In this document: piece by piece, positions 1-50,602 of the stretch
Numbering within the stretch: the first letter of the stretch is position 1
Layout of the letters: every line of letters starts with the position of its first letter
Assembly (NCBI GenBank): GCA_902786245.1
Contig: CADABS010000016.1
Span: 1-50,602, forward strand
Length of the DNA stretch: 50,602 nucleotides
Direction of reading: 5' to 3'
Origin: an uncultured Erysipelotrichaceae bacterium
GTDB lineage: Bacteria; Bacillota_I; Bacilli_A; Erysipelotrichales; Erysipelotrichaceae
The notes under the pieces: model-generated
Databases searched by the model: none
The model's input: only the letters and a program-made list of their open reading frames with translations
Told to the model about the DNA's origin: nothing
Made by a program: the position numbers and the translations under genes

Positions 1-90
1 GTGGCGGACCGCACATGCGCCTCTTGGCGCAGCCAGCAATATGAGGGCTAACAGCCCGTATTGTGAAAAACCACCAGCTTAGCTGGTGGA
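1..90 (+). ncRNA. Possible 3' end of an IS200/IS605 element with TnpB guide-RNA-like structure
   Basis: The first 90 bases carry three successive short hairpins read on the plus strand: TGCGCC/GGCGCA at about 15-30, GGGCT/AGCCC at about 46-58, and CCACCAGC/GCTGGTGG at 71-89. Such a chain of hairpins ending in a strong subterminal stem resembles the right end of IS200/IS605-family elements, where the tnpB 3' end encodes the guide (omega) RNA scaffold. No tnpB coding sequence is visible because the window begins here. The identification rests on fold and recollection of family appearance, not on an alignment; the last hairpin also serves as a terminator for the opposite strand. Confidence 0.35.
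71..89 (-). terminator. Rho-independent terminator of the zinc operon
   Basis: On the minus strand the 8-bp stem CCACCAGC/GCTGGTGG with a 3-base loop is followed directly by TTTTT. It begins 8 bases beyond the stop codon of the last zinc-operon gene (stop at 98-100). Confidence 0.8.
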
Positions 91-97
91 TGATTAT

Positions 98-604
98 TCA
101 GCTCTGATCAATGACTTCTATGGTCGCATCGGCAATCTTTGCGGCTGTAAAATAACTGTTTTTCTCATAGGTGAATGTACCTTCCAGAATGATCCATTCA
201 TTTTCCTGGGGGTATTCATCGGGATAGATCCGTTCTTCTGCCAGGACAAATTCAAGTCCCTGGGCACAGCAGGCGGCCGCATCCGGTATATAGCATCCGA
301 AAATCGTGTTGTAATCCTTATCCATCGCGGTTGTGAACATGCCTTTGACACGTATGGTCTTGCCGGCGTATTCTTCCGGATTCATCATCATCTGGCTGAT
401 TTCGGCATATACGGTATTTCTGCCCATCCGGGTCAGGTCAATGACATTGTCATCGGCAGGTTCGGTTTCTTCCGGCTGTGTGGCGGTTTCCTCTGCCGGC
501 TGCGGTATATCCGCAGTTTTTTCTTCTTCATGCGCGCCTGTGCATCCGGTAAACAGGAATGCCAGAACGATGGACATCCATATACGTCTGATCCATTTAT
601 GCAT
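98..604 (-). CDS. Hypothetical lipoprotein, last gene of zinc operon
   Basis: The 168-residue product starts with a lipoprotein signal peptide (basic MHKWIRR, hydrophobic core, lipobox LFTGC with Cys at about residue 21), then an acidic, Thr/Glu-rich linker to about residue 50. The remaining roughly 110 residues look like a small beta-rich, OB-like domain (around 'GKTIRVKGMF' and 'WIILEGTF') and contain an adjacent Cys pair. The start overlaps the permease stop by 8 bases and has GAGGAGG about 10 bases upstream, so it is translated with the transporter. I do not recognise a named family; position suggests a surface accessory of zinc uptake. A terminator follows at once. Confidence 0.7.
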   Translation of the reverse strand: MHKWIRRIWMSIVLAFLFTGCTGAHEEEKTADIPQPAEETATQPEETEPADDNVIDLTRMGRNTVYAEISQMMMNPEEYAGKTIRVKGMFTTAMDKDYNTIFGCYIPDAAACCAQGLEFVLAEERIYPDEYPQENEWIILEGTFTYEKNSYFTAAKIADATIEVIDQS

Positions 605-1457
605 CAGCTTTGTTCCTCCTCAGTGTTTTTCTGAAACAGTAAATCACGATAAATACAGCCAGCTGTGCAGCGACGATGGTCGATCCGACAGGTGTATCTG
701 CCAGGATGGATGCGATCATGCCGGCCAGGCTGCTGCATACAGACAGAATGGCGGCGGTGATGGAAACGGACCGGAAGCTGCTGCAGATCTGCATTGCGGA
801 TATTGCCGGGAAGATGATCAGTGCACTGATCAGCAATGAGCCGACCAGATTCATCGCCAGTACGACAATGACGGCAATGATCACTGCAATCAGCAGATTC
901 AGGGCATTGACGTTCAGTCCGGAAGATGCCGCAAAGCTTTCGTCAAAGGTCACTGCGAATATGCGGTTATATAACAGTATATACAGAATGACCGCAACTG
1001 CGGAAAGAATCACGCACAGCCATACTTCGCTCCGGGTCAGCGTCAGGATCGATGTGGCACCGAACAGGGTCGAGCATACATCCGCGGAAACGTTGGAGGA
1101 TACATTGAAGCGGTTCATCAGGAGATAGCCGACCGCCAGAGAAGATACGGAAACCATGGCAATCTTGGCATCACCGCTGACGGAGGAACGCCGGTCCTGC
1201 TTCAGAAGAAGCACGGCTGCCGCGATGGTGGCGGGCAGTACCAGGATCATCCGTCCGTCGGTCAGATGGAGTATGGAAGCTACAGACATCGCCCCGAATG
1301 CCGTATGGGACAGTCCGTCTCCGATGTAGGAAAACCGTTTCAATACCAGGATGACACCGAGCAGCGATGCGCACAGCGAGATCAGGGTGCCGACGATCAG
1401 TGCATAGCGGACAAAGGGATACTGGAGATACATCATCAGCTGTGACCAGATATTCAT
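597..1457 (-). CDS. znuB: Metal (zinc-type) ABC transporter permease
   Basis: A 286-residue, very hydrophobic protein with about eight membrane segments and the ABC-3 (ZnuB/AdcB/TroC) permease signature: an early 'LGVILVLKRFSYIGDGLSHTAFGA'-type stretch, in which the short loop with SYIGDGLSH is characteristic, and a late Gly/Ala-rich segment. It should form the membrane channel of the zinc importer with the ATPase encoded just upstream, with which it shares an ATGA overlap (1454-1457). Length is normal for the family. Manganese or iron as substrate cannot be excluded from the permease alone; the His-rich binding protein and Fur-type regulator favour zinc. Confidence 0.88.
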   Translation of the reverse strand: MNIWSQLMMYLQYPFVRYALIVGTLISLCASLLGVILVLKRFSYIGDGLSHTAFGAMSVASILHLTDGRMILVLPATIAAAVLLLKQDRRSSVSGDAKIAMVSVSSLAVGYLLMNRFNVSSNVSADVCSTLFGATSILTLTRSEVWLCVILSAVAVILYILLYNRIFAVTFDESFAASSGLNVNALNLLIAVIIAVIVVLAMNLVGSLLISALIIFPAISAMQICSSFRSVSITAAILSVCSSLAGMIASILADTPVGSTIVAAQLAVFIVIYCFRKTLRRNKADA

Positions 1458-2131
1458 GCGCCGATCCTCCTGTTTCTGTACTGTTCTGCCGTACCGAAGA
1501 AGAATTCTTTTTCGAAGGACAGAATATGCGTCGCATACTGTACGGCTGCTTCGGTATCATGGGTGATCATGATAACGGTCATGCCGTCTTTATGCAGTTT
1601 CTCAAGAATGGAATACATGTCTTTGGCAGATGCGGGATCCAGACCGGTTACCGGTTCATCGGCGACAAGCATCGATCCGGCCGCACACAGTGCCCGGGCG
1701 AGAAGCACGCGCTGCTGCTGGCCGCCGGAGAGTTCCCGGTAGCTGCGGCGGGCAAGGTGGGAGATGTTCATCTGTTCAAGACTCTGACGGACGGTTTCTC
1801 TGTCCTGCGCATCGGTGAAAAGACGGCGGCCCATCCGGTTCAGACAGCCGGACAGCACAACCTCCTGCACAGAGGCAGGAAAGTCTTTCTGGATCTGTGT
1901 CTGCTGGGGCAGATAGCCGATCTTCTGGGCACTGAATCCGCCTTCAAAACTGATTTTTCCTTCATCCGGAGAAATCAGGCCCAGGAGGGTTTTCAGCAGA
2001 GTCGTCTTGCCGGATCCGTTTTCGCCGAGTATGCACAGATAGTCACCCGCATTGACTTCAAAGGAAAGATCATGCAGGACCGTATTGTTTTCATATCTGA
2101 CTGTGACATGTTCGCAGGACAGAAGAGCCAT
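1454..2131 (-). CDS. znuC: Metal (zinc-type) ABC transporter ATP-binding protein
   Basis: A 225-residue ATPase with Walker A GENGSGKTT (about residue 37), Q-loop at 'GYLPQQTQ', signature LSGGQQQR (about residue 135) and Walker B 'MLVADEPVTGLD'. This is the ZnuC/AdcC type that energises ABC-3 permeases. It begins 3 bases after the binding-protein stop, with an AAGGCGG-like ribosome site inside that gene's 3' end, and runs into the permease by 4 bases, so the three transporter parts are made together. Confidence 0.92.
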   Translation of the reverse strand: MALLSCEHVTVRYENNTVLHDLSFEVNAGDYLCILGENGSGKTTLLKTLLGLISPDEGKISFEGGFSAQKIGYLPQQTQIQKDFPASVQEVVLSGCLNRMGRRLFTDAQDRETVRQSLEQMNISHLARRSYRELSGGQQQRVLLARALCAAGSMLVADEPVTGLDPASAKDMYSILEKLHKDGMTVIMITHDTEAAVQYATHILSFEKEFFFGTAEQYRNRRIGA

Positions 2132-2134
2132 AAA

Positions 2135-3100
2135 TCAATTCACCGCCTTTTTCAGGATTTCAAGATTGTTTTCCATGATCTGCAGATAGGTAATGCCCTG
2201 GTCGGCATCCTTCTGCGTCATGGACTGCAGAGAGTTCAGTTCGAGGATATTTATATCTTTTTGTACGGCTGTATTGATAATTGTATCCGCAAGTCTGCGG
2301 TCGGAGCTTTCCAGTACCAGGATGTTTTTCAGCTGCAGTTCATCGCATTTCTCCGCAAGGAACCGGATCGTTTCGAAACTGGCTTCTGCTTCTGCCGAGC
2401 ATCCGGCAAAAGCCGCATAATAGTCCAGACCGTAGTCTTCAATCATATAGCGGAAGGGGAATCTGTCCGCAAACAGCAGGGTATGCACGCTGCCGTTCTG
2501 AACGGTTTCCGCATAGGACGCATCCAGCTGCTGCAGCTGTCTGACATAATTTTCAAGGTTTTCTTTGAACAGGCTGCTTTCATCGGAAAGCAGAGAAGAA
2601 AGGGCCTCTTCGATTGCTTCGCAGCAGAGCTGTGCATTGCGCAGCGACAGCCATACATGTTCATCGAATTCCGTTTCTTCTTCATGTTCATGATCTTCTT
2701 CCTGCATGCCTTCTTTCATCTCTTCTTCTTTGAGATGGTCTTTGAGGACATCCATCAGATTGATCACGATCCTGTTTTCATTGGAAGACTGCCTTAAAGC
2801 ATCTTCGGTCCACTCATCCGATTCACCGCCTGTATAGATAAACAGATCGCATTCGCTGATTGCGGCGATATCCGAAGCAGAGGGCTGGAAGCTGTGCAGG
2901 TCGGAACCGCTGTTGAGCAGGAACCGTGTCTGTACCGGTGTGCCGGTATTCTCTGTAATTGCGGCGACCCAGTCGTTATAAGGAAACAATGTCGTAACGA
3001 TACGCAGAGATCCGGTATCTGTCTCTTCAGCCGGTTTCTGTGCGCATCCGGCAGAGACAGTCATAAAAACAAACAATAGGTATTTCAATATCTGTTTCAT
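2135..3100 (-). CDS. znuA: Zinc ABC transporter substrate-binding lipoprotein
   Basis: The 321-residue product is a cluster A-I metal-binding protein. I chose the ATG at 3100 (MKQILKYLL...) over upstream ATGs because AAAGGAAT lies about 8 bases before it and the signal peptide then has normal length, with the lipobox around SAGC. The mature part has the conserved 'TTLFPYNDWV', 'GSDLHSFQPSASD' and 'FDEHVWLS' segments with metal-ligand histidines. Between them lies an acidic, His-containing loop (EEDHEHEEE), a hallmark of zinc rather than manganese binding proteins. It captures zinc outside the membrane and delivers it to the permease. Confidence 0.9.
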   Translation of the reverse strand: MKQILKYLLFVFMTVSAGCAQKPAEETDTGSLRIVTTLFPYNDWVAAITENTGTPVQTRFLLNSGSDLHSFQPSASDIAAISECDLFIYTGGESDEWTEDALRQSSNENRIVINLMDVLKDHLKEEEMKEGMQEEDHEHEEETEFDEHVWLSLRNAQLCCEAIEEALSSLLSDESSLFKENLENYVRQLQQLDASYAETVQNGSVHTLLFADRFPFRYMIEDYGLDYYAAFAGCSAEAEASFETIRFLAEKCDELQLKNILVLESSDRRLADTIINTAVQKDINILELNSLQSMTQKDADQGITYLQIMENNLEILKKAVN

Positions 3101-3144
3101 TTCTTTATTCCTTTCCATTTTCAGATGCATATGAAAAATGGAAA

Positions 3145-3453
3145 TCAGTTATTGAACCGGATACGGTACAGAGGCAGCCGGGCAGCGACTATGACACATA
3201 CTGCCGCAAAGCAGATCTGCGCTGAGCATGTATGGAACACCGCCGGCAGGATCATGCCTGCAGGAATGTTTCTGATCTTCGGGGACAATCCCTGTTCAGC
3301 CAGAACGATCACCTGGCAGACGGGACATTCTTCACCGGTGCATTCATGTTCTGCTTCATGGATCAGTGCAAACACGGAAATGCAGAAAAAGCCGGCCATG
3401 ATCAGCACAGCCGTCAGTGCATGCAGGATGCGTCTGTTACTGTTCCTGTACAT
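3145..3453 (-). CDS. Small membrane protein with Cys/His cluster, cotranscribed with zinc regulator
   Basis: The start at 3453 (MYRNSNRR...) lies inside the end of the upstream regulator gene (17-base overlap), giving a 102-residue protein; a longer in-frame start at 3564 would bury the whole N-terminus in the regulator and is less likely. Two hydrophobic segments (about residues 10-30 and 65-95) flank a short extracytoplasmic or cytoplasmic loop with HEAEHECTGEECPVC, a dense set of His, Glu and Cys residues that could bind zinc. I know no assigned function. Placement between the regulator and transporter implies a role in zinc sensing or handling at the membrane. Confidence 0.65.
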   Translation of the reverse strand: MYRNSNRRILHALTAVLIMAGFFCISVFALIHEAEHECTGEECPVCQVIVLAEQGLSPKIRNIPAGMILPAVFHTCSAQICFAAVCVIVAARLPLYRIRFNN

Positions 3454-3868
3454 ATGCAGCCTTTCTGCGGCAGTCGCCGCATATGCCGAAGAAAACCGTA
3501 TGGTTCTCCTGGAACAGGAAATCATGATCCTGCAGAATATGTTTCCGCAGGTGTTCGATTTCATCGCAGTGCAGATGGATCAGCCTGCCGCATTCCGTGC
3601 ATTTGCAGTGCCAGCAGGATTCTGTTCCGGCATGGCCGGTATATTCGTAGCAAACCGGTGTGTTTTCATCGATGTAATGCCGGATCAGGATTCCTTCTTC
3701 GCATAAACGCTCCAGATGCCGGTAGACCGTGGTCAGACCGATGCGCATGTTTTTTTTCTGCAGACCGGCATAAATGCCTTTTGCGGTCAGATGGGTATCT
3801 GCCTGTTTCCGGATATAGTCCAGAACTTCTGTTTTCTGGTTTGTAATGTACGTCGTTTTTCTTGCCAT
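3437..3868 (-). CDS. zur: Fur-family metal regulator, probably Zur
   Basis: A 143-residue Fur-superfamily repressor: N-terminal winged helix (about residues 10-80, with 'LTTVYRHLERLCEEGIL') and C-terminal dimerisation domain. It carries HCKCTECGR (CxxC, residues about 87-94), the HLHCDEIEHL metal site, and a second ICGDC (CxxC) near the end, forming the structural zinc site. It heads the zinc operon and its start codon touches a perfect palindrome, so it very probably represses itself and the transporter. PerR or Fur specificity cannot be ruled out by sequence alone; context points to zinc. There is no ribosome-binding site before the ATG. Confidence 0.85.
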   Translation of the reverse strand: MARKTTYITNQKTEVLDYIRKQADTHLTAKGIYAGLQKKNMRIGLTTVYRHLERLCEEGILIRHYIDENTPVCYEYTGHAGTESCWHCKCTECGRLIHLHCDEIEHLRKHILQDHDFLFQENHTVFFGICGDCRRKAAYVQEQ

Positions 3869-3915
3869 AAATTGAAAACCGTTTTCAATTTACATAAATG
3901 CATACTGCATGTCAA
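3868..3915 (-). promoter_or_regulatory. Promoter and Zur-type operator of the zinc operon
   Basis: On the minus strand a perfect -35 TTGACA (3910-3915) is followed after exactly 17 bases by TAAATT (3887-3892), a 4/6 -10 box. The -10 is the outer part of a perfect 12-1-12 palindrome at 3868-3892 (half site TAAATTGAAAAC). The core TTGAAAAC-N-GTTTTCAA resembles the TGAAAAT-type zinc boxes known for Zur proteins of Gram-positive bacteria. The palindrome runs into the regulator's start codon, so the leader is predicted to be about 12-15 bases and lacks a Shine-Dalgarno sequence. Confidence 0.75.
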
Positions 3916-3919
3916 TAAA

Positions 3920-3939
3920 AAGATCCGTTTCCGGATCTT
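3920..3939 (-). terminator. Terminator of the pyridoxine-kinase-like gene
   Basis: Minus-strand stem AAGATCCG/CGGATCTT with a GAAA loop, followed by TTT(T)A. The stem includes the stop codon of the upstream kinase gene and insulates the zinc operon promoter, which starts 5 bases further on. Confidence 0.7.
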
Positions 3940-4765
3940 ACTGCATTCTTTCAAGAAGATAGGGGATTGCCTGTTCGAAGTTGACGCCGTATGTGTTATG
4001 GTTTTCCTCCTGCAGAGTGACATGTATGCATTCTTTGACAAAGTCGCAGGCAATGGCAGATGCTTCTTCACAGGTATGGCCGTTCACAATGGCACCGCAC
4101 AATGTACTTGCCCAGATATCTCCGGTGCCGTGGAAATGCTCGGTTTCCTCTTCGTTGAAATAGCTGAAGTATGTATCGGTATCACGGTGATACCCATAGG
4201 CACCGATCTTTCCTTTTTCAAAGGATACACCGGTGAGGATGGCTGTTTTCGCACCGCCTGCACACAGCTGTTTCAGTACATCTCTGATATATGCTTCATC
4301 GTATTCTGTCACATAAGGTATATCGAGAAGGAAGGAAGCCTCGGTGAGATTGGGGCAGATGATATCTGCGCATCCGCACAGTCTGAACATTTCCTTTGCG
4401 AATGCCGGAGTGAATCCGGTATAGAGTTTTCCGTTGTCGGCCATGCACGGATCGACAATCTTGACTGCATCGGTGCCGAAGTCACTGAACAGTTTCCTAG
4501 CGATATCGAGCTGACGCTGCGAACCCAGGTATCCGGTATACAGCGCATCAAAGCGGAAGTTTTCCTTTTTCCAGTGCTCCATGATCGGTTCGATTTCATC
4601 GGTCAGATCATGGAATGTAAAACCGGAGAACATTGTGTGTGTTGACAATACTGCGGTCGGCAGTACGGCTGCTTCAATTCCCATGGCCGAGATGACCGGC
4701 ATCGCAACGGTCAGAGAACACTTGCCGACACAGGAAATATCCTGCATAGTTGCTATTTTTTTCAT
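3938..4765 (-). CDS. Pyridoxal/pyridoxamine kinase-like protein
   Basis: A 275-residue ribokinase-fold kinase of the PdxK/PdxY group. Features are the N-terminal 'MQDISCVGKCSLTVAMPVI' segment with the substrate-binding Ser/Cys, 'LPTAVLSTHT' (typical of pyridoxine kinases), 'VDPCMADNGKLY' and the C-terminal 'GTGDIWASTLCG' that holds the catalytic Asp in the anion-hole motif GTGD. It would phosphorylate vitamin B6 vitamers for salvage to pyridoxal phosphate. Start at 4765 is set by GGAGG 7 bases upstream; an in-frame ATG at 4792 has no such site. Single-gene unit with its own terminator. Confidence 0.82.
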   Translation of the reverse strand: MKKIATMQDISCVGKCSLTVAMPVISAMGIEAAVLPTAVLSTHTMFSGFTFHDLTDEIEPIMEHWKKENFRFDALYTGYLGSQRQLDIARKLFSDFGTDAVKIVDPCMADNGKLYTGFTPAFAKEMFRLCGCADIICPNLTEASFLLDIPYVTEYDEAYIRDVLKQLCAGGAKTAILTGVSFEKGKIGAYGYHRDTDTYFSYFNEEETEHFHGTGDIWASTLCGAIVNGHTCEEASAIACDFVKECIHVTLQEENHNTYGVNFEQAIPYLLERMQ

Positions 4766-4785
4766 AACTTGCCTCCATGAACCCG

Positions 4786-4814
4786 TCAACATTATTATCC
4801 GGTTACGGTATAAT
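4786..4814 (+). promoter_or_regulatory. Promoter of the msrA-ppk1 operon
   Basis: A perfect -10 TATAAT (4809-4814) has TCAACA (4/6 to the -35 consensus, 4786-4791) 17 bases upstream. Predicted start of transcription is near 4821, leaving a leader of about 37 bases before the chosen start of the first gene. Confidence 0.6.
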
Positions 4815-4857
4815 GAACAGTGTCAGGTTGTGTTTTTTTTGTAATACCAGAACAGTT

Positions 4858-5868
4858 ATGAAGAAAATGACGGAAAAAGAAATGACATTCGAAAGCACCA
4901 GGCTTCTCCTGCGTCCTCTGCGGGAAGAAGACATATGTTTTCTTTCCGGTCTGTATGAAAGCCCGCTGCCTGTAGAAAAAGCGGAACAGATGTACCGGGT
5001 GCTTGCCTGCAGCGATGAATGCCATCTCGTGATCGAAGACAGGGAAAAAGGCATCTGCACAGGTCTGATCGGTCTGCAGGAGGATACGGACGGGCTGATC
5101 CTGGGATACCGGATCGCACCGGCGTACAGAAACATGCATTATGCCATGGATGCGGTATATCTGCTCATCAGACAGCTGACTTCCGTCTGCGGTGTCAGGA
5201 AGATCACGGCCCATGTACAGCCGGACAATGCGGTATCAATCCGGGTCCTGACCCATAACGGATTTGAGAAAACCGGAGAAAATGATCAATGCCTGACCTT
5301 TATATACCGTGCGAAACAGACAGAGCAGGATACTGTGCAGCCTGAAAGCGGGCTGGAAGTCATCTATGCGGCAGGAGGATGTTTCTGGGGAACGGAAAAG
5401 GTCTTCCGGATTCTGGACGGGGTGAAAGAAACATCCGTCGGCTATGCCAACGGCATCACGGAACATCCGGCGTATGAAGATGTATGCAGAGGCGATACCG
5501 GGTACAGGGAAACGGTGCGGATCATCTATGACCCATGCATTACACCGCTGGAAATCATCGCCGAGGCATTCTTCCTGTGTGTTGATCCGACTGTCCGGAA
5601 CAGACAGGGAAACGATATCGGCACCCAGTACCAGACCGGCATCTATTATGTCAATGAAGACCAGAAAGCAGTACTGGAAGAAATATTTGAAAAAGAGCGC
5701 ATGAAACATAAACGGTTCTTTGTGGAACTGGAACCGCTGAAAGTGTTTTATACCGCCGAGGAATACCACCAGAAATATCTGGATAAATTTCCGGGCGGAT
5801 ACTGCCATATAACAAAGATCGAGCTGGAAGAAGTCAGAAAACTGAACAGCAGGGGGAAGAAATCATGA
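4858..5868 (+). CDS. msrA: Fusion of GNAT acetyltransferase and peptide-methionine (S)-S-oxide reductase
   Basis: The 336-residue protein joins two domains. Residues about 8-150 form a RimJ/RimL-type GNAT acetyltransferase ('STRLLLRPLREEDICFL', 'LGYRIAPAYRNMHYAMDA', 'NAVSIRVLTHNGFEKTGE'). Residues about 167-336 form MsrA: 'AAGGCFWGTEKVF' with catalytic Cys at residue 175, the 'GYANG', 'GDTGYRETVRIIYDP' and 'GTQYQTGIYY' motifs, and a C-terminal 'GGYCHITK' with a candidate resolving Cys. MsrA repairs oxidised methionine. The start at 4858 is the first ATG that gives a normal GNAT N-terminus; 4867 is possible. It overlaps ppk1 by ATGA. No MsrB lies nearby. Confidence 0.88.
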   Translation: MKKMTEKEMTFESTRLLLRPLREEDICFLSGLYESPLPVEKAEQMYRVLACSDECHLVIEDREKGICTGLIGLQEDTDGLILGYRIAPAYRNMHYAMDAVYLLIRQLTSVCGVRKITAHVQPDNAVSIRVLTHNGFEKTGENDQCLTFIYRAKQTEQDTVQPESGLEVIYAAGGCFWGTEKVFRILDGVKETSVGYANGITEHPAYEDVCRGDTGYRETVRIIYDPCITPLEIIAEAFFLCVDPTVRNRQGNDIGTQYQTGIYYVNEDQKAVLEEIFEKERMKHKRFFVELEPLKVFYTAEEYHQKYLDKFPGGYCHITKIELEEVRKLNSRGKKS

Positions 5869-8015
5869 TCAGGGACCTGTATAAAGAAGGGTACACACAG
5901 AACCGGGAACTGTCCTGGCTCCATTTTGACGACCGCTGCCTCAATGAGGCAAAAGACGAAACCGTGCCGCTGCTGGAGAGACTGAAATTTGTCAGTATCT
6001 ATACATCCAATCTGAATGAATTTTTCCGCGTCCGGGTAGGCAGTCTGTATGATATGGCGAAGGCCAGTGTCACCAAGGTAGACAATAAATCCGGCCTGAC
6101 ACCGCGGGAACAGCTGAATGCCATCTATCCGGCTGCCAAGCGGGGATGCCGGAAAAGAGACAAGGTTTTTGCCGACCTGCGGAAGAAACTGAATAAGGCA
6201 GGGGTGGAAGATCTGAGCCTGCTGGAATGCGATAAAGATGAAATGAAATTCATCCGCAAATACTTCCGTTCGCAGGTTGCGCCGCTTCTGACACCGCAGA
6301 TCGTCGATGCCAGACATCCGTTCCCGAATCTGCAGAACAATGCGGTATATGTCGCAGCGATCATCAAATACAGAAACAGGAGTGTCTTCAGCTTTGTGCC
6401 GATGCCGGAAGCCCTGCCGGCAATTATCGTTCTGCCGCATAAGAAGAAATTCCGCTTCGTCCATACCGAAGATCTTCTGCTGTATTATGCCGATGAGATC
6501 TTCAAAGATGCACAGATTCAGGAAATCATGAAGATTTCCGTGCACAGAAGTGCATATATCGATGTCGATGACGAAGCATTTGACGATATTACCGATTACC
6601 GCAAGAAAATGCTCAAGGTACTCAAGGAACGCCGCAAGATGCATGTCATCCGTCTGGTCTGTTCCAAAAAGCCGGGCAAGGAATTCAAGAAATATCTCCA
6701 TGCGAATCTGAGTATCGGCGACAGGGAAACCTTTGTATGCAATGTGCCGATGAATCTGAAATATACGTTCGGCCTGGAGAAAATGATCCCGGAGGAAATG
6801 CGGGACGGACTGGTGTATCCGGAATATGTACCGAAGCTGTCTCCTTCACTGAATTACAAGAGAAAACTGTTTCCGCAGATCCAGAAAAAGAATGTTCTGA
6901 TGAACTACCCCTATGAATCCATGGAACCGTTCCTGCAGCTGGTGAAGGAAGCGGCTGCCGATCCTGCTGTTGTGTCCATCAAGATTACGATCTACCGTCT
7001 GGCATCGCATGCCAAGCTTGTCGATTATCTCTGCCAGGCATCGGAAAACGGCAAGGAAGTCGAGGTGCTGATTGAACTGAAGGCACGCTTTGATGAACAG
7101 AACAACATCGACTATTCCGAGCGTCTCGAAGATGCCGGATGCCATGTGATTTACGGCTTTGAAAACTATAAAGTCCATTCCAAGATCTGCCTGATCACAA
7201 AAATGGAAAAGGGACATCCTTCGCACTGCGCTCTGATCTCCACCGGCAATTTCAATGAAAATACGGCGAAGCAGTATACGGATCTTGCCTATATGACCGC
7301 AGATCCGAAGGTGATCAAAGATGCGGTGGCATTCTTCCAGAACATGTCGATCGGAAAACTGGACGGATCGTATCAGACCCTGCTGGTGGCACCGGTCAGT
7401 CTGAAGAGCACGCTGATCGAACTGATTGAAAAGGAAACAGAGAAAAAAGATAAGGGATATATCTTTGCCAAGGTCAATTCGATTACCGATGAAGAGATCA
7501 TCGTCAAGCTGAAAGAAGCATCCTGTGCCGGGGTGAAGATCACGCTGCTGGTCAGAGGCATCTGCTGTATCCTGCCGGGTGTACCCGGAAAGACGGAGAA
7601 TATCGAGGTGCGTCAGATCGTCGGCCGATACCTTGAACATTCCCGGATCTATATTTTCGGTACGGGAAGAAGCGAAAAGATGTATATCTCCTCCGCGGAT
7701 TTCATGACGAGAAATACCGAGCGCAGAGTGGAAATCGCCTGCCCTGTCACCGATGAAGAATCGCGTGCGAAGATCCATACCTATGTGGATGTCTGTCTCA
7801 GTGACAATACCAAGGTCAGGATTCTGTTCCCGAACGGACGCTATCACAAATATGCCGGAGAGATTACGGAACCGGTCATTGCCCAGGATGTCATCATGGC
7901 CAGTACAAAGGGAACAGTGCCGCAGGCGGTGCAGAGCACTGCCGCAAAACCGGCGGCAACGGTTTTTCCGACGGTCTATAAGCAGAAGAAAAAGAAGAGC
8001 AGGAAAGAAGTATGA
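5865..8015 (+). CDS. ppk1: Polyphosphate kinase 1
   Basis: The 716-residue protein matches PPK1 in length and domain order: N-domain beginning 'NRELSWLHFDDRCLNEA', head domain, then two phospholipase D-like catalytic domains. The autophosphorylated His is H438 in 'YKVHSKICLI'; a second motif 'RNTERRVEIACPV' lies near residue 610. It reversibly makes long-chain polyphosphate from ATP. It overlaps both neighbours by 4 bases (ATGA at 5865 and at 8012), so it is translated with MsrA and the nucleoside kinase. The C-terminal 40 residues are Ala/Thr/Lys-rich and lie outside the conserved fold. Confidence 0.95.
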   Translation: MIRDLYKEGYTQNRELSWLHFDDRCLNEAKDETVPLLERLKFVSIYTSNLNEFFRVRVGSLYDMAKASVTKVDNKSGLTPREQLNAIYPAAKRGCRKRDKVFADLRKKLNKAGVEDLSLLECDKDEMKFIRKYFRSQVAPLLTPQIVDARHPFPNLQNNAVYVAAIIKYRNRSVFSFVPMPEALPAIIVLPHKKKFRFVHTEDLLLYYADEIFKDAQIQEIMKISVHRSAYIDVDDEAFDDITDYRKKMLKVLKERRKMHVIRLVCSKKPGKEFKKYLHANLSIGDRETFVCNVPMNLKYTFGLEKMIPEEMRDGLVYPEYVPKLSPSLNYKRKLFPQIQKKNVLMNYPYESMEPFLQLVKEAAADPAVVSIKITIYRLASHAKLVDYLCQASENGKEVEVLIELKARFDEQNNIDYSERLEDAGCHVIYGFENYKVHSKICLITKMEKGHPSHCALISTGNFNENTAKQYTDLAYMTADPKVIKDAVAFFQNMSIGKLDGSYQTLLVAPVSLKSTLIELIEKETEKKDKGYIFAKVNSITDEEIIVKLKEASCAGVKITLLVRGICCILPGVPGKTENIEVRQIVGRYLEHSRIYIFGTGRSEKMYISSADFMTRNTERRVEIACPVTDEESRAKIHTYVDVCLSDNTKVRILFPNGRYHKYAGEITEPVIAQDVIMASTKGTVPQAVQSTAAKPAATVFPTVYKQKKKKSRKEV

Positions 8016-9670
8016 TCAGAATTGAACTCAGCTGCAATCGTATGCCATGCGGTGCAGTGGAAGCGGAAAAGGGAATCACACCGCGTCAGCTGCTGCCGCT
8101 GGTTCATGCCCGATATCCGGTATATGCCTGCCGGATCGCACACAGATATGAACGGCTGGACGAGCCTCTGACAGAGTCATGCACGGTTGAATTCGGCGAT
8201 CTGCGGGATCCGTACGGAAATATGGCATACCAGGGGTCTTTGACCCTGATGTATATGAAGGCAGTGCATGACATACTGGGAAAAGATGTCAGGATCACCA
8301 TTGCCAATTCTCTTTCCAAAGGTCTGTTCACCAGGATCCATATTTCATCCGTGACCGATGAAGTTGCCGCAAAGATCCAGAAGCGGATGGAAGAACTGGC
8401 CGGGGAGAATCTGCCGATCACAGAAAAAAGAATGAGCAGGGAAGAGGCAATCGGATACTGCCGTGAACACGGAAACAGGGAAGAACTGCACCTGCTGGAA
8501 ACCGCACCGGATCTTCGGACGGCATATCTGGCAGTCCTGGATGATGAGGAATGTCTGTTCTATCTTCATCTGGTTCCGGATACAGGAATGCTGAATCTGT
8601 TTGAGGTGCGCAGATACCGGAGCGGTATACTGCTGCGCTTCCCGCAGCCGGCGGATCCGGCCCGGGTTCCGGTATATACGGAACAGAAACTTCTCTATGA
8701 AGCATTTTCGGAAGAATCGCACTGGCAGAATCTGATGGGTGTGCGCTATGCCGGCGATCTGAATGACAAGGTGATGAACAATGATATCAAGGATCTTGTC
8801 ATGTTAAGCGAAGCACTGCATGAAAAGAAGATTGCCGAGATCGCGGAAGAGATCCGCTCCAGCCGCAAAAGGATCATTCTGATTGCCGGACCTTCTTCTT
8901 CCGGCAAGACAACATTTGCGAAACGGCTCTGTACACAGCTGCGGGTATGCGGTCTCAAGCCGCTGTATCTGGGCACCGATGACTATTTCATAGACCGGGA
9001 TGATATGCCGGTCGATGAAAACGGCGAAAGAAACTTTGAAGATCTCAGTGCAGTCGACGTAAAATTGTTTGAAGAACAGATGAATGATCTGCTCAGCGGC
9101 AGGAAGACAGACATCCCGGAATTCGATTTCATTGACGGAAAGAAGATCTTCGGCCGCCGGATCACATCCATTGATTCTTCGCAGCCCATCGTCATTGAAG
9201 GAATTCACGGTCTGAATCCGGAACTGACGGCGGATATCGATGATGAGCAGAAATTCAAGATTTATATCTCTCCGCTGACCCAGCTGAATATCGATATGCA
9301 TCACCGGGTCCCGACAACGGATGCGCGGAAGCTGAGAAGAATGGTCAGAGACTACCGGACCAGAGGAAGAAGCGCACAGACGACGATCCATGACTGGCCC
9401 AGTGTCAGAGCAGGAGAAGAAAAGAACATCTTCCCGTATAACGGCGAAGCGGATGTATTCTTCAACAGCCAGTGTCTGTATGAACTGGCGGTTCTCAAGA
9501 AGTATGCCGGACCGCTGCTGGATGAAATCACCGAGGATATGCCGGAGTATGCGGAAGCCAACCGGATGCGCCGTTTCCTGGATTTCTTTGTGCCGATCGA
9601 GGATGATTCGGTAATACCGAATACTTCCATCGTGAGGGAATTCATCGGCGGCAGCGTGATCGTAGGATAG
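8012..9670 (+). CDS. Nucleoside (uridine-type) kinase with threonyl-tRNA-synthetase-like N-terminus
   Basis: A 552-residue protein. The first about 60 residues look like a TGS-type domain, followed to about residue 270 by a segment resembling the editing-side N2 domain of threonyl-tRNA synthetase ('GLFTRIHISSVTDEVAAKIQKRMEEL'). From about residue 285 comes a uridine-kinase/phosphoribulokinase fold: Walker A GPSSSGKTT (K299), 'LYLGTDDYFIDRDDMP', 'PEFDFIDGKK'. This architecture is common in Firmicutes, where it is annotated as nucleoside kinase; true substrate is unproved. Coupled to ppk1 by ATGA overlap; possibly it draws on the same nucleotide pool. Confidence 0.85.
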   Translation: MIRIELSCNRMPCGAVEAEKGITPRQLLPLVHARYPVYACRIAHRYERLDEPLTESCTVEFGDLRDPYGNMAYQGSLTLMYMKAVHDILGKDVRITIANSLSKGLFTRIHISSVTDEVAAKIQKRMEELAGENLPITEKRMSREEAIGYCREHGNREELHLLETAPDLRTAYLAVLDDEECLFYLHLVPDTGMLNLFEVRRYRSGILLRFPQPADPARVPVYTEQKLLYEAFSEESHWQNLMGVRYAGDLNDKVMNNDIKDLVMLSEALHEKKIAEIAEEIRSSRKRIILIAGPSSSGKTTFAKRLCTQLRVCGLKPLYLGTDDYFIDRDDMPVDENGERNFEDLSAVDVKLFEEQMNDLLSGRKTDIPEFDFIDGKKIFGRRITSIDSSQPIVIEGIHGLNPELTADIDDEQKFKIYISPLTQLNIDMHHRVPTTDARKLRRMVRDYRTRGRSAQTTIHDWPSVRAGEEKNIFPYNGEADVFFNSQCLYELAVLKKYAGPLLDEITEDMPEYAEANRMRRFLDFFVPIEDDSVIPNTSIVREFIGGSVIVG

Positions 9671-9680
9671 CAGGTGAACA

Positions 9681-10205
9681 ATGGCATTTATGGAACTTGC
9701 AAAGAACCGGTATTCGGAAAGATATTTCGATACCCGTCCGGTAGAACAGGAAAAGATCTCTCTGATCATTGAAGCGGGCAGAACAGCGCCGACGGCATGC
9801 AATTATCAGCCCCAGCGCATCTATGTGCTGCAGAGCAAAGAAGCACTGCAGAAAGCCAGAAGTATCCGTGTTTCCCATTTCAATGCGCCTTTGATGATGC
9901 TGGTATGCTATGACATGAATACGGCATGGAGAAATCCCGGCGACCGCTGGTATGAGAATTATTGTTCCGGCGAGCAGGACGCTTCGATCGTCGCGGCCAC
10001 GATGATGTATGAGGCAGAGGAACTGGGTGTGCACAGCGTCTGGCTGCGCGGGTTTGATTCCCAGGAGGTTTCGGAAGTGTTTGATCTTCCGGAAAACCAT
10101 ATCCCGGTCATGATGTTTGCGATGGGATATCCCTCCGATACATCAAAACCGAGTCCCTGGCATTTCCAGAGGAAACCGGCGGAAGAAACGGTAAAGATTT
10201 TATAA
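9681..10205 (+). CDS. Nitroreductase-family flavoprotein
   Basis: A 174-residue FMN-dependent nitroreductase-fold protein: N-terminal 'ELAKNRYSERYFDTRPVEQEKI' (the RYSxRxF FMN-phosphate motif), 'EAGRTAPTACNYQPQRIYVL' and 'MMYEAEELGVHSVWLRGFD'. The family reduces nitro compounds, quinones or flavins with NAD(P)H; substrate cannot be read from sequence. It follows the nucleoside kinase by 10 bases and ends the operon at a bidirectional hairpin. Confidence 0.88.
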   Translation: MAFMELAKNRYSERYFDTRPVEQEKISLIIEAGRTAPTACNYQPQRIYVLQSKEALQKARSIRVSHFNAPLMMLVCYDMNTAWRNPGDRWYENYCSGEQDASIVAATMMYEAEELGVHSVWLRGFDSQEVSEVFDLPENHIPVMMFAMGYPSDTSKPSPWHFQRKPAEETVKIL

Positions 10206-10212
10206 GACAATG

Positions 10213-10234
10213 AAAGGCTGCCGGGCAGCCTTTT
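10213..10234. terminator. Bidirectional terminator between nitroreductase and AraC genes
   Basis: The 9-bp stem AAAGGCTGC/GCAGCCTTT with a CGG loop carries T-runs at both ends when read on either strand. It sits between two convergent genes whose stops are at 10205 and 10238. Confidence 0.75.
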
Positions 10235-10237
10235 CAA

Positions 10238-11473
10238 TCAGTGATTCTTTGTTTTCTTCCGGTACTGGGCAGGGGTGCATCCTTCTGCATTGCGGAAACA
10301 CTGAATAAAGTAATTGGGTGTATTGAATGCCAGTTTTTCCGAGATTTCCGAGATCGGCAGAGAGGTTGTTTCAAGCAGGATTTTTGCCCGGGATATCTTT
10401 TTGGAACGGATGTAGGTGCTGAGGGAAACACCGGTCTCTTTTTTGAATTTATCGGTCAGATAATACTCGGTATAGCCGACCAGCTGTGCCAGATCAGCGG
10501 CGCTGAGTTTCTGATCCGTATGCAGTTCGATGTAGTCGCAGCATTTCTGGACGGCATGGGAGTAATCCGGATTGGAGCGGGCATAGTGAACCCGGCAGAT
10601 GAAATCGTGATACATGGCATGGGCCAGTTTTCCGAGTTCACCGGAATCGCGGCAGTCTTCTGTATTCTGTATATAGGAATCACCCAGCGGATAGGCAATT
10701 TCAGGCGACAGGCCTCCGTCCATGGCTGCCCGCGTCACCAGGGTGATAAAGACGATGATGCTCGTTTTCATCTGCCGCAGGGGATCGCGTCCGTGCACCG
10801 GTACACCGGGAGAGATATCTGCGCTTGACTGCAGGGCATCATGATAATTGATATTGCCTTCCCGTACCATCTGCAGCAAAACCTGTTCGTTTTTGCGGAC
10901 CTGCATGCGGTTGCGCTTCGTGACCGGTTTTTCATCAGGCACCGGTACGGGATTCTGTCCGTCCTGCAGGATCTCAAGGCCTTCCTGTACGCCGTTCAGC
11001 GTGTTATGCAGGAGAACCGTATAGCGGCTGAAAACGGAATAGGAAATGACCGGAGCGTCCGCAAGCGAGGAACACAGTGCATCGATCCAGGCGAGATTTC
11101 TGTATCCGGGCGCTTCATTGTGGAGAGCGGTTTTCAGCTGATCCGGATCGGGAGCGGAATAAAAGACGGGACCGATGACAAAGAAGCAGTCTCTGTTTCT
11201 TTCGGTTTCCAGGGTGACTGCCCACTGCATGCCGACAGCGCTGCCGATGAGTACCGGTACATGTTTTCCCAGACGTACCGTTTCCTTTGCCTTTTCCATG
11301 GCGCCGAGTTCGATAAAGGCTTTTTCAAACGGATGGACAAGATGCGAAGGACAGCGGGAGGCGATATAGGTTCCGTCGTTTCTGTAGCACCAGATATACA
11401 GTTTTTCACCTGCCGGGATGATAGATTCGACAAGCATGAGATTGGCTTCTGCGCCGGTGATTCCCTGTTTCAT
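10238..11473 (-). CDS. AraC-family transcriptional regulator
   Basis: A 411-residue regulator. The last 100 residues hold the double helix-turn-helix ('KLSAADLAQLVGYTEYYLTDKFKKETG' then 'LPISEISEKLAFNTPNYFIQCFRNAEGCTPAQYRKK'). The first 300 residues are a large alpha/beta sensory region without a recognisable cupin, probably a ligand-binding domain. The start at 11473 has AAAGGAA upstream. It is divergent from the symporter/glycosidase operon at 11704, so that operon is its most likely target. Confidence 0.88.
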   Translation of the reverse strand: MKQGITGAEANLMLVESIIPAGEKLYIWCYRNDGTYIASRCPSHLVHPFEKAFIELGAMEKAKETVRLGKHVPVLIGSAVGMQWAVTLETERNRDCFFVIGPVFYSAPDPDQLKTALHNEAPGYRNLAWIDALCSSLADAPVISYSVFSRYTVLLHNTLNGVQEGLEILQDGQNPVPVPDEKPVTKRNRMQVRKNEQVLLQMVREGNINYHDALQSSADISPGVPVHGRDPLRQMKTSIIVFITLVTRAAMDGGLSPEIAYPLGDSYIQNTEDCRDSGELGKLAHAMYHDFICRVHYARSNPDYSHAVQKCCDYIELHTDQKLSAADLAQLVGYTEYYLTDKFKKETGVSLSTYIRSKKISRAKILLETTSLPISEISEKLAFNTPNYFIQCFRNAEGCTPAQYRKKTKNH

Positions 11474-11561
11474 TGCGAATATTCCTTTCCTATATTGTTA
11501 TTTTAACATTTTTATGATTCTTATAGAAATGAACACTGTCAGAAAACGCAGAATATAAAGG

Positions 11562-11658
11562 GTGTTAAGCGGTTACATTCATTTTCGCAATTAACACGAA
11601 TTATTATAATTTCACTTCTGTTTTTGGCTTTACGCCAACTCCGGGCGGTTTCTACAAT
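11562..11658 (+). promoter_or_regulatory. Control region and promoter of the glycosidase operon
   Basis: An inverted repeat GTGTTAA (11562-11568) and TTAACAC (11591-11597) lies upstream of a promoter with TTTACG (11629-11634), an 18-base spacer and TACAAT (11653-11658). The word TGTTAAGCGGTTACA (11563-11577) is partly palindromic and, on the minus strand, matches the left half of the catabolite-responsive cre consensus (TGNAANCG). Both are plausible sites for the divergent AraC protein or CcpA; neither is proven. Confidence 0.45.
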
Positions 11659-11703
11659 GAAAACGTAAAAATGAATGACGGGGTCATTCGCAAGGAGAAA
11701 ACA

Positions 11704-13182
11704 ATGGAAAAGGAAATGGTAACCGCAAATTCTGAAACAGAAATTCAGTACCGCAAAGCAAAGCTGTGGCAGATCATTCTTGTAGCTTTCAATGCCTTCA
11801 ACGGCATGGCAGTGTATTTTCTGATCGGTCTGGCCAGCTATTCCGCAAGTATCGGCTATGGCATCGCGACCGTGATCGTCGGCGGTCTTCTGACATTCAC
11901 AAGAATCTTCGATGCAATTACAGACCCGCTGCTGGCATTTGTCTATGACCGCTTCAACACTCCTTTCGGCAAGGTGCGTCCGCTGATGCTGATAGGATGG
12001 GCGATCCAGAGTCTTGGTCTTTTGTGCATGTTCAATTTCTTCTCCAGCAAGGGGCATGGCATTCCGGTATTCCTCGGATTCCATATGCTCTATGTCATCG
12101 GCTACACGATCGTCAATATGACAGCGCAGACGCTTCCGGCGCTGATGACAAATGATCCGAAGCAGCGTCCGACGGTCGGTGTATGGCAGACGGTTCTCAA
12201 CTATATTACACCGATGGCTCTCAATATCATTGTCTACACAAAACTCATGCCTGCATACGGCGGCAGCTTCAACCAGGAATTCCTGAATGTCGTTACATGG
12301 ATGTGTGTCGGTCTTGCACTGCTCGGCGTGATTCTGGTATGCATCGGCATTTCCGAATATGACAGACCGGAGAACTTCGAAGGACTCGGAAAGAAAGAAC
12401 GTCTGAAGATTTCCGATATGATTGAAGTCCTGAAGGATAACAAGCCGCTGCAGAGCTATATCCTCTCAGCCGCTTCCGACAAGATTGCCCAGCAGGCTTC
12501 CTCCGCATCGATCGTTTCGACGATGCTCAACGGTATCCTCATCGGCAATATGGGACTTGCGACAACCCTGAGCGCAATCGGTATGCTGCCGTCCATTCTG
12601 TTCGCTGCCTATGGCGCAAGATATGCCGGTCTGCACGGACATAAGGAGTCCATCGTTACATGGACACGCAGATGCATCATTGCCAATGCGGTGCTGATTT
12701 CCTTCTTTGTCATCGTGCGTCTGACCGCGGGAACGCAGACCATTGCCCATATGGGTGTCACAATGATCGTGTTTGTTCTGCTCACATTTGTATCCAACGG
12801 TTTTGCGATGTGCGTCACCACTTCCAATACAGGTTTCATGGCTGATATTATTGACTATGAACTGGACCGCTCCGGCAGATATATTCCGGCAGTGATCAGC
12901 GGCACATACAGCCTGATCGACAAGATCGTTTCTTCCTTCTCGGCTGCCATTGCGACCGGATGCGTTGCCCTGATCGGCTATACGGCGACGATGCCGCAGC
13001 CCGGCGATCCGGATACTGCCGGTGTGTTCTGGATGACGATGTTCTTAAGATACGGTCTGGCGATTCTCGGCTGGATCTGCACACTGCTTGCCATGAGACG
13101 GTGCGGACTGGATAAGGACGAAATGGTCCGTGTCCAGAAGGATATCGCTGACCGCAAAGCAGCTGCCCAGGCAAAGGCATGA
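11704..13182 (+). CDS. GPH-family (glycoside-pentoside-hexuronide) cation symporter
   Basis: A 492-residue, 12-segment transporter of the major facilitator superfamily. The early 'GFGIATVIVGGLL'-like segment, 'RIFDAITDPLLAFVYDRFNTPFGKVRPLMLIG' loop and 'MADIIDYELDRSGRYIPAVISG' between segments 10 and 11 are hallmarks of the GPH group (MelB, XylP, GusB). It imports glycosides with H+ or Na+. Start 11704 has AAGGAG 6 bases upstream; the in-frame ATG at 11671 has none. As the first gene of a hydrolase operon it probably imports the substrate. A 9-bp hairpin follows its stop. Confidence 0.88.
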   Translation: MEKEMVTANSETEIQYRKAKLWQIILVAFNAFNGMAVYFLIGLASYSASIGYGIATVIVGGLLTFTRIFDAITDPLLAFVYDRFNTPFGKVRPLMLIGWAIQSLGLLCMFNFFSSKGHGIPVFLGFHMLYVIGYTIVNMTAQTLPALMTNDPKQRPTVGVWQTVLNYITPMALNIIVYTKLMPAYGGSFNQEFLNVVTWMCVGLALLGVILVCIGISEYDRPENFEGLGKKERLKISDMIEVLKDNKPLQSYILSAASDKIAQQASSASIVSTMLNGILIGNMGLATTLSAIGMLPSILFAAYGARYAGLHGHKESIVTWTRRCIIANAVLISFFVIVRLTAGTQTIAHMGVTMIVFVLLTFVSNGFAMCVTTSNTGFMADIIDYELDRSGRYIPAVISGTYSLIDKIVSSFSAAIATGCVALIGYTATMPQPGDPDTAGVFWMTMFLRYGLAILGWICTLLAMRRCGLDKDEMVRVQKDIADRKAAAQAKA

Positions 13183-13200
13183 TCAATCAATGAAACAAAG

Positions 13201-13222
13201 AGGATGCAGGTCTCTGCATCCT
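13201..13222 (+). other. Intercistronic hairpin between symporter and GH2 gene
   Basis: A perfect 9-bp stem AGGATGCAG/CTGCATCCT with a GTCT loop and no following T-run. It may stabilise the upstream transcript end or tune expression between the two genes rather than terminate it. Confidence 0.55.
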
Positions 13223-13252
13223 GTATGCATATATCACAGGAGGAATATAAGT

Positions 13253-15454
13253 ATGCGCACAGTAAGAATTCTGAAAGACGGATGGCATTTTCTGAAGAAG
13301 GATCTGTCTGTTGAAAACGCAATGGAATATGCACATTTGGAAGAGGAAGTATCCCTTCCCCATACCTGGAATGCCGAAGACGGTCAGGACGGCGGCAATG
13401 ACTATCACAGAGGACTGTGCTGGTATGTCCGTGAGCTCAGCGATGAGGAACTGGAAGGTGAATGCGTCTTCCTGGAGATCAACGGCGCCGCAATGAGCGC
13501 GGATGTATATTTCAACGGAAAGCATCTCTGCCATCATGACGGCGGCTATTCAGCGTTCCGTACGGATCTGACAGATGTACGGGGCGGAAAGAACATCCTG
13601 GCAGTCTCTGTCAGCAATATGGACAATACAACGGTATATCCGCAGAAGGCAGACTTCACCTTCTACGGCGGTCTGTACCGGGAAGTCAGACTGATCAGTG
13701 TTCCGAAGGAACATTTCGAACTGATCAAGGACGGTACACCCGGCATCAAGGTGACACCTGCTGTGGATCTGGAAAAGAAATGTGCAAAGGTGACGGTTGA
13801 GACATGGCAGAACGCCCCGTCGGTAACAGTGCAGGTCAACGGCGAAACTAAGACAGCTGCGTCCGTTAACGGACATGCATGTGCTGAATTCGTGATTGAA
13901 AACGTACATCTGTGGGACGGACTGGATGATCCGTATCTGTATACGGCTGAAGCGAAGCTGGAAAGCGGCGATACAGTGCGTACAAGATTCGGATGCCGCA
14001 GATTCGCATGGGATGCGCAGAAAGGTTTCTTCCTTAATGGCAGAAGCTATCCGCTGCGGGGTGTATCCCGCCATCAGGACCGTAAGGGTTCGGGCAATGC
14101 CCTGTCCCTGGAAGAACATCAGGCGGATATGGAAATCATCCGGGAACTCGGTGCCAATACGCTCCGGCTTGCCCATTATCAGCACGCCCAGGAATTCTAT
14201 GATCTGTGTGATGAAAACGGACTTGTCGTATGGGCGGAGATTCCCTATATCACCATGCATATGCATGACGGACGGGAAAATACCCTTTCCCAGATGAAGG
14301 AACTCGTTACCCAGTGCTATAACCATCCGAGTATTGCCGTATGGGGTCTGTCGAATGAAATCACTGCCGCCAGTGCAGTCAATGAAGAACTGCTCGATAA
14401 TCACAAAGCGCTGAATGATCTGTGCCACCGGCTGGATGAGACCAGACCGACGGTCATGGCGAATGTATTCATGCTGGAAACAGACAGCCCGATCCTGGAG
14501 ATTCCCGATCTCAACAGCTATAACCTGTATTTCGGATGGTATCTGGGAGACCTGGTGCAGAATGATGAATTCTTTGATGAATATCATACAAACTATCCGG
14601 ACCGTGTCATCGGCTTCTCGGAATACGGTGCGGATGCCAATCCTGCCTATCACAGCAGCCATCCGGAAAAGGGCGATTATACGGAAGAATACCAGGCACT
14701 GTACCATGAACATATGCTGCGGATGATCGAAGAAAGACCGTATCTGTGGGCGACGCATGTCTGGAATCTGTTTGACTTTGCGGCAGACGGCAGGGATGAA
14801 GGCGGCAAGCACGGCGAAAACCAGAAGGGTCTTGTCACCTTTGACAGACAGCTGAAGAAAGATGCGTTCTGGCTGTACAAGGCAGCCTGGAACAGGAAGG
14901 AGCCGTTTGTCCATCTCTGCGGCAGACGCTATGCCAACCGGTGCGAAGATACCACGGAAATCAAAGTCTATTCGAACCAGAGCAGCGTAACGCTGTACAT
15001 GGATGAAAAAGAAATCGGCACACAGGAAGGAAAGACGGTATTTGTCTTCCGTGCGCCGATCACGGGAACACATACATTCAAAGCAGTCAGCGGAGCATGC
15101 AGCGATACGATGACAGTCACCCGGGTATCCGAACCGGATGAATCGTATATTTTCAATAAGGCAGCCGCATCGGTAACGAACTGGTTTGACGCAGAGGAAA
15201 TTGATCCTGCATGTTTCTCGATTCAGGATACGCTCGGCGAAATCAGACAGAATCCGCAGGCCGGTGCCGTAATCGATGCGATGATGGCAAAAGGCGCATC
15301 GGAACGCGGCGATGTGGCAGATGCGGTCAAGGACAACCCGGGTCTGCAGAGAATGATGGCAAGGATGACGCTGATCAGTCTGCTGAAGCAGTCCGGTGCT
15401 GATGAAGAAAACATCAAGCAGGTCAATAGAGTATTGCAGGGGATCAGGAAATGA
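13253..15454 (+). CDS. Glycoside hydrolase family 2 enzyme with extra C-terminal helical domain
   Basis: A 733-residue GH2 protein: sugar-binding jelly-roll domain (about 1-170), immunoglobulin-like domain (to about 275), TIM barrel with acid/base E369 in 'WGLSNEI' and nucleophile E457 in 'IGFSEYGAD'. It could be a beta-galactosidase, beta-glucuronidase or related enzyme. The last about 85 residues, after 'NKAAASVTNWFDAEE', form a Met/Ala-rich helical tail ('DTLGEIRQNPQAGAVIDAMM') that is not part of the GH2 core; similar tails occur on other Firmicutes glycosidases. No signal peptide. Start 13253 has AGGAGG upstream. The stop overlaps the next start (ATGA). Confidence 0.85.
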   Translation: MRTVRILKDGWHFLKKDLSVENAMEYAHLEEEVSLPHTWNAEDGQDGGNDYHRGLCWYVRELSDEELEGECVFLEINGAAMSADVYFNGKHLCHHDGGYSAFRTDLTDVRGGKNILAVSVSNMDNTTVYPQKADFTFYGGLYREVRLISVPKEHFELIKDGTPGIKVTPAVDLEKKCAKVTVETWQNAPSVTVQVNGETKTAASVNGHACAEFVIENVHLWDGLDDPYLYTAEAKLESGDTVRTRFGCRRFAWDAQKGFFLNGRSYPLRGVSRHQDRKGSGNALSLEEHQADMEIIRELGANTLRLAHYQHAQEFYDLCDENGLVVWAEIPYITMHMHDGRENTLSQMKELVTQCYNHPSIAVWGLSNEITAASAVNEELLDNHKALNDLCHRLDETRPTVMANVFMLETDSPILEIPDLNSYNLYFGWYLGDLVQNDEFFDEYHTNYPDRVIGFSEYGADANPAYHSSHPEKGDYTEEYQALYHEHMLRMIEERPYLWATHVWNLFDFAADGRDEGGKHGENQKGLVTFDRQLKKDAFWLYKAAWNRKEPFVHLCGRRYANRCEDTTEIKVYSNQSSVTLYMDEKEIGTQEGKTVFVFRAPITGTHTFKAVSGACSDTMTVTRVSEPDESYIFNKAAASVTNWFDAEEIDPACFSIQDTLGEIRQNPQAGAVIDAMMAKGASERGDVADAVKDNPGLQRMMARMTLISLLKQSGADEENIKQVNRVLQGIRK

Positions 15455-16302
15455 AAACAGCAGTCCAGCAGATCATGTTGGGTACGGTAACGCAGAAAGA
15501 AGAACAGGCCCGGGAAGCGCTGCGGCGGATCAGGGCAGCCGGCTATGACGGTCTTGAACTCAACCGGTTCATGATCCATCCGTCGCCGCTGATGGTGCGC
15601 GTTCTGACAAAAGCTGCCGGCATGCCGACAGGAAAGGGCGGCAATCTCAACTGGAAGGAACTGATGCAGGAAAGCGGTCTTTCCGTAATCACTCTGCATA
15701 CGGATCTCGGTTCTCTGGAAAAGGAACCGGGCGGTCTGATCCTTGAGGCAAAGGATCTCGGGACGGATACGGTCGCAATCACCGGTATGTACCGGTTCGA
15801 TTACGGCGATGAAGCGTCTGTCAGAGATCTGGCAGAAAGACTGAACAGAGCCGGGGAGGTTCTGCACAATGCAGGAATCACTCTGCTCTATCACAACCAT
15901 AACGCCGAGCTTCTGCCGGTATCGTCCGGCCGGTGCGCATACGATGTTCTGATCGAAGAAACCGATCCTGCCTTTGTCAATTTCGAATTCGACAGCTACT
16001 GGTTTACCGACGGCGGTGCCGATGCGAAGGTATGGATGAAAAAACTCGGCCCAAGAATGCGGATGTGGCATATTACCGACCGCGGTTTCCGTCTGAAGGG
16101 AAAGGCAATGACTCCGATCCTGAAGGCGGATTCCATGGAACTGGGTACCGGGAATATGGACCTGGACGGAATGAAGGAAATCGCCGTGGAAAATGGTGTC
16201 AGGGCGGTTGTGCTGGAAAGTCATAAAAACTGGATCGATAAAGATCCGCTGAGGAGTATGGAAGTAAGCGCGGAATGGTTCGCCGGGAGGTTTGGTTCAT
16301 GA
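15451..16302 (+). CDS. Sugar phosphate isomerase/epimerase-like TIM-barrel protein
   Basis: A 283-residue xylose-isomerase-like (AP endonuclease 2 superfamily) protein: 'IRAAGYDGLELNRF', 'TLHTDLGS', 'LYHNHNAELLPV', 'FEFDSYWFTDGG', 'MWHITDRG' and 'VLESHKNW' supply the metal-binding His, Glu and Asp residues of the barrel. It may isomerise or epimerise the sugar released by neighbouring hydrolases, or act on a 3-keto-glycoside; the substrate is unknown. Tied to GH2 and GH78 genes by ATGA overlaps on both sides. Confidence 0.8.
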   Translation: MKTAVQQIMLGTVTQKEEQAREALRRIRAAGYDGLELNRFMIHPSPLMVRVLTKAAGMPTGKGGNLNWKELMQESGLSVITLHTDLGSLEKEPGGLILEAKDLGTDTVAITGMYRFDYGDEASVRDLAERLNRAGEVLHNAGITLLYHNHNAELLPVSSGRCAYDVLIEETDPAFVNFEFDSYWFTDGGADAKVWMKKLGPRMRMWHITDRGFRLKGKAMTPILKADSMELGTGNMDLDGMKEIAVENGVRAVVLESHKNWIDKDPLRSMEVSAEWFAGRFGS

Positions 16303-18557
16303 ATCAGACAGCAGCGCTGCCTGCACAGTGGCAGGCAAAATGGATCGATCCGGAGGTGCAGAGAGAAAACGGTCAGCGGCAGCCGGCCTCAGTGCTGCGC
16401 CGGCGGTTTTCCCTTGGCAGAGTACAGAATGCAGTTCTGTATATTACCTGCCACGGACTGTATGAAGCCCGTCTCAACGGAAACAGAGTCGGAAACTTTG
16501 TTCTTGCGCCGGGGACAGGCGATTATCATCACCGGCTCTGTGTGCAGTGCTATGATGTCAGTTCTCTTGTGCAGGAAGGAGAAAATGAACTGACGGTACT
16601 GCTGGGAGACGGATGGTACCGGGGCAGTGTCGGCATCGACGGACTGACGGATTACTACGGGGAGGATATCGCTCTGCTCTGTCAGCTGGAAGCGGATGGA
16701 CAGACCGTGCTGTGCAGCGATGCGCAATGGGAAGCTTCCCAGGCCGGTCCGGTCCGTGAAAATGACCTGCAGCAGGGTGAATGCTATGATGCCCGCCGGG
16801 AAGAAATCACCGGCTGGCACGGCGTCCGGACCGCTGACTTCGGCTATGGAAATCTCTGTGCATCGGAAAGCGTTCCGGTGTGTGAACATGAACGGTTTGC
16901 GGGAAAGCTGATCCGTACACCGGATGGCAGCACCGTCATTGATTTCGGTCAGAATCTGGCCGGATATACAGAACTGCGGGTGTATGCTGAGGCCGGACAG
17001 AAGATCGTTCTGCGCCATGGTGAAACACTGGATGAAAACGGCAATTTCACACAGTCGAATTTCGATCCGGGCGAGCGGAACAAAAACGGCGGAATTGCCC
17101 AGAAGATTGAATATATATGCAAAGACGGATGGAATGTATATAAGCCGCATTTTGCGGTCTTCGGTTTCCGCTATGCGAAGGTGGAAACGGATATCGATCT
17201 GAAAGATGCGGAATTCACTTCCATCGCTGTCTATTCCGATATGAAGCAGACGGGATTCTTCGAATGCGGCAATGCGGATGTCAACCGTCTCTTTGCCAAC
17301 AGCGTATGGTCCATGAAATCCAACTTTGCGGATGTTCCGACCGACTGCCCGACAAGGGAGAGAGCCGGATGGACGGGGGATGCCCAGGTATTTGCACATA
17401 CGGCAATGTACCTGATGGACTGCCTGCCGGTCTACCGCAAATGGCTCGGTGAATGCCGCTATGCCCAGAAGGAAGACGGACTTGTTCAGAACATTGCGCC
17501 GGTAAACAACAGCGGTTCCGTGATCTCGAATATGCTGCAGGGATCTGCCGGATGGGGAGATGCCTGTGTCATCGTTCCCTGGATTCTCTATGAAACCTAT
17601 GGCGACAGAAAGATCCTGGAAGAAAACTATGACATGATGTGCAGATGGGTGGACTTTGTCAGCGCACGGGCACAGAAGACAAGACTGGCAAATATAGCCA
17701 ATCCGTTTAAGAAATATCTCGTGGATGAAGGTTTCCATTTCGGGGAATGGTGTCAGCCGGATGTGGACAATACCGAAGCCATGAAGAAGACGATGATGCA
17801 CGGTTCCCCGGAAGTCGCAACCGCGTATTACTTCCGCTCTGCATCGCTTCTTGCAAAGATCGCAGAACTGCTCGGAAATAGAAAGGATGCACGCAAATAC
17901 GGCGATATCGCCGCAAATGCAAAACAGGCATACCGCTATACATGCACCGATCAGGGCAGAATCGATTCAAAGAGGCAGTGCGAATATGTCAGACCCATTG
18001 CCTTCGGCCTTCTCAGCAGAGAAGAAGCACAGAAGGCTGCAGATCAGCTGAATGAAATGGTCAGAGAAAACGGATATCATCTGAATACGGGATTCCTTTC
18101 AACACCGGATCTCTGCCGGGTGCTTTGTGAATACGGCCATGCGGATACGGCATACAGGCTTCTGCTGCAGGACGAATGTCCGGGCTGGCTGTATGCGGTA
18201 AAGAAAGGCGCCACCAGTATCTGGGAAACATGGGACGGTATCCGTGAAGACGGAACGGTCCATGATTCGCTGAATCATTATTCCTATGGTGCCATCAGCG
18301 GCTGGCTGTTCGATACCGTATGCGGTATCCGGCTTTCCGAAGGAAGGCTGACAGTACAGCCGGTGCCTGATCCGTCGCTGGGATATGCAAAGGCACAGTG
18401 GGATTCCCCCTGCGGCACGGTGATCAGTGCCTGGAAGTATGAAGAAGATAAACTCATTCTGGATATGACGGTTCCCTGCGATGCGGATATTGTTCTGCCC
18501 GGCGGAACCAAAGCACATGTATGCGAAGGAGCGTATCATTATGAAATATTACTGTAA
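16299..18557 (+). CDS. Glycoside hydrolase family 78 alpha-L-rhamnosidase
   Basis: A 752-residue protein with N-terminal beta-sandwich domains ('GNRVGNFVLAPGTGDYHHR', 'FGQNLAGYTELRV') and an (alpha/alpha)6 barrel. The motif 'DCPTRERAGWTGD' places D349, E354 and D361 at the same +5/+12 spacing as the catalytic acid and partners of Bacillus RhaB, and E643 in 'SIWETWDG' fits the general base. It removes terminal rhamnose from plant glycosides or pectic side chains. No signal peptide, so it acts in the cytoplasm. Start 16299 overlaps the upstream stop (ATGA); the ORF's earlier ATG is inside that gene. Confidence 0.9.
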   Translation: MNQTAALPAQWQAKWIDPEVQRENGQRQPASVLRRRFSLGRVQNAVLYITCHGLYEARLNGNRVGNFVLAPGTGDYHHRLCVQCYDVSSLVQEGENELTVLLGDGWYRGSVGIDGLTDYYGEDIALLCQLEADGQTVLCSDAQWEASQAGPVRENDLQQGECYDARREEITGWHGVRTADFGYGNLCASESVPVCEHERFAGKLIRTPDGSTVIDFGQNLAGYTELRVYAEAGQKIVLRHGETLDENGNFTQSNFDPGERNKNGGIAQKIEYICKDGWNVYKPHFAVFGFRYAKVETDIDLKDAEFTSIAVYSDMKQTGFFECGNADVNRLFANSVWSMKSNFADVPTDCPTRERAGWTGDAQVFAHTAMYLMDCLPVYRKWLGECRYAQKEDGLVQNIAPVNNSGSVISNMLQGSAGWGDACVIVPWILYETYGDRKILEENYDMMCRWVDFVSARAQKTRLANIANPFKKYLVDEGFHFGEWCQPDVDNTEAMKKTMMHGSPEVATAYYFRSASLLAKIAELLGNRKDARKYGDIAANAKQAYRYTCTDQGRIDSKRQCEYVRPIAFGLLSREEAQKAADQLNEMVRENGYHLNTGFLSTPDLCRVLCEYGHADTAYRLLLQDECPGWLYAVKKGATSIWETWDGIREDGTVHDSLNHYSYGAISGWLFDTVCGIRLSEGRLTVQPVPDPSLGYAKAQWDSPCGTVISAWKYEEDKLILDMTVPCDADIVLPGGTKAHVCEGAYHYEILL

Positions 18558-20358
18558 TCCGGTCAATGTACCGTACCGCTATCAGTTCAATCTTGACCAG
18601 AGACTCCATGGTCAGCTGAAAATCTGCCGGGAGGCGGCAGATCCCAGCATGATTTATTTCGAAGGAAAGTACTATATCTTTGCGTCGATGCAGCTGGGTG
18701 TCTGGGTATCGGATGACCTAGTTCACTGGGAAAGCCATCGGCTTCCCGCAGATCTTCCGCTGTATGACTATGCACCGGATGTCCGCGTCAAAGACGGGTA
18801 TGTCTGGTTCTGTGCTTCCAGCCGGGAGAAAAACTGCGACCGCTACAGAACAAAAGATATCCTTAACGGTCCGTATGAAAAGGTGGAAGGAAGCTTCCCG
18901 TTCTGGGATCCCAATCTCTTCATCGATGATGACGGCCGGGTATATTTCTACTGGGGCTGCTCCAATATGACACCGATCTATGGCGTGGAACTTGATCCGG
19001 AAACGATGAAACCAATCGGGGAAAAGAAGGCGCTGATCGAAGGACATCCCTATGAAATCGGCTATGAGAGGATCGGCGAAGACAATTCGGTATTCCCGCT
19101 CAGCGAAGAAGAAATCGAAATGCGCTATCAGGGATTCCTGAAACGCAATCCTGCCCCGGAAAGCATGTTATCGGATGAAATCAGGATGATGATCCGGGGG
19201 ATGCTGTCGCAGAAACCGTATATCGAAGGTGCCTGGATGGACAAGCATGACGGAAAATACTATCTCCAGTATGCATGTCCGGGAACGCAGTACAACACGT
19301 ACGCAGACGGTGTATATGTCTCGGATTCCCCGATGGGACCGTTTGAACTTGCGGAGAACAATCCGTATTCCTATAAGCCGGGCGGATTCCTTCCCGGTGC
19401 CGGACACGGTTCGACGATGCAGGATGAACAGGGCAATTGGTGGCATACAGCGTCCATGCGCATATCAAAGAACCATGATTTTGAAAGAAGAGTCGGGTTA
19501 TGGCCGGCCGGCTATGATGCGGACGGCGAACTCTTCTGCAACCAGAGATACGGCGACTGGCCGGTGTCTGTATCCGGTCTGAAACAGGATCCGTGGAGAA
19601 ATCCGGAATGGATGCTGCTGAGTGCACACAAGAATGTCACAGCGTCTTCCTTTACGGAGGGACATGAACCTGCAAAGGCAGCGGAAGAAAATGTACAGAC
19701 ATGGTGGCAGGCCCAGAGCACATCCAAAGAGGAATGGCTGTGTCTGGATCTTGGCGGCAGTTTTGATGTCCATGCAGTACAGATCAATTTCGCCGATGAC
19801 GAAATCAAAATGGAATGTCCGGGTGAGATCCGTCCGGGAACCCAGGCGAGATATATCGAAGAAAGAGATCTGATCACCCGCTGGAAACTGGAAGCTTCTG
19901 CGGACGGGGAAAACTGGTTCACTGTATGCGACAGGACACAGGCCGATACAGATCTTTCCCATGATCTGATCATCAGCGAAGAAGGGTATGCCGCAAGATA
20001 TCTGAAGCTTTCCGCAATGGAAGTGCCGTATGGTGAAAGACCGTGTGTTTCCGGACTCAGGGTATTCGGTCTTGGCAGCGGAAACAGACCGGCGGTTCCT
20101 GCATTCAAAGCCGTCAGGACCGCGGAACTGGATATGCATGTCACAATTGAAAAACAGGACGATGCGCTGGGCTATAACATTCTCTTCGGTTCTTCACCGG
20201 AAAAGCTGTATCACAGCTATATGGTATTTGAAGCAGGCGAAAAGAGAATCGGTGCACTGATCAAAGGCAGAGAGTACTTTGTCAGAGTTGACGCATTCAA
20301 TGAAAACGGCATCACAGAGGGAATCTGTGTGCCGCTGAACGGCAGGGAGGATATATGA
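18541..20358 (+). CDS. Glycoside hydrolase family 43 protein with discoidin-like domain
   Basis: A 605-residue protein. Residues about 25-345 form the five-bladed GH43 propeller with the expected catalytic set: D34 in 'AADPSM', D123 in 'FWDPNLF' and E229 in 'YIEGAWM'. Residues about 360-510 resemble an F5/8 type C (CBM32-like) carbohydrate-binding domain, and the last 80 a fibronectin III-like module. Likely beta-xylosidase or alpha-L-arabinofuranosidase activity. No signal peptide despite the binding module. Start at 18541 follows GAAGGAG and overlaps GH78 by 17 bases. Confidence 0.87.
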   Translation: MKYYCNPVNVPYRYQFNLDQRLHGQLKICREAADPSMIYFEGKYYIFASMQLGVWVSDDLVHWESHRLPADLPLYDYAPDVRVKDGYVWFCASSREKNCDRYRTKDILNGPYEKVEGSFPFWDPNLFIDDDGRVYFYWGCSNMTPIYGVELDPETMKPIGEKKALIEGHPYEIGYERIGEDNSVFPLSEEEIEMRYQGFLKRNPAPESMLSDEIRMMIRGMLSQKPYIEGAWMDKHDGKYYLQYACPGTQYNTYADGVYVSDSPMGPFELAENNPYSYKPGGFLPGAGHGSTMQDEQGNWWHTASMRISKNHDFERRVGLWPAGYDADGELFCNQRYGDWPVSVSGLKQDPWRNPEWMLLSAHKNVTASSFTEGHEPAKAAEENVQTWWQAQSTSKEEWLCLDLGGSFDVHAVQINFADDEIKMECPGEIRPGTQARYIEERDLITRWKLEASADGENWFTVCDRTQADTDLSHDLIISEEGYAARYLKLSAMEVPYGERPCVSGLRVFGLGSGNRPAVPAFKAVRTAELDMHVTIEKQDDALGYNILFGSSPEKLYHSYMVFEAGEKRIGALIKGREYFVRVDAFNENGITEGICVPLNGREDI

Positions 20359-21641
20359 GTTTTCCGAAAGAATTTCTGATCGGTGCCGCTACGGCTGCGC
20401 ACCAGGTCGAAGGCAATAACATTCACAGCGATTACTGGGCACAGGAACAGATGCCGCATTCTTCCTTTACGGAACCTTCCGGGATTGCCTGCGACCACTA
20501 TAACCGCTATGCAGAAGATATCCGGATGATGGCAGAGGCAGGGCTGAATGCATACCGCTTCTCCATTGAATGGGCGAGAATCGAACCGGAAGAGGGCAGG
20601 TTTGACGAAAAGGAAACAGAGCATTACCGCGATGTGATCCGTACCTGCCGCAAATACGGTATCGAACCGCTGGTGACGCTGATGCATTTCACCAGTCCGG
20701 TCTGGCTGATTCAGAAGGGCGGCTGGGAAGCGGAAAGCACAATCGGATACTTTGAAAGATACGCTGCCTATATCGCAGAGCAGCTCGGTGATGAACTCCG
20801 GTATATCTGCACGATCAATGAAGCGAATATGGGACTGCAGCTGGCCGCAATCGCAAAGCGTTTCGAACTGATGGCAAAGCAGGCGGCACAGAATGCAAAG
20901 TCGGCAGAAGGCACGGTCCAGGTCGGCATGAATTTCGAAAAGATGATGGAAAACATGAAATATGCCGCCATGGAGAATGCGGAAGTATTCGGTACGCCGC
21001 AGCCGCAGATCTTTGTTTCTTCCCGGTCGGAACAGGGAGATATTCTGGTCATGCGGGCTCATCAGGCCGCAAAGGCAGCTATCAAAAAGATCCATCCGGA
21101 AATCCAGGTCGGCATTACCCTGTCCCTGCATGATCTGCAGACGGCAGAGGAAGGCGGAGAAGGATTCGTGCAGAAGGCATGGGATGAAGAATTCCTGCAT
21201 TATGTACCGTATATTGAGGGAGATGACTTCCTCGGTGTACAGAACTATACAAGAACGCTGTACGGTGCAAATGGCCAGCTTCCCTGTCCTGAAGGTGCCA
21301 AGCTGACCCAGATGGATTATGAATACTATCCGGAAGCGCTGGAACATGTCATCCGGAAAGTACATGAATCGTTCAAAGGCAATCTGATCGTAACGGAAAA
21401 CGGCACAGCCGTAGCGGAGGATGCGGACCGGGTAGAGTTTATCCGCCGGGCGCTGCAGGGGGTACAGAACTGCAGACAGGACGGTATTCCGGTGAACGGA
21501 TACTGCTACTGGAGTTTCATGGATAACTTTGAATGGCAGAAAGGCTATGCCATGACATTCGGACTGGTCGCTGTAGACAGAACGACACTGGAAAGAAAGC
21601 CGAAGGAAAGCCTGTATTTCCTGGGGAAAGCCGCAGAGTAA
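20355..21641 (+). CDS. Glycoside hydrolase family 1 beta-glucosidase (non-phospho type)
   Basis: A 428-residue GH1 enzyme: N-terminal 'FLIGAATAAHQVEGNN', acid/base E156 in 'TINEAN' and nucleophile E348 in 'IVTENG'. The C-terminal 'DNFEWQKGYAMTFGL' contains the Glu-Trp pair that binds O4/O6 of an unphosphorylated glucose, unlike the two other GH1 proteins in this window. A stretch at about 170-240 is rich in Ala/Met and shorter than usual. Coupled to GH43 by ATGA overlap and last gene before a terminator. Confidence 0.88.
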   Translation: MSFPKEFLIGAATAAHQVEGNNIHSDYWAQEQMPHSSFTEPSGIACDHYNRYAEDIRMMAEAGLNAYRFSIEWARIEPEEGRFDEKETEHYRDVIRTCRKYGIEPLVTLMHFTSPVWLIQKGGWEAESTIGYFERYAAYIAEQLGDELRYICTINEANMGLQLAAIAKRFELMAKQAAQNAKSAEGTVQVGMNFEKMMENMKYAAMENAEVFGTPQPQIFVSSRSEQGDILVMRAHQAAKAAIKKIHPEIQVGITLSLHDLQTAEEGGEGFVQKAWDEEFLHYVPYIEGDDFLGVQNYTRTLYGANGQLPCPEGAKLTQMDYEYYPEALEHVIRKVHESFKGNLIVTENGTAVAEDADRVEFIRRALQGVQNCRQDGIPVNGYCYWSFMDNFEWQKGYAMTFGLVAVDRTTLERKPKESLYFLGKAAE

Positions 21642-21652
21642 ATATGTACGGA

Positions 21653-21695
21653 AACAGATCGGAAAAGCAGCTGCTTCGGATGATCTGTTTTTGTT
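21653..21695 (+). terminator. Terminator of the symporter-glycosidase operon
   Basis: Outer stem AACAGATC (21653-21660) / GATCTGTT (21682-21689) encloses an inner self-complementary AAGCAGCTGCTT and is followed by TTTTTGTTTT. It lies 12 bases behind the GH1 stop. Confidence 0.8.
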
Positions 21696-21736
21696 TTCGA
21701 AAACATGCAGCGGAGCGGATATGAAGGTCATTGAGA

Positions 21737-21765
21737 TTGTCAACAGATGCAACTGCAGATATACT
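21737..21765 (+). promoter_or_regulatory. Promoter of the ABC exporter operon
   Basis: TTGTCA (5/6 to consensus, 21737-21742), a 17-base spacer and TATACT (5/6, 21760-21765) precede the exporter start at 21789, with AAAGGAGG in between. Confidence 0.7.
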
Positions 21766-21788
21766 GTATAGGCTGAAAGGAGGCAGTG

Positions 21789-23621
21789 ATGAAGAAAGAA
21801 AAGTATCCCACAAAATCAAGTCTGGTCTTTTATTTCCTGCGGGGTTCCAAGCGGTATTTTGTCCTGGCGGTTTTCTTTGCATGTATGGTTTCGGTGCTGG
21901 ATCTGATCAACCCGAAGATCATTGCCTATACCGTCGACTGTCTGCTCAGTGACGGTGTTTCACCGCTGCCGGAAGCGGTCAATGCATGGATCGAAGGAAT
22001 CGGCGGCGCAGCCTATCTGCGGAGCCATCTGTATCTGATCGCCATTGCGGTCGTCACGGTTGCCCTGGGAAGTGCAGCCTGCCGCTGTCTGTTCAGAATA
22101 TGCAACGCGACCGGTGCCGAGACACTGGTGCAGAGAATGCGCAATACGCTGTTTGATCATATCCTGCATCTGCAGTTTTCCTGGCATTCGGAAAACCGGA
22201 CCGGCGATATCATCCAGAGATGTACATCGGATGTCGAGCAGATCAAGATGTTCCTTTCGGAGCAGCTGACCACATTGTTCAGAGTATCGGTACTGATCAT
22301 TCTGGCAATTGTGTTTATGGCATCGATCCATGTGCAGCTGACACTTGTCTCCGTGGCGTTTATTCCGGTGATCATCGGATACAGTTTCTATTTCCATAAA
22401 AAGATCGGCTCGCAGTTCCGGATCGTCGATGAGGAAGAAGGAAAGCTTTCTTCCATCGCCCAGGAGAATCTGACCGGTGTCCGGGTTGTCCGGGCCTTCG
22501 GCCGGGAAATCTACGAACGGCAGCGTTTTGAAAAACAGAATCACTATTATACGAATATGTGGATCCGGCTGATGCAGTTAATGGCCGCATTCTGGTCATC
22601 CATGGATTTCTTTTCCTATGTGCAGGTCCTGACGATCATGTGCTACGGCAGCTGGCTGTGTGTGAATCACGGTCTTTCCGCCGGCAACTATATCGCCTTT
22701 GTTTCCTACAATGCGATGCTTACCTGGCCGGTGCGTATGCTGGGAAGGGTCATTGCCAATCTTTCCAAGGCAGGCATTTCCATTGACCGTCTGCGCTATA
22801 TCATGAATTCCGAAGAAGAACAGGATAAGCCGGATGCGCTGACACCGGACTTCCATCAGGACATCGTCTTCGATCATGTTTCCTTTTCCTATGACAACGG
22901 AAGTACGGAGATCCTCAATGATGTGTCTCTGATGATTCCGGCGGGTTCGACGGTCGGTATTCTCGGCGCGACGGGATCGGGCAAGTCGACACTGATGTAT
23001 CTGCTGGACAGACTCTATCCGCTGCCGGAAGGAAGCGGAAAGATCACGGTCGGCGGCGTGGATATTGCGGATATGAAGGGAGAATGGGTCCGTCAGAATA
23101 TCGGTATGGTTCTGCAGGAACCGTATCTGTTCTCGCGTTCGCTTTCCGAGAATATCCGGATCGCCAGTCCTTCTTCCGATATGGAAGATGTGCGCAATGC
23201 CGCAAGGATCGCGTCTCTGGATGATTCCATTGAACACTTCAAGGAAGGCTATGAGACATTTGTCGGCGAACGCGGCGTTACGCTTTCGGGCGGACAGAAA
23301 CAGCGTACGGCAATTGCCCAGATGCTCATCCGGAAGCCGCCGGTCATGGTATTTGATGATTCACTTTCTGCTGTCGATGCGGAGACCGACGCAAAGATCC
23401 GCAGCGCACTGAAGGAAAATGCCGGGGATTCCACGGTCATTCTGATTGCCCACCGGATCACGACCCTGCTCAATGCAGATCTGATTGCGGTCATGGACAA
23501 GGGAAGGATCGTGCAGCTCGGCACCCATGAAGAACTGATTGCCCGGGACGGCATCTATAAGCGGATCTATACGCTGCAGATGGAACAGGGACTGGAAACG
23601 GAGGCGGCATATGCAGGATGA
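21789..23621 (+). CDS. ABC exporter half-transporter, degenerate Walker B subunit
   Basis: A 610-residue fusion of six membrane segments and an ATPase. Walker A is GATGSGKST, the signature is canonical LSGGQ, but the residue after Walker B is Asp instead of catalytic Glu ('MVFDDSLSAVD'). That is the pattern of the degenerate-site subunit of heterodimeric exporters such as BmrCD/TM287-288. The ATG at 21789 is preferred over GTG at 21786 because AAAGGAGG ends 5-6 bases before it. The stop overlaps the partner's start by 11 bases. Likely exports drugs, peptides or lipids; substrate unknown. Confidence 0.88.
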   Translation: MKKEKYPTKSSLVFYFLRGSKRYFVLAVFFACMVSVLDLINPKIIAYTVDCLLSDGVSPLPEAVNAWIEGIGGAAYLRSHLYLIAIAVVTVALGSAACRCLFRICNATGAETLVQRMRNTLFDHILHLQFSWHSENRTGDIIQRCTSDVEQIKMFLSEQLTTLFRVSVLIILAIVFMASIHVQLTLVSVAFIPVIIGYSFYFHKKIGSQFRIVDEEEGKLSSIAQENLTGVRVVRAFGREIYERQRFEKQNHYYTNMWIRLMQLMAAFWSSMDFFSYVQVLTIMCYGSWLCVNHGLSAGNYIAFVSYNAMLTWPVRMLGRVIANLSKAGISIDRLRYIMNSEEEQDKPDALTPDFHQDIVFDHVSFSYDNGSTEILNDVSLMIPAGSTVGILGATGSGKSTLMYLLDRLYPLPEGSGKITVGGVDIADMKGEWVRQNIGMVLQEPYLFSRSLSENIRIASPSSDMEDVRNAARIASLDDSIEHFKEGYETFVGERGVTLSGGQKQRTAIAQMLIRKPPVMVFDDSLSAVDAETDAKIRSALKENAGDSTVILIAHRITTLLNADLIAVMDKGRIVQLGTHEELIARDGIYKRIYTLQMEQGLETEAAYAG

Positions 23622-25428
23622 CAATACAAATGTAAAACTGCCGTTCTTCGGTATACCCAAAGTCGTTCCGTTTGCGATGAAGTATAAAAAACGGATCATT
23701 GCCATGGTTCTGATGGGAATCCTGGCAAGTCTGATCGACTCGGTATTCCCGCTGTTCAACCGCTATGCGATCAACCATTTCATCGGTGAGCAGACACTGG
23801 ATACACTGGTACAGTTCATTGTTCTGTATCTGGTGATCCTGACGGTGCAGGTAACGATCAACTATATCAGCGTCTGGTGGGCAGGCATGACGGAAATGGA
23901 CGTCGACAGAGATCTGCGCGATGCGTCTTTCAACCATCTGCAGGAACTGTCCTTTGCCTATTTCAACCAGAACAATGTCGGCTATATCCATGCCAGAGTC
24001 ATGAGCGATACCGGCAAGATCGGTGAGCTGGTTGCCTGGCGGATGATGGATACCGTCTGGAACGGATCGTATGTGCTGTTCGTTCTGGCAGTCATGCTTA
24101 AAATGAATGCCAGACTGGCAATGTATGTTCTGATTCTGGTACCGATCGCATCGGTGCTGATCACCTGGTTCCAGAGACATCTTGTCCCTCTGAACCGGAA
24201 GATCCGCCATATCAATTCCACGATCACCAGTGATTTCAATGAAGGCATCACCGGTGCCCGTTCGATCAAGGCCCTGGTTGTAGAGAATACGATTTCCAAT
24301 GATTTCCGCAGGGATACGCTGGAAATGAAGCAGACTTCGGTCAGAACGGCAAGGTATTCGGCGCTGTTCTCGGCGACGGTCACCATGATGGGTTCCATTG
24401 CGCTTGCCCTTGTCTTGTGGCAGGGCGGCAGGCTGACGCTGGAAACCGTATTGGAAATCGGTACGCTTTCGGTATTCATGAGCTATGCGCTGAATCTGAT
24501 GGAACCGATCCAGATGATGATCGAAACGATCGCGGCATTGATTGCGATCCAGGTCAATATCGAAAGATTCACCCGGCTGATGGCAACGGAATCGGATGTC
24601 GCGGATTCCCCGGAAGTCATTGCGAAATACGGAGATACCTTCCATCCGAAGAAGGAAAACTGGGAAAAACTGGAAGGCGATGTCGAATTCAGAGATGTCT
24701 CCTTCATGTATCCGGACGGCAATGAAATGGTATTGGAACATTTCAATCTGCAGGTGCCGAAGGGAACCAATGTCGCAATTGTCGGAGAAACCGGTGCCGG
24801 CAAGTCAACGCTGGTCAATCTGGTCTGCCGGTTCTTTGAACCGACGGAAGGCCAGGTGCTGATCGACGGCAGAGATGCCAGGGAGCGTTCACAGCTCTGG
24901 CTTCATTCGAATATCGGCTATGTGCTGCAGACACCGCATCTGTTCTCGGGAACGGTACGGGACAATCTGCGCTACGGTAAGCCGGATGCGACGGATGAAG
25001 AAATCATGCGGGCACTGAAACTGGTATCTGCGGAATTCGTCATCGATAAGATGGACAAGGGTCTGGACAGCGAAGTCGGTGAAGGCGGCGATCTGCTTTC
25101 CACCGGTGAGAAACAGCTGCTTTCCTTTGCCCGGGCTATCCTGGCAGATCCGAGGATCCTGGTGCTGGATGAAGCCACTGCCTCGATCGATACACTGACC
25201 GAGAAAGCCATCCAGGATGCGATCCTGACGGTGATCAAAGGAAGAACTTCCTTTGTCATTGCCCACCGTCTTTCAACCATCGTTGATGCGGATGTGATCC
25301 TGGTCGTCAGGGACGGTAAGATCATCGAACGCGGAAAACACCGTGAACTGATGAAGAAAAAAGGCTATTACTACGACCTGTATACAAGGCAGTACGAAGA
25401 AATGGTCGTCAACGCAGTAGCTGCTTAA
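23611..25428 (+). CDS. ABC exporter half-transporter, catalytic subunit
   Basis: The 605-residue partner: six membrane segments, Walker A GETGAGKST, intact Walker B with catalytic Glu ('ILVLDEATASID') but an altered signature 'LLSTGEKQ' in place of LSGGQ. Together with the upstream subunit this yields one complete ATP site (its Walker A/B with the partner's LSGGQ) and one degenerate site. Start 23611 has GGAGG upstream and lies inside the preceding gene. Confidence 0.88.
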   Translation: MQDDNTNVKLPFFGIPKVVPFAMKYKKRIIAMVLMGILASLIDSVFPLFNRYAINHFIGEQTLDTLVQFIVLYLVILTVQVTINYISVWWAGMTEMDVDRDLRDASFNHLQELSFAYFNQNNVGYIHARVMSDTGKIGELVAWRMMDTVWNGSYVLFVLAVMLKMNARLAMYVLILVPIASVLITWFQRHLVPLNRKIRHINSTITSDFNEGITGARSIKALVVENTISNDFRRDTLEMKQTSVRTARYSALFSATVTMMGSIALALVLWQGGRLTLETVLEIGTLSVFMSYALNLMEPIQMMIETIAALIAIQVNIERFTRLMATESDVADSPEVIAKYGDTFHPKKENWEKLEGDVEFRDVSFMYPDGNEMVLEHFNLQVPKGTNVAIVGETGAGKSTLVNLVCRFFEPTEGQVLIDGRDARERSQLWLHSNIGYVLQTPHLFSGTVRDNLRYGKPDATDEEIMRALKLVSAEFVIDKMDKGLDSEVGEGGDLLSTGEKQLLSFARAILADPRILVLDEATASIDTLTEKAIQDAILTVIKGRTSFVIAHRLSTIVDADVILVVRDGKIIERGKHRELMKKKGYYYDLYTRQYEEMVVNAVAA

Positions 25429-25456
25429 CTCTGTGCAGATATGCATGGAGTTTTTT
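25427..25456 (+). terminator. Terminator of the ABC exporter operon
   Basis: An 11-bp stem (AACTCTGTGCA / TGCATGGAGTT with two G-T pairs, GATA loop) is followed by TTTTTTATT. Its first bases overlap the exporter's stop codon. Confidence 0.75.
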
Positions 25457-25458
25457 AT

Positions 25459-25486
25459 TACACATGCTGTGAAAAAGAGATAGTAT
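25459..25486 (+). promoter_or_regulatory. Probable promoter of deacetylase-GH3 unit
   Basis: TACACA (4/6, 25459-25464), 16-base spacer and TAGTAT (5/6, 25481-25486), followed by GAGAGAGG before the start at 25519. Confidence 0.45.
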
Positions 25487-25518
25487 GAAAGCAGATATAA
25501 GAGAGAGGTTTTATCATT

Positions 25519-26385
25519 ATGCGCAAAAGACTGATTTACAGATGCGATGACGTCGGCTATACCGAGGCATATGACCTGGGTATTTACAGAGTGCTTGATT
25601 CCGGGATCGGATGCAGCGCGGATGTGATGCTGGACAGCCGCCATGTCCGGGAATCTCTGGAATGGCTGAAGAAACGGCCGTGGATCTCGGTCGGATGGCA
25701 CAGGCATCTCTGGGAAAGCCCGGTCCTGCCGCCGGAAGAAGTTCCTTCTCTGGTCGATGCGGAAGGCCGTTTCAAATGGAGACACAGAAGACAGGATCTC
25801 ATGGCAGAAGCCACCTATGAGGATGCCTGTAAGGAATTCAGAGCAGAAGCGCAGCTGTGCATGGATATCCTCGGGAAGGTTCCGGATGTGGCAAGTGCCA
25901 GACACAATGATCTTCCCCTGGAAAAGGCATTCATCGATGTGCTGGATGAACTGGGCATCGTCTATGACTTCTACAGCGCAGAAGGATTTGCCCGCAATCC
26001 GGGCGGTACGGTACCGGCAGAGAAATATGCACACCTGCATATCATCTCCGATATGAGCGCTGTTACGCAGTCGTATAAGATGGAAGACTGGGACAGCTAT
26101 GATCCGTATAAAGGACTGATGAATCCGGAATGGACGGAAGAGGAAGAGATTTATTTCTACGGCTGGCATCCGGGATACTGCGATGACCATATCCTGGCCG
26201 AGAGTTCCTGCAATCTGCACCGGGTCAAAGAACTGCAGTGCGCTCTGTCCGATACCTACAGAAACTGGATCAAAGACAATCATATCGAGCTGATCAATTT
26301 CCGTGATGCGCTCTATGGAACAAATGAGTTCCAGGATCACCTGAAGGAAATCAACAGCGACCTGTACATTGGAAACATGAAATAA
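25519..26385 (+). CDS. ChbG/HpnK (YdjC)-family carbohydrate deacetylase
   Basis: A 288-residue YdjC-fold protein. The start 'LIYRCDDVGYTEAYDLGI' has the metal-binding Asp pair; 'VGWHRHLWESPVLPP' and 'SARHNDLPLEKAFID' carry the conserved histidines; 'YGWHPGYCDDHIL' closes the site. The family removes N-acetyl groups from chito-oligosaccharides or related sugars in the cytoplasm. It precedes a GH3 enzyme by 19 bases, suggesting joint handling of an oligosaccharide. Substrate not determinable here. Confidence 0.85.
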   Translation: MRKRLIYRCDDVGYTEAYDLGIYRVLDSGIGCSADVMLDSRHVRESLEWLKKRPWISVGWHRHLWESPVLPPEEVPSLVDAEGRFKWRHRRQDLMAEATYEDACKEFRAEAQLCMDILGKVPDVASARHNDLPLEKAFIDVLDELGIVYDFYSAEGFARNPGGTVPAEKYAHLHIISDMSAVTQSYKMEDWDSYDPYKGLMNPEWTEEEEIYFYGWHPGYCDDHILAESSCNLHRVKELQCALSDTYRNWIKDNHIELINFRDALYGTNEFQDHLKEINSDLYIGNMK

Positions 26386-26404
26386 CCGGAGAAAGGAAAA
26401 CACT

Positions 26405-28804
26405 ATGAAAAAACCCAGTCAGCGCGTTCTTGATATTCTGGCGAAGATGACGCTGGAAGAAAAGGCCAACCAGCTCAGCTGTATCATGCCCTCGAGGGCA
26501 GTAGACAAAGGTGTCTTCTCGCAGGAAAAAGCGGAAAAAGCAATGCCCAACGGTATCGGCCGCTTTACCCAGTACGCAACACCGTTCGTCAGCGGACCGA
26601 AGCAGGCAGCCGAAGCGCATAATGCCCTGCAGAAGTATTCGATTGAAAAATGCGGTCTGCCGATCATTATCCAGTGCGAAAGCTCGACCGGTCTGGTCGC
26701 GACAGACGCAACCGTATTCCCGATTCCGCTGGCCCTGGCAGCCACCTGGCAGGACAGACTATCCAATGAAATGGGAAAAGTCATCGCGGATGAAGGCAGA
26801 GCGATCGGCGCCAAGGTCATGATGAGCCCGGTCGCGGATGTTGCCCGTGATTCAAGATGGGGCAGAGTCGGTGAAACCTTCGGCGAAGATCCGCTTCTGG
26901 CCGCAAGGTTCTCGGCGGAAGAGACAAAGGGCATCCAGGGCGATGACTATACGAAGCGCTGTGCGGCGCTGGCCAAGCACTGGCTTGCCTATGGCGTATC
27001 CGAGGGCGGCATCAACTGCGCGACCGTCAATATCGGACCGAGGGAAATCAAAGAAGTCTATGCGGCACCGTTCGCGGCTGCCATCAAAGAAGCGGATATG
27101 CAGGGCATCATGGTCACCTACTCTGATATCGACGGCAGACCGATGTCCGTAAACGATGAATACACAAGAAAAGTTCTGCGCGATGAGCTCGGCTTTACCG
27201 GGACTGCGGTCTGCGACGGTCTCTCCATTCCCCGTGTCATTGAAACACAGGGCATGTTCAAGGACCGGGAAGAACTTGCGGCGGCTGCCCTGAAAGCAGG
27301 CATTGACGCCGATACGATGATCACCACGGTATACAACCATATCCCGGACGGCGTACGAAACGGCGTGATCGATGAAAAAGACCTCGATGACTGCGTCCTG
27401 CGCATCCTCCAGCAGAAAGAAGAATTCGGTCTGCTCGATGATCCGTATATCGACCCGGAAAAGGCACAGGCAGTCTTCGACGATCCCGCGGCGGATGCGC
27501 TGAGCGAAGAGATCGCCCGCAAGTCGCTGGTACTGTTAAAGAATGACGGTATCCTGCCGCTCAGGAAAGACCTGAAGAAACTGGCTGTCATCGGTCCGTT
27601 TGCGGAAAGACTGAGTTCCATGTTCGGCGGCTACGCGTATCCGTGCATGATGGGCGGCATGATGGGCAATGTCCTGGATCCGGAGAATGCGCCGATCCAG
27701 ATGGAAGGCTTTGCGGACATGCTCGGCGATATGCTGGATATCGAAAGAATGTCCGCCAAGCTCAACCGCGATCCGGCCAAAGACTATCAGGAAAACCTGA
27801 ATACATGGCTGCGGGAAGACTACGGCATGACAAGCCTGACGGAAGAGCTGGCAAAAGCCCTTGCGGATACGGAAATCACCTACTGCTTCGGCCCGCATAA
27901 CGGATCGGAAAACTGGAAAGAAGAAATCGAAGAAGCCGCGAAGCTGGCAGAGGAAGCGGACATTGTTCTGATGGCATTGGGCGAAGTTACCGGTTTCGGA
28001 CCGGATGTCACTTCCGGCGAAGGAACGAACAATCCTGATCTGCGTCTGCCGGGACACCAGCAGGCACTGCTCGAGGCATGCGCGGCAGCCGGCAAACCGG
28101 TTGTCATGGTCCTCTACAGCGGCAGAGCCCTGGCGCTTGGCGAAGCGGAGCCTCTCTGCAATGCGATTCTGGAAGCCTGGTATCCGGGTCCTTCCGCCTC
28201 CCGCGTTGTCACCGAAGCGCTGATTGGCGAAACCAACCCGGGCGGACGTCTGCCGGTGACGATCCCGCAGATTTCCTCCCAGTGCCCGCTGTACTATGGC
28301 ACAATGACCGGCAGCGGCTATACCAATATCAGACAGAAACCGGAACCCGGCGTGCTGCAGCCGCTGTATCCGTTCGGCTACGGCCTCAGCTATACGACAT
28401 TCGATATCCGCAATCTCAAGGCGGACACGGAAGTTGAAACGGGCGGAACATTCAAAGTCAGCTGTGAAGCTGAGAATACAGGCAGCTGTAAGGGTGATGT
28501 GACGGTGCAGATCTATACCCATTCCAAATGCCCGACCGTCATCCGGCCGATCAAGGAACTGCGCGCCTACAGCCGCGTCACCCTGGAACCGGGTGAGACA
28601 AAGACAGTAGAATTCACCCTCGACACAAGGAACTTCGGCTATTACAACTGGAAAAACGAATTCGTCATTGAAGCGCGTCCGCAGGATATCTTCCTGTGCG
28701 CTGACAGTTCAACGATTCTGGAACAGGCAGAAATCAGCTTCACCGGCGAAGACAAAGACATTACCTTCGACAGAGTCTATAACTTCGGTGTAAAGGTCAG
28801 CTGA
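26405..28804 (+). CDS. Glycoside hydrolase family 3 beta-glucosidase/beta-xylosidase
   Basis: A 799-residue three-domain GH3 enzyme: TIM-like domain with 'SRWGRVGETFGEDPLL' and 'KHWLAYGVSEGGIN' substrate-binding motifs and nucleophile D271 in 'GTAVCDGLSI'; second alpha/beta domain from about residue 370 ('SLVLLKNDGILPLR'); C-terminal fibronectin III-like domain from about 690. No signal peptide. An insert around residues 440-510 ('MGGMMGNVLDPENAPIQMEG') is Met-rich. GGAGAAAGG precedes the start. Probably cleaves beta-glucosides or beta-xylosides taken up by the cell. Confidence 0.9.
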   Translation: MKKPSQRVLDILAKMTLEEKANQLSCIMPSRAVDKGVFSQEKAEKAMPNGIGRFTQYATPFVSGPKQAAEAHNALQKYSIEKCGLPIIIQCESSTGLVATDATVFPIPLALAATWQDRLSNEMGKVIADEGRAIGAKVMMSPVADVARDSRWGRVGETFGEDPLLAARFSAEETKGIQGDDYTKRCAALAKHWLAYGVSEGGINCATVNIGPREIKEVYAAPFAAAIKEADMQGIMVTYSDIDGRPMSVNDEYTRKVLRDELGFTGTAVCDGLSIPRVIETQGMFKDREELAAAALKAGIDADTMITTVYNHIPDGVRNGVIDEKDLDDCVLRILQQKEEFGLLDDPYIDPEKAQAVFDDPAADALSEEIARKSLVLLKNDGILPLRKDLKKLAVIGPFAERLSSMFGGYAYPCMMGGMMGNVLDPENAPIQMEGFADMLGDMLDIERMSAKLNRDPAKDYQENLNTWLREDYGMTSLTEELAKALADTEITYCFGPHNGSENWKEEIEEAAKLAEEADIVLMALGEVTGFGPDVTSGEGTNNPDLRLPGHQQALLEACAAAGKPVVMVLYSGRALALGEAEPLCNAILEAWYPGPSASRVVTEALIGETNPGGRLPVTIPQISSQCPLYYGTMTGSGYTNIRQKPEPGVLQPLYPFGYGLSYTTFDIRNLKADTEVETGGTFKVSCEAENTGSCKGDVTVQIYTHSKCPTVIRPIKELRAYSRVTLEPGETKTVEFTLDTRNFGYYNWKNEFVIEARPQDIFLCADSSTILEQAEISFTGEDKDITFDRVYNFGVKVS

Positions 28805-28821
28805 TCGCAGGCTGCCCAGAG

Positions 28822-28850
28822 AACACGGATCAATCCGGTCCGTGTTTTTT
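28822..28850 (+). terminator. Terminator after GH3
   Basis: Stem AACACGGA (28822-28829) / TCCGTGTT (28839-28846), 9-base loop, followed by TTTT. Confidence 0.75.
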
Positions 28851-28886
28851 CTTCTGAATAATACCGGTCAGAGAGACTAGGATGAT

Positions 28887-29699
28887 ATGATTGATGCAGA
28901 AGAAGTTTGTATGATGAGAAAACAGACAGTAAAGAAAGAGAAGTTCAGCTGTCAGAGAGAATCCATGACAATTCGCGGCCATGTATTCGGAAATCCCGAA
29001 ACTGCGAAGACAGCGGTGATCCTGAGCCATGGATTTCTGGCCAATGAAAAGATGTGCGAAGACTATGCCGTTCTGATGGCGGAGCAGGGCGCACTGGCGG
29101 TTACGTTTGACTACTGCGGCGGCGGTCTTCGGTGCAGCAGTGACGGGAAAACCGAAGATATGACAGTCATGACGGAGACGGCAGATCTGCTGGCAGTCAT
29201 TTATTCTGTCAAAAAGAAATACAGAAACAAAAAGATCATCCTGCTGGGCTGCAGCCAGGGCGGATTCGTATCCGGATTGACCGCGAAGATGCTCGGAAAG
29301 GAGATCATTGCCGGACTGATCCTGCTGTATCCGGCGGTATGCATACCGGATGACGCAAGAAGAGGAAAGATGATGTTCTATTCTTTCGATCCTGACAATA
29401 TTCCGGATGTACTGGGAAGAATACCGATGAAACTGGGCGGTGAGTATGCCCGCTGTGTCATCCATATGGACCCCTATGAAGAAATGGCAGGGTATGAAGG
29501 ACCTGTATTGCTGATGCACGGGACGGAAGATGATATCGTGGATATCTCCTATGCCAGAAAACTGAAAGAGATTTATCCCAGCTGTGCATATCTGGAGCTG
29601 CCCGGAGCCGGGCATGGCTTCAAAGGCAGAGATGATCTGAAGGCATGCCATGCGATATGCGGATTTCTGCAGAGAATGAATGGAAAACAGTATGTATAA
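28887..29699 (+). CDS. Alpha/beta hydrolase, possibly a carbohydrate (cinnamoyl-type) esterase
   Basis: A 270-residue serine hydrolase: oxyanion-hole 'LSHGFLANEK', nucleophile S123 in 'GCSQGG', acid in 'HGTEDDIVD' and His in 'PGAGHGF'. The layout resembles small intracellular esterases of the feruloyl/cinnamoyl esterase group, which would suit a glycan-degrading locus, but peptidase or lipase activity is possible. Start at 28887 (AGGATGAT upstream) is uncertain; Met at 28911 is an alternative. Confidence 0.75.
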   Translation: MIDAEEVCMMRKQTVKKEKFSCQRESMTIRGHVFGNPETAKTAVILSHGFLANEKMCEDYAVLMAEQGALAVTFDYCGGGLRCSSDGKTEDMTVMTETADLLAVIYSVKKKYRNKKIILLGCSQGGFVSGLTAKMLGKEIIAGLILLYPAVCIPDDARRGKMMFYSFDPDNIPDVLGRIPMKLGGEYARCVIHMDPYEEMAGYEGPVLLMHGTEDDIVDISYARKLKEIYPSCAYLELPGAGHGFKGRDDLKACHAICGFLQRMNGKQYV

Positions 29700-30438
29700 A
29701 GAATACGGAAAAGGGAATGCAAAAACGATTGTCTTACTGCATGGCGGCGGTCTTTCCTGGTGGAATTACCGCAGGGCTGCAGAATTGCTGCAGAAAGACT
29801 TCCATATCCTTCTGCCGGTGCTGGACGGACATGCGGGCAGTGAGAGACCCTATACATCGATCGAAGACAACGCGGCAGAAATCATCCGTCTGATCGATGA
29901 GAAACTGAACGGTTATGCGGATCTGCTGGGCGGACTGTCTCTCGGCGGACAGACAGCGCTGGAAATTCTGTCGCAGAGAAATAATATCTGCGGGCATGCA
30001 CTGATTGAAAGCGCAGCGGTCATTCCCGATCCGCTGACCAATGCTTTGACGGGACCGGCCTTCGGCAGTTCCTACAGGCTGATTTCAAAACGTTCATTCG
30101 CAAAGCTGCAGTTTGCGTCTCTGCACATGCCGGATACGTTGTTCGAAGACTATTTCCGGGATACAAAAGGCATTGCAAAAGCGGATATGATCGCATTTAT
30201 GAAGGCGAGTACGGCATATACAGTCAAAGAAACACTGAAAGATACCGAAGCACAGGTATATCTGTACTGCGGTGAAAAAGAAAATAAGAGGATCAGAGAT
30301 TCCATGAAACGTATCCATGAAATCATTGAAGGCAGCACGATGCGGATCCTGCCGGGCTTATATCACGGAGAGTTTTCCATGAACCGGGCGGAAGAATTCG
30401 CGGATACGGTCAGGAAAATACTGGAAGAGAGGAAATAA
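29680..30438 (+). CDS. Alpha/beta hydrolase
   Basis: A 252-residue protein with 'VLLHGGGLSWWNYRRAAELL' (oxyanion loop), nucleophile Ser in 'LGGLSLGGQTAL' and catalytic His in 'LPGLYHGEF'. It starts within the upstream hydrolase gene (20-base overlap from 29680, or 8 bases from ATG 29692) and is followed after 2 bases by a GH1 gene, so the three form one unit. Substrate unknown; esterase of the same glycoside pathway is an inference. Confidence 0.75.
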   Translation: MENSMYKEYGKGNAKTIVLLHGGGLSWWNYRRAAELLQKDFHILLPVLDGHAGSERPYTSIEDNAAEIIRLIDEKLNGYADLLGGLSLGGQTALEILSQRNNICGHALIESAAVIPDPLTNALTGPAFGSSYRLISKRSFAKLQFASLHMPDTLFEDYFRDTKGIAKADMIAFMKASTAYTVKETLKDTEAQVYLYCGEKENKRIRDSMKRIHEIIEGSTMRILPGLYHGEFSMNRAEEFADTVRKILEERK

Positions 30439-30440
30439 CG

Positions 30441-31799
30441 ATGTTTTATTGGGGCAATTCAGTATCAAGCATGCAGACAGAAGGAGGATGGAACGAAGGC
30501 GGAAAATCCCTGTCTGTCTATGACATTGTCGAACCGGCGGAAAACCGCAGCGACTGGCATTTTGCCAATGACAACTACCACCATTATGAAGAAGACCTGG
30601 ACCTGATGAAAGATCTCGGCATGAACATGTACCGGATCCAGATGTCCTGGTCCAGATGCGTCAAAGACGGATGCGGCGCATTCAATGAAGAAGGCTTTGC
30701 CTATTATGACCGGCTGCTGGATGCGATGATCGAACGGGGTCTGGAGCCGATGGTATGTCTGTATCATTTCGATATGCCGCTGTACCTTGCCGAGAAATAC
30801 AACGGATTTATTTCCCGGGAAGTCATGGACTTCTTTGTGCGCTATGCAAAAGAAGCGATTGACCGATTCGGAAAGAAAGTGCATTACTGGCTGACATTCA
30901 ATGAACAGAATCTCTACTGGAACCCGGCCATTGCCTTCCGTATTTCCGGATATCTCAATGGCGATAAATCAGAAAACGATCTGTATCAGATCGGCCATCA
31001 TGTTATGGCTGCACACTGTCAGATCGTCAATTATCTCCATGCGCATACCGACGCAAAGATTGGGGGAATGCTGGCATACAGTGAGAATTATCCGGCAACC
31101 TGCGATCCCAAAGATGTTCTTGCGGCAAGGAAAGCAGATGAATTCCTGAATAAGACACTGCTCGATGTGTTTGCAAGAGGCGAGTATTCCCGGGAAATGA
31201 TGCAGTGGGTGAAGGTAAAAGGCATTGATATGGATCTGCGGGAAGAAGATCTGGAACTGTTCAGAAACCATCATGAAGATTATCTTGCCTTCTCCTATTA
31301 CAGTTCTTCCACGATCAGCGCCATAAATATACCGGAGGGGACGACGCCGAATTACTATCTGCAGTACGGAAAGAAAGACAATCCGTATATCGATACGACG
31401 GAATGGAACTGGCAGATCGATCCGGACGGATTCCGGGATGTACTGAACAAGATATACCAGACCTACCATATGCCTGTATTCCCGATTGAAAACGGCATCG
31501 GCGTACAGGAAGAATGGGATGGCGTACATGAAATCCAGGATGATTACCGGATTGAATATCACCGCAATCATATTCAGGCGATGAAAGATGCCATGAATAT
31601 CGACGGTGTGGAAGTGCTTGGATATCTGGGCTGGGGCTTGATCGATATTCTTTCCTCCCAGGGCGATATGCGCAAGAGATACGGCGTTGTCTATGTCAAC
31701 CGGACAAACCATGATCTCAGGGATATGAAACGGGTGCCGAAGAAGAGCTATCACTGGCTGAAGAAGGTGATCGCGTCCGATGGAGAAAATCTTGAATAA
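30441..31799 (+). CDS. Glycoside hydrolase family 1, 6-phospho-beta-glycosidase type
   Basis: A 452-residue GH1 enzyme with acid/base E155 in 'LTFNEQNL' and nucleophile E350 in 'FPIENGIG'. Near the C-terminus 'SSQGDMRKRYG' reproduces the Ser-x6-Lys-x-Tyr phosphate-binding pattern of 6-phospho-beta-galactosidase/glucosidases, in place of the Glu-Trp pair of ordinary beta-glucosidases. That implies a phosphorylated substrate, usually delivered by a PTS, yet no PTS gene is in the window. It overlaps the following lipoprotein gene by 20 bases. Confidence 0.85.
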   Translation: MFYWGNSVSSMQTEGGWNEGGKSLSVYDIVEPAENRSDWHFANDNYHHYEEDLDLMKDLGMNMYRIQMSWSRCVKDGCGAFNEEGFAYYDRLLDAMIERGLEPMVCLYHFDMPLYLAEKYNGFISREVMDFFVRYAKEAIDRFGKKVHYWLTFNEQNLYWNPAIAFRISGYLNGDKSENDLYQIGHHVMAAHCQIVNYLHAHTDAKIGGMLAYSENYPATCDPKDVLAARKADEFLNKTLLDVFARGEYSREMMQWVKVKGIDMDLREEDLELFRNHHEDYLAFSYYSSSTISAINIPEGTTPNYYLQYGKKDNPYIDTTEWNWQIDPDGFRDVLNKIYQTYHMPVFPIENGIGVQEEWDGVHEIQDDYRIEYHRNHIQAMKDAMNIDGVEVLGYLGWGLIDILSSQGDMRKRYGVVYVNRTNHDLRDMKRVPKKSYHWLKKVIASDGENLE

Positions 31800-33279
31800 G
31801 CGGATCTGTTCCGTATTGGCAATCACTCTGGCTTTTCTGTCCGGATGCACAAAGAAATATACAGACGATGATGTAAAAAAGTTTATCCGGGATGATCTGC
31901 AGATTTCCTCTTTTGAGATTCTGTCCGGACCGGAAGAAGTTCAGGGGGACGATGGATATACCGACAGGATGTGGACCGTATCCACCAGCGTCTACGGGCT
32001 GGAAGAAGACCTTGTATTCCATGTCTATGATGATCATTATTACGGCATGGAATGGACGGAAAACTGCCTGAGGGCGGATCTCTCCGTACAGAAACAGTCT
32101 GTTGTGCTGGACACCTTTCCGCTGCCGGATGGAATTCTGATTATTGAAGACAAAGACGAAAGCGGCAGAACAGACGGACTGATCCTGCAGTGCATGATCA
32201 ATGGCAGACAGGATTTTGAAAGGGGCAGGGAATGTATCCGCAGTGTGCAGGAACATATGCGTCTGTATCCGTCGCTGAAAGATACGCGTATGAACCTGCG
32301 TTTCAGAGTTGCGGAAACAGAGGAAATATCTGACCGGACCATTGCGGGCAGAGAGTATACGGCTGTGTTCACCGGGGAAAGCACACAGGAAGAAATCCGG
32401 TCTGTTCTGCAGAAAGCTTCTGATCATTATCTGCGGGACTGCATTGAAAACGGACTTCTGACCAGAATGGATGAATATACTGTTGATGAGCGTACTGCGG
32501 TGATTGCGGAGGATGAATTCAACGCGGAAATCTTCCGGATCGGCGAAACCGTATCTGACTGGCCGGGATACGGCTATCATTACAGAACAGAAATTCCGTA
32601 CGGAACGCTGTACCGGATCCTGCAGGCAGAGGGATATGCGGTCACAGGGGACTGGCAGTCATTTTCCTTTACCGGCGATGACGGAGAAACATATGTATGC
32701 GATTATGAAAACGGTACAGCTGTATCCGTCGATGATCTGAATGCATGTACGCATCTGCATCTGGATGACGCTGCACCATTGCAGGAAATCTGCATTGATG
32801 AAAAACTGCTGCACATGCTGGAAATGACACCGGAGACATTTGTTTCCGCAGCGGAAGCGATGGATGATGTCTACCGCAGTATTGAAACAGACGGGAATAC
32901 GGTGCATATGACCGGAAAAGGACGTCAGTTCAGCAGAATCATCCGGCAGAATGAAAAGCGGCTGAATGAACTGCAGGATGTATTCCGTTCATATGGGGCC
33001 GGATATGCCTTTGTCTATGAAAATCTGAACCATGTATATCAGGGAATCGGATTCCGCATGGGCAGCAATATACCGCAGGATACTGCGGAGGATGTGATCC
33101 GGGAAGCAGCGGCACTGGCTGCGCTGAATCAGGTTCTGAATGAAGGAAAAATCTATGACTGGCACCTGGATGTTTCTTTTTCCCGGATCAAAGATGGGGA
33201 AATAGAAAAAGTCCTGGACATGGTCATGCCGCAGGACAGTCTGGATATGCAGAAAATCTATAATGCACTGAATGAATGA
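31780..33279 (+). CDS. Lipoprotein of unknown function
   Basis: A 499-residue protein with a clear lipoprotein signal (MEKILNKRICSVLAITLAFLSGC truncated by the lipobox Cys at about 23). The mature part is acidic and alternates beta-strand-like segments with Asp/Glu/Tyr-rich loops; I see no catalytic motif and recognise no family. It is translationally coupled to the phospho-type GH1 gene (20-base overlap) and ends at a terminator, so it is the last gene of the hydrolase unit. Its link to sugar metabolism is positional only. Confidence 0.7.
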   Translation: MEKILNKRICSVLAITLAFLSGCTKKYTDDDVKKFIRDDLQISSFEILSGPEEVQGDDGYTDRMWTVSTSVYGLEEDLVFHVYDDHYYGMEWTENCLRADLSVQKQSVVLDTFPLPDGILIIEDKDESGRTDGLILQCMINGRQDFERGRECIRSVQEHMRLYPSLKDTRMNLRFRVAETEEISDRTIAGREYTAVFTGESTQEEIRSVLQKASDHYLRDCIENGLLTRMDEYTVDERTAVIAEDEFNAEIFRIGETVSDWPGYGYHYRTEIPYGTLYRILQAEGYAVTGDWQSFSFTGDDGETYVCDYENGTAVSVDDLNACTHLHLDDAAPLQEICIDEKLLHMLEMTPETFVSAAEAMDDVYRSIETDGNTVHMTGKGRQFSRIIRQNEKRLNELQDVFRSYGAGYAFVYENLNHVYQGIGFRMGSNIPQDTAEDVIREAAALAALNQVLNEGKIYDWHLDVSFSRIKDGEIEKVLDMVMPQDSLDMQKIYNALNE

Positions 33280-33282
33280 TCT

Positions 33283-34266
33283 CTATAATGCCTTCTGACT
33301 CCAGGAGGCATTTTTCAGCATTGCCCGGCCGACACCGATCAGATCGGCTGCGCCTTCCTGCAGGAGTTTTTCCGCTTCTTCCGGTTCGTTGATTCCCCCG
33401 GTCAGCAGCACAGGAATCGAAACGGCCTGTTTCACCGGGATGCTCATATCTTTGAACCAGCCTGGTTCTTTACTTGCGGGATGATTGTATCCGCACATGC
33501 CGCCGGAGAGGGAAATCATATCCGCACCGTTTTCTTCCAGGATCTTTGCGGCCTGTACCGCATCTTCAATGGTACTGCCGCCTTCCATATAATCGCATCC
33601 GCCCAGACGTACGGAAATGATGAAGTCCTCAGAATCACCTGTCTTTTCACGCACTGCCTGCAGGATTTCCCGGTGAATGCGCAGTCTGTTTTCCAGAGAA
33701 CCGCCGTATTCATCCGTTCTGTGATTCGTCAATGGGGAATAGAACTGGTTGAGCAGATAGCCATGGGCACTGTGGATTTCCACCCCGTCCAGCCCTGCGT
33801 CAAATACCCGTTTCGCAGCTTCTGCGAATTCTTCAACGATGCCATGGATTTCATCGGCGGTCAGTTCTCTTGGCAGAGTGCCTTCCCTGCCCGGACGCAG
33901 TACAGGGCTCGGTGCCAGATTGACGGCTTCCGGATCATCCTGTTTTGCGGCACTGCCGGCATGGTTGATCTGTACGATGATCTTTGCGTCTGACTGAAGA
34001 CGGATCATATTTCCCATGAGTTCGAGTCCGGCAAAATCTGCCCCCGGTGCCACGGAAAGCTGGTTCGGGGAAGCCTTGCCTGCTCTGGAAATATATGCAT
34101 GTTCCGTAATGATCAGACCGGTGCCTGCCATAGCCCGTTCATTGTAATACGCCGCCAGTTCTTCTGTGATATTGCCTGCCGCATCGCTTTTGGCAGATGC
34201 CATCGGCGGCATGACGATTCTGTTGTTCAGTTCTATATTTTTGATTGTCAAAGGTGTTTCCAGCAT
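33283..34266 (-). CDS. NADH:flavin oxidoreductase (old yellow enzyme family)
   Basis: A 327-residue FMN-binding TIM barrel: 'NRIVMPPMASAKSD', 'IVQINHAGS', 'GVEIHSAHGYLLNQFYSPLTNHRTDEYGGSLENR' (of which HSAHGYLLNQF is diagnostic) and 'GGINEPEEAEKLL'. It is the single-domain type without an iron-sulfur/NAD half. The family reduces activated C=C bonds. Start at 34266 is where homology begins; the in-frame ATG at 34320 adds an unlikely 18-residue extension. The ribosome site is weak. Confidence 0.88.
   Translation of the reverse strand: MLETPLTIKNIELNNRIVMPPMASAKSDAAGNITEELAAYYNERAMAGTGLIITEHAYISRAGKASPNQLSVAPGADFAGLELMGNMIRLQSDAKIIVQINHAGSAAKQDDPEAVNLAPSPVLRPGREGTLPRELTADEIHGIVEEFAEAAKRVFDAGLDGVEIHSAHGYLLNQFYSPLTNHRTDEYGGSLENRLRIHREILQAVREKTGDSEDFIISVRLGGCDYMEGGSTIEDAVQAAKILEENGADMISLSGGMCGYNHPASKEPGWFKDMSIPVKQAVSIPVLLTGGINEPEEAEKLLQEGAADLIGVGRAMLKNASWSQKAL
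33287..33315 (+). terminator. Terminator of the hydrolase-lipoprotein unit
   Basis: A 10-bp stem AATGCCTTCT / AGGAGGCATT (one G-T pair) is followed by TTTC. It lies inside the last codons of the convergent oxidoreductase gene. Confidence 0.65.
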
Positions 34267-34425
34267 GTTCGTTGTCTCGCTTTCTGTTCTTATTGTATGT
34301 GAATACAGCCGTTCTTTCATGCGCTTTGCATGTGTTCATGCGTATCTGCAGAATATCTGTTATAAAGTTTTCTGCCTGTGATCAGAAATCCGGATGATGA
34401 ACAGGGTGTCTTTTGATGACAAAGC

Positions 34426-34498
34426 GTGATATGATGCCCATGGTTGTTAACCAGAGGGTTCCGGAAGTAGTTGGGTGCTAGTGCCGGACCCTTTTTCC
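34426..34498 (+). ncRNA. Candidate small RNA with extended -10 promoter and terminator
   Basis: An extended -10 element TGATATGAT (34427-34435) precedes a two-hairpin segment. The first hairpin is TGGTT-GTT-AACCA at about 34441-34453; the second pairs AGGGTTCCGG with CCGGACCCT (one bulge) across a 19-base loop and is followed by TTTTT near 34491-34495. Predicted transcript is about 55-60 bases, non-coding. I cannot assign it to a known RNA family. Confidence 0.45.
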
Positions 34499-34528
34499 TT
34501 TCTGAAGAACATGATAATACAGACCGAT

Positions 34529-34627
34529 CATCTCAGGCATCCTATGGATACCTGAGATGACCGAATGGAACCGGAGGTTCCAAACCTCCTGACAGCAGAC
34601 ATTACAATAAAAGGGCGAATATCGCCC
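34529..34627. repeat. Cluster of hairpins, two of them mutually exclusive
   Basis: CATCTCAGG/CCTGAGATG (34529-34559) with an inner ATCC/GGAT pair; GGAACC/GGTTCC (34567-34581), whose right arm is also part of GGAGGTT/AACCTCC (34573-34589), so only one of the two can form; and GGGCGA/TCGCCC (34613-34627). Strand and function are unknown. Confidence 0.45.
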
Positions 34628-34711
34628 CAAAGTCATTTACAGGTCCTGTGGGTTCACCCCGCATTATTTCACAGACACATGCCTTCACCGATTTGCATCG
34701 TCGATAAAAGA

Positions 34712-34740
34712 AAGGGTGGAACGTTTGAAGTTCTGCCCTT
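34712..34740 (-). terminator. Terminator of the PPK2-Nudix operon
   Basis: Minus-strand stem AAGGGCAGAAC / GTTCCACCCTT with two G-T pairs and a 7-base loop, followed by TCTTTTAT. It starts at the Nudix stop codon. Confidence 0.7.
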
Positions 34741-35275
34741 ACTTGTAAGGTTTTGCCGGTGCATCGGGGAAACTGTATTCTCCGCTCAGCCAGCCCATAA
34801 AGAATGCCTTGGCCAGACTGTTTCTGCGGATCTTCTCCTTTGCTTCATCGATGGTCATCCAGTTCCAGGTATCGATTTCTTCGTTGCCATGGGCATGTTC
34901 ATCGTTGACCGTGGCAGTGAAATTGAACATCAGGGTATTGGACGGCGCATAGTAATGGCTGCGGTTGAAATGAATTTCCGAGACATCGAGATTCAGTTCT
35001 TCCTTGACTTCTCTGACAGCGGCGTCTTCGGCGTCTTCGCCCTGGTTGATATAGCCGGCGCAGAGAATATATTCCGTTCCGCCGTACTGCTTGATGAGCA
35101 GGACTTTGTCTTTTGCCGGGGTGGTGATGATCATTGAGACCCCGGCATTGAATACAGGGAAGCGGAAGGCATTGCAGGAAGGGCAGAAGGGAATGTCTTT
35201 TCCTTCGGATGGGAGAAACTTCCGGATCAGTTCAGTACCGCATTGCATGCAGTGTTTCATCTGCAGCACTGCCAT
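34739..35275 (-). CDS. Nudix hydrolase with N-terminal zinc ribbon (NADH-pyrophosphatase-like)
   Basis: A 178-residue protein. Residues 8-35 form a zinc ribbon (CMQCG ... CPSC) as in NudC-type NAD(H) diphosphatases; the Nudix box GYINQGEDAEDAAVREVKEE is complete (G-x5-E-x7-REVKEE). It would hydrolyse a nucleoside diphosphate derivative such as NADH. The start at 35275 shares one base with the PPK2 stop (TAATG) and has AGGAG upstream; longer in-frame starts lie inside PPK2 and are rejected. Confidence 0.85.
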   Translation of the reverse strand: MAVLQMKHCMQCGTELIRKFLPSEGKDIPFCPSCNAFRFPVFNAGVSMIITTPAKDKVLLIKQYGGTEYILCAGYINQGEDAEDAAVREVKEELNLDVSEIHFNRSHYYAPSNTLMFNFTATVNDEHAHGNEEIDTWNWMTIDEAKEKIRRNSLAKAFFMGWLSGEYSFPDAPAKPYK

Positions 35276-36171
35276 TATTTTTTCTCCTTGTTCTTTTTGG
35301 ATTTCTTTTCCGGGATTTCCTTTAAAAGCATCTGCCGCCATTCTTCGAATTCTTCCAGACGTTCCGGCGTTACTTCCGGGAATTTCGGATCCATGTCTTT
35401 CAGGGTGTCGAGAATGATTTCGGATACGACATAGCGCATATACCATTTATGGTCTGCCGGTACGACATACCACGGACATTCCTCTGTTGCGGTTTCGTTG
35501 ATTGCGTCTTCGAAGGCTTCCTGGTAGGCATCCCAGTACTGTCTTTCTTCCACGTCGGAGGCGGAGAACTTCCAGTTCTTTTCCGGTTCTTCGATCCTTG
35601 CCAGGAAACGCTCAGCCTGTTCTTCTTTGGATACATTCAGGAAGATCTTGACGATGCGGACATTGTTGTTGTACAGGTATTTTTCAAATGCCCGGATCTC
35701 TTCATAGCGGTTTTCGATGATCTTGTCCGTATCGATTCGATCCGCATGAACCTGTTTCTCATACAGTTTTTTGACTTTGCCGATGAGAACATCTTCATAG
35801 TGGGAACGGTTGAAGATGGCGATTTCTCCCTTGGCGGGAACTTTCTGTACGATCCGCCAGAGATAGTCATGGGCAAGTTCGGTGGAAGTCGGGGACTTGA
35901 AAGCCGCTTCATAGACACCGTGGGGAGACAGACACTGCAGAACATGGGTGATCGTTCCGTCTTTGCCTGCCGCATCCATTGCCTGGATGACGATGATCAG
36001 TCCTTCTTTTTTCTCGGCATAGAGTTTCTGCTGAAGTTCATCGAGTTCATCCTCGTTGGCCTTCATTTTTTCCTTGGCTCTGTCTTTGTCGGGGCACAGG
36101 TCGGTTTCGCTGGTGGATACTTTGTTAATTCTGAATTTGGAGCTGCCGTCATAGCGGTACTGCTTAAACAT
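35275..36171 (-). CDS. Polyphosphate:nucleotide phosphotransferase, PPK2 family
   Basis: A 298-residue PPK2-fold kinase: P-loop 'QAMDAAGKDGT' (about residue 70), 'SPTSTELAHDYLWR', the lid-type 'FNRSHYEDVL' and 'EKNWKFSASDVEER'. PPK2 enzymes spend polyphosphate to phosphorylate AMP, ADP or GDP, the reverse use of the polymer that PPK1 (5865-8015) makes. Start 36171 has AGGAGG just upstream. Cotranscribed with the Nudix hydrolase. A Lys-rich tail ends the protein. Confidence 0.9.
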   Translation of the reverse strand: MFKQYRYDGSSKFRINKVSTSETDLCPDKDRAKEKMKANEDELDELQQKLYAEKKEGLIIVIQAMDAAGKDGTITHVLQCLSPHGVYEAAFKSPTSTELAHDYLWRIVQKVPAKGEIAIFNRSHYEDVLIGKVKKLYEKQVHADRIDTDKIIENRYEEIRAFEKYLYNNNVRIVKIFLNVSKEEQAERFLARIEEPEKNWKFSASDVEERQYWDAYQEAFEDAINETATEECPWYVVPADHKWYMRYVVSEIILDTLKDMDPKFPEVTPERLEEFEEWRQMLLKEIPEKKSKKNKEKK

Positions 36172-36207
36172 GAGAATTCCTCCTCGTTTCGTCATTTTCA
36201 TTGTAGT

Positions 36208-36233
36208 ACAAAAAACCTCAGAATACTCTGAGG

Positions 36234-36234
<1 letters not shown>
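36208..36234 (-). terminator. Terminator after phospho-type GH1 gene
   Basis: Minus-strand stem ACCTCAGA/TCTGAGGT (loop GTAT) followed by TTTTTTG. Separates GH1 from the PPK2 promoter. Confidence 0.82.
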
Positions 36235-38637
<2,403 letters not shown>

Positions 38638-38742
38638 GATTTTAATTTAGCACAATTTTTGCAATGCCATCAACAATCCGCACAATATGAAATAAACCGC
38701 TTTCATTACAGAATATAGATGAAAAAAAAGGAGACCAATGAT
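38638..38742. promoter_or_regulatory. Divergent control region of araC-type gene and uxuA
   Basis: The 105-base gap holds an inverted repeat ATGAAA/TTTCAT separated by 8 bases (about 38688-38707) whose right part ACCGCTTTCA resembles half of a catabolite-responsive cre site, and AAGGAG before uxuA. Candidate binding place for the AraC protein or CcpA. Confidence 0.35.
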
Positions 38743-39819
38743 ATGAAAATGACACTGCGTTGGTACGGATCGAAACACGATACCGTTACTCTGGAACAGA
38801 TCCGGCAGATTCCCGGTGTAACCGGCGTCATTACCATGCTGTATGACAAGCAGCCGGGCGATCTTTGGACAAGAGAAGAAATCCATGCGTTAAAAGAAGA
38901 AGTCGAAGCTGCCGGACTGAAGATCGAAGGCATTGAATCGGTCAATGTTTCCGATGCAATCAAAACAGGCTCTGCCGACAGAGACAAAGACATTGATACA
39001 TATATCGAATGTCTGAGAAATCTGGGTGAAGAAGACATTCATCTTGTCTGCTATAATTTCATGCCTGTCTTTGACTGGACAAGAACGGAACTGGCCAGAA
39101 AGAGAGCAGACGGCTCGACGGTCCTGGCCTATACCCAGGAAGCAGTCGACAGGATCAATCCCGAACAGATGTTCGACAGTATTGCCGGCGATATGAACGG
39201 CACCGTCATGCCGGGCTGGGAACCGGAAAGAATGGCAAAGGTCAAAGAACTGTTTGAACTGTACAAGGGCATCGACAATGAGAAGCTCTTTGCAAATCTT
39301 GTCTATTTCCTGGAGAAGATCATGCCGGTGTGCAATGAATATGACATCAAGATGGCAATCCATCCGGATGATCCGGCCTGGAGCGTATTCGGACTGCCGA
39401 GAATCATCATCAACAAGGAAAACATCCTGCGTCTGATGAAGGCGGTAGATGATGTTCATAACGGCGTTACATTCTGCTCGGGTTCCTATGGAACAAACCT
39501 GAACAATGATCTGCCGGATATGATCCGTTCTCTGAAGGGAAGAATCCATTTCGCCCATGTCAGAAATCTGTATTTCCATTCTCCGACGAATTTCGAGGAA
39601 GCAGCGCATCTTTCTTCTGACGGCACATTCGATATGTATGAGATCGTCAAGGCGCTGTATGATATCGGCTTTGAAGGACCGATCCGTCCGGATCACGGCA
39701 GAATGATCTGGGGCGAAGTGGCAATGCCGGGCTACGGTCTGTATGACAGAGCCCTGGGTGCTACATATATCAACGGACTCTGGGAAGCAATTGAAAAAGC
39801 AAGCACAAGGGGGATATAA
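38743..39819 (+). CDS. uxuA: Mannonate dehydratase
   Basis: A 358-residue UxuA: 'LRWYGSKHDTVTLEQIRQIPGVTGVITMLYD' (start of the barrel), 'GIESVNVSDAIKTG', 'VCYNFMPVFDWTRTEL', 'IHPDDPAWSVFGLPRI' and 'RPDHGRMIWGE' hold the metal-binding His/Cys/Asp residues. It converts D-mannonate to 2-keto-3-deoxygluconate in glucuronate breakdown. Start 38743 has AAGGAG 9 bases upstream; the in-frame ATG at 38719 precedes that site. The next gene follows after 2 bases. Confidence 0.93.
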   Translation: MKMTLRWYGSKHDTVTLEQIRQIPGVTGVITMLYDKQPGDLWTREEIHALKEEVEAAGLKIEGIESVNVSDAIKTGSADRDKDIDTYIECLRNLGEEDIHLVCYNFMPVFDWTRTELARKRADGSTVLAYTQEAVDRINPEQMFDSIAGDMNGTVMPGWEPERMAKVKELFELYKGIDNEKLFANLVYFLEKIMPVCNEYDIKMAIHPDDPAWSVFGLPRIIINKENILRLMKAVDDVHNGVTFCSGSYGTNLNNDLPDMIRSLKGRIHFAHVRNLYFHSPTNFEEAAHLSSDGTFDMYEIVKALYDIGFEGPIRPDHGRMIWGEVAMPGYGLYDRALGATYINGLWEAIEKASTRGI

Positions 39820-39821
39820 AA

Positions 39822-40676
39822 ATGAAAGCAAATGTAATCAATACGGATCTGAGCGGTAAAGTCGCAGTCGTTACCGGTGCCGGCGGTGTATTATGTTCCG
39901 CCTTTGCCAAGGTACTGGCAAGAGCAGGCGCAAAGGTTGCGCTCCTGGATCTGAACTATGAAGCAGCAGACGGATTCGCAAAGGAAATCGTCGAAGAAGG
40001 CGGCTGTGCCAAGGCCTATGCATGCAATGTACTGGATAAAGATGCGTGCTATGCAGTAGCAGATCAGGTTCTGGCAGATCTTGGACCGTGCGATATTCTG
40101 CTCAACGGTGCCGGTGGAAACAATCCCCGGGCCACAACGGATAAGGAATACTTCGAGCTGGGCGATATTGAAGCAGATACAAAGAGTTTCTTCGATCTCG
40201 ACAAGAGCGGTGTTGAGTTTGTCTTCAACCTCAACTTCATCGGAACGCTGATCCCGACCCAGGCATTTGCCAGACAGATGGTCGGCCGCGACGGCTGCAA
40301 CATCCTGAACATTTCTTCGATGAATGCGTATACGCCGCTGACAAAGATTCCGGCATATTCCGGTGCCAAGGCAGCGATTTCCAACTTCACACAGTGGCTG
40401 GCAGTGCATTTCTCCAAGGCAGGTATCCGGGTCAATGCAATTGCGCCGGGCTTCTTCTCCACGAAGCAGAACGCTGCGCTGCTGTTCAATCCGGACGGAA
40501 CACCGACCGCAAGAACAGGCAAGATCCTGGCAGCTACACCGATGGGAAGATTCGGCGACAGTGAAAAGGAATTGGCCGGTGCAGTGCTGTTCTTACTGAA
40601 CAATGATGCGGCAAGTTTCATTACCGGTGTCACTCTGCCGATCGACGGCGGCTTCTCCGCTTATTCAGGCGTATAA
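39822..40676 (+). CDS. SDR-family oxidoreductase, probable D-mannonate oxidoreductase (fructuronate reductase)
   Basis: A 284-residue classical short-chain dehydrogenase: cofactor loop 'VVTGAGGVLCSAFAKVLARAG' (of which TGAGGVL is the glycine motif), 'NGAGGNNPRATTDKEYF', Ser in 'LNISSMNAY' and catalytic YxxxK in 'PAYSGAKAAISNF'. Proteins of this type next to uxuA reduce D-fructuronate to D-mannonate, supplying UxuA's substrate. The pair is closed by a terminator. UxuC and KDG kinase/aldolase are not in the window. Confidence 0.87.
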   Translation: MKANVINTDLSGKVAVVTGAGGVLCSAFAKVLARAGAKVALLDLNYEAADGFAKEIVEEGGCAKAYACNVLDKDACYAVADQVLADLGPCDILLNGAGGNNPRATTDKEYFELGDIEADTKSFFDLDKSGVEFVFNLNFIGTLIPTQAFARQMVGRDGCNILNISSMNAYTPLTKIPAYSGAKAAISNFTQWLAVHFSKAGIRVNAIAPGFFSTKQNAALLFNPDGTPTARTGKILAATPMGRFGDSEKELAGAVLFLLNNDAASFITGVTLPIDGGFSAYSGV

Positions 40677-40701
40677 TCAGACAGTCACTCAATTGTCATT
40701 G

Positions 40702-40728
40702 TGCCGGAGGTTCTCCGGCATTTTCTTT
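40702..40728 (+). terminator. Terminator of the uxuA operon
   Basis: Stem TGCCGGAG/CTCCGGCA with a GTT loop followed by TTTTCTTTT. Confidence 0.85.
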
Positions 40729-40748
40729 TGGAAAGAATAGCAGATGGT

Positions 40749-40777
40749 TTGCAATTTCTACGGGTGCATCCGATAAT
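40749..40777 (+). promoter_or_regulatory. Promoter of the MATE gene
   Basis: TTGCAA (4/6, 40749-40754), 17-base spacer, GATAAT (5/6, 40772-40777), 20 bases before the start codon. Confidence 0.5.
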
Positions 40778-40797
40778 TAAACCGGCTTGGTAGGATT

Positions 40798-42085
40798 ATG
40801 AAAAATAAATTTTTTGAACGCTTTCTCGGGTTTAAAGATATTAAAGATCCGATGGAAGACGGTGATACACTGGCGAATATGTATGCCAGTCTTCTCAGGA
40901 TTGCCTGGCCGGCTGCTCTGGAAGGACTGCTTCTGACACTGATGAATTCTTTCGATACGATGATGGTCGGCAAAATCGGACCGGCTGCGATCGCTTCGGT
41001 AGGTCTGTGTGCACAGCCGCGCATGATCATGTTATTGCTGGCGCAGGCATTATGCGTCGGAACGACCGCTGTCGTTGCCAGAAGAAGAGGGCAGGGACGT
41101 CAGGATGCGGCGATATCCTGTCTGCAGCAGTCCATGGCGATCATTACCGGCATCGGCATTCTGATCACCGCCGGCGGATATTTCCTGGCGGAACCGTTAT
41201 TGAAACTGGCCGGCGGATCGGCTGAGACACTGCCCGATGCGGTCATCTATTTCCGTACCATTTCCATGGCATTCATGGCAAACTGCTGGACGCTGTGTAT
41301 CTGCGCTGCTTTCAGAGGTGTCGGAAAAACAAAGATCACCATGGTTGTGAACATGACTGCCAATGTCGTCAATGTATTTATGAACTACTGTCTGATCAAC
41401 GGTCATTTCGGATTCCCGGCATTAGGTGTCCGGGGTGCTGCGATTGCGACTGCGATCGGTACGGTCACCGGATGCGTCATGGCATTCTTTCAGATTTTCG
41501 GACGGGATGATTATCTGTCTCTGACCGGGCAGAAATTCCGGTTTGACGGGGAGACGGTACACAGTCTGATCACCGTCGGATCCGGCTCGATTGCGGAATC
41601 CGTATTCATGCGCATCGGCTTCCTGCTCAACGGAAGACTGATTGCCGGTGTCAGTACGTCAGCGTATGCGACCAACCAGATCGTTCAGCAGATCTCATCT
41701 CTGACATTTACACTGGGAGACGGTGCCGCATCGGCGACAACTTCGCTGATCGGACAGTCGCTCGGTGCAGGCAATAAAGAAAAAGCGAAAGTCTATGTAC
41801 GGGTCGTACAGAGAGTATCGCTGTATCTGTCTTTATTCCTGATGATATTCACATTGCTGGGAAGAAACATATTCCCGACATTCTTCACGACAGACGGACA
41901 GATCATCCAGGCAGCTTCGCTGTGCTTTGTCATATTCCTGTTCGGTCTGTTTGCCCAGAATCTCAGAGTCATCCTGGCCGGATGCCTGCGCGGTGTGGCT
42001 TTCCTTTGATATCGATGCCTATGTCAGGGCACTGCTTCTGACAGTCAGAGTCAGAGAAGGAAGCTGGGTCAATATCAGATTATGA
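40798..42085 (+). pseudogene. MATE-family efflux transporter, C-terminally broken
   Basis: The frame from 40798 encodes 403 residues of a MATE (multidrug and toxin extrusion) transporter, with about ten membrane segments and motifs such as 'MIVGKIGPAAIASVG'-like and 'FRGVGKTKI'. After 'CLRGVA' it stops at 42009, about 45 residues short of family length. The expected MATE ending resumes in another frame from 41996: 'WLSFDIDAYVRALLLTVRVR' and on to 'GSWVNIRL' with a stop at 42083-42085. So an internal deletion, together with the frame change, removed the region after 'CLRGV' (roughly 60 residues) and fused the two parts out of frame. Probably non-functional. Confidence 0.8.
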
Positions 42086-42087
42086 CA

Positions 42088-42113
42088 AAAGCGGCGATTC
42101 AGCCGCTTTCTTT
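42088..42113 (+). terminator. Original terminator of the MATE gene
   Basis: Stem AAAGCGGC/GCCGCTTT with a 6-base loop, then CTTTG; 3 bases behind the restored MATE stop. Confidence 0.65.
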
Positions 42114-42213
42114 GGGAATGACGGAATTTCAATAAAATATCACCAGGGAATCCCGGCAATCCGTCAGGACAGCTGCATTCGCAAAGACAAATACAGAAAT
42201 ATGATAAGGATGA

Positions 42214-42546
42214 TATGTACCTGAAATAGAGAAATCGGATCTGTATCTGATTCTGTCAAATCTGCTGGACAATGCGATCCGCCATATCGGTATGCGCAAA
42301 GAAATTGAAGTAATCATACGGGAAACACCTTACCTGTTTCAGATCGTGATCCATAATTCTGCGGACCGGAAAGTAATCAATGAAAAAGGAGAGTTTATCG
42401 GATTACAGACGACAATGGAACACGGATTCGGTATCGCCACTGTTATGAAACTGGTCGGTCAGTATGGAGGAGATATTACGTTTGACCAGCATGACGGAGT
42501 ATTTACGGTTCAGATCGTTTTTTTCAAACCGTATAAGATGCAGTGA
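42214..42546 (+). pseudogene. GHKL sensor histidine-kinase ATPase fragment
   Basis: In the frame ending at 42546 the translation reads 'SDLYLILSNLLDNAIRHI' (N-box, before the first ATG at 42292) and continues to 'GFGIATVMKLVGQYGGDITF' (G-box), which is the ATP-binding domain of AgrC/LytS-like kinases. A stop at 42211-42213 cuts the frame, and no membrane sensor, H-box or response regulator is present. It is the C-terminal remnant of a kinase gene, next to the broken MATE gene and the integrated element. Confidence 0.7.
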
Positions 42547-42614
42547 AAAGGCTGCCTGCATTATCATTTGACAGGGCAGAATGACAGTTCCTATGAGATG
42601 TACTGCACAGTTTA

Positions 42615-42647
42615 AAACTTGTTTGTTCAGATTGTACAAACAAGTTT
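42615..42647. repeat. Perfect 12-bp inverted repeat
   Basis: AAACTTGTTTGT and its exact complement separated by 9 bases. No T-run follows on the plus strand, so it is not a typical terminator; it may be an operator or a remnant of a mobile element. Confidence 0.6.
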
Positions 42648-42723
42648 AATCATGCCTTTGGTATCCGGAAGGCAGGACAGATTCTTTCTGCCGGTGCCGG
42701 AATCCTGATTTCCAGGACATAAA

Positions 42724-42751
42724 GAAAAAAAGGAATTCACACTGGAATTCC
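42724..42751 (-). terminator. Stranded original terminator of tRNA-Pro
   Basis: Minus-strand stem GGAATTC/GAATTCC (42732-42751) followed by TTTTTTT. It lies 9 bases beyond the displaced 3' half of tRNA-Pro, the position expected for the tRNA gene's own terminator before the element integrated. Confidence 0.75.
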
Positions 42752-42759
42752 CTGCATCA

Positions 42760-42804
42760 GTCGGGATGACAGGATTTGAACCTGCGACCCCTTCGTCCCG
42801 AACG
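42760..42804 (-). repeat. Left attachment site: displaced 3' half of tRNA-Pro
   Basis: These 45 bases repeat exactly at 49011-49055 in direct orientation. They correspond to the tRNA from the anticodon loop to the discriminator base. To the right of 42804 similarity to the tRNA stops. Confidence 0.88.
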
Positions 42805-42857
42805 CCTCCGAGCATGCCCGAAAGCCTTATTTTAAAGGTTTTTTTAGCGTTCACAAC

Positions 42858-42894
42858 GTGACACAGGGGCTTCTCCGTGACACAAATGTGACAC
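42858..42894 (+). repeat. GTGACAC repeats at the left end (candidate integrase arm sites)
   Basis: GTGACAC occurs at 42858, 42877 and 42888. The last two lie 11 bases apart in the context CCGTGACACAAATGTGACAC, which recurs with one change near the right end at 48905-48924. Confidence 0.6.
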
Positions 42895-42900
42895 CGATAA

Positions 42901-44286
42901 TTAACACAGAATGGTCTGTTTTAAGAGTTCTTTTTGCTCAGGAGACAAGTTCTTCAGCATGTTCAATAGGTTGCTGTCAGAAACGCTCTGAGAGCCTGTC
43001 TGAGGCGTTTCCTGAGGGGAAAACAATAACGTCAGTGTATCGCTTGCCTCTGCGTCTTTAGCCTCTAGAGCGTGCGCATAGCGGTTTAGAGTGGTGCTTG
43101 CGTCAGCGTGTCCCAGTCTGTGACTGACAGTCATAATGTCACAGCCTTGAGCAACGAGAAGGGACGCACAACAGTGCCTCAGGTCATGCAAGCGTATCAC
43201 AGGGAGTTTCTCTTCTTCGTTCTCGACACCTGCATTATACCTTCTCAGAATCTGCTCGAACTTATGGGAAGGTGTCTTTGTATCCATCCTCAATCCATTA
43301 TCCTGAATGAATATGAAGTTCGAATTGAACTCACCTCCTCTCAGTGCTTTCCACTGATCAGAATGAGACTGTTCTTCTTCCAGCGAGTGAAGTTTCCATA
43401 GCATGTCCATGCATTGCTGAGGCATGATAATGCAACGAATACCGCTTTTTGTTTTCGGTTCTTTCAGTACGTCTCCTGAGTGAGGAGTGTGTGCAATTGC
43501 TTTCGTTATTGAAATAGTGTTTTTCAGGAAGTTCACGTCATTCCATGTCAAGGCTAGCAGTTCGCCTCTCCTGAAGCCTCCAACGATTGACAGAGTGAAG
43601 TATACCTGAAACTGATATGGAACTGTGTGTGTCTCCCTGTACTCAGGTACTGTGTATTCAGTGCCGTTTGGATGCTTGCGTGTATGTGCCTTGTGAACTG
43701 ACTCATAAGGCTCTGACAGGAACTTCAGGAAGGTCTTGCTCTGCTCAAGGGAGAAGGTGTGAATACTCGTGTCCTTTTGCAGTCGGGGAAGTTCAATCCG
43801 ATCACAAGGGTTCTCTTTGATCAGGCACAGCCTGTAAGCGAAACGGAACACAGAGTTCATTGCGGTTAAGTGTCTCCGAACTGTCTTAGGTGCGTATGTT
43901 GTTTTCCATTCCTGAACAAGGCTCTGAACTTGCAGAGGTGTTATAGCAGTCAATTTCATGTGTCCGATTTTCGGGAGGATATGTCTTTGCAAGGTGTCCG
44001 AGTACTGTTCTTGCTGTCCCTGTGTGAGGTGATCACATGCCCAGTCTGTTTTCCATCTTTCGGTAAACTCAGCAAATGAGATAGATGAACCTGCGTATAC
44101 TTCTCCGTCTCTGACTTTCCGCTCGAACTCTTGAGCAAATGCCTGGACTTCTTTTTCCTGTGCTTTTGGAGTGGTTTTTGTAGGTCTGAATGTTTCGTTG
44201 TAGACAATCTGTTTTCCCTGATAGTCTCGTCCGCATGTGACTCTGATCAGGAAAGAACCGTTATTCCTTTTGATTATTCTTGCCAT
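42901..44286 (-). CDS. int: Tyrosine recombinase (phage-type integrase)
   Basis: A 461-residue integrase: N-terminal arm-binding domain (about 1-55, 'IIKRNNGSFLIRVTCGRDYQGK'), SAM-like core-binding domain (about 65-170) and catalytic domain with 'GGFRRGELLALTW' (first Arg), 'HDLRHCCASLL' (His, Arg), 'HRLGH' (His) and the nucleophile Tyr in 'TTLNRYAHAL'. A 55-residue Ser/Gln-rich tail follows the Tyr. It would join the element to tRNA-Pro. The start lies 26 bases inside the end of the repressor gene with GGGAGG upstream, so both are expressed together. Confidence 0.93.
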   Translation of the reverse strand: MARIIKRNNGSFLIRVTCGRDYQGKQIVYNETFRPTKTTPKAQEKEVQAFAQEFERKVRDGEVYAGSSISFAEFTERWKTDWACDHLTQGQQEQYSDTLQRHILPKIGHMKLTAITPLQVQSLVQEWKTTYAPKTVRRHLTAMNSVFRFAYRLCLIKENPCDRIELPRLQKDTSIHTFSLEQSKTFLKFLSEPYESVHKAHTRKHPNGTEYTVPEYRETHTVPYQFQVYFTLSIVGGFRRGELLALTWNDVNFLKNTISITKAIAHTPHSGDVLKEPKTKSGIRCIIMPQQCMDMLWKLHSLEEEQSHSDQWKALRGGEFNSNFIFIQDNGLRMDTKTPSHKFEQILRRYNAGVENEEEKLPVIRLHDLRHCCASLLVAQGCDIMTVSHRLGHADASTTLNRYAHALEAKDAEASDTLTLLFSPQETPQTGSQSVSDSNLLNMLKNLSPEQKELLKQTILC

Positions 44287-45022
44287 GAGTTAACGCCTCC
44301 CATTTCTTCAAATACTTGTCATTCTTTTTTATTGCCTCTTCGCTACGATCAATCATGTATGAGATTCCGTCCTTCTCGACCGTAGTTATTGAGTTCATGC
44401 ATGCGCTCACTTCATCCTCCATTTCCTTTTTCCGTTTGAAACAGAGATATTCGATATAGGAGATCACTTCGGATTGAAGGTCTTTCATGAAGAGGTAGTC
44501 AAACTCTGTGAGGTTGATTGTCTTTCCGTCTTCCCTTTTCCGCTGATACTCGTTCTGTTCATCACACTGGAATGCCTCAGCACTTTTAGGACGTACAAAT
44601 GAAACCTCTGTGAACAGACCTCCTGTTTTTCTGATCGGAGAATACACAGGGAAGTCCTGATCAGGAATAAACTCTTTCAGGAACTTCATGAACTCGTTAC
44701 TCAGTCCAATATCATTTGTGAACTTTTGGAATCGCATGTGCAGACTTTCTGTGAAGGCTTTGTCATACCTGTATTGGTCTTGCTTGTTTGATTGATACAG
44801 CATGTCTACGGTAACGCCGAGTTCCTCACAGATCGCATTTAAGTTATCTTCACTTGGCTTGTGTTTTGCGTTCAGGTAATCGGAGATAGACTTTCTATCC
44901 GCTATACCAACCTGCACTGCAAAGTCATCCTGTGTTCCCCCAGTCTCCGCTTGCCATCTCTTAAAATACATTCCGAAATTCTTTGCGAATACTTCATTCT
45001 GTGGTTTTCTTTCTTTTCCCAT
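44261..45022 (-). CDS. Master repressor with N-terminal XRE helix-turn-helix
   Basis: A 253-residue protein. Residues about 15-70 form an XRE-type HTH ('GGTQDDFAVQVGIADRKSISDYLNAKHKPSEDNLNAICEELGVT' region). The rest is a helical, Lys/Glu-rich domain without a peptidase Ser/Lys dyad, so it is not a LexA/CI self-cleaving repressor. In length, position and architecture it recalls Stl-type repressors of phage-inducible islands, which are released by binding a phage protein. Start 45022 is set by AGGAGG about 12 bases upstream; an ATG at 45103 is in frame but lacks a site. It faces the replication genes across a control region. Confidence 0.75.
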   Translation of the reverse strand: MGKERKPQNEVFAKNFGMYFKRWQAETGGTQDDFAVQVGIADRKSISDYLNAKHKPSEDNLNAICEELGVTVDMLYQSNKQDQYRYDKAFTESLHMRFQKFTNDIGLSNEFMKFLKEFIPDQDFPVYSPIRKTGGLFTEVSFVRPKSAEAFQCDEQNEYQRKREDGKTINLTEFDYLFMKDLQSEVISYIEYLCFKRKKEMEDEVSACMNSITTVEKDGISYMIDRSEEAIKKNDKYLKKWEALTHGKNNQKE

Positions 45023-45235
45023 ATGTGAATTGTTCCTCCTTTGTTTTTTGATTCCCATTCTGTCATACAGATACCAATGAGAATCGATTTTTATCAGTTT
45101 CACGGTTTATAGACTGCGAGAATCGTTTGATACACAATTATTGTGTGAAGATGAAGACGTTCATCCTCATGGGAATTATACGATTCATATCATGATATGG
45201 CAATTCCTCAACCATACAAAAACGGAGGATTAAAA
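45023..45235. promoter_or_regulatory. Divergent control region of the element
   Basis: Between the repressor and the first rightward gene lie three separate dyads: ACACAATTATTGTGT (45132-45146, perfect 7-1-7), GATGAA-GACG-TTCATC (45150-45165) and CATATCATGATATG (45186-45199, perfect). The first and third are candidate operators for the repressor. CGGAGG stands before the rightward start at 45236. Confidence 0.6.
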
Positions 45236-45424
45236 ATGATTGAAATCAAAAACAGAATTATTCGGAAGGCACAGGAGGAGTGTCACCTGTACGGTTATCA
45301 GGTTGCGAGACTGCTGAATGTGTCTGAAGCGACATTCGGAAGAATGATGAGATTTGAACTTCCTGAAGAAGAACAGACACGCATTGCGAACCTGATCATG
45401 GAGGCATGCAATGAAAAGAAATGA
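45236..45424 (+). CDS. Small helix-turn-helix protein (Cro/excisionase-like)
   Basis: A 62-residue protein whose core 'YGYQVARLLNVSEATFGRMMR' is a helix-turn-helix, of the small type found in Firmicutes phages beside the repressor. It may act as antirepressor, Cro-like regulator or excisionase. Start 45236 follows CGGAGG; the ATG at 45197 is upstream of that site. Overlaps the next gene by 14 bases. Confidence 0.7.
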   Translation: MIEIKNRIIRKAQEECHLYGYQVARLLNVSEATFGRMMRFELPEEEQTRIANLIMEACNEKK

Positions 45425-45842
45425 AGAACTGTTTGAGCGGTTGCTGACCATTGTCCCTAAAGGACGTGAGAACGCTATTCCGCAGTGGTATCTTGCCTCT
45501 CTGCTCAATCTCAGTGTGCCTCAGGTGAAGTCTCTTCTCTGTCAGGCAAGAACTGAAGGCTATTTCATCGCAGGTGACCTTGAGGGTTATTACGTCCCTG
45601 TCACTCTGGACGAACTCCATTGTTATTATCGGTATATGTTTCAGGGTGCTATGACACGTCTCCGCAGTTTAGAGGCGTTCAGGAAGACTCTTAAGTCTTA
45701 CGGCATTAATAACCCTGAGAAGGACTTTCCTGAAGGAAAAGACAAGCATGTTGAAGTACCTTCAAAGAACGTCCGTCACGATGAGTCAAAAAGGTTTCAG
45801 CAGACATGCTTTGTGTTCTTCTTTGACGATTTGGAGGAGTAA
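45411..45842 (+). CDS. Winged-helix-like phage protein of unknown role
   Basis: A 143-residue protein. The first 75 residues ('ENAIPQWYLASLLNLSVPQVKSLLCQARTEGYFIAG') read like a winged helix that recognises DNA, followed by a helical middle and an acidic end. It lies between the small HTH gene (14-base overlap) and the primase (stop and start share the base pair TAATG at 45840-45844), so it belongs to the replication operon. Possibly a replication initiator or regulator; not identified. Confidence 0.65.
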   Translation: MKRNEELFERLLTIVPKGRENAIPQWYLASLLNLSVPQVKSLLCQARTEGYFIAGDLEGYYVPVTLDELHCYYRYMFQGAMTRLRSLEAFRKTLKSYGINNPEKDFPEGKDKHVEVPSKNVRHDESKRFQQTCFVFFFDDLEE

Positions 45843-46753
45843 TGAAATACACACGTTTCATTCCTGAGTTCTTCAGGGAACGTGTGCTGTGGTGTGTATG
45901 GAGGCTCGAACTGGGCAAGAACGGAAGACAGACAAAAGTCCCGTACTGTGCTAACAGATCAGGGAGAGCCTCCAGTACCTCACCTGATACATGGTCAACC
46001 TATGAAGACGCACTCAGAGCCTTCAGGAGGGACAAGTATAACGGTCTTGGAATTGTCTTCAGTGAGTCCCTGAACTGCGTATTCGTTGACGTTGATCATT
46101 GCATAGACCCTGACACAGGAGAAATAGACGAGAGAGGCACATACATGCTCAACATGTTTCCTGACACGTACTGTGAACTCTCTCAGTCATTGACAGGACT
46201 TCATTTCTTTGTAAAAGGCACTATTCCTAAAGGCTTCAAGAACTCAAAGGTGAACATTGAAATGTACTACACAGGACGGTACTGTGCCTTCACTGGGTAT
46301 GCATTACAGCCTTGTGAGCCTTCGGAAAATCAGGAGGGACTGACTGCTGTATACGAGAGGTTTAAGACTCCTGAGCCTGTCAGAATCACAAACGATCAGA
46401 TTGTAAAGCCTGTACTCTCGTCCGATCAGGACATATTGCAGAGACTTATGAAGAACACAAAAGCGAGGGACTTATTCAATGGGAAATGGAAAGACTATTT
46501 CTCCTCCCAGTCTGAGGCTGACTTGTCGCTCTGTGAGACGTTGGCATTTTGGTGTGAACGTGATCAGGACACTATTGACCGTATCTTCAGGTGTTCCGCA
46601 CTGTATCGTGCGAAATGGGACGAGAAACACGGAGAGCAGACCTATGGAGGCATGACAGTTCAGAAGGCGTGCGCATATGTGTCTGACACCTATTCAGAAT
46701 GGAGGAAAAAAAGAAATGCTGAAGTTATCATGTGCATTCTGTCCGAATGGTGA
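45842..46753 (+). CDS. Primase-polymerase-like replication protein
   Basis: A 303-residue protein resembling the N-terminal half of phage NrS-1-type primase-polymerases: 'VLWCVWRLELGKNGRQTKVPYCANRSG', 'WSTYEDALRAFRRDKYNGLGIVFSESLNCVFVDVDHC' (where the VDVDH pair of Asp is the metal site), 'TGLHFFVKG' and 'IEMYYTGRYCAFTG'. The C-terminal third matches the helical domain that links to the helicase. It should prime DNA synthesis of the element. In many relatives primase and helicase are one protein; here they are split with a 38-base overlap. Confidence 0.8.
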   Translation: MKYTRFIPEFFRERVLWCVWRLELGKNGRQTKVPYCANRSGRASSTSPDTWSTYEDALRAFRRDKYNGLGIVFSESLNCVFVDVDHCIDPDTGEIDERGTYMLNMFPDTYCELSQSLTGLHFFVKGTIPKGFKNSKVNIEMYYTGRYCAFTGYALQPCEPSENQEGLTAVYERFKTPEPVRITNDQIVKPVLSSDQDILQRLMKNTKARDLFNGKWKDYFSSQSEADLSLCETLAFWCERDQDTIDRIFRCSALYRAKWDEKHGEQTYGGMTVQKACAYVSDTYSEWRKKRNAEVIMCILSEW

Positions 46754-48191
46754 AATCCTTGAGAAGTTAAAGGAACTCGACCCACTTCATAATCCGCTGT
46801 ATCAGATTCAGGACGAGATCACTTTCGGAAGACTGTTTGGTGACACCTTCAGGAGTGTCCTGAAGTTCAATGTCACAGCGAAAGCATGGTACGCCTATGA
46901 CGGTATAAAGTGGACTGAGGACACAGGAAGTGTCATTGTGGGGAGGCTTGCGGAGACATTCGCACGAATGCTGAAGGTATATCTTGCCGAGACTGTACAG
47001 GGGGATGAGACACAGTTTGAGTCAGCATATCAGAAGTTTGCTTTGAGACTGGGAGACAGGAACAAACGCCTGAAAATGATTGAAGACTCCAAGAACCATA
47101 CGAACGTAAAAATGGAGGACTTTGACAGAGACGGTTATCTCCTGAACCTTCAGAATGGTGTGCTGAACCTGAACACATTCGAGTTTCTTGAGCATGACAG
47201 TGAAATGCTACTTTCTAAAGTGTGTAGTTGCTCGTTCAAGCCTGAAGCGGATTCAGGGGAATGGGAGACGTTTATCTCTCAGGTACTTGAGAACGATCAG
47301 GAGAAGATTGCGTATATACAGCGTTTGTTTGGATACGCTCTGACCGCTGACAATTCAAGAGAGGAGTGCTATCTGTTCTATGGTTCAACCACTCGAAACG
47401 GCAAGTCAACCACTCTCAGAGTCATGGAAACGATGTTAGGGAGTTACGCCATGAGCATTAAACCTGAGTCCCTGACGCAGAGGAAGACTGACGGAAGAAC
47501 GGCTTCAGGAGACATTGCAAGGCTCAAGGGTTGCAGGTTTCTGCACTGCTCAGAGCCTCAAAAGGGAATGGTGTTAGACGTTGCCATGCTCAAGAATTTG
47601 ACAGGGAGAGACATTATCACAGCAAGGAATCTCTATGAGAGGGAGTTTGAGTTCATGCCTGTGTTCAAACTGTTCTTCAATTCCAATTGCCGACCATTAG
47701 TGAATGACATGACTCTGTTCTCTTCAGGGAGAATAAAGGTTATTGAGTTCAACAGGCATTTCTCAGAACAGGAACAGGACACACACCTGAAGGAAAGACT
47801 TGAGTCACAGGAGAACCTGTCCGCATTGCTGAATTGGTGTCTCACAGGACTCAGGGAGTTCAGATCACACGAGACTGCTGTCCCTCAGTCTGTCAAGCAA
47901 GCGACAGAGGTTTATAAACGAGAGTCTGACAAGGTGCAGAACTTCATTGACGAGTGTATTTGTGTCAGTGCTGTCTCAACCAATCTTCCTGTGAAGGTGT
48001 GCTATGAAGCCTTCAGGAAGTGGTGCGCTTCAAACGGTTACAAGGCTGAAGGAAAGAAGAACTTCAAAGAGGTTCTCTCAGGAAAGATTCCGATCAGTGA
48101 GACAGGGACGGTTAACGGAGTCACAGTTCACAATGTCCTGACTGGGTACACACTCACTGAAGACGGAAAAGAGTTTGCTTATGGGTACTAA
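46716..48191 (+). CDS. SF3 helicase (phage/plasmid primase P4-type C-terminal domain)
   Basis: A 491-residue protein with a D5_N-like N-terminal region and an SF3 ATPase: Walker A 'YGSTTRNGKSTTLR', Walker B-region 'CRFLHCSEPQKG', sensor 'KLFFNSNCRPLVNDMTLFSSGRIKVIEF' and a C-terminal winged helix that binds origins. It resembles the Rep helicase of satellites such as P4 and SaPIs. Start 46716 follows GGAGG; earlier in-frame ATG (46677) lacks a site. The candidate origin begins right behind its stop. Confidence 0.87.
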   Translation: MLKLSCAFCPNGEILEKLKELDPLHNPLYQIQDEITFGRLFGDTFRSVLKFNVTAKAWYAYDGIKWTEDTGSVIVGRLAETFARMLKVYLAETVQGDETQFESAYQKFALRLGDRNKRLKMIEDSKNHTNVKMEDFDRDGYLLNLQNGVLNLNTFEFLEHDSEMLLSKVCSCSFKPEADSGEWETFISQVLENDQEKIAYIQRLFGYALTADNSREECYLFYGSTTRNGKSTTLRVMETMLGSYAMSIKPESLTQRKTDGRTASGDIARLKGCRFLHCSEPQKGMVLDVAMLKNLTGRDIITARNLYEREFEFMPVFKLFFNSNCRPLVNDMTLFSSGRIKVIEFNRHFSEQEQDTHLKERLESQENLSALLNWCLTGLREFRSHETAVPQSVKQATEVYKRESDKVQNFIDECICVSAVSTNLPVKVCYEAFRKWCASNGYKAEGKKNFKEVLSGKIPISETGTVNGVTVHNVLTGYTLTEDGKEFAYGY

Positions 48192-48276
48192 TGTGCAGAA
48201 TGTGCATTTTCTATGTAAAGTCTCTACGTGAGAAAGAACTTAGAAAAGTTTACATAATATTTGCACAAATTGCACA
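48192..48276. other. Candidate replication origin: 85-bp dyad with paired iterons around an AT-rich core
   Basis: Two TGTGCA hexamers 9 bases apart (48192, 48201) and two TGCACA hexamers 9 bases apart (48262, 48271) are mirror images about position 48234. Inside them TATGTAAA (48212-48219) and TTTACATA (48249-48256) share the same centre. The 55-base core is AT-rich. The position immediately after the helicase gene matches where SaPI origins lie (iteron sets flanking an AT-rich region). No T-run follows; a G-rich stretch (48277-48291) does. Confidence 0.55.
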
Positions 48277-48364
48277 GGGGGGAGGGGGAGGCTGTGGATA
48301 TGCCTCTCCGAACCTCTGCTGTGACTCTGAAAAAATCTCGCAGAAAACTGGAGGGAATTGTGAT

Positions 48365-48721
48365 ATGACAAACGGACAAAAAAAGGGACGGAACGGAGAA
48401 ACCGAACTGTGTTCCATCCTGAATCAAAAAGGTTTCAGTGTACGGACTGGACGAGCGTTGAACTTCGGAACAGAGCCTGACCTGATCGGACTTCCTCAGG
48501 TTCATATTGAATGTAAGAGGTGCGAAACTCTACGTGTGTATGAGTGGATGCAACAGGCAACGAGAGATTCTCAGCGATTCAATGATGGTGTGCCTTGCGT
48601 GTTCTTTCGGAAGAACCGTCAGGAGTGGTTAGTCTGTATGAGGCTGACGGACTGGGTAGAACTCTACAAGGACTCCCCCTTATTCAGATTGAATAGGCAC
48701 TGTCATGAAACCGATGGATGA
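48365..48721 (+). CDS. Small PDDEXK-type nuclease (Holliday-junction-resolvase-like)
   Basis: A 118-residue protein beginning 'KKGRNGETELCSILNQKGFSVRTGRALNFG' and continuing 'EPDLIGLPQVHIECKRCE', i.e. Glu, Asp and ExK spaced as in the PD-(D/E)XK nuclease fold; a mid-helix 'YEWMQQATRDS' and 'VPCVFFRKN' complete the core. Similar small proteins in Firmicutes phages are labelled resolvase or VRR-NUC-like. It may resolve replication intermediates of the element. GGAGGG stands before the start at 48365; the longer frame from 48191 runs through the candidate origin and is rejected. Confidence 0.75.
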   Translation: MTNGQKKGRNGETELCSILNQKGFSVRTGRALNFGTEPDLIGLPQVHIECKRCETLRVYEWMQQATRDSQRFNDGVPCVFFRKNRQEWLVCMRLTDWVELYKDSPLFRLNRHCHETDG

Positions 48722-48906
48722 CCTCAAAAAAAATATATAGCGGTATTTCCGAGTAAATCGCACTAATTCCTGAGAAAAAGGGAAAAATCAGATCGTGCGA
48801 GCGAAATTATGTCAAAAACAGGTTACCCCATCGGTCTGACAGGACTGCGCTTTGTTTCTGAACAGGGGGGGTATATCCTAACGAAAATATAAAAAAATCG
48901 CTGTCC

Positions 48907-48924
48907 GTGACACAAACGTGACAC
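48907..48924 (+). repeat. GTGACAC pair at the right end (candidate integrase arm sites)
   Basis: GTGACAC at 48907 and 48918, 11 bases apart, inside CCGTGACACAAACGTGACAC; the left-end copy differs by one base. Both pairs lie about 75-105 bases inside the attachment repeats. Confidence 0.6.
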
Positions 48925-48976
48925 ATTTCAGAAAAAGCATAAAAACTCTGGGCAAGTCACTAATACATGAAACATC

Positions 48977-49003
48977 AAAAAAAGGCTTATTTCTAAGCCT
49001 TTT
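48977..49003 (-). terminator. Element-supplied terminator of tRNA-Pro
   Basis: Minus-strand stem AAAAGGCTTA/TAAGCCTTTT (loop GAAA) followed by TTT; it begins 8 bases beyond the tRNA 3' end and replaces the terminator now stranded at 42724-42751. Confidence 0.8.
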
Positions 49004-49010
49004 CTTGTAG

Positions 49011-49055
49011 GTCGGGATGACAGGATTTGAACCTGCGACCCCTTCGTCCCGAACG
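49011..49055 (-). repeat. Right attachment site within intact tRNA-Pro
   Basis: Exact direct repeat of 42760-42804, covering the tRNA from discriminator base to anticodon loop. Confidence 0.88.
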
Positions 49056-49085
49056 AAGTGCTCTACCAAGCTGAGCCACATCCCG
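49012..49085 (-). tRNA. tRNA-Pro(CGG)
   Basis: A complete 74-base cloverleaf on the minus strand: acceptor CGGGATG/CATCCCG with discriminator A, D arm GCTC/GAGC, anticodon stem CTTCG/CGAAG around loop TTCGGGA (anticodon CGG, codon CCG), T arm GCAGG-TTCAAAT-CCTGT. CCA is not encoded. It serves as integration site of the element on its 3' side. CCG is the main Pro codon in the surrounding host genes. Confidence 0.95.
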
Positions 49086-49086
49086 A

Positions 49087-49407
49087 TGCTTTTGCGCATT
49101 GACTATATTAGCACACTGATTTGAAAAATGCTACAAGAATATTTAAAGGTGCAAAATGTGAATTGCATTTTGTTCTATATCAGGTCAAAAAATGTTAGCC
49201 AATAGCCTGTGAACTGTATAAAGGAAACTATGAAGACCAGAATGAGCAAATACAGCAGACGGACCTGCTGTACTGTCTTTGCGAAGAAACGGAGATTATA
49301 TATAGCAAGCAACAGTCCAATCGTCTAGATTGTGACGGATAAAAAGGAAAGTACAGCAATAAAAGTATAATTCATAAGAACTTTGGACAAAATAACAGCT
49401 GAATCAG
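49087..49407. other. Intergenic region behind tRNA-Pro
   Basis: Contains the upstream (promoter) side of the tRNA, with TAATAT as a possible -10 on the minus strand, a hairpin TACAGCAG/CTGCTGTA (49251-49272), and one possible small ORF. No larger gene. Confidence 0.5.
49230..49328 (+). CDS. Possible small basic peptide gene (32 residues)
   Basis: ATG at 49230 with AAAGGAAA upstream opens a 32-codon frame ending TAG, with many Lys/Arg (MKTRMSKYSRRTCC start). A terminator follows 80 bases later. It could be a real small protein, a remnant of a longer gene, or chance. Confidence 0.25.
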   Translation: MKTRMSKYSRRTCCTVFAKKRRLYIASNSPIV

Positions 49408-49427
49408 ACCGGCGCATGCCGGTTTTT
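49408..49427 (+). terminator. Rho-independent terminator used as group II intron target
   Basis: Stem ACCGGC/GCCGGT with GCAT loop followed by TTTTT. The group II intron begins 4 bases later. Confidence 0.8.
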
Positions 49428-49430
49428 CAA

Positions 49431-50513
49431 GTGTGCCGGGCATGGCACATCTCCAGCTGGTGAAAGTCCAGCCACAGGTATTTACCGCCAAGTGTAGTGA
49501 ACCCCAAGTCGAAAACAGGAATGTTGTCGGGAGGCTGTGGAAGAAAGAAGGAGATGTGAATTACCCCGGGAGGTCCTGCGGACGGTTAAGTCCAGACACT
49601 TTCAAACAGATATGGTAAAGCCGGTTGAAAAAGATTTACCGCAGGAAGTCAGCTGAGGTCGTAGTAGGTATCAAGCCTTGGATACTGAAGGACCTAATGT
49701 TTGTATAGTGCGAATCACTATGCGCAAGATTCAGACAGTCCGAATAAGAAGATAGCCTGTAGGCAGAGAAACGTAATCTCTGACGGCGAAAAAAAATTGA
49801 GATGATTCTGAATACTTTACAAGTAGAGGGAGGAGCAGCGAATGGAATTGATTGAGAAGATTCTGAGTGAGGAAAACTTCAACGAGGCAATTAAACGGGT
49901 CAAGAGTAATAAAGGCGCACCGGGAGTCGACAAGATGACGGTGAATGAAATTGACGAATATTTCGATGAACATAAAGGGGACATAAAGAAATCCATTATG
50001 GAAATGGAATACAAGCCTCAGCCGGTAAGAAGGGTCTATATACCCAAACCCAACGGAAAGAAAAGACCGCTCGGCATTCCGACAGTAGCGGACAGAGTGG
50101 TACAGCAGATGGTCGCACAGGAGTTGAACCGAATATATGAACCCACATACAGCGAACATAGTTACGGGTTCAGAACAGGAAGAGACTGCCATGACGCAAT
50201 CGGAGAAGTACTGCAGTATCTGAACGAAGGATATGAATGGGTAATAGATCTGGATATCGAGAAGTATTTCGACACAGTGAATCATGACAAATTGATTTCA
50301 ATACTCAGAGAGAAAGTCAATGACAGAACGACACTGCATCTGATCCGGTCATTTCTCAGAGCAGGAATCATGGAGAACGGACTTGTATCGTCTTCAACAG
50401 TCGGCGTACCTCAAGGAGGTCCGCTGTCTCCGGAACTCTCAAACATATATTTGGATAAGTTTGATAAAGAACTGGAGAGCAGAGGGCTGAGATTTGTGAG
50501 ATATGCGGATTAT
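49431..50513 (+). mobile_element. Group II intron, 3' truncated in this window
   Basis: The 5' end reads GTGTGCCGGGCATGGCAC, and soon after GGTGAAAGTCC, typical of bacterial group II intron domain I. About 410 bases of structured, non-coding intron RNA precede the reverse-transcriptase gene. Insertion just behind a terminator hairpin is the habit of class C introns. The sequence leaves the family at about 50514, inside the RT gene, so the catalytic domains V and VI are missing here. Confidence 0.85.
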
Positions 50514-50525
50514 GCCGAAGTTTAA
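49842..50525 (+). pseudogene. Group II intron reverse transcriptase/maturase, truncated
   Basis: The 227-residue frame covers RT domains 0-5: 'VKSNKGAPGVDKMTV', 'RRVYIPKPNGKKRPLGIPTVADRVVQQ', 'SYGFRTGRDCHDAI', 'WVIDLDIEKYFDTVNH' and 'GVPQGGPLSPELSNIYLD'. It then reads 'RFVRYADY', where RYADD is required: the second catalytic Asp of the YADD box and everything after (RT thumb, maturase X domain) are lost, and it stops at 50523-50525. GGGAGGAG precedes the start. Full-length relatives are above 400 residues, so this copy is dead or interrupted by another insertion at about 50514. Confidence 0.88.
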
Positions 50526-50594
50526 ACTATACCGAAATTTATGACCAAACCCAGTAATTATGGATACTATGCTCAAGAAACTTCGGTATAGTTT
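50524..50594. repeat. Inverted repeat at the right end of the window
   Basis: AAACTATACCGAA (50524-50536) and its exact complement TTCGGTATAGTTT (50582-50594) flank 45 bases; a T-run follows. A second word CCGAAGTTT (50516-50524) also pairs with the right arm. It begins where the intron RT breaks, so it may be the end of an inserted element or an assembly edge. Confidence 0.6.
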
Positions 50595-50602
50595 TTTTGC
50601 TC

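Follow-up and report, generated by a model that had tools for sequence, protein, structure and literature searches.

Organization of the island

The window, a 50,602-nucleotide stretch of DNA from an uncultured Erysipelotrichaceae bacterium, harbours a 6.2-kb island (42805–49010) at a tRNA-Pro gene, bounded by direct copies of a 45-bp repeat. A repeat search (family D1) placed the left attachment repeat at 42760–42804; it is identical to the right one (49011–49055), which lies within the tRNA-Pro (CGG) gene used as integration target (49010–49085, minus strand; ARAGORN and Rfam tRNA). The same type of search found three GTGACAC copies by the left end (42858–42894) and a matching repeat with two copies by the right end (48904–48924), which might serve as arm sites of the integrase. 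The island encodes seven ORFs. On the minus strand, a tyrosine integrase of 461 aa (42901–44286; PF00589, 1.5e-21; phrog_1) is accompanied by an HTH repressor-like protein (44261–45103; HTH_3 over the cut-off, phrog_8), whose start is probably near 45021. The plus strand carries a small protein with no family match, possibly an excisionase or AlpA-like (45197–45424; 60% identical to its homologue in the sister island described below), a 143-aa protein matching the PHROGs family phrog_2113 of unknown function (45411–45842), a primase half with an NrS-1-like helix-bundle domain (45842–46753; PF22763, phrog_13901), a D5/P4-type helicase half (46716–48191; D5_N, Pox_D5, DUF5906), which forms a separate ORF with an ATG at 46716 and an SD-like sequence, and a PDDEXK protein of a RusA-like family (48191–48721; PF24608, phrog_244) with a probable start at 48365.

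Phage-inducible chromosomal islands and P4-like satellites are characterized by integration at tRNA genes, a divergent repressor, an integrase, a primase/helicase module and the lack of structural genes. The island has all of these features: an attachment site with its own integrase, a regulator and a replication module are present, and neither capsid nor tail genes were detected among its seven ORFs with Pfam and PHROGs. In contrast to these elements, no terminase small subunit (terS), capsid-remodelling or packaging gene was recognised in the island with the same two collections, and we therefore class it as satellite-like only and not as a phage-inducible chromosomal island. A methyltransferase or anti-restriction gene is likewise not recognisable in it.

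Loss of recognition-type palindromes

Exact counts in 42805–49010 (6206 bp, 44.8% GC) gave 0 copies each of CCGG, GGCC, AGCT and CGCG, and these four are the only ones of the 256 tetramers absent on both strands, while GCGC occurs 5, GATC 22, TCGA 11 and GTAC 19 times. The initial annotation had reported the lack of the first three words and the presence of the latter four, with at least five GCGC; it was correct in both respects and overlooked CGCG as a fourth missing palindrome, such that the actual observation is stronger than claimed. Its estimate of 10–20 expected copies each agrees with base composition alone (15.5–23.6), and the expectation falls to 6.7–16.4 when the dinucleotide and trinucleotide content is kept (AGCT 16.4, CCGG 9.0, GGCC 6.7, CGCG 7.4), which is still far above zero. 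The third-order Markov test suggested by the initial annotation was discarded as circular, because the parameters of such a model come from the 4-mer counts themselves and force the zeros; therefore, order-2 simulations and synonymous codon shuffles of the coding part, the latter preserving protein and codon counts exactly, were used instead. At order 2 the zeros lie far below expectation: a four-site total of ca. 39 is expected versus 0 in the real element, the lowest total in 500 simulations was 23, and not one of the 500 lacked any of the four words. The codon shuffles (n = 2000) predict a total of ca. 37 with a minimum of 17, and at most one of the 16 palindromes was missing from any of them, compared to four in the real element. 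Recognition-type palindromes thus fall below an expectation controlled for both composition and codon usage.

In the left flank CCGG (447 versus 457 expected) and AGCT (113 versus 104) are as frequent as predicted, in line with the initial annotation, which had described CCGG throughout the host DNA outside and three copies within 42661–42720, where they were indeed found. GGCC (95 versus 176) and CGCG (67 versus 133) are low there, indicating that both words are partly rare in the host, too. Across the host flanks these two reach about half of their expected frequency and CCGG, AGCT and CCWGG are normal. A depletion confined to the mobile DNA rather than the host accordingly holds for the latter three, GGCC and CGCG being partly low in the host as well.

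The sister island and more distant relatives

A sister island (L033), inserted at a tRNA-Pro(AGG) of another species of the same genus and carrying a helicase of 64% identity, contains 0 copies of AGCT, 1 of CCGG, 0 of GGCC and 0 of CGCG, and the host DNA on either side is rich in all of them. Jointly, the two islands are also poor in CCWGG (2 versus 21.1 expected), GGWCC (0 versus 8.5) and GCNGC (1 versus 8.8), in agreement with codon shuffles, and both retain GCGC (5 and 5). The lowest observed/expected ratios among the 136 strand-merged tetramers are those of AGCT, CCGG, GGCC and CGCG. Some non-palindromic tetramers are depleted as well, namely GCCC (3 versus 18.9), CCCG (6 versus 20.2) and CTGC (47 versus 84.6 expected), and relative to the host the z-scores of CTGC and ATCC are more negative than that of AGCT.

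The expectation that homologues should share the signature was borne out for the nearest one, which is equally depleted, and not for more distant relatives, which do not display the pattern; one of them (L034), of similar GC content, retains the four sites. The comparison with phages turned out negative: in nine stretches of prophage DNA from the genus the depletion was not seen. Scans of viral contigs revealed no close relative of the island and three distant ones, which are not depleted as a set, a scan of genome contigs revealed one distant fragment, and phage and plasmid collections contained only homologues of the primase, below 60% identity.

Candidate restriction enzymes

Enzymes fitting some of the missing sites occur in the genus and family. 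Two members of the genus (genomes G005 and G052) encode EcoRII-type endonucleases (CCWGG) next to C5 methyltransferases, an HpaII-family enzyme (RE_HpaII, CCGG) was found in 4 of 266 family genomes and a partial match to RE_NgoPII (GGCC) in 1 of 260. RE_HaeIII was found in none of 266 genomes, and ThaI (CGCG) gave no match over the cut-off in 254. In the two island-host genomes neither EcoRII- or HpaII-type candidates nor a C5 methyltransferase were found, and no N6/N4 methyltransferase exceeded the cut-off. None of the recognition sites of methyltransferases adjoining restriction genes could be assigned from solved structures. GATC is enriched in the islands despite a Sau3AI-family enzyme (GATC) in one genome of the genus (G012).

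Discussion

The best explanation of these data is that the island is a virus-satellite-like mobile element which has probably been cleared of Type II sites through selection by restriction enzymes. This corresponds to the initial reading of the missing palindromes as a trace of long exposure to restriction, which is favoured by the codon shuffles, the order-2 simulations, the sister island and the chimeras described below, and by the EcoRII-type and HpaII-family enzymes in the genus and family; the enrichment of GATC despite a cognate enzyme in the genus does not fit it, and avoidance of every genus enzyme's site as a general rule is unsupported. A helper phage as alternative bearer of the signature has not gained ground, as none was identified and the nine genus prophage stretches are undepleted.

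We propose the following scenario: A small integrated, self-replicating element of the phage-satellite type would enter new cells as unmodified double-stranded DNA, and each entry, presumably into one of several host strains equipped with different enzymes, would select against the sites of common Type II enzymes, completely in the case of AGCT, CCGG, GGCC and CGCG and nearly so for CCWGG, GGWCC and GCNGC. At a size of ca. 6 kb only few sites would have to be removed. Since the island encodes no recognisable methyltransferase or anti-restriction protein, tuning of its sequence might be its sole protection.

Mutational erosion offers another route to the same words, by which C-methylated sites in past hosts were lost by deamination to T and not through selection by cutting. 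Most of the missing sites belong to a class that typically carries C5 methylation, and AGCT (118 versus 90.8) and CGCG (118 versus 103.6) show a mild excess of their C-to-T products. However, no such excess exists for CCGG (98 versus 113.0) and GGCC (78 versus 98.1), CCGG and AGCT are kept in host DNA and all four words in prophages of the genus, and the two host genomes are devoid of a C5 methyltransferase. With product ratios this mixed, erosion appears improbable and is not needed as an explanation. About equally improbable is the proposal that the nuclease belongs to a helper or rival phage rather than to the host, and that the island escaped its attack by losing the words at which it cuts. 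Phage nucleases eliminating satellites are mentioned in the available text of PMC8791490, but such a mechanism would call for a minimum of four specificities, and probably for seven; moreover, no helper was found and the examined genus prophages are full of the sites, although modification of its own DNA could shield a helper.

Two further proposals are very unlikely. The encoded proteins together with codon preference or dinucleotide composition might account for the missing words, in keeping with the halved frequency of GGCC and CGCG in the host flanks and the low counts of some non-palindromic GC-rich tetramers in the islands. As a full explanation this is refuted by the order-2 simulations and by the codon shuffles, which never lose the sites together; GCGC persists at equal composition, and the distant relative keeps all four sites at similar GC. 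Passive descent from an ancestor that already lacked the sites, without later selection, would agree with the common ancestry of the two islands and is rejected on the basis of random codon chimeras between them (61% nucleotide identity over aligned codons), which regain a mean four-site total of 9.7 with a minimum of 3 (n = 1000) compared to 0 and 1 in the real elements. The gap has therefore been maintained during divergence; the result is clear for AGCT singly (P 0.011) and for the four words jointly, and unclear for CCGG, GGCC and CGCG singly. Self-immunity against the PDDEXK protein encoded on the island, supposed to cut these words in competitors, is effectively refuted, as the equally depleted sister island has no PDDEXK homologue, only short ORFs occupying that place, and four unrelated words are implausible for one enzyme.

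Avoidance of restriction sites, our preferred interpretation, relates the island to bacteriophages in which orthodox Type II sites are likewise eliminated from mobile DNA. In the available text of Rusinov et al. 2018 (PMC6286503) complete elimination is attributed mainly to non-temperate and less to temperate phages, whereas the island is an integrated element with four or more sites eliminated. Small broad-host-range plasmids, according to the available text of Shaw et al. 2023 (PMC10359461), avoid targets of 6 bp and, depending on size class, of 5 bp, with no significant effect for 4-bp palindromes; the island resembles them as a small element that tunes its sequence and carries no protective genes, and differs by the outright loss of 4-bp palindromes. 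As far as these surveys can be taken, temperate phages rarely eliminate sites and 4-bp avoidance is no hallmark of plasmids, which makes an integrated element of 6 kb from which four 4-bp palindromes have vanished completely, a loss common to a divergent sister, an extreme case. Our literature search yielded no paper on restriction-site avoidance in satellites.

If avoidance is the correct reading, the list of missing words predicts the enzymes which the island has met and hence its real host range. We consider it possible, albeit doubtful, that an integrated satellite lineage rid itself of the sites for seven or more Type II specificities simultaneously, unlike any examined phage of the genus. 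In that event, the island would travel as unmodified DNA and cross between strains or species at a much higher rate than its helpers do, and from its missing words one could read which restriction enzymes its true host range contains.

Results

The 6.2-kb island at positions 42805-49010 of the window is flanked by two 45-bp repeats of identical sequence (42760-42804 on the left, 49011-49055 on the right), the latter falling inside a tRNA-Pro(CGG) gene. Its minus strand encodes a tyrosine integrase and an HTH repressor-like protein. The five plus-strand ORFs encode a small protein, a 143-aa protein whose function is not known, a primase half whose reading frame overlaps that of a D5/P4-type helicase half, and a protein of PDDEXK/RusA-like type. 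None of these seven ORFs was recognised as a structural or packaging gene, as a methyltransferase or as a known anti-restriction gene. GTGACAC repeats close to both ends may serve as integrase arm sites. In its working the island resembles a phage satellite or a small island capable of replication. In genomes G042 and G062 of the same genus, too, the primase/helicase (45842-48191 here) is divided between two ORFs that overlap or adjoin; close relatives in other genera carry it as a single open frame of roughly 744-777 aa, and the split looks like a real lineage trait, not an error. Just right of the island, positions 49628-50525 hold a group II intron domain together with a 227-aa ORF for a reverse transcriptase, which ends in a stop near the contig end.

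Exact counting within 42805-49010 gave zero copies each of CCGG, GGCC and AGCT, as claimed in the initial annotation, and likewise of CGCG, which it had not listed; these four are the sole tetramers missing from both strands. The palindromes described as present were indeed found (GCGC 5, GATC 22, TCGA 11, GTAC 19). The third-order Markov test proposed there is circular for 4-base words. Order-2 Markov simulation of the element (n=500) yielded a mean four-site total of 39.2 with a minimum of 23, and in synonymous-codon shuffles preserving all proteins and codon counts (n=2000) the total averaged 36.8 and never fell below 17. The absence of the four sites is real and non-random.

A helicase search across 70 genomes of the genus revealed one close relative (64%), in G042, another species. 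It belongs to a sister island (L033:6354-12351) that lies at a tRNA-Pro(AGG) gene, bounded on each side by a copy of the same 45-bp repeat. The sister island also matches the integrase (64%), small protein (60%), primase (50%), repressor (44%) and 143-aa protein (43%) and contains no PDDEXK homologue. The sister island has a single CCGG and no AGCT, GGCC or CGCG, and its host DNA on either side is rich in the four sites. Observed versus expected counts in both islands pooled are 0 vs 23.1 for AGCT, 1 vs 16.5 for CCGG, 0 vs 13.8 for GGCC, 0 vs 13.4 for CGCG, 2 vs 21.1 for CCWGG, 0 vs 8.5 for GGWCC and 1 vs 8.8 for GCNGC; codon shuffles of both islands confirmed the depleted words. GCGC is near normal (10 vs 14.3), if somewhat low under the codon-shuffle null (8 vs 15.6), and GATC is enriched (56 vs 33). 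TGATCA is strongly over-represented, with 8 copies in 42805-49010 and 15 in the sister island (counted over L033:6357-12350), the codon-shuffle expectations for the coding parts being about 1.7 and 3.7.

In a survey of 625 overlapping 6-kb windows from 32 stretches of the genus, the four-site observed/expected ratio fell below 0.638 only in windows overlapping the two islands; the lowest value elsewhere, 0.639, came from the more distant G062 island. Counts are close to normal in nine stretches of ~19 kb surrounding terminase genes, drawn from 8 genomes of the genus. The comparison with homologues suggested in the initial annotation was divided: the sister island is depleted, but neither islands with more distant integrases nor relatives from other genera or IMG/VR are missing the four sites as a set, although several low-GC ones among them are short of GGCC or CGCG. 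The effect therefore belongs to this island lineage and is not general to phages of the genus.

Other word biases were recorded in the compared DNA. GATC and GGCC lie below Markov expectation in four stretches around fused primase-helicase genes of other genera (L036, L037, L039, L040). CCGG is unusually dense in L035 of the same genus (G026:C60:1000-20000; 200 in 19 kb), where one 3.7-kb stretch holds 38 copies at 37.5% GC. Host DNA at 1-42700 contains CTAA 2 times (23.6 expected) and TTAG 3 times (14.8 expected); the island, with 9 and 11, does not share this near-lack.

Discussion

The most likely reading, which we consider probable, is that a satellite-like island avoids restriction as it passes between strains in which several Type II systems are present. 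Of the earlier proposal that the island or its helper phage has been exposed to restriction enzymes, the restriction part is the best explanation of a depletion that is real and maintained, and the helper-phage part found no support. EcoRII-type endonuclease genes (CCWGG) adjoin C5 methyltransferases in two genomes of the genus (G005, G052). HpaII-family enzymes (CCGG) occur in 4 of 266 genomes of the family, every one in other genera, and an NgoPII-family gene (GGCC) in 1 of 260, partial and with a stop; HaeIII-family enzymes occur in 0 of 266 genomes, and no ThaI-family enzyme (CGCG) exceeded the cut-off among 254 searched. C5 methyltransferases, present in 11 of the 70 genomes of the genus, are absent from both island hosts, in neither of which an N6/N4 methyltransferase exceeded the cut-off. 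A Sau3AI-family enzyme (GATC) is present in G012, yet GATC is not avoided; the avoidance is therefore no simple mirror of the enzymes of the genus. GCCC, CCCG and CTGC are also low in the island, which weakens any claim that each depleted word is a restriction site.

Erosion of the sites by deamination is not favoured as the cause, since the mild excess of C-to-T products seen for AGCT and CGCG does not extend to those of CCGG and GGCC. Passive descent from a site-free ancestor does not suffice as the cause: the islands share 61% nucleotide identity over aligned codons, and random codon-by-codon mixes of the two (n=1000) regained on average 9.7 copies of the four words taken together, with a minimum of 3, so that the shared absence is not merely inherited. 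Word by word only AGCT stands out in these mixes (P 0.011), CCGG, GGCC and CGCG each falling short of significance when taken singly. The absence of the four-site set is thus maintained.

Site avoidance itself is a known phenomenon. Rusinov et al. 2018 (PMC6286503) report that elimination is mostly a matter of non-temperate phages and of orthodox Type II sites. Shaw et al. 2023 (PMC10359461) report a stronger avoidance of 6-bp targets by small and broad-host plasmids, an effect that did not extend to 4-bp palindromes. Literature searches listed no work on site avoidance in satellites. An integrated small island with 4-bp loss to this degree represents an unusually strong instance of the known phenomenon.

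Follow-up and report, generated by a model that had tools for sequence, protein, structure and literature searches.

The 85 nucleotides at 48192-48276, the first of them directly after the stop codon (TAA, 48189-48191) of a D5-type helicase gene, are very probably the origin of replication of a small PICI-like integrative element. They form a dyad of direct repeats (iterons) and core blocks mirrored over an AT-rich centre, and comparison with related loci shows that the dyad is conserved as a cis element linked to the helicase and that its iterons covary. That the helicase would bind the dyad, melt it and initiate replication there is suggested by the precedents of SaPIs, SCCmec Cch2 and phages. 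The element lies in the stretch of DNA analysed here, 50,602 nucleotides of a contig from an uncultured Erysipelotrichaceae bacterium (the window), and its features are collected in Table 1.

The dyad and the element around it

The earlier note, made from the window alone, had described three nested pairs of words behind the helicase gene with a common centre at base 48234, a 9-base period within both hexamer pairs and an AT-rich interior. All of this holds: the six words are present at their exact positions, all three pairs centre on 48234.0, the period is exact, and the dyad begins immediately after the stop codon. The 55 enclosed bases are 74.5% A+T, compared with 55% across the element and 50% across the window, and only 0.06% of the 55-base windows in the element are equally AT-rich. 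The exact four-copy arrangement (a word, the same word at distance d, then two reverse-complement copies with the same d) is found a single time in the 50.6-kb window and in none of 5000 dinucleotide-preserving shuffles of a 360-nt segment, which excludes a dyad produced by chance.

Table 1. Features of the integrative element and of the dyad (window coordinates)
Feature	Position	Strand	Evidence or remark
att direct repeat, 45 bp, copy of tRNA-Pro 3' end	42760..42804	.
Tyrosine integrase	42901..44286	-	PF00589, E 1.5e-21
cI-like HTH repressor, divergent from replication genes	44261..45013	-	Family profile matches
Small HTH protein, excisionase- or Cro-like	45236..45424	+	Weak match
Small phrog_2113 protein, function not assigned	45411..45842	+	phrog match
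NrS-1-type primase-polymerase with helicase-binding domain	45842..46753	+	PF22763, E 7.5e-28; 7ola, E 5e-39; other primase structures
D5/SF3-type replicative helicase with C-terminal winged helix; presumed origin-binding initiator	46677..48191	+	Pfam D5_N, Pox_D5, DUF5906; PDB 7ola (SaPI5 primase-helicase); AlphaFold2 model, pLDDT 87.5
Codons for predicted wing motif GTVNGVTVHN, helicase residues 477-486	48105..48134	+	Motif common to TGTGCA-iteron helicases
Outer iteron, left arm, TGTGCA	48192..48197	+	Sequence; outer word TGTGCA on both arms in nearly all 15 non-redundant TGTGCA-type dyads
Inner iteron, left arm, TGTGCA, 9-bp period	48201..48206	+	Sequence; covaries with mirror copy in relatives
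AT-rich segment between iteron pairs, presumed melting region	48207..48261	.	74.5% A+T
Core block, left arm, TATGTAAA	48212..48219	+	Family consensus ATGTRA; mirror-constrained
Core block, right arm, TTTACATA	48249..48256	-	Mirror-constrained, as left arm
Inner iteron, right arm, TGCACA	48262..48267	-	Sequence
Outer iteron, right arm, TGCACA	48271..48276	-	Sequence
PDDEXK_15 / Holliday-junction-resolvase-like nuclease	48365..48721	+	Profile matches; missing from G044 sister element
att direct repeat, 45 bp, inside tRNA-Pro(cgg) 49010-49085	49011..49055	.

About 6.25 kb long, the element is bounded on each side by a 45-bp copy of the tRNA-Pro 3' end. Its integrase and cI-like repressor are read leftward, and rightward follow the small HTH protein, the phrog_2113 protein, primase, helicase, dyad and nuclease. 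This is the layout of a PICI, with int and a cI-like repressor in one direction, xis (a weak assignment), pri, rep and ori in the other, and a specific att site. A sister element (G044) has the same gene order, tRNA-Pro site and dyad, without the nuclease. No terS, capsid-remodelling or interference genes were seen in the element, the nuclease being the only gene between the origin and attR; it resembles a minimal PICI-like integrative element, and since packaging and interference genes are not visible we do not file it as a PICI. After the TGTGCA dyad of a relative, L035, there is a gene like that of a terminase small subunit (phrog_606, E 5e-5; L035 917-1426), placed as in PICIs, which ties this type of origin to satellites with packaging genes.

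Two further observations concern the neighbourhood. The phrog_2113 match before the primase recurs in another element (G053), and the sister element has an ORF of the same size at that place; the protein may belong to the replication module. Window 49433-50525, just outside attR, carries RNA domains of a group II intron (Rfam RF01998) together with the 5' portion of a reverse transcriptase, which is truncated or interrupted, as its frame closes at 50525, not far from the end of the contig.

Might the dyad simply be coding sequence, an N-terminal extension of the nuclease? A stop-free frame (48191-48721) does run through it from an ATG that overlaps the helicase stop codon. But the nuclease possesses a start codon of its own, the ATG at 48365, with a good Shine-Dalgarno sequence (GGAGG) in front of it; family profiles match only after that ATG, and relatives retain the dyad where they have no nuclease, so that the probability of this reading is negligible.

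The location of the dyad at an operon boundary might instead suggest that a transcription terminator or other RNA structure closes the helicase operon here, and its 85 nt do fold better than all 200 shuffles of the sequence, both as RNA (z -4.66) and as single-stranded DNA (z -3.95). Yet no T-run follows the dyad, no terminator-like site overlaps it, and no Rfam family matches it; the Rfam search gave tRNA and group II intron matches only, plus noise. The sister element has a separate hairpin with a T-run after its dyad (L003, about 3095-3121), and the iterons change as repeated words, something a terminator would not need. We consider a terminator very improbable.

Linkage of the dyad to the helicase gene

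The dyad was sought elsewhere as a strict DNA pattern, TGTGCA-N3-TGTGCA-N(42-70)-TGCACA-N3-TGCACA, with the reversed pattern as control. Three of 316 genomes of the order carry it, and in all three it lies directly behind the gene of a helicase homologue (100% identity for the window's own, 63% and 38% for the other two, both from the same genus), while the reversed four-hexamer pattern occurs in none of the 316. A class-wide scan of 395 genomes for the exact pattern returned the window's own genome alone, from which we conclude that the TGTGCA iteron word is rare in bacterial genomes. The strict pattern is present in 18 IMG/VR contigs, and in 13 of these a helicase relative ends no more than about 62 nt away from it; these relatives were identified independently by phmmer, two of the 13 by weak matches (132 and 92 bits). 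On the stretches examined of the other five (L025, L030, L031, L040 and L042), the TGTGCA dyad is accompanied by no recognisable helicase relative.

Approaching the same question from the protein required a profile. Scans of IMG/VR and GTDB contigs with a single helicase sequence gave none or one distant relative, whereas the DNA pattern and a profile succeeded. A profile of ten helicases retrieved 80 viral loci. Of the 71 distinct helicase ORFs surveyed, with repeat periods of 6-13 allowed, 29 are followed by direct repeats in an exact mirrored pair, as against 7 of 592 other ORF ends. Even these seven point back to the helicase: three come from antisense frames that terminate at the same origins, and the other four from helicase loci with a dyad of the same geometry one gene further downstream. 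The period is 9 bp in 27 of the 29 dyads. What varies is the word. At least 13 different iteron words stand behind helicases in the survey (TGTGCA, AGGTAA, GTGTGC, GGGGCA, GGTTAC, GGTGAA, AGTGAA, GGTAGT, GGGTAG, AGTAGG, AGTAGA, GGTAGA, GTAGAG and GGTAGG), and additional bacterial genomes contribute TGTAGC, GGGGCA/TGTGGCA and ATGAAT. Across all these words the architecture is constant: two direct repeats with a 9-bp period, mirrored over an AT-rich core, directly 3' of the helicase. The earlier note had looked to an alignment behind homologous helicases for conserved spacing and covarying iterons, and both are seen, the words covarying on the two arms while position, period and mirrored layout are kept. 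Since the identity of the iterons within dyads found by exact match is true by construction, it was not counted; what counts is helicase adjacency, the control rates, the mirrored variants and the core.

Roughly half of the helicases surveyed have no exact dyad directly 3', and some of these have imperfect or displaced ones. A relative of 37% identity (L005/L016) has none directly behind its helicase and a GCAACA-type dyad about 450 nt further on. In L105, L111, L121 and L133, mirrored iteron dyads of the same geometry follow one gene further on, about 0.4-2.2 kb past the helicase. On the Bacillus badius plasmid pPM400 (L046, 5411-5498), unannotated mirrored TGTAGCA iterons directly follow a gene labelled 'P4 family primase'; this dyad is the probable origin of a phage-like segment on the plasmid.

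The linkage also bears on the idea that the dyad serves some other protein of the element (a repressor, excisionase or nuclease), or functions in recombination or packaging. HTH proteins typically have mirrored repeats as their sites, and in the element the nuclease gene comes next after the dyad. The dyad, however, stays with the helicase while the neighbours change (the nuclease is missing in G044, and different genes follow elsewhere), and the iteron word tracks the helicase C-terminal domain, as described below. We regard such a site as improbable.

Mirror constraint and the iteron word

If the dyad acted as one long cruciform or stem-loop, the hairpin itself being recognised by the replication protein as in pRN1, then all of its paired positions should be under constraint. 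The 100-nt stem-loop behind the pRN1 replication gene is essential, and restoring the symmetry of the stem restored replication (PMC4234260). The good folding of the 85 nt as single-stranded DNA and the covariation of the inner iteron with its mirror copy, with outer copies constant in relatives, would also be expected of a hairpin. The arms of the dyads were compared by permutation, within one dyad versus between dyads.

Among 19 dyads of the 80-86-nt class, the iterons are more alike between the arms of their own dyad than in any of 5000 permutations (near-identical dyads were removed and kinship was ignored, here and in the tests that follow), and so is a third block with the consensus ATGTRA, located 20-28 nt from the outer end; both spacers and the innermost bases exhibit no such likeness. 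The 15 non-redundant TGTGCA dyads give the same picture. Arm likeness in the core is 0.74 within dyads and 0.56 when permuted (6/20000 permutations), and the inner iteron is similarly constrained (16/20000), a signal due to variants mirrored on both arms: TATGCA in L056, TGTGTA in L058 and TGTTCA in L059. The outer iteron deviates only once, in a right arm that reads TATGCA. Neither spacer is mirror-constrained in these 15 dyads, the first with 0.47 within and 0.56 permuted (19448/20000), the second with 0.39 and 0.41 (13707/20000).

A continuous hairpin would pair the spacers too. Because they are unconstrained and the core is constrained, discrete mirrored protein sites fit better, and the long cruciform, which the earlier note had offered as an alternative or additional role, is disfavoured. 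We consider it unlikely, with a small but real chance of being right. Pairing may nonetheless play a partial role, given that the spacers are weakly associated (308/20000 permutations) in a second class of origins, 104-108 nt long. Within that class (L075-L078, L083, L085, L101, L108 and L117) the iterons are variable and the inner core is conserved (TTTTGCTATAACTT-like); several of its members also contain TATATACGCGCGTATATA, a central palindrome that is nearly perfect. A bias toward A/T tracts on the same strand beside the inner iterons (76/5000 permutations) was dropped, as by eye it did not carry over to the second class.

If the sites are discrete and protein-bound, then one might look to the helicase for what reads them. 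All helicases with TGTGCA origins in the set carry [GA]T[VI]xxxTxxN[VI] near the C-terminus. According to the AlphaFold2 model (pLDDT 87.5), the corresponding residues, 477-486, span the turn of a beta-hairpin (473-479/482-489) that follows a recognition-type helix (460-470), and so the model identifies them as the wing of a winged helix. Other words appear to go with other wings: GKINGVAYKN with AGGTAA, and RPxxGGxKTT with GGGGCA/TGTGGCA/TGTAGCA-like iterons. Three loci are instructive. A core-region tree nests the helicase of L055 among TGTGCA helicases, with local supports of 0.85 and 0.94, but at the wing position this helicase has GKINGVAYKN, and its origin has four AGGTAA iterons while retaining an ATGTAAA core. 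Conversely, the core of the L067 helicase groups with another helicase class and its C-terminal domain with the TGTGCA group (in a C-terminal tree that is short and in places poorly supported), and its iterons are TGTGCA. In L074, which the exact search missed, the motif is present and outer TGTGCA copies lie in an 83-nt dyad. That the iteron word tracks the C-terminal domain of the helicase is, on these comparisons, a lead and not proof. Perhaps there is an origin code in the D5-type helicases of phages and satellites, in which the tip of the wing would select the iteron word, wing and origin would switch together while the core block stays constant, and three mirrored protein sites per arm, with no cruciform, would start initiation; we put this forward tentatively, as a possibility somewhat short of an even one.

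Known origins and a possible course of initiation

Origins of PICIs are described as located immediately 3' of rep, the initiator gene, with an AT-rich region enclosed by two sets of iterons (PMC6092414). The dyad has the same position and layout, with opposite iteron sets around an AT-rich region immediately 3' of the initiator gene. The comparison with SaPIs, drawn in the earlier note, is strengthened by the proteins: the SaPI5 primase-helicase structure, 7ola, matches both the primase (5e-39) and the helicase (6.5e-19), with 1.1e-17 by Foldseek. Like the SaPI5 Pri-Rep, the element combines a D5-type helicase initiator, here with a predicted C-terminal DNA-binding domain, and an NrS-1-like primase. 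It differs in that primase and helicase are separate genes, that the dyad has only two iterons per arm and 85 bp in all, and that no terS or capsid genes were seen. A literature search did not find TGTGCA as an iteron word.

Phages offer precedents in the same place. The rep_origin of Lactobacillus phage A2 and the 'origin of replication ... phage inhibitory sequence' of Streptococcus phage Sfi21 are annotated immediately behind the homologous primase/helicase gene, and both have oppositely oriented iterons around an AT-rich core; they differ in their annotated length (about 300 to 510 bp), in having more repeats, and in their words (ACGGGAGGAT-like, GTTAC-like). Given these and other phage origins, the mirrored-iteron layout appears to be wider than PICIs. 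The Cch2 protein of SCCmec is likewise a D5-type helicase. Through its C-terminal domain it binds DNA just downstream of its own gene, and this binding requires the direct repeats (PMC7581432). The putative origin there has the same location relative to a related gene, but its iterons are AAGTG in three copies. The pRN1 plasmid also has a symmetric element of about 100 nt 3' of a gene for primase, SF3 helicase and winged helix. That element, however, is described as a continuous stem whose sequence is not conserved (PMC4234260), while the dyad consists of conserved iteron blocks and unpaired spacers: in the TGTGCA family only iterons and core are mirror-constrained, and no continuous stem kept by compensatory changes was found. 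This kind of origin is already known from phages and pathogenicity islands, and the present dyad adds a member. The earlier note's suggestion of a probable origin is well supported as a prediction by helicase-linked conservation, covarying iterons, and phage and PICI precedents in the same place.

How might such an origin work? Most likely, the element's own D5/SF3 helicase would read TGTGCA on duplex DNA with its C-terminal winged helix. With two copies per arm, 9 bp apart, and the arms facing in opposite directions, two helicase assemblies could be loaded, one on each side. The AT-rich 55 bp between the arms, with the mirrored core block TATGTAAA/TTTACATA, would then be melted, and the primase-polymerase encoded just upstream, which carries a helicase-binding domain, would prime both strands.

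If so, primase, helicase and an 85-bp origin would make up a compact replicon of <2.5 kb. More widely, the survey shows that probable origins across a large family of phages and satellites can be found from the helicase gene alone. Since iteron word and helicase C-terminal domain change together, the specificity of the origin should be testable by domain swaps. The prediction of such origins may also be of practical use, because they can act as phage decoys, as the phage inhibitory sequence in the Sfi21 record indicates.
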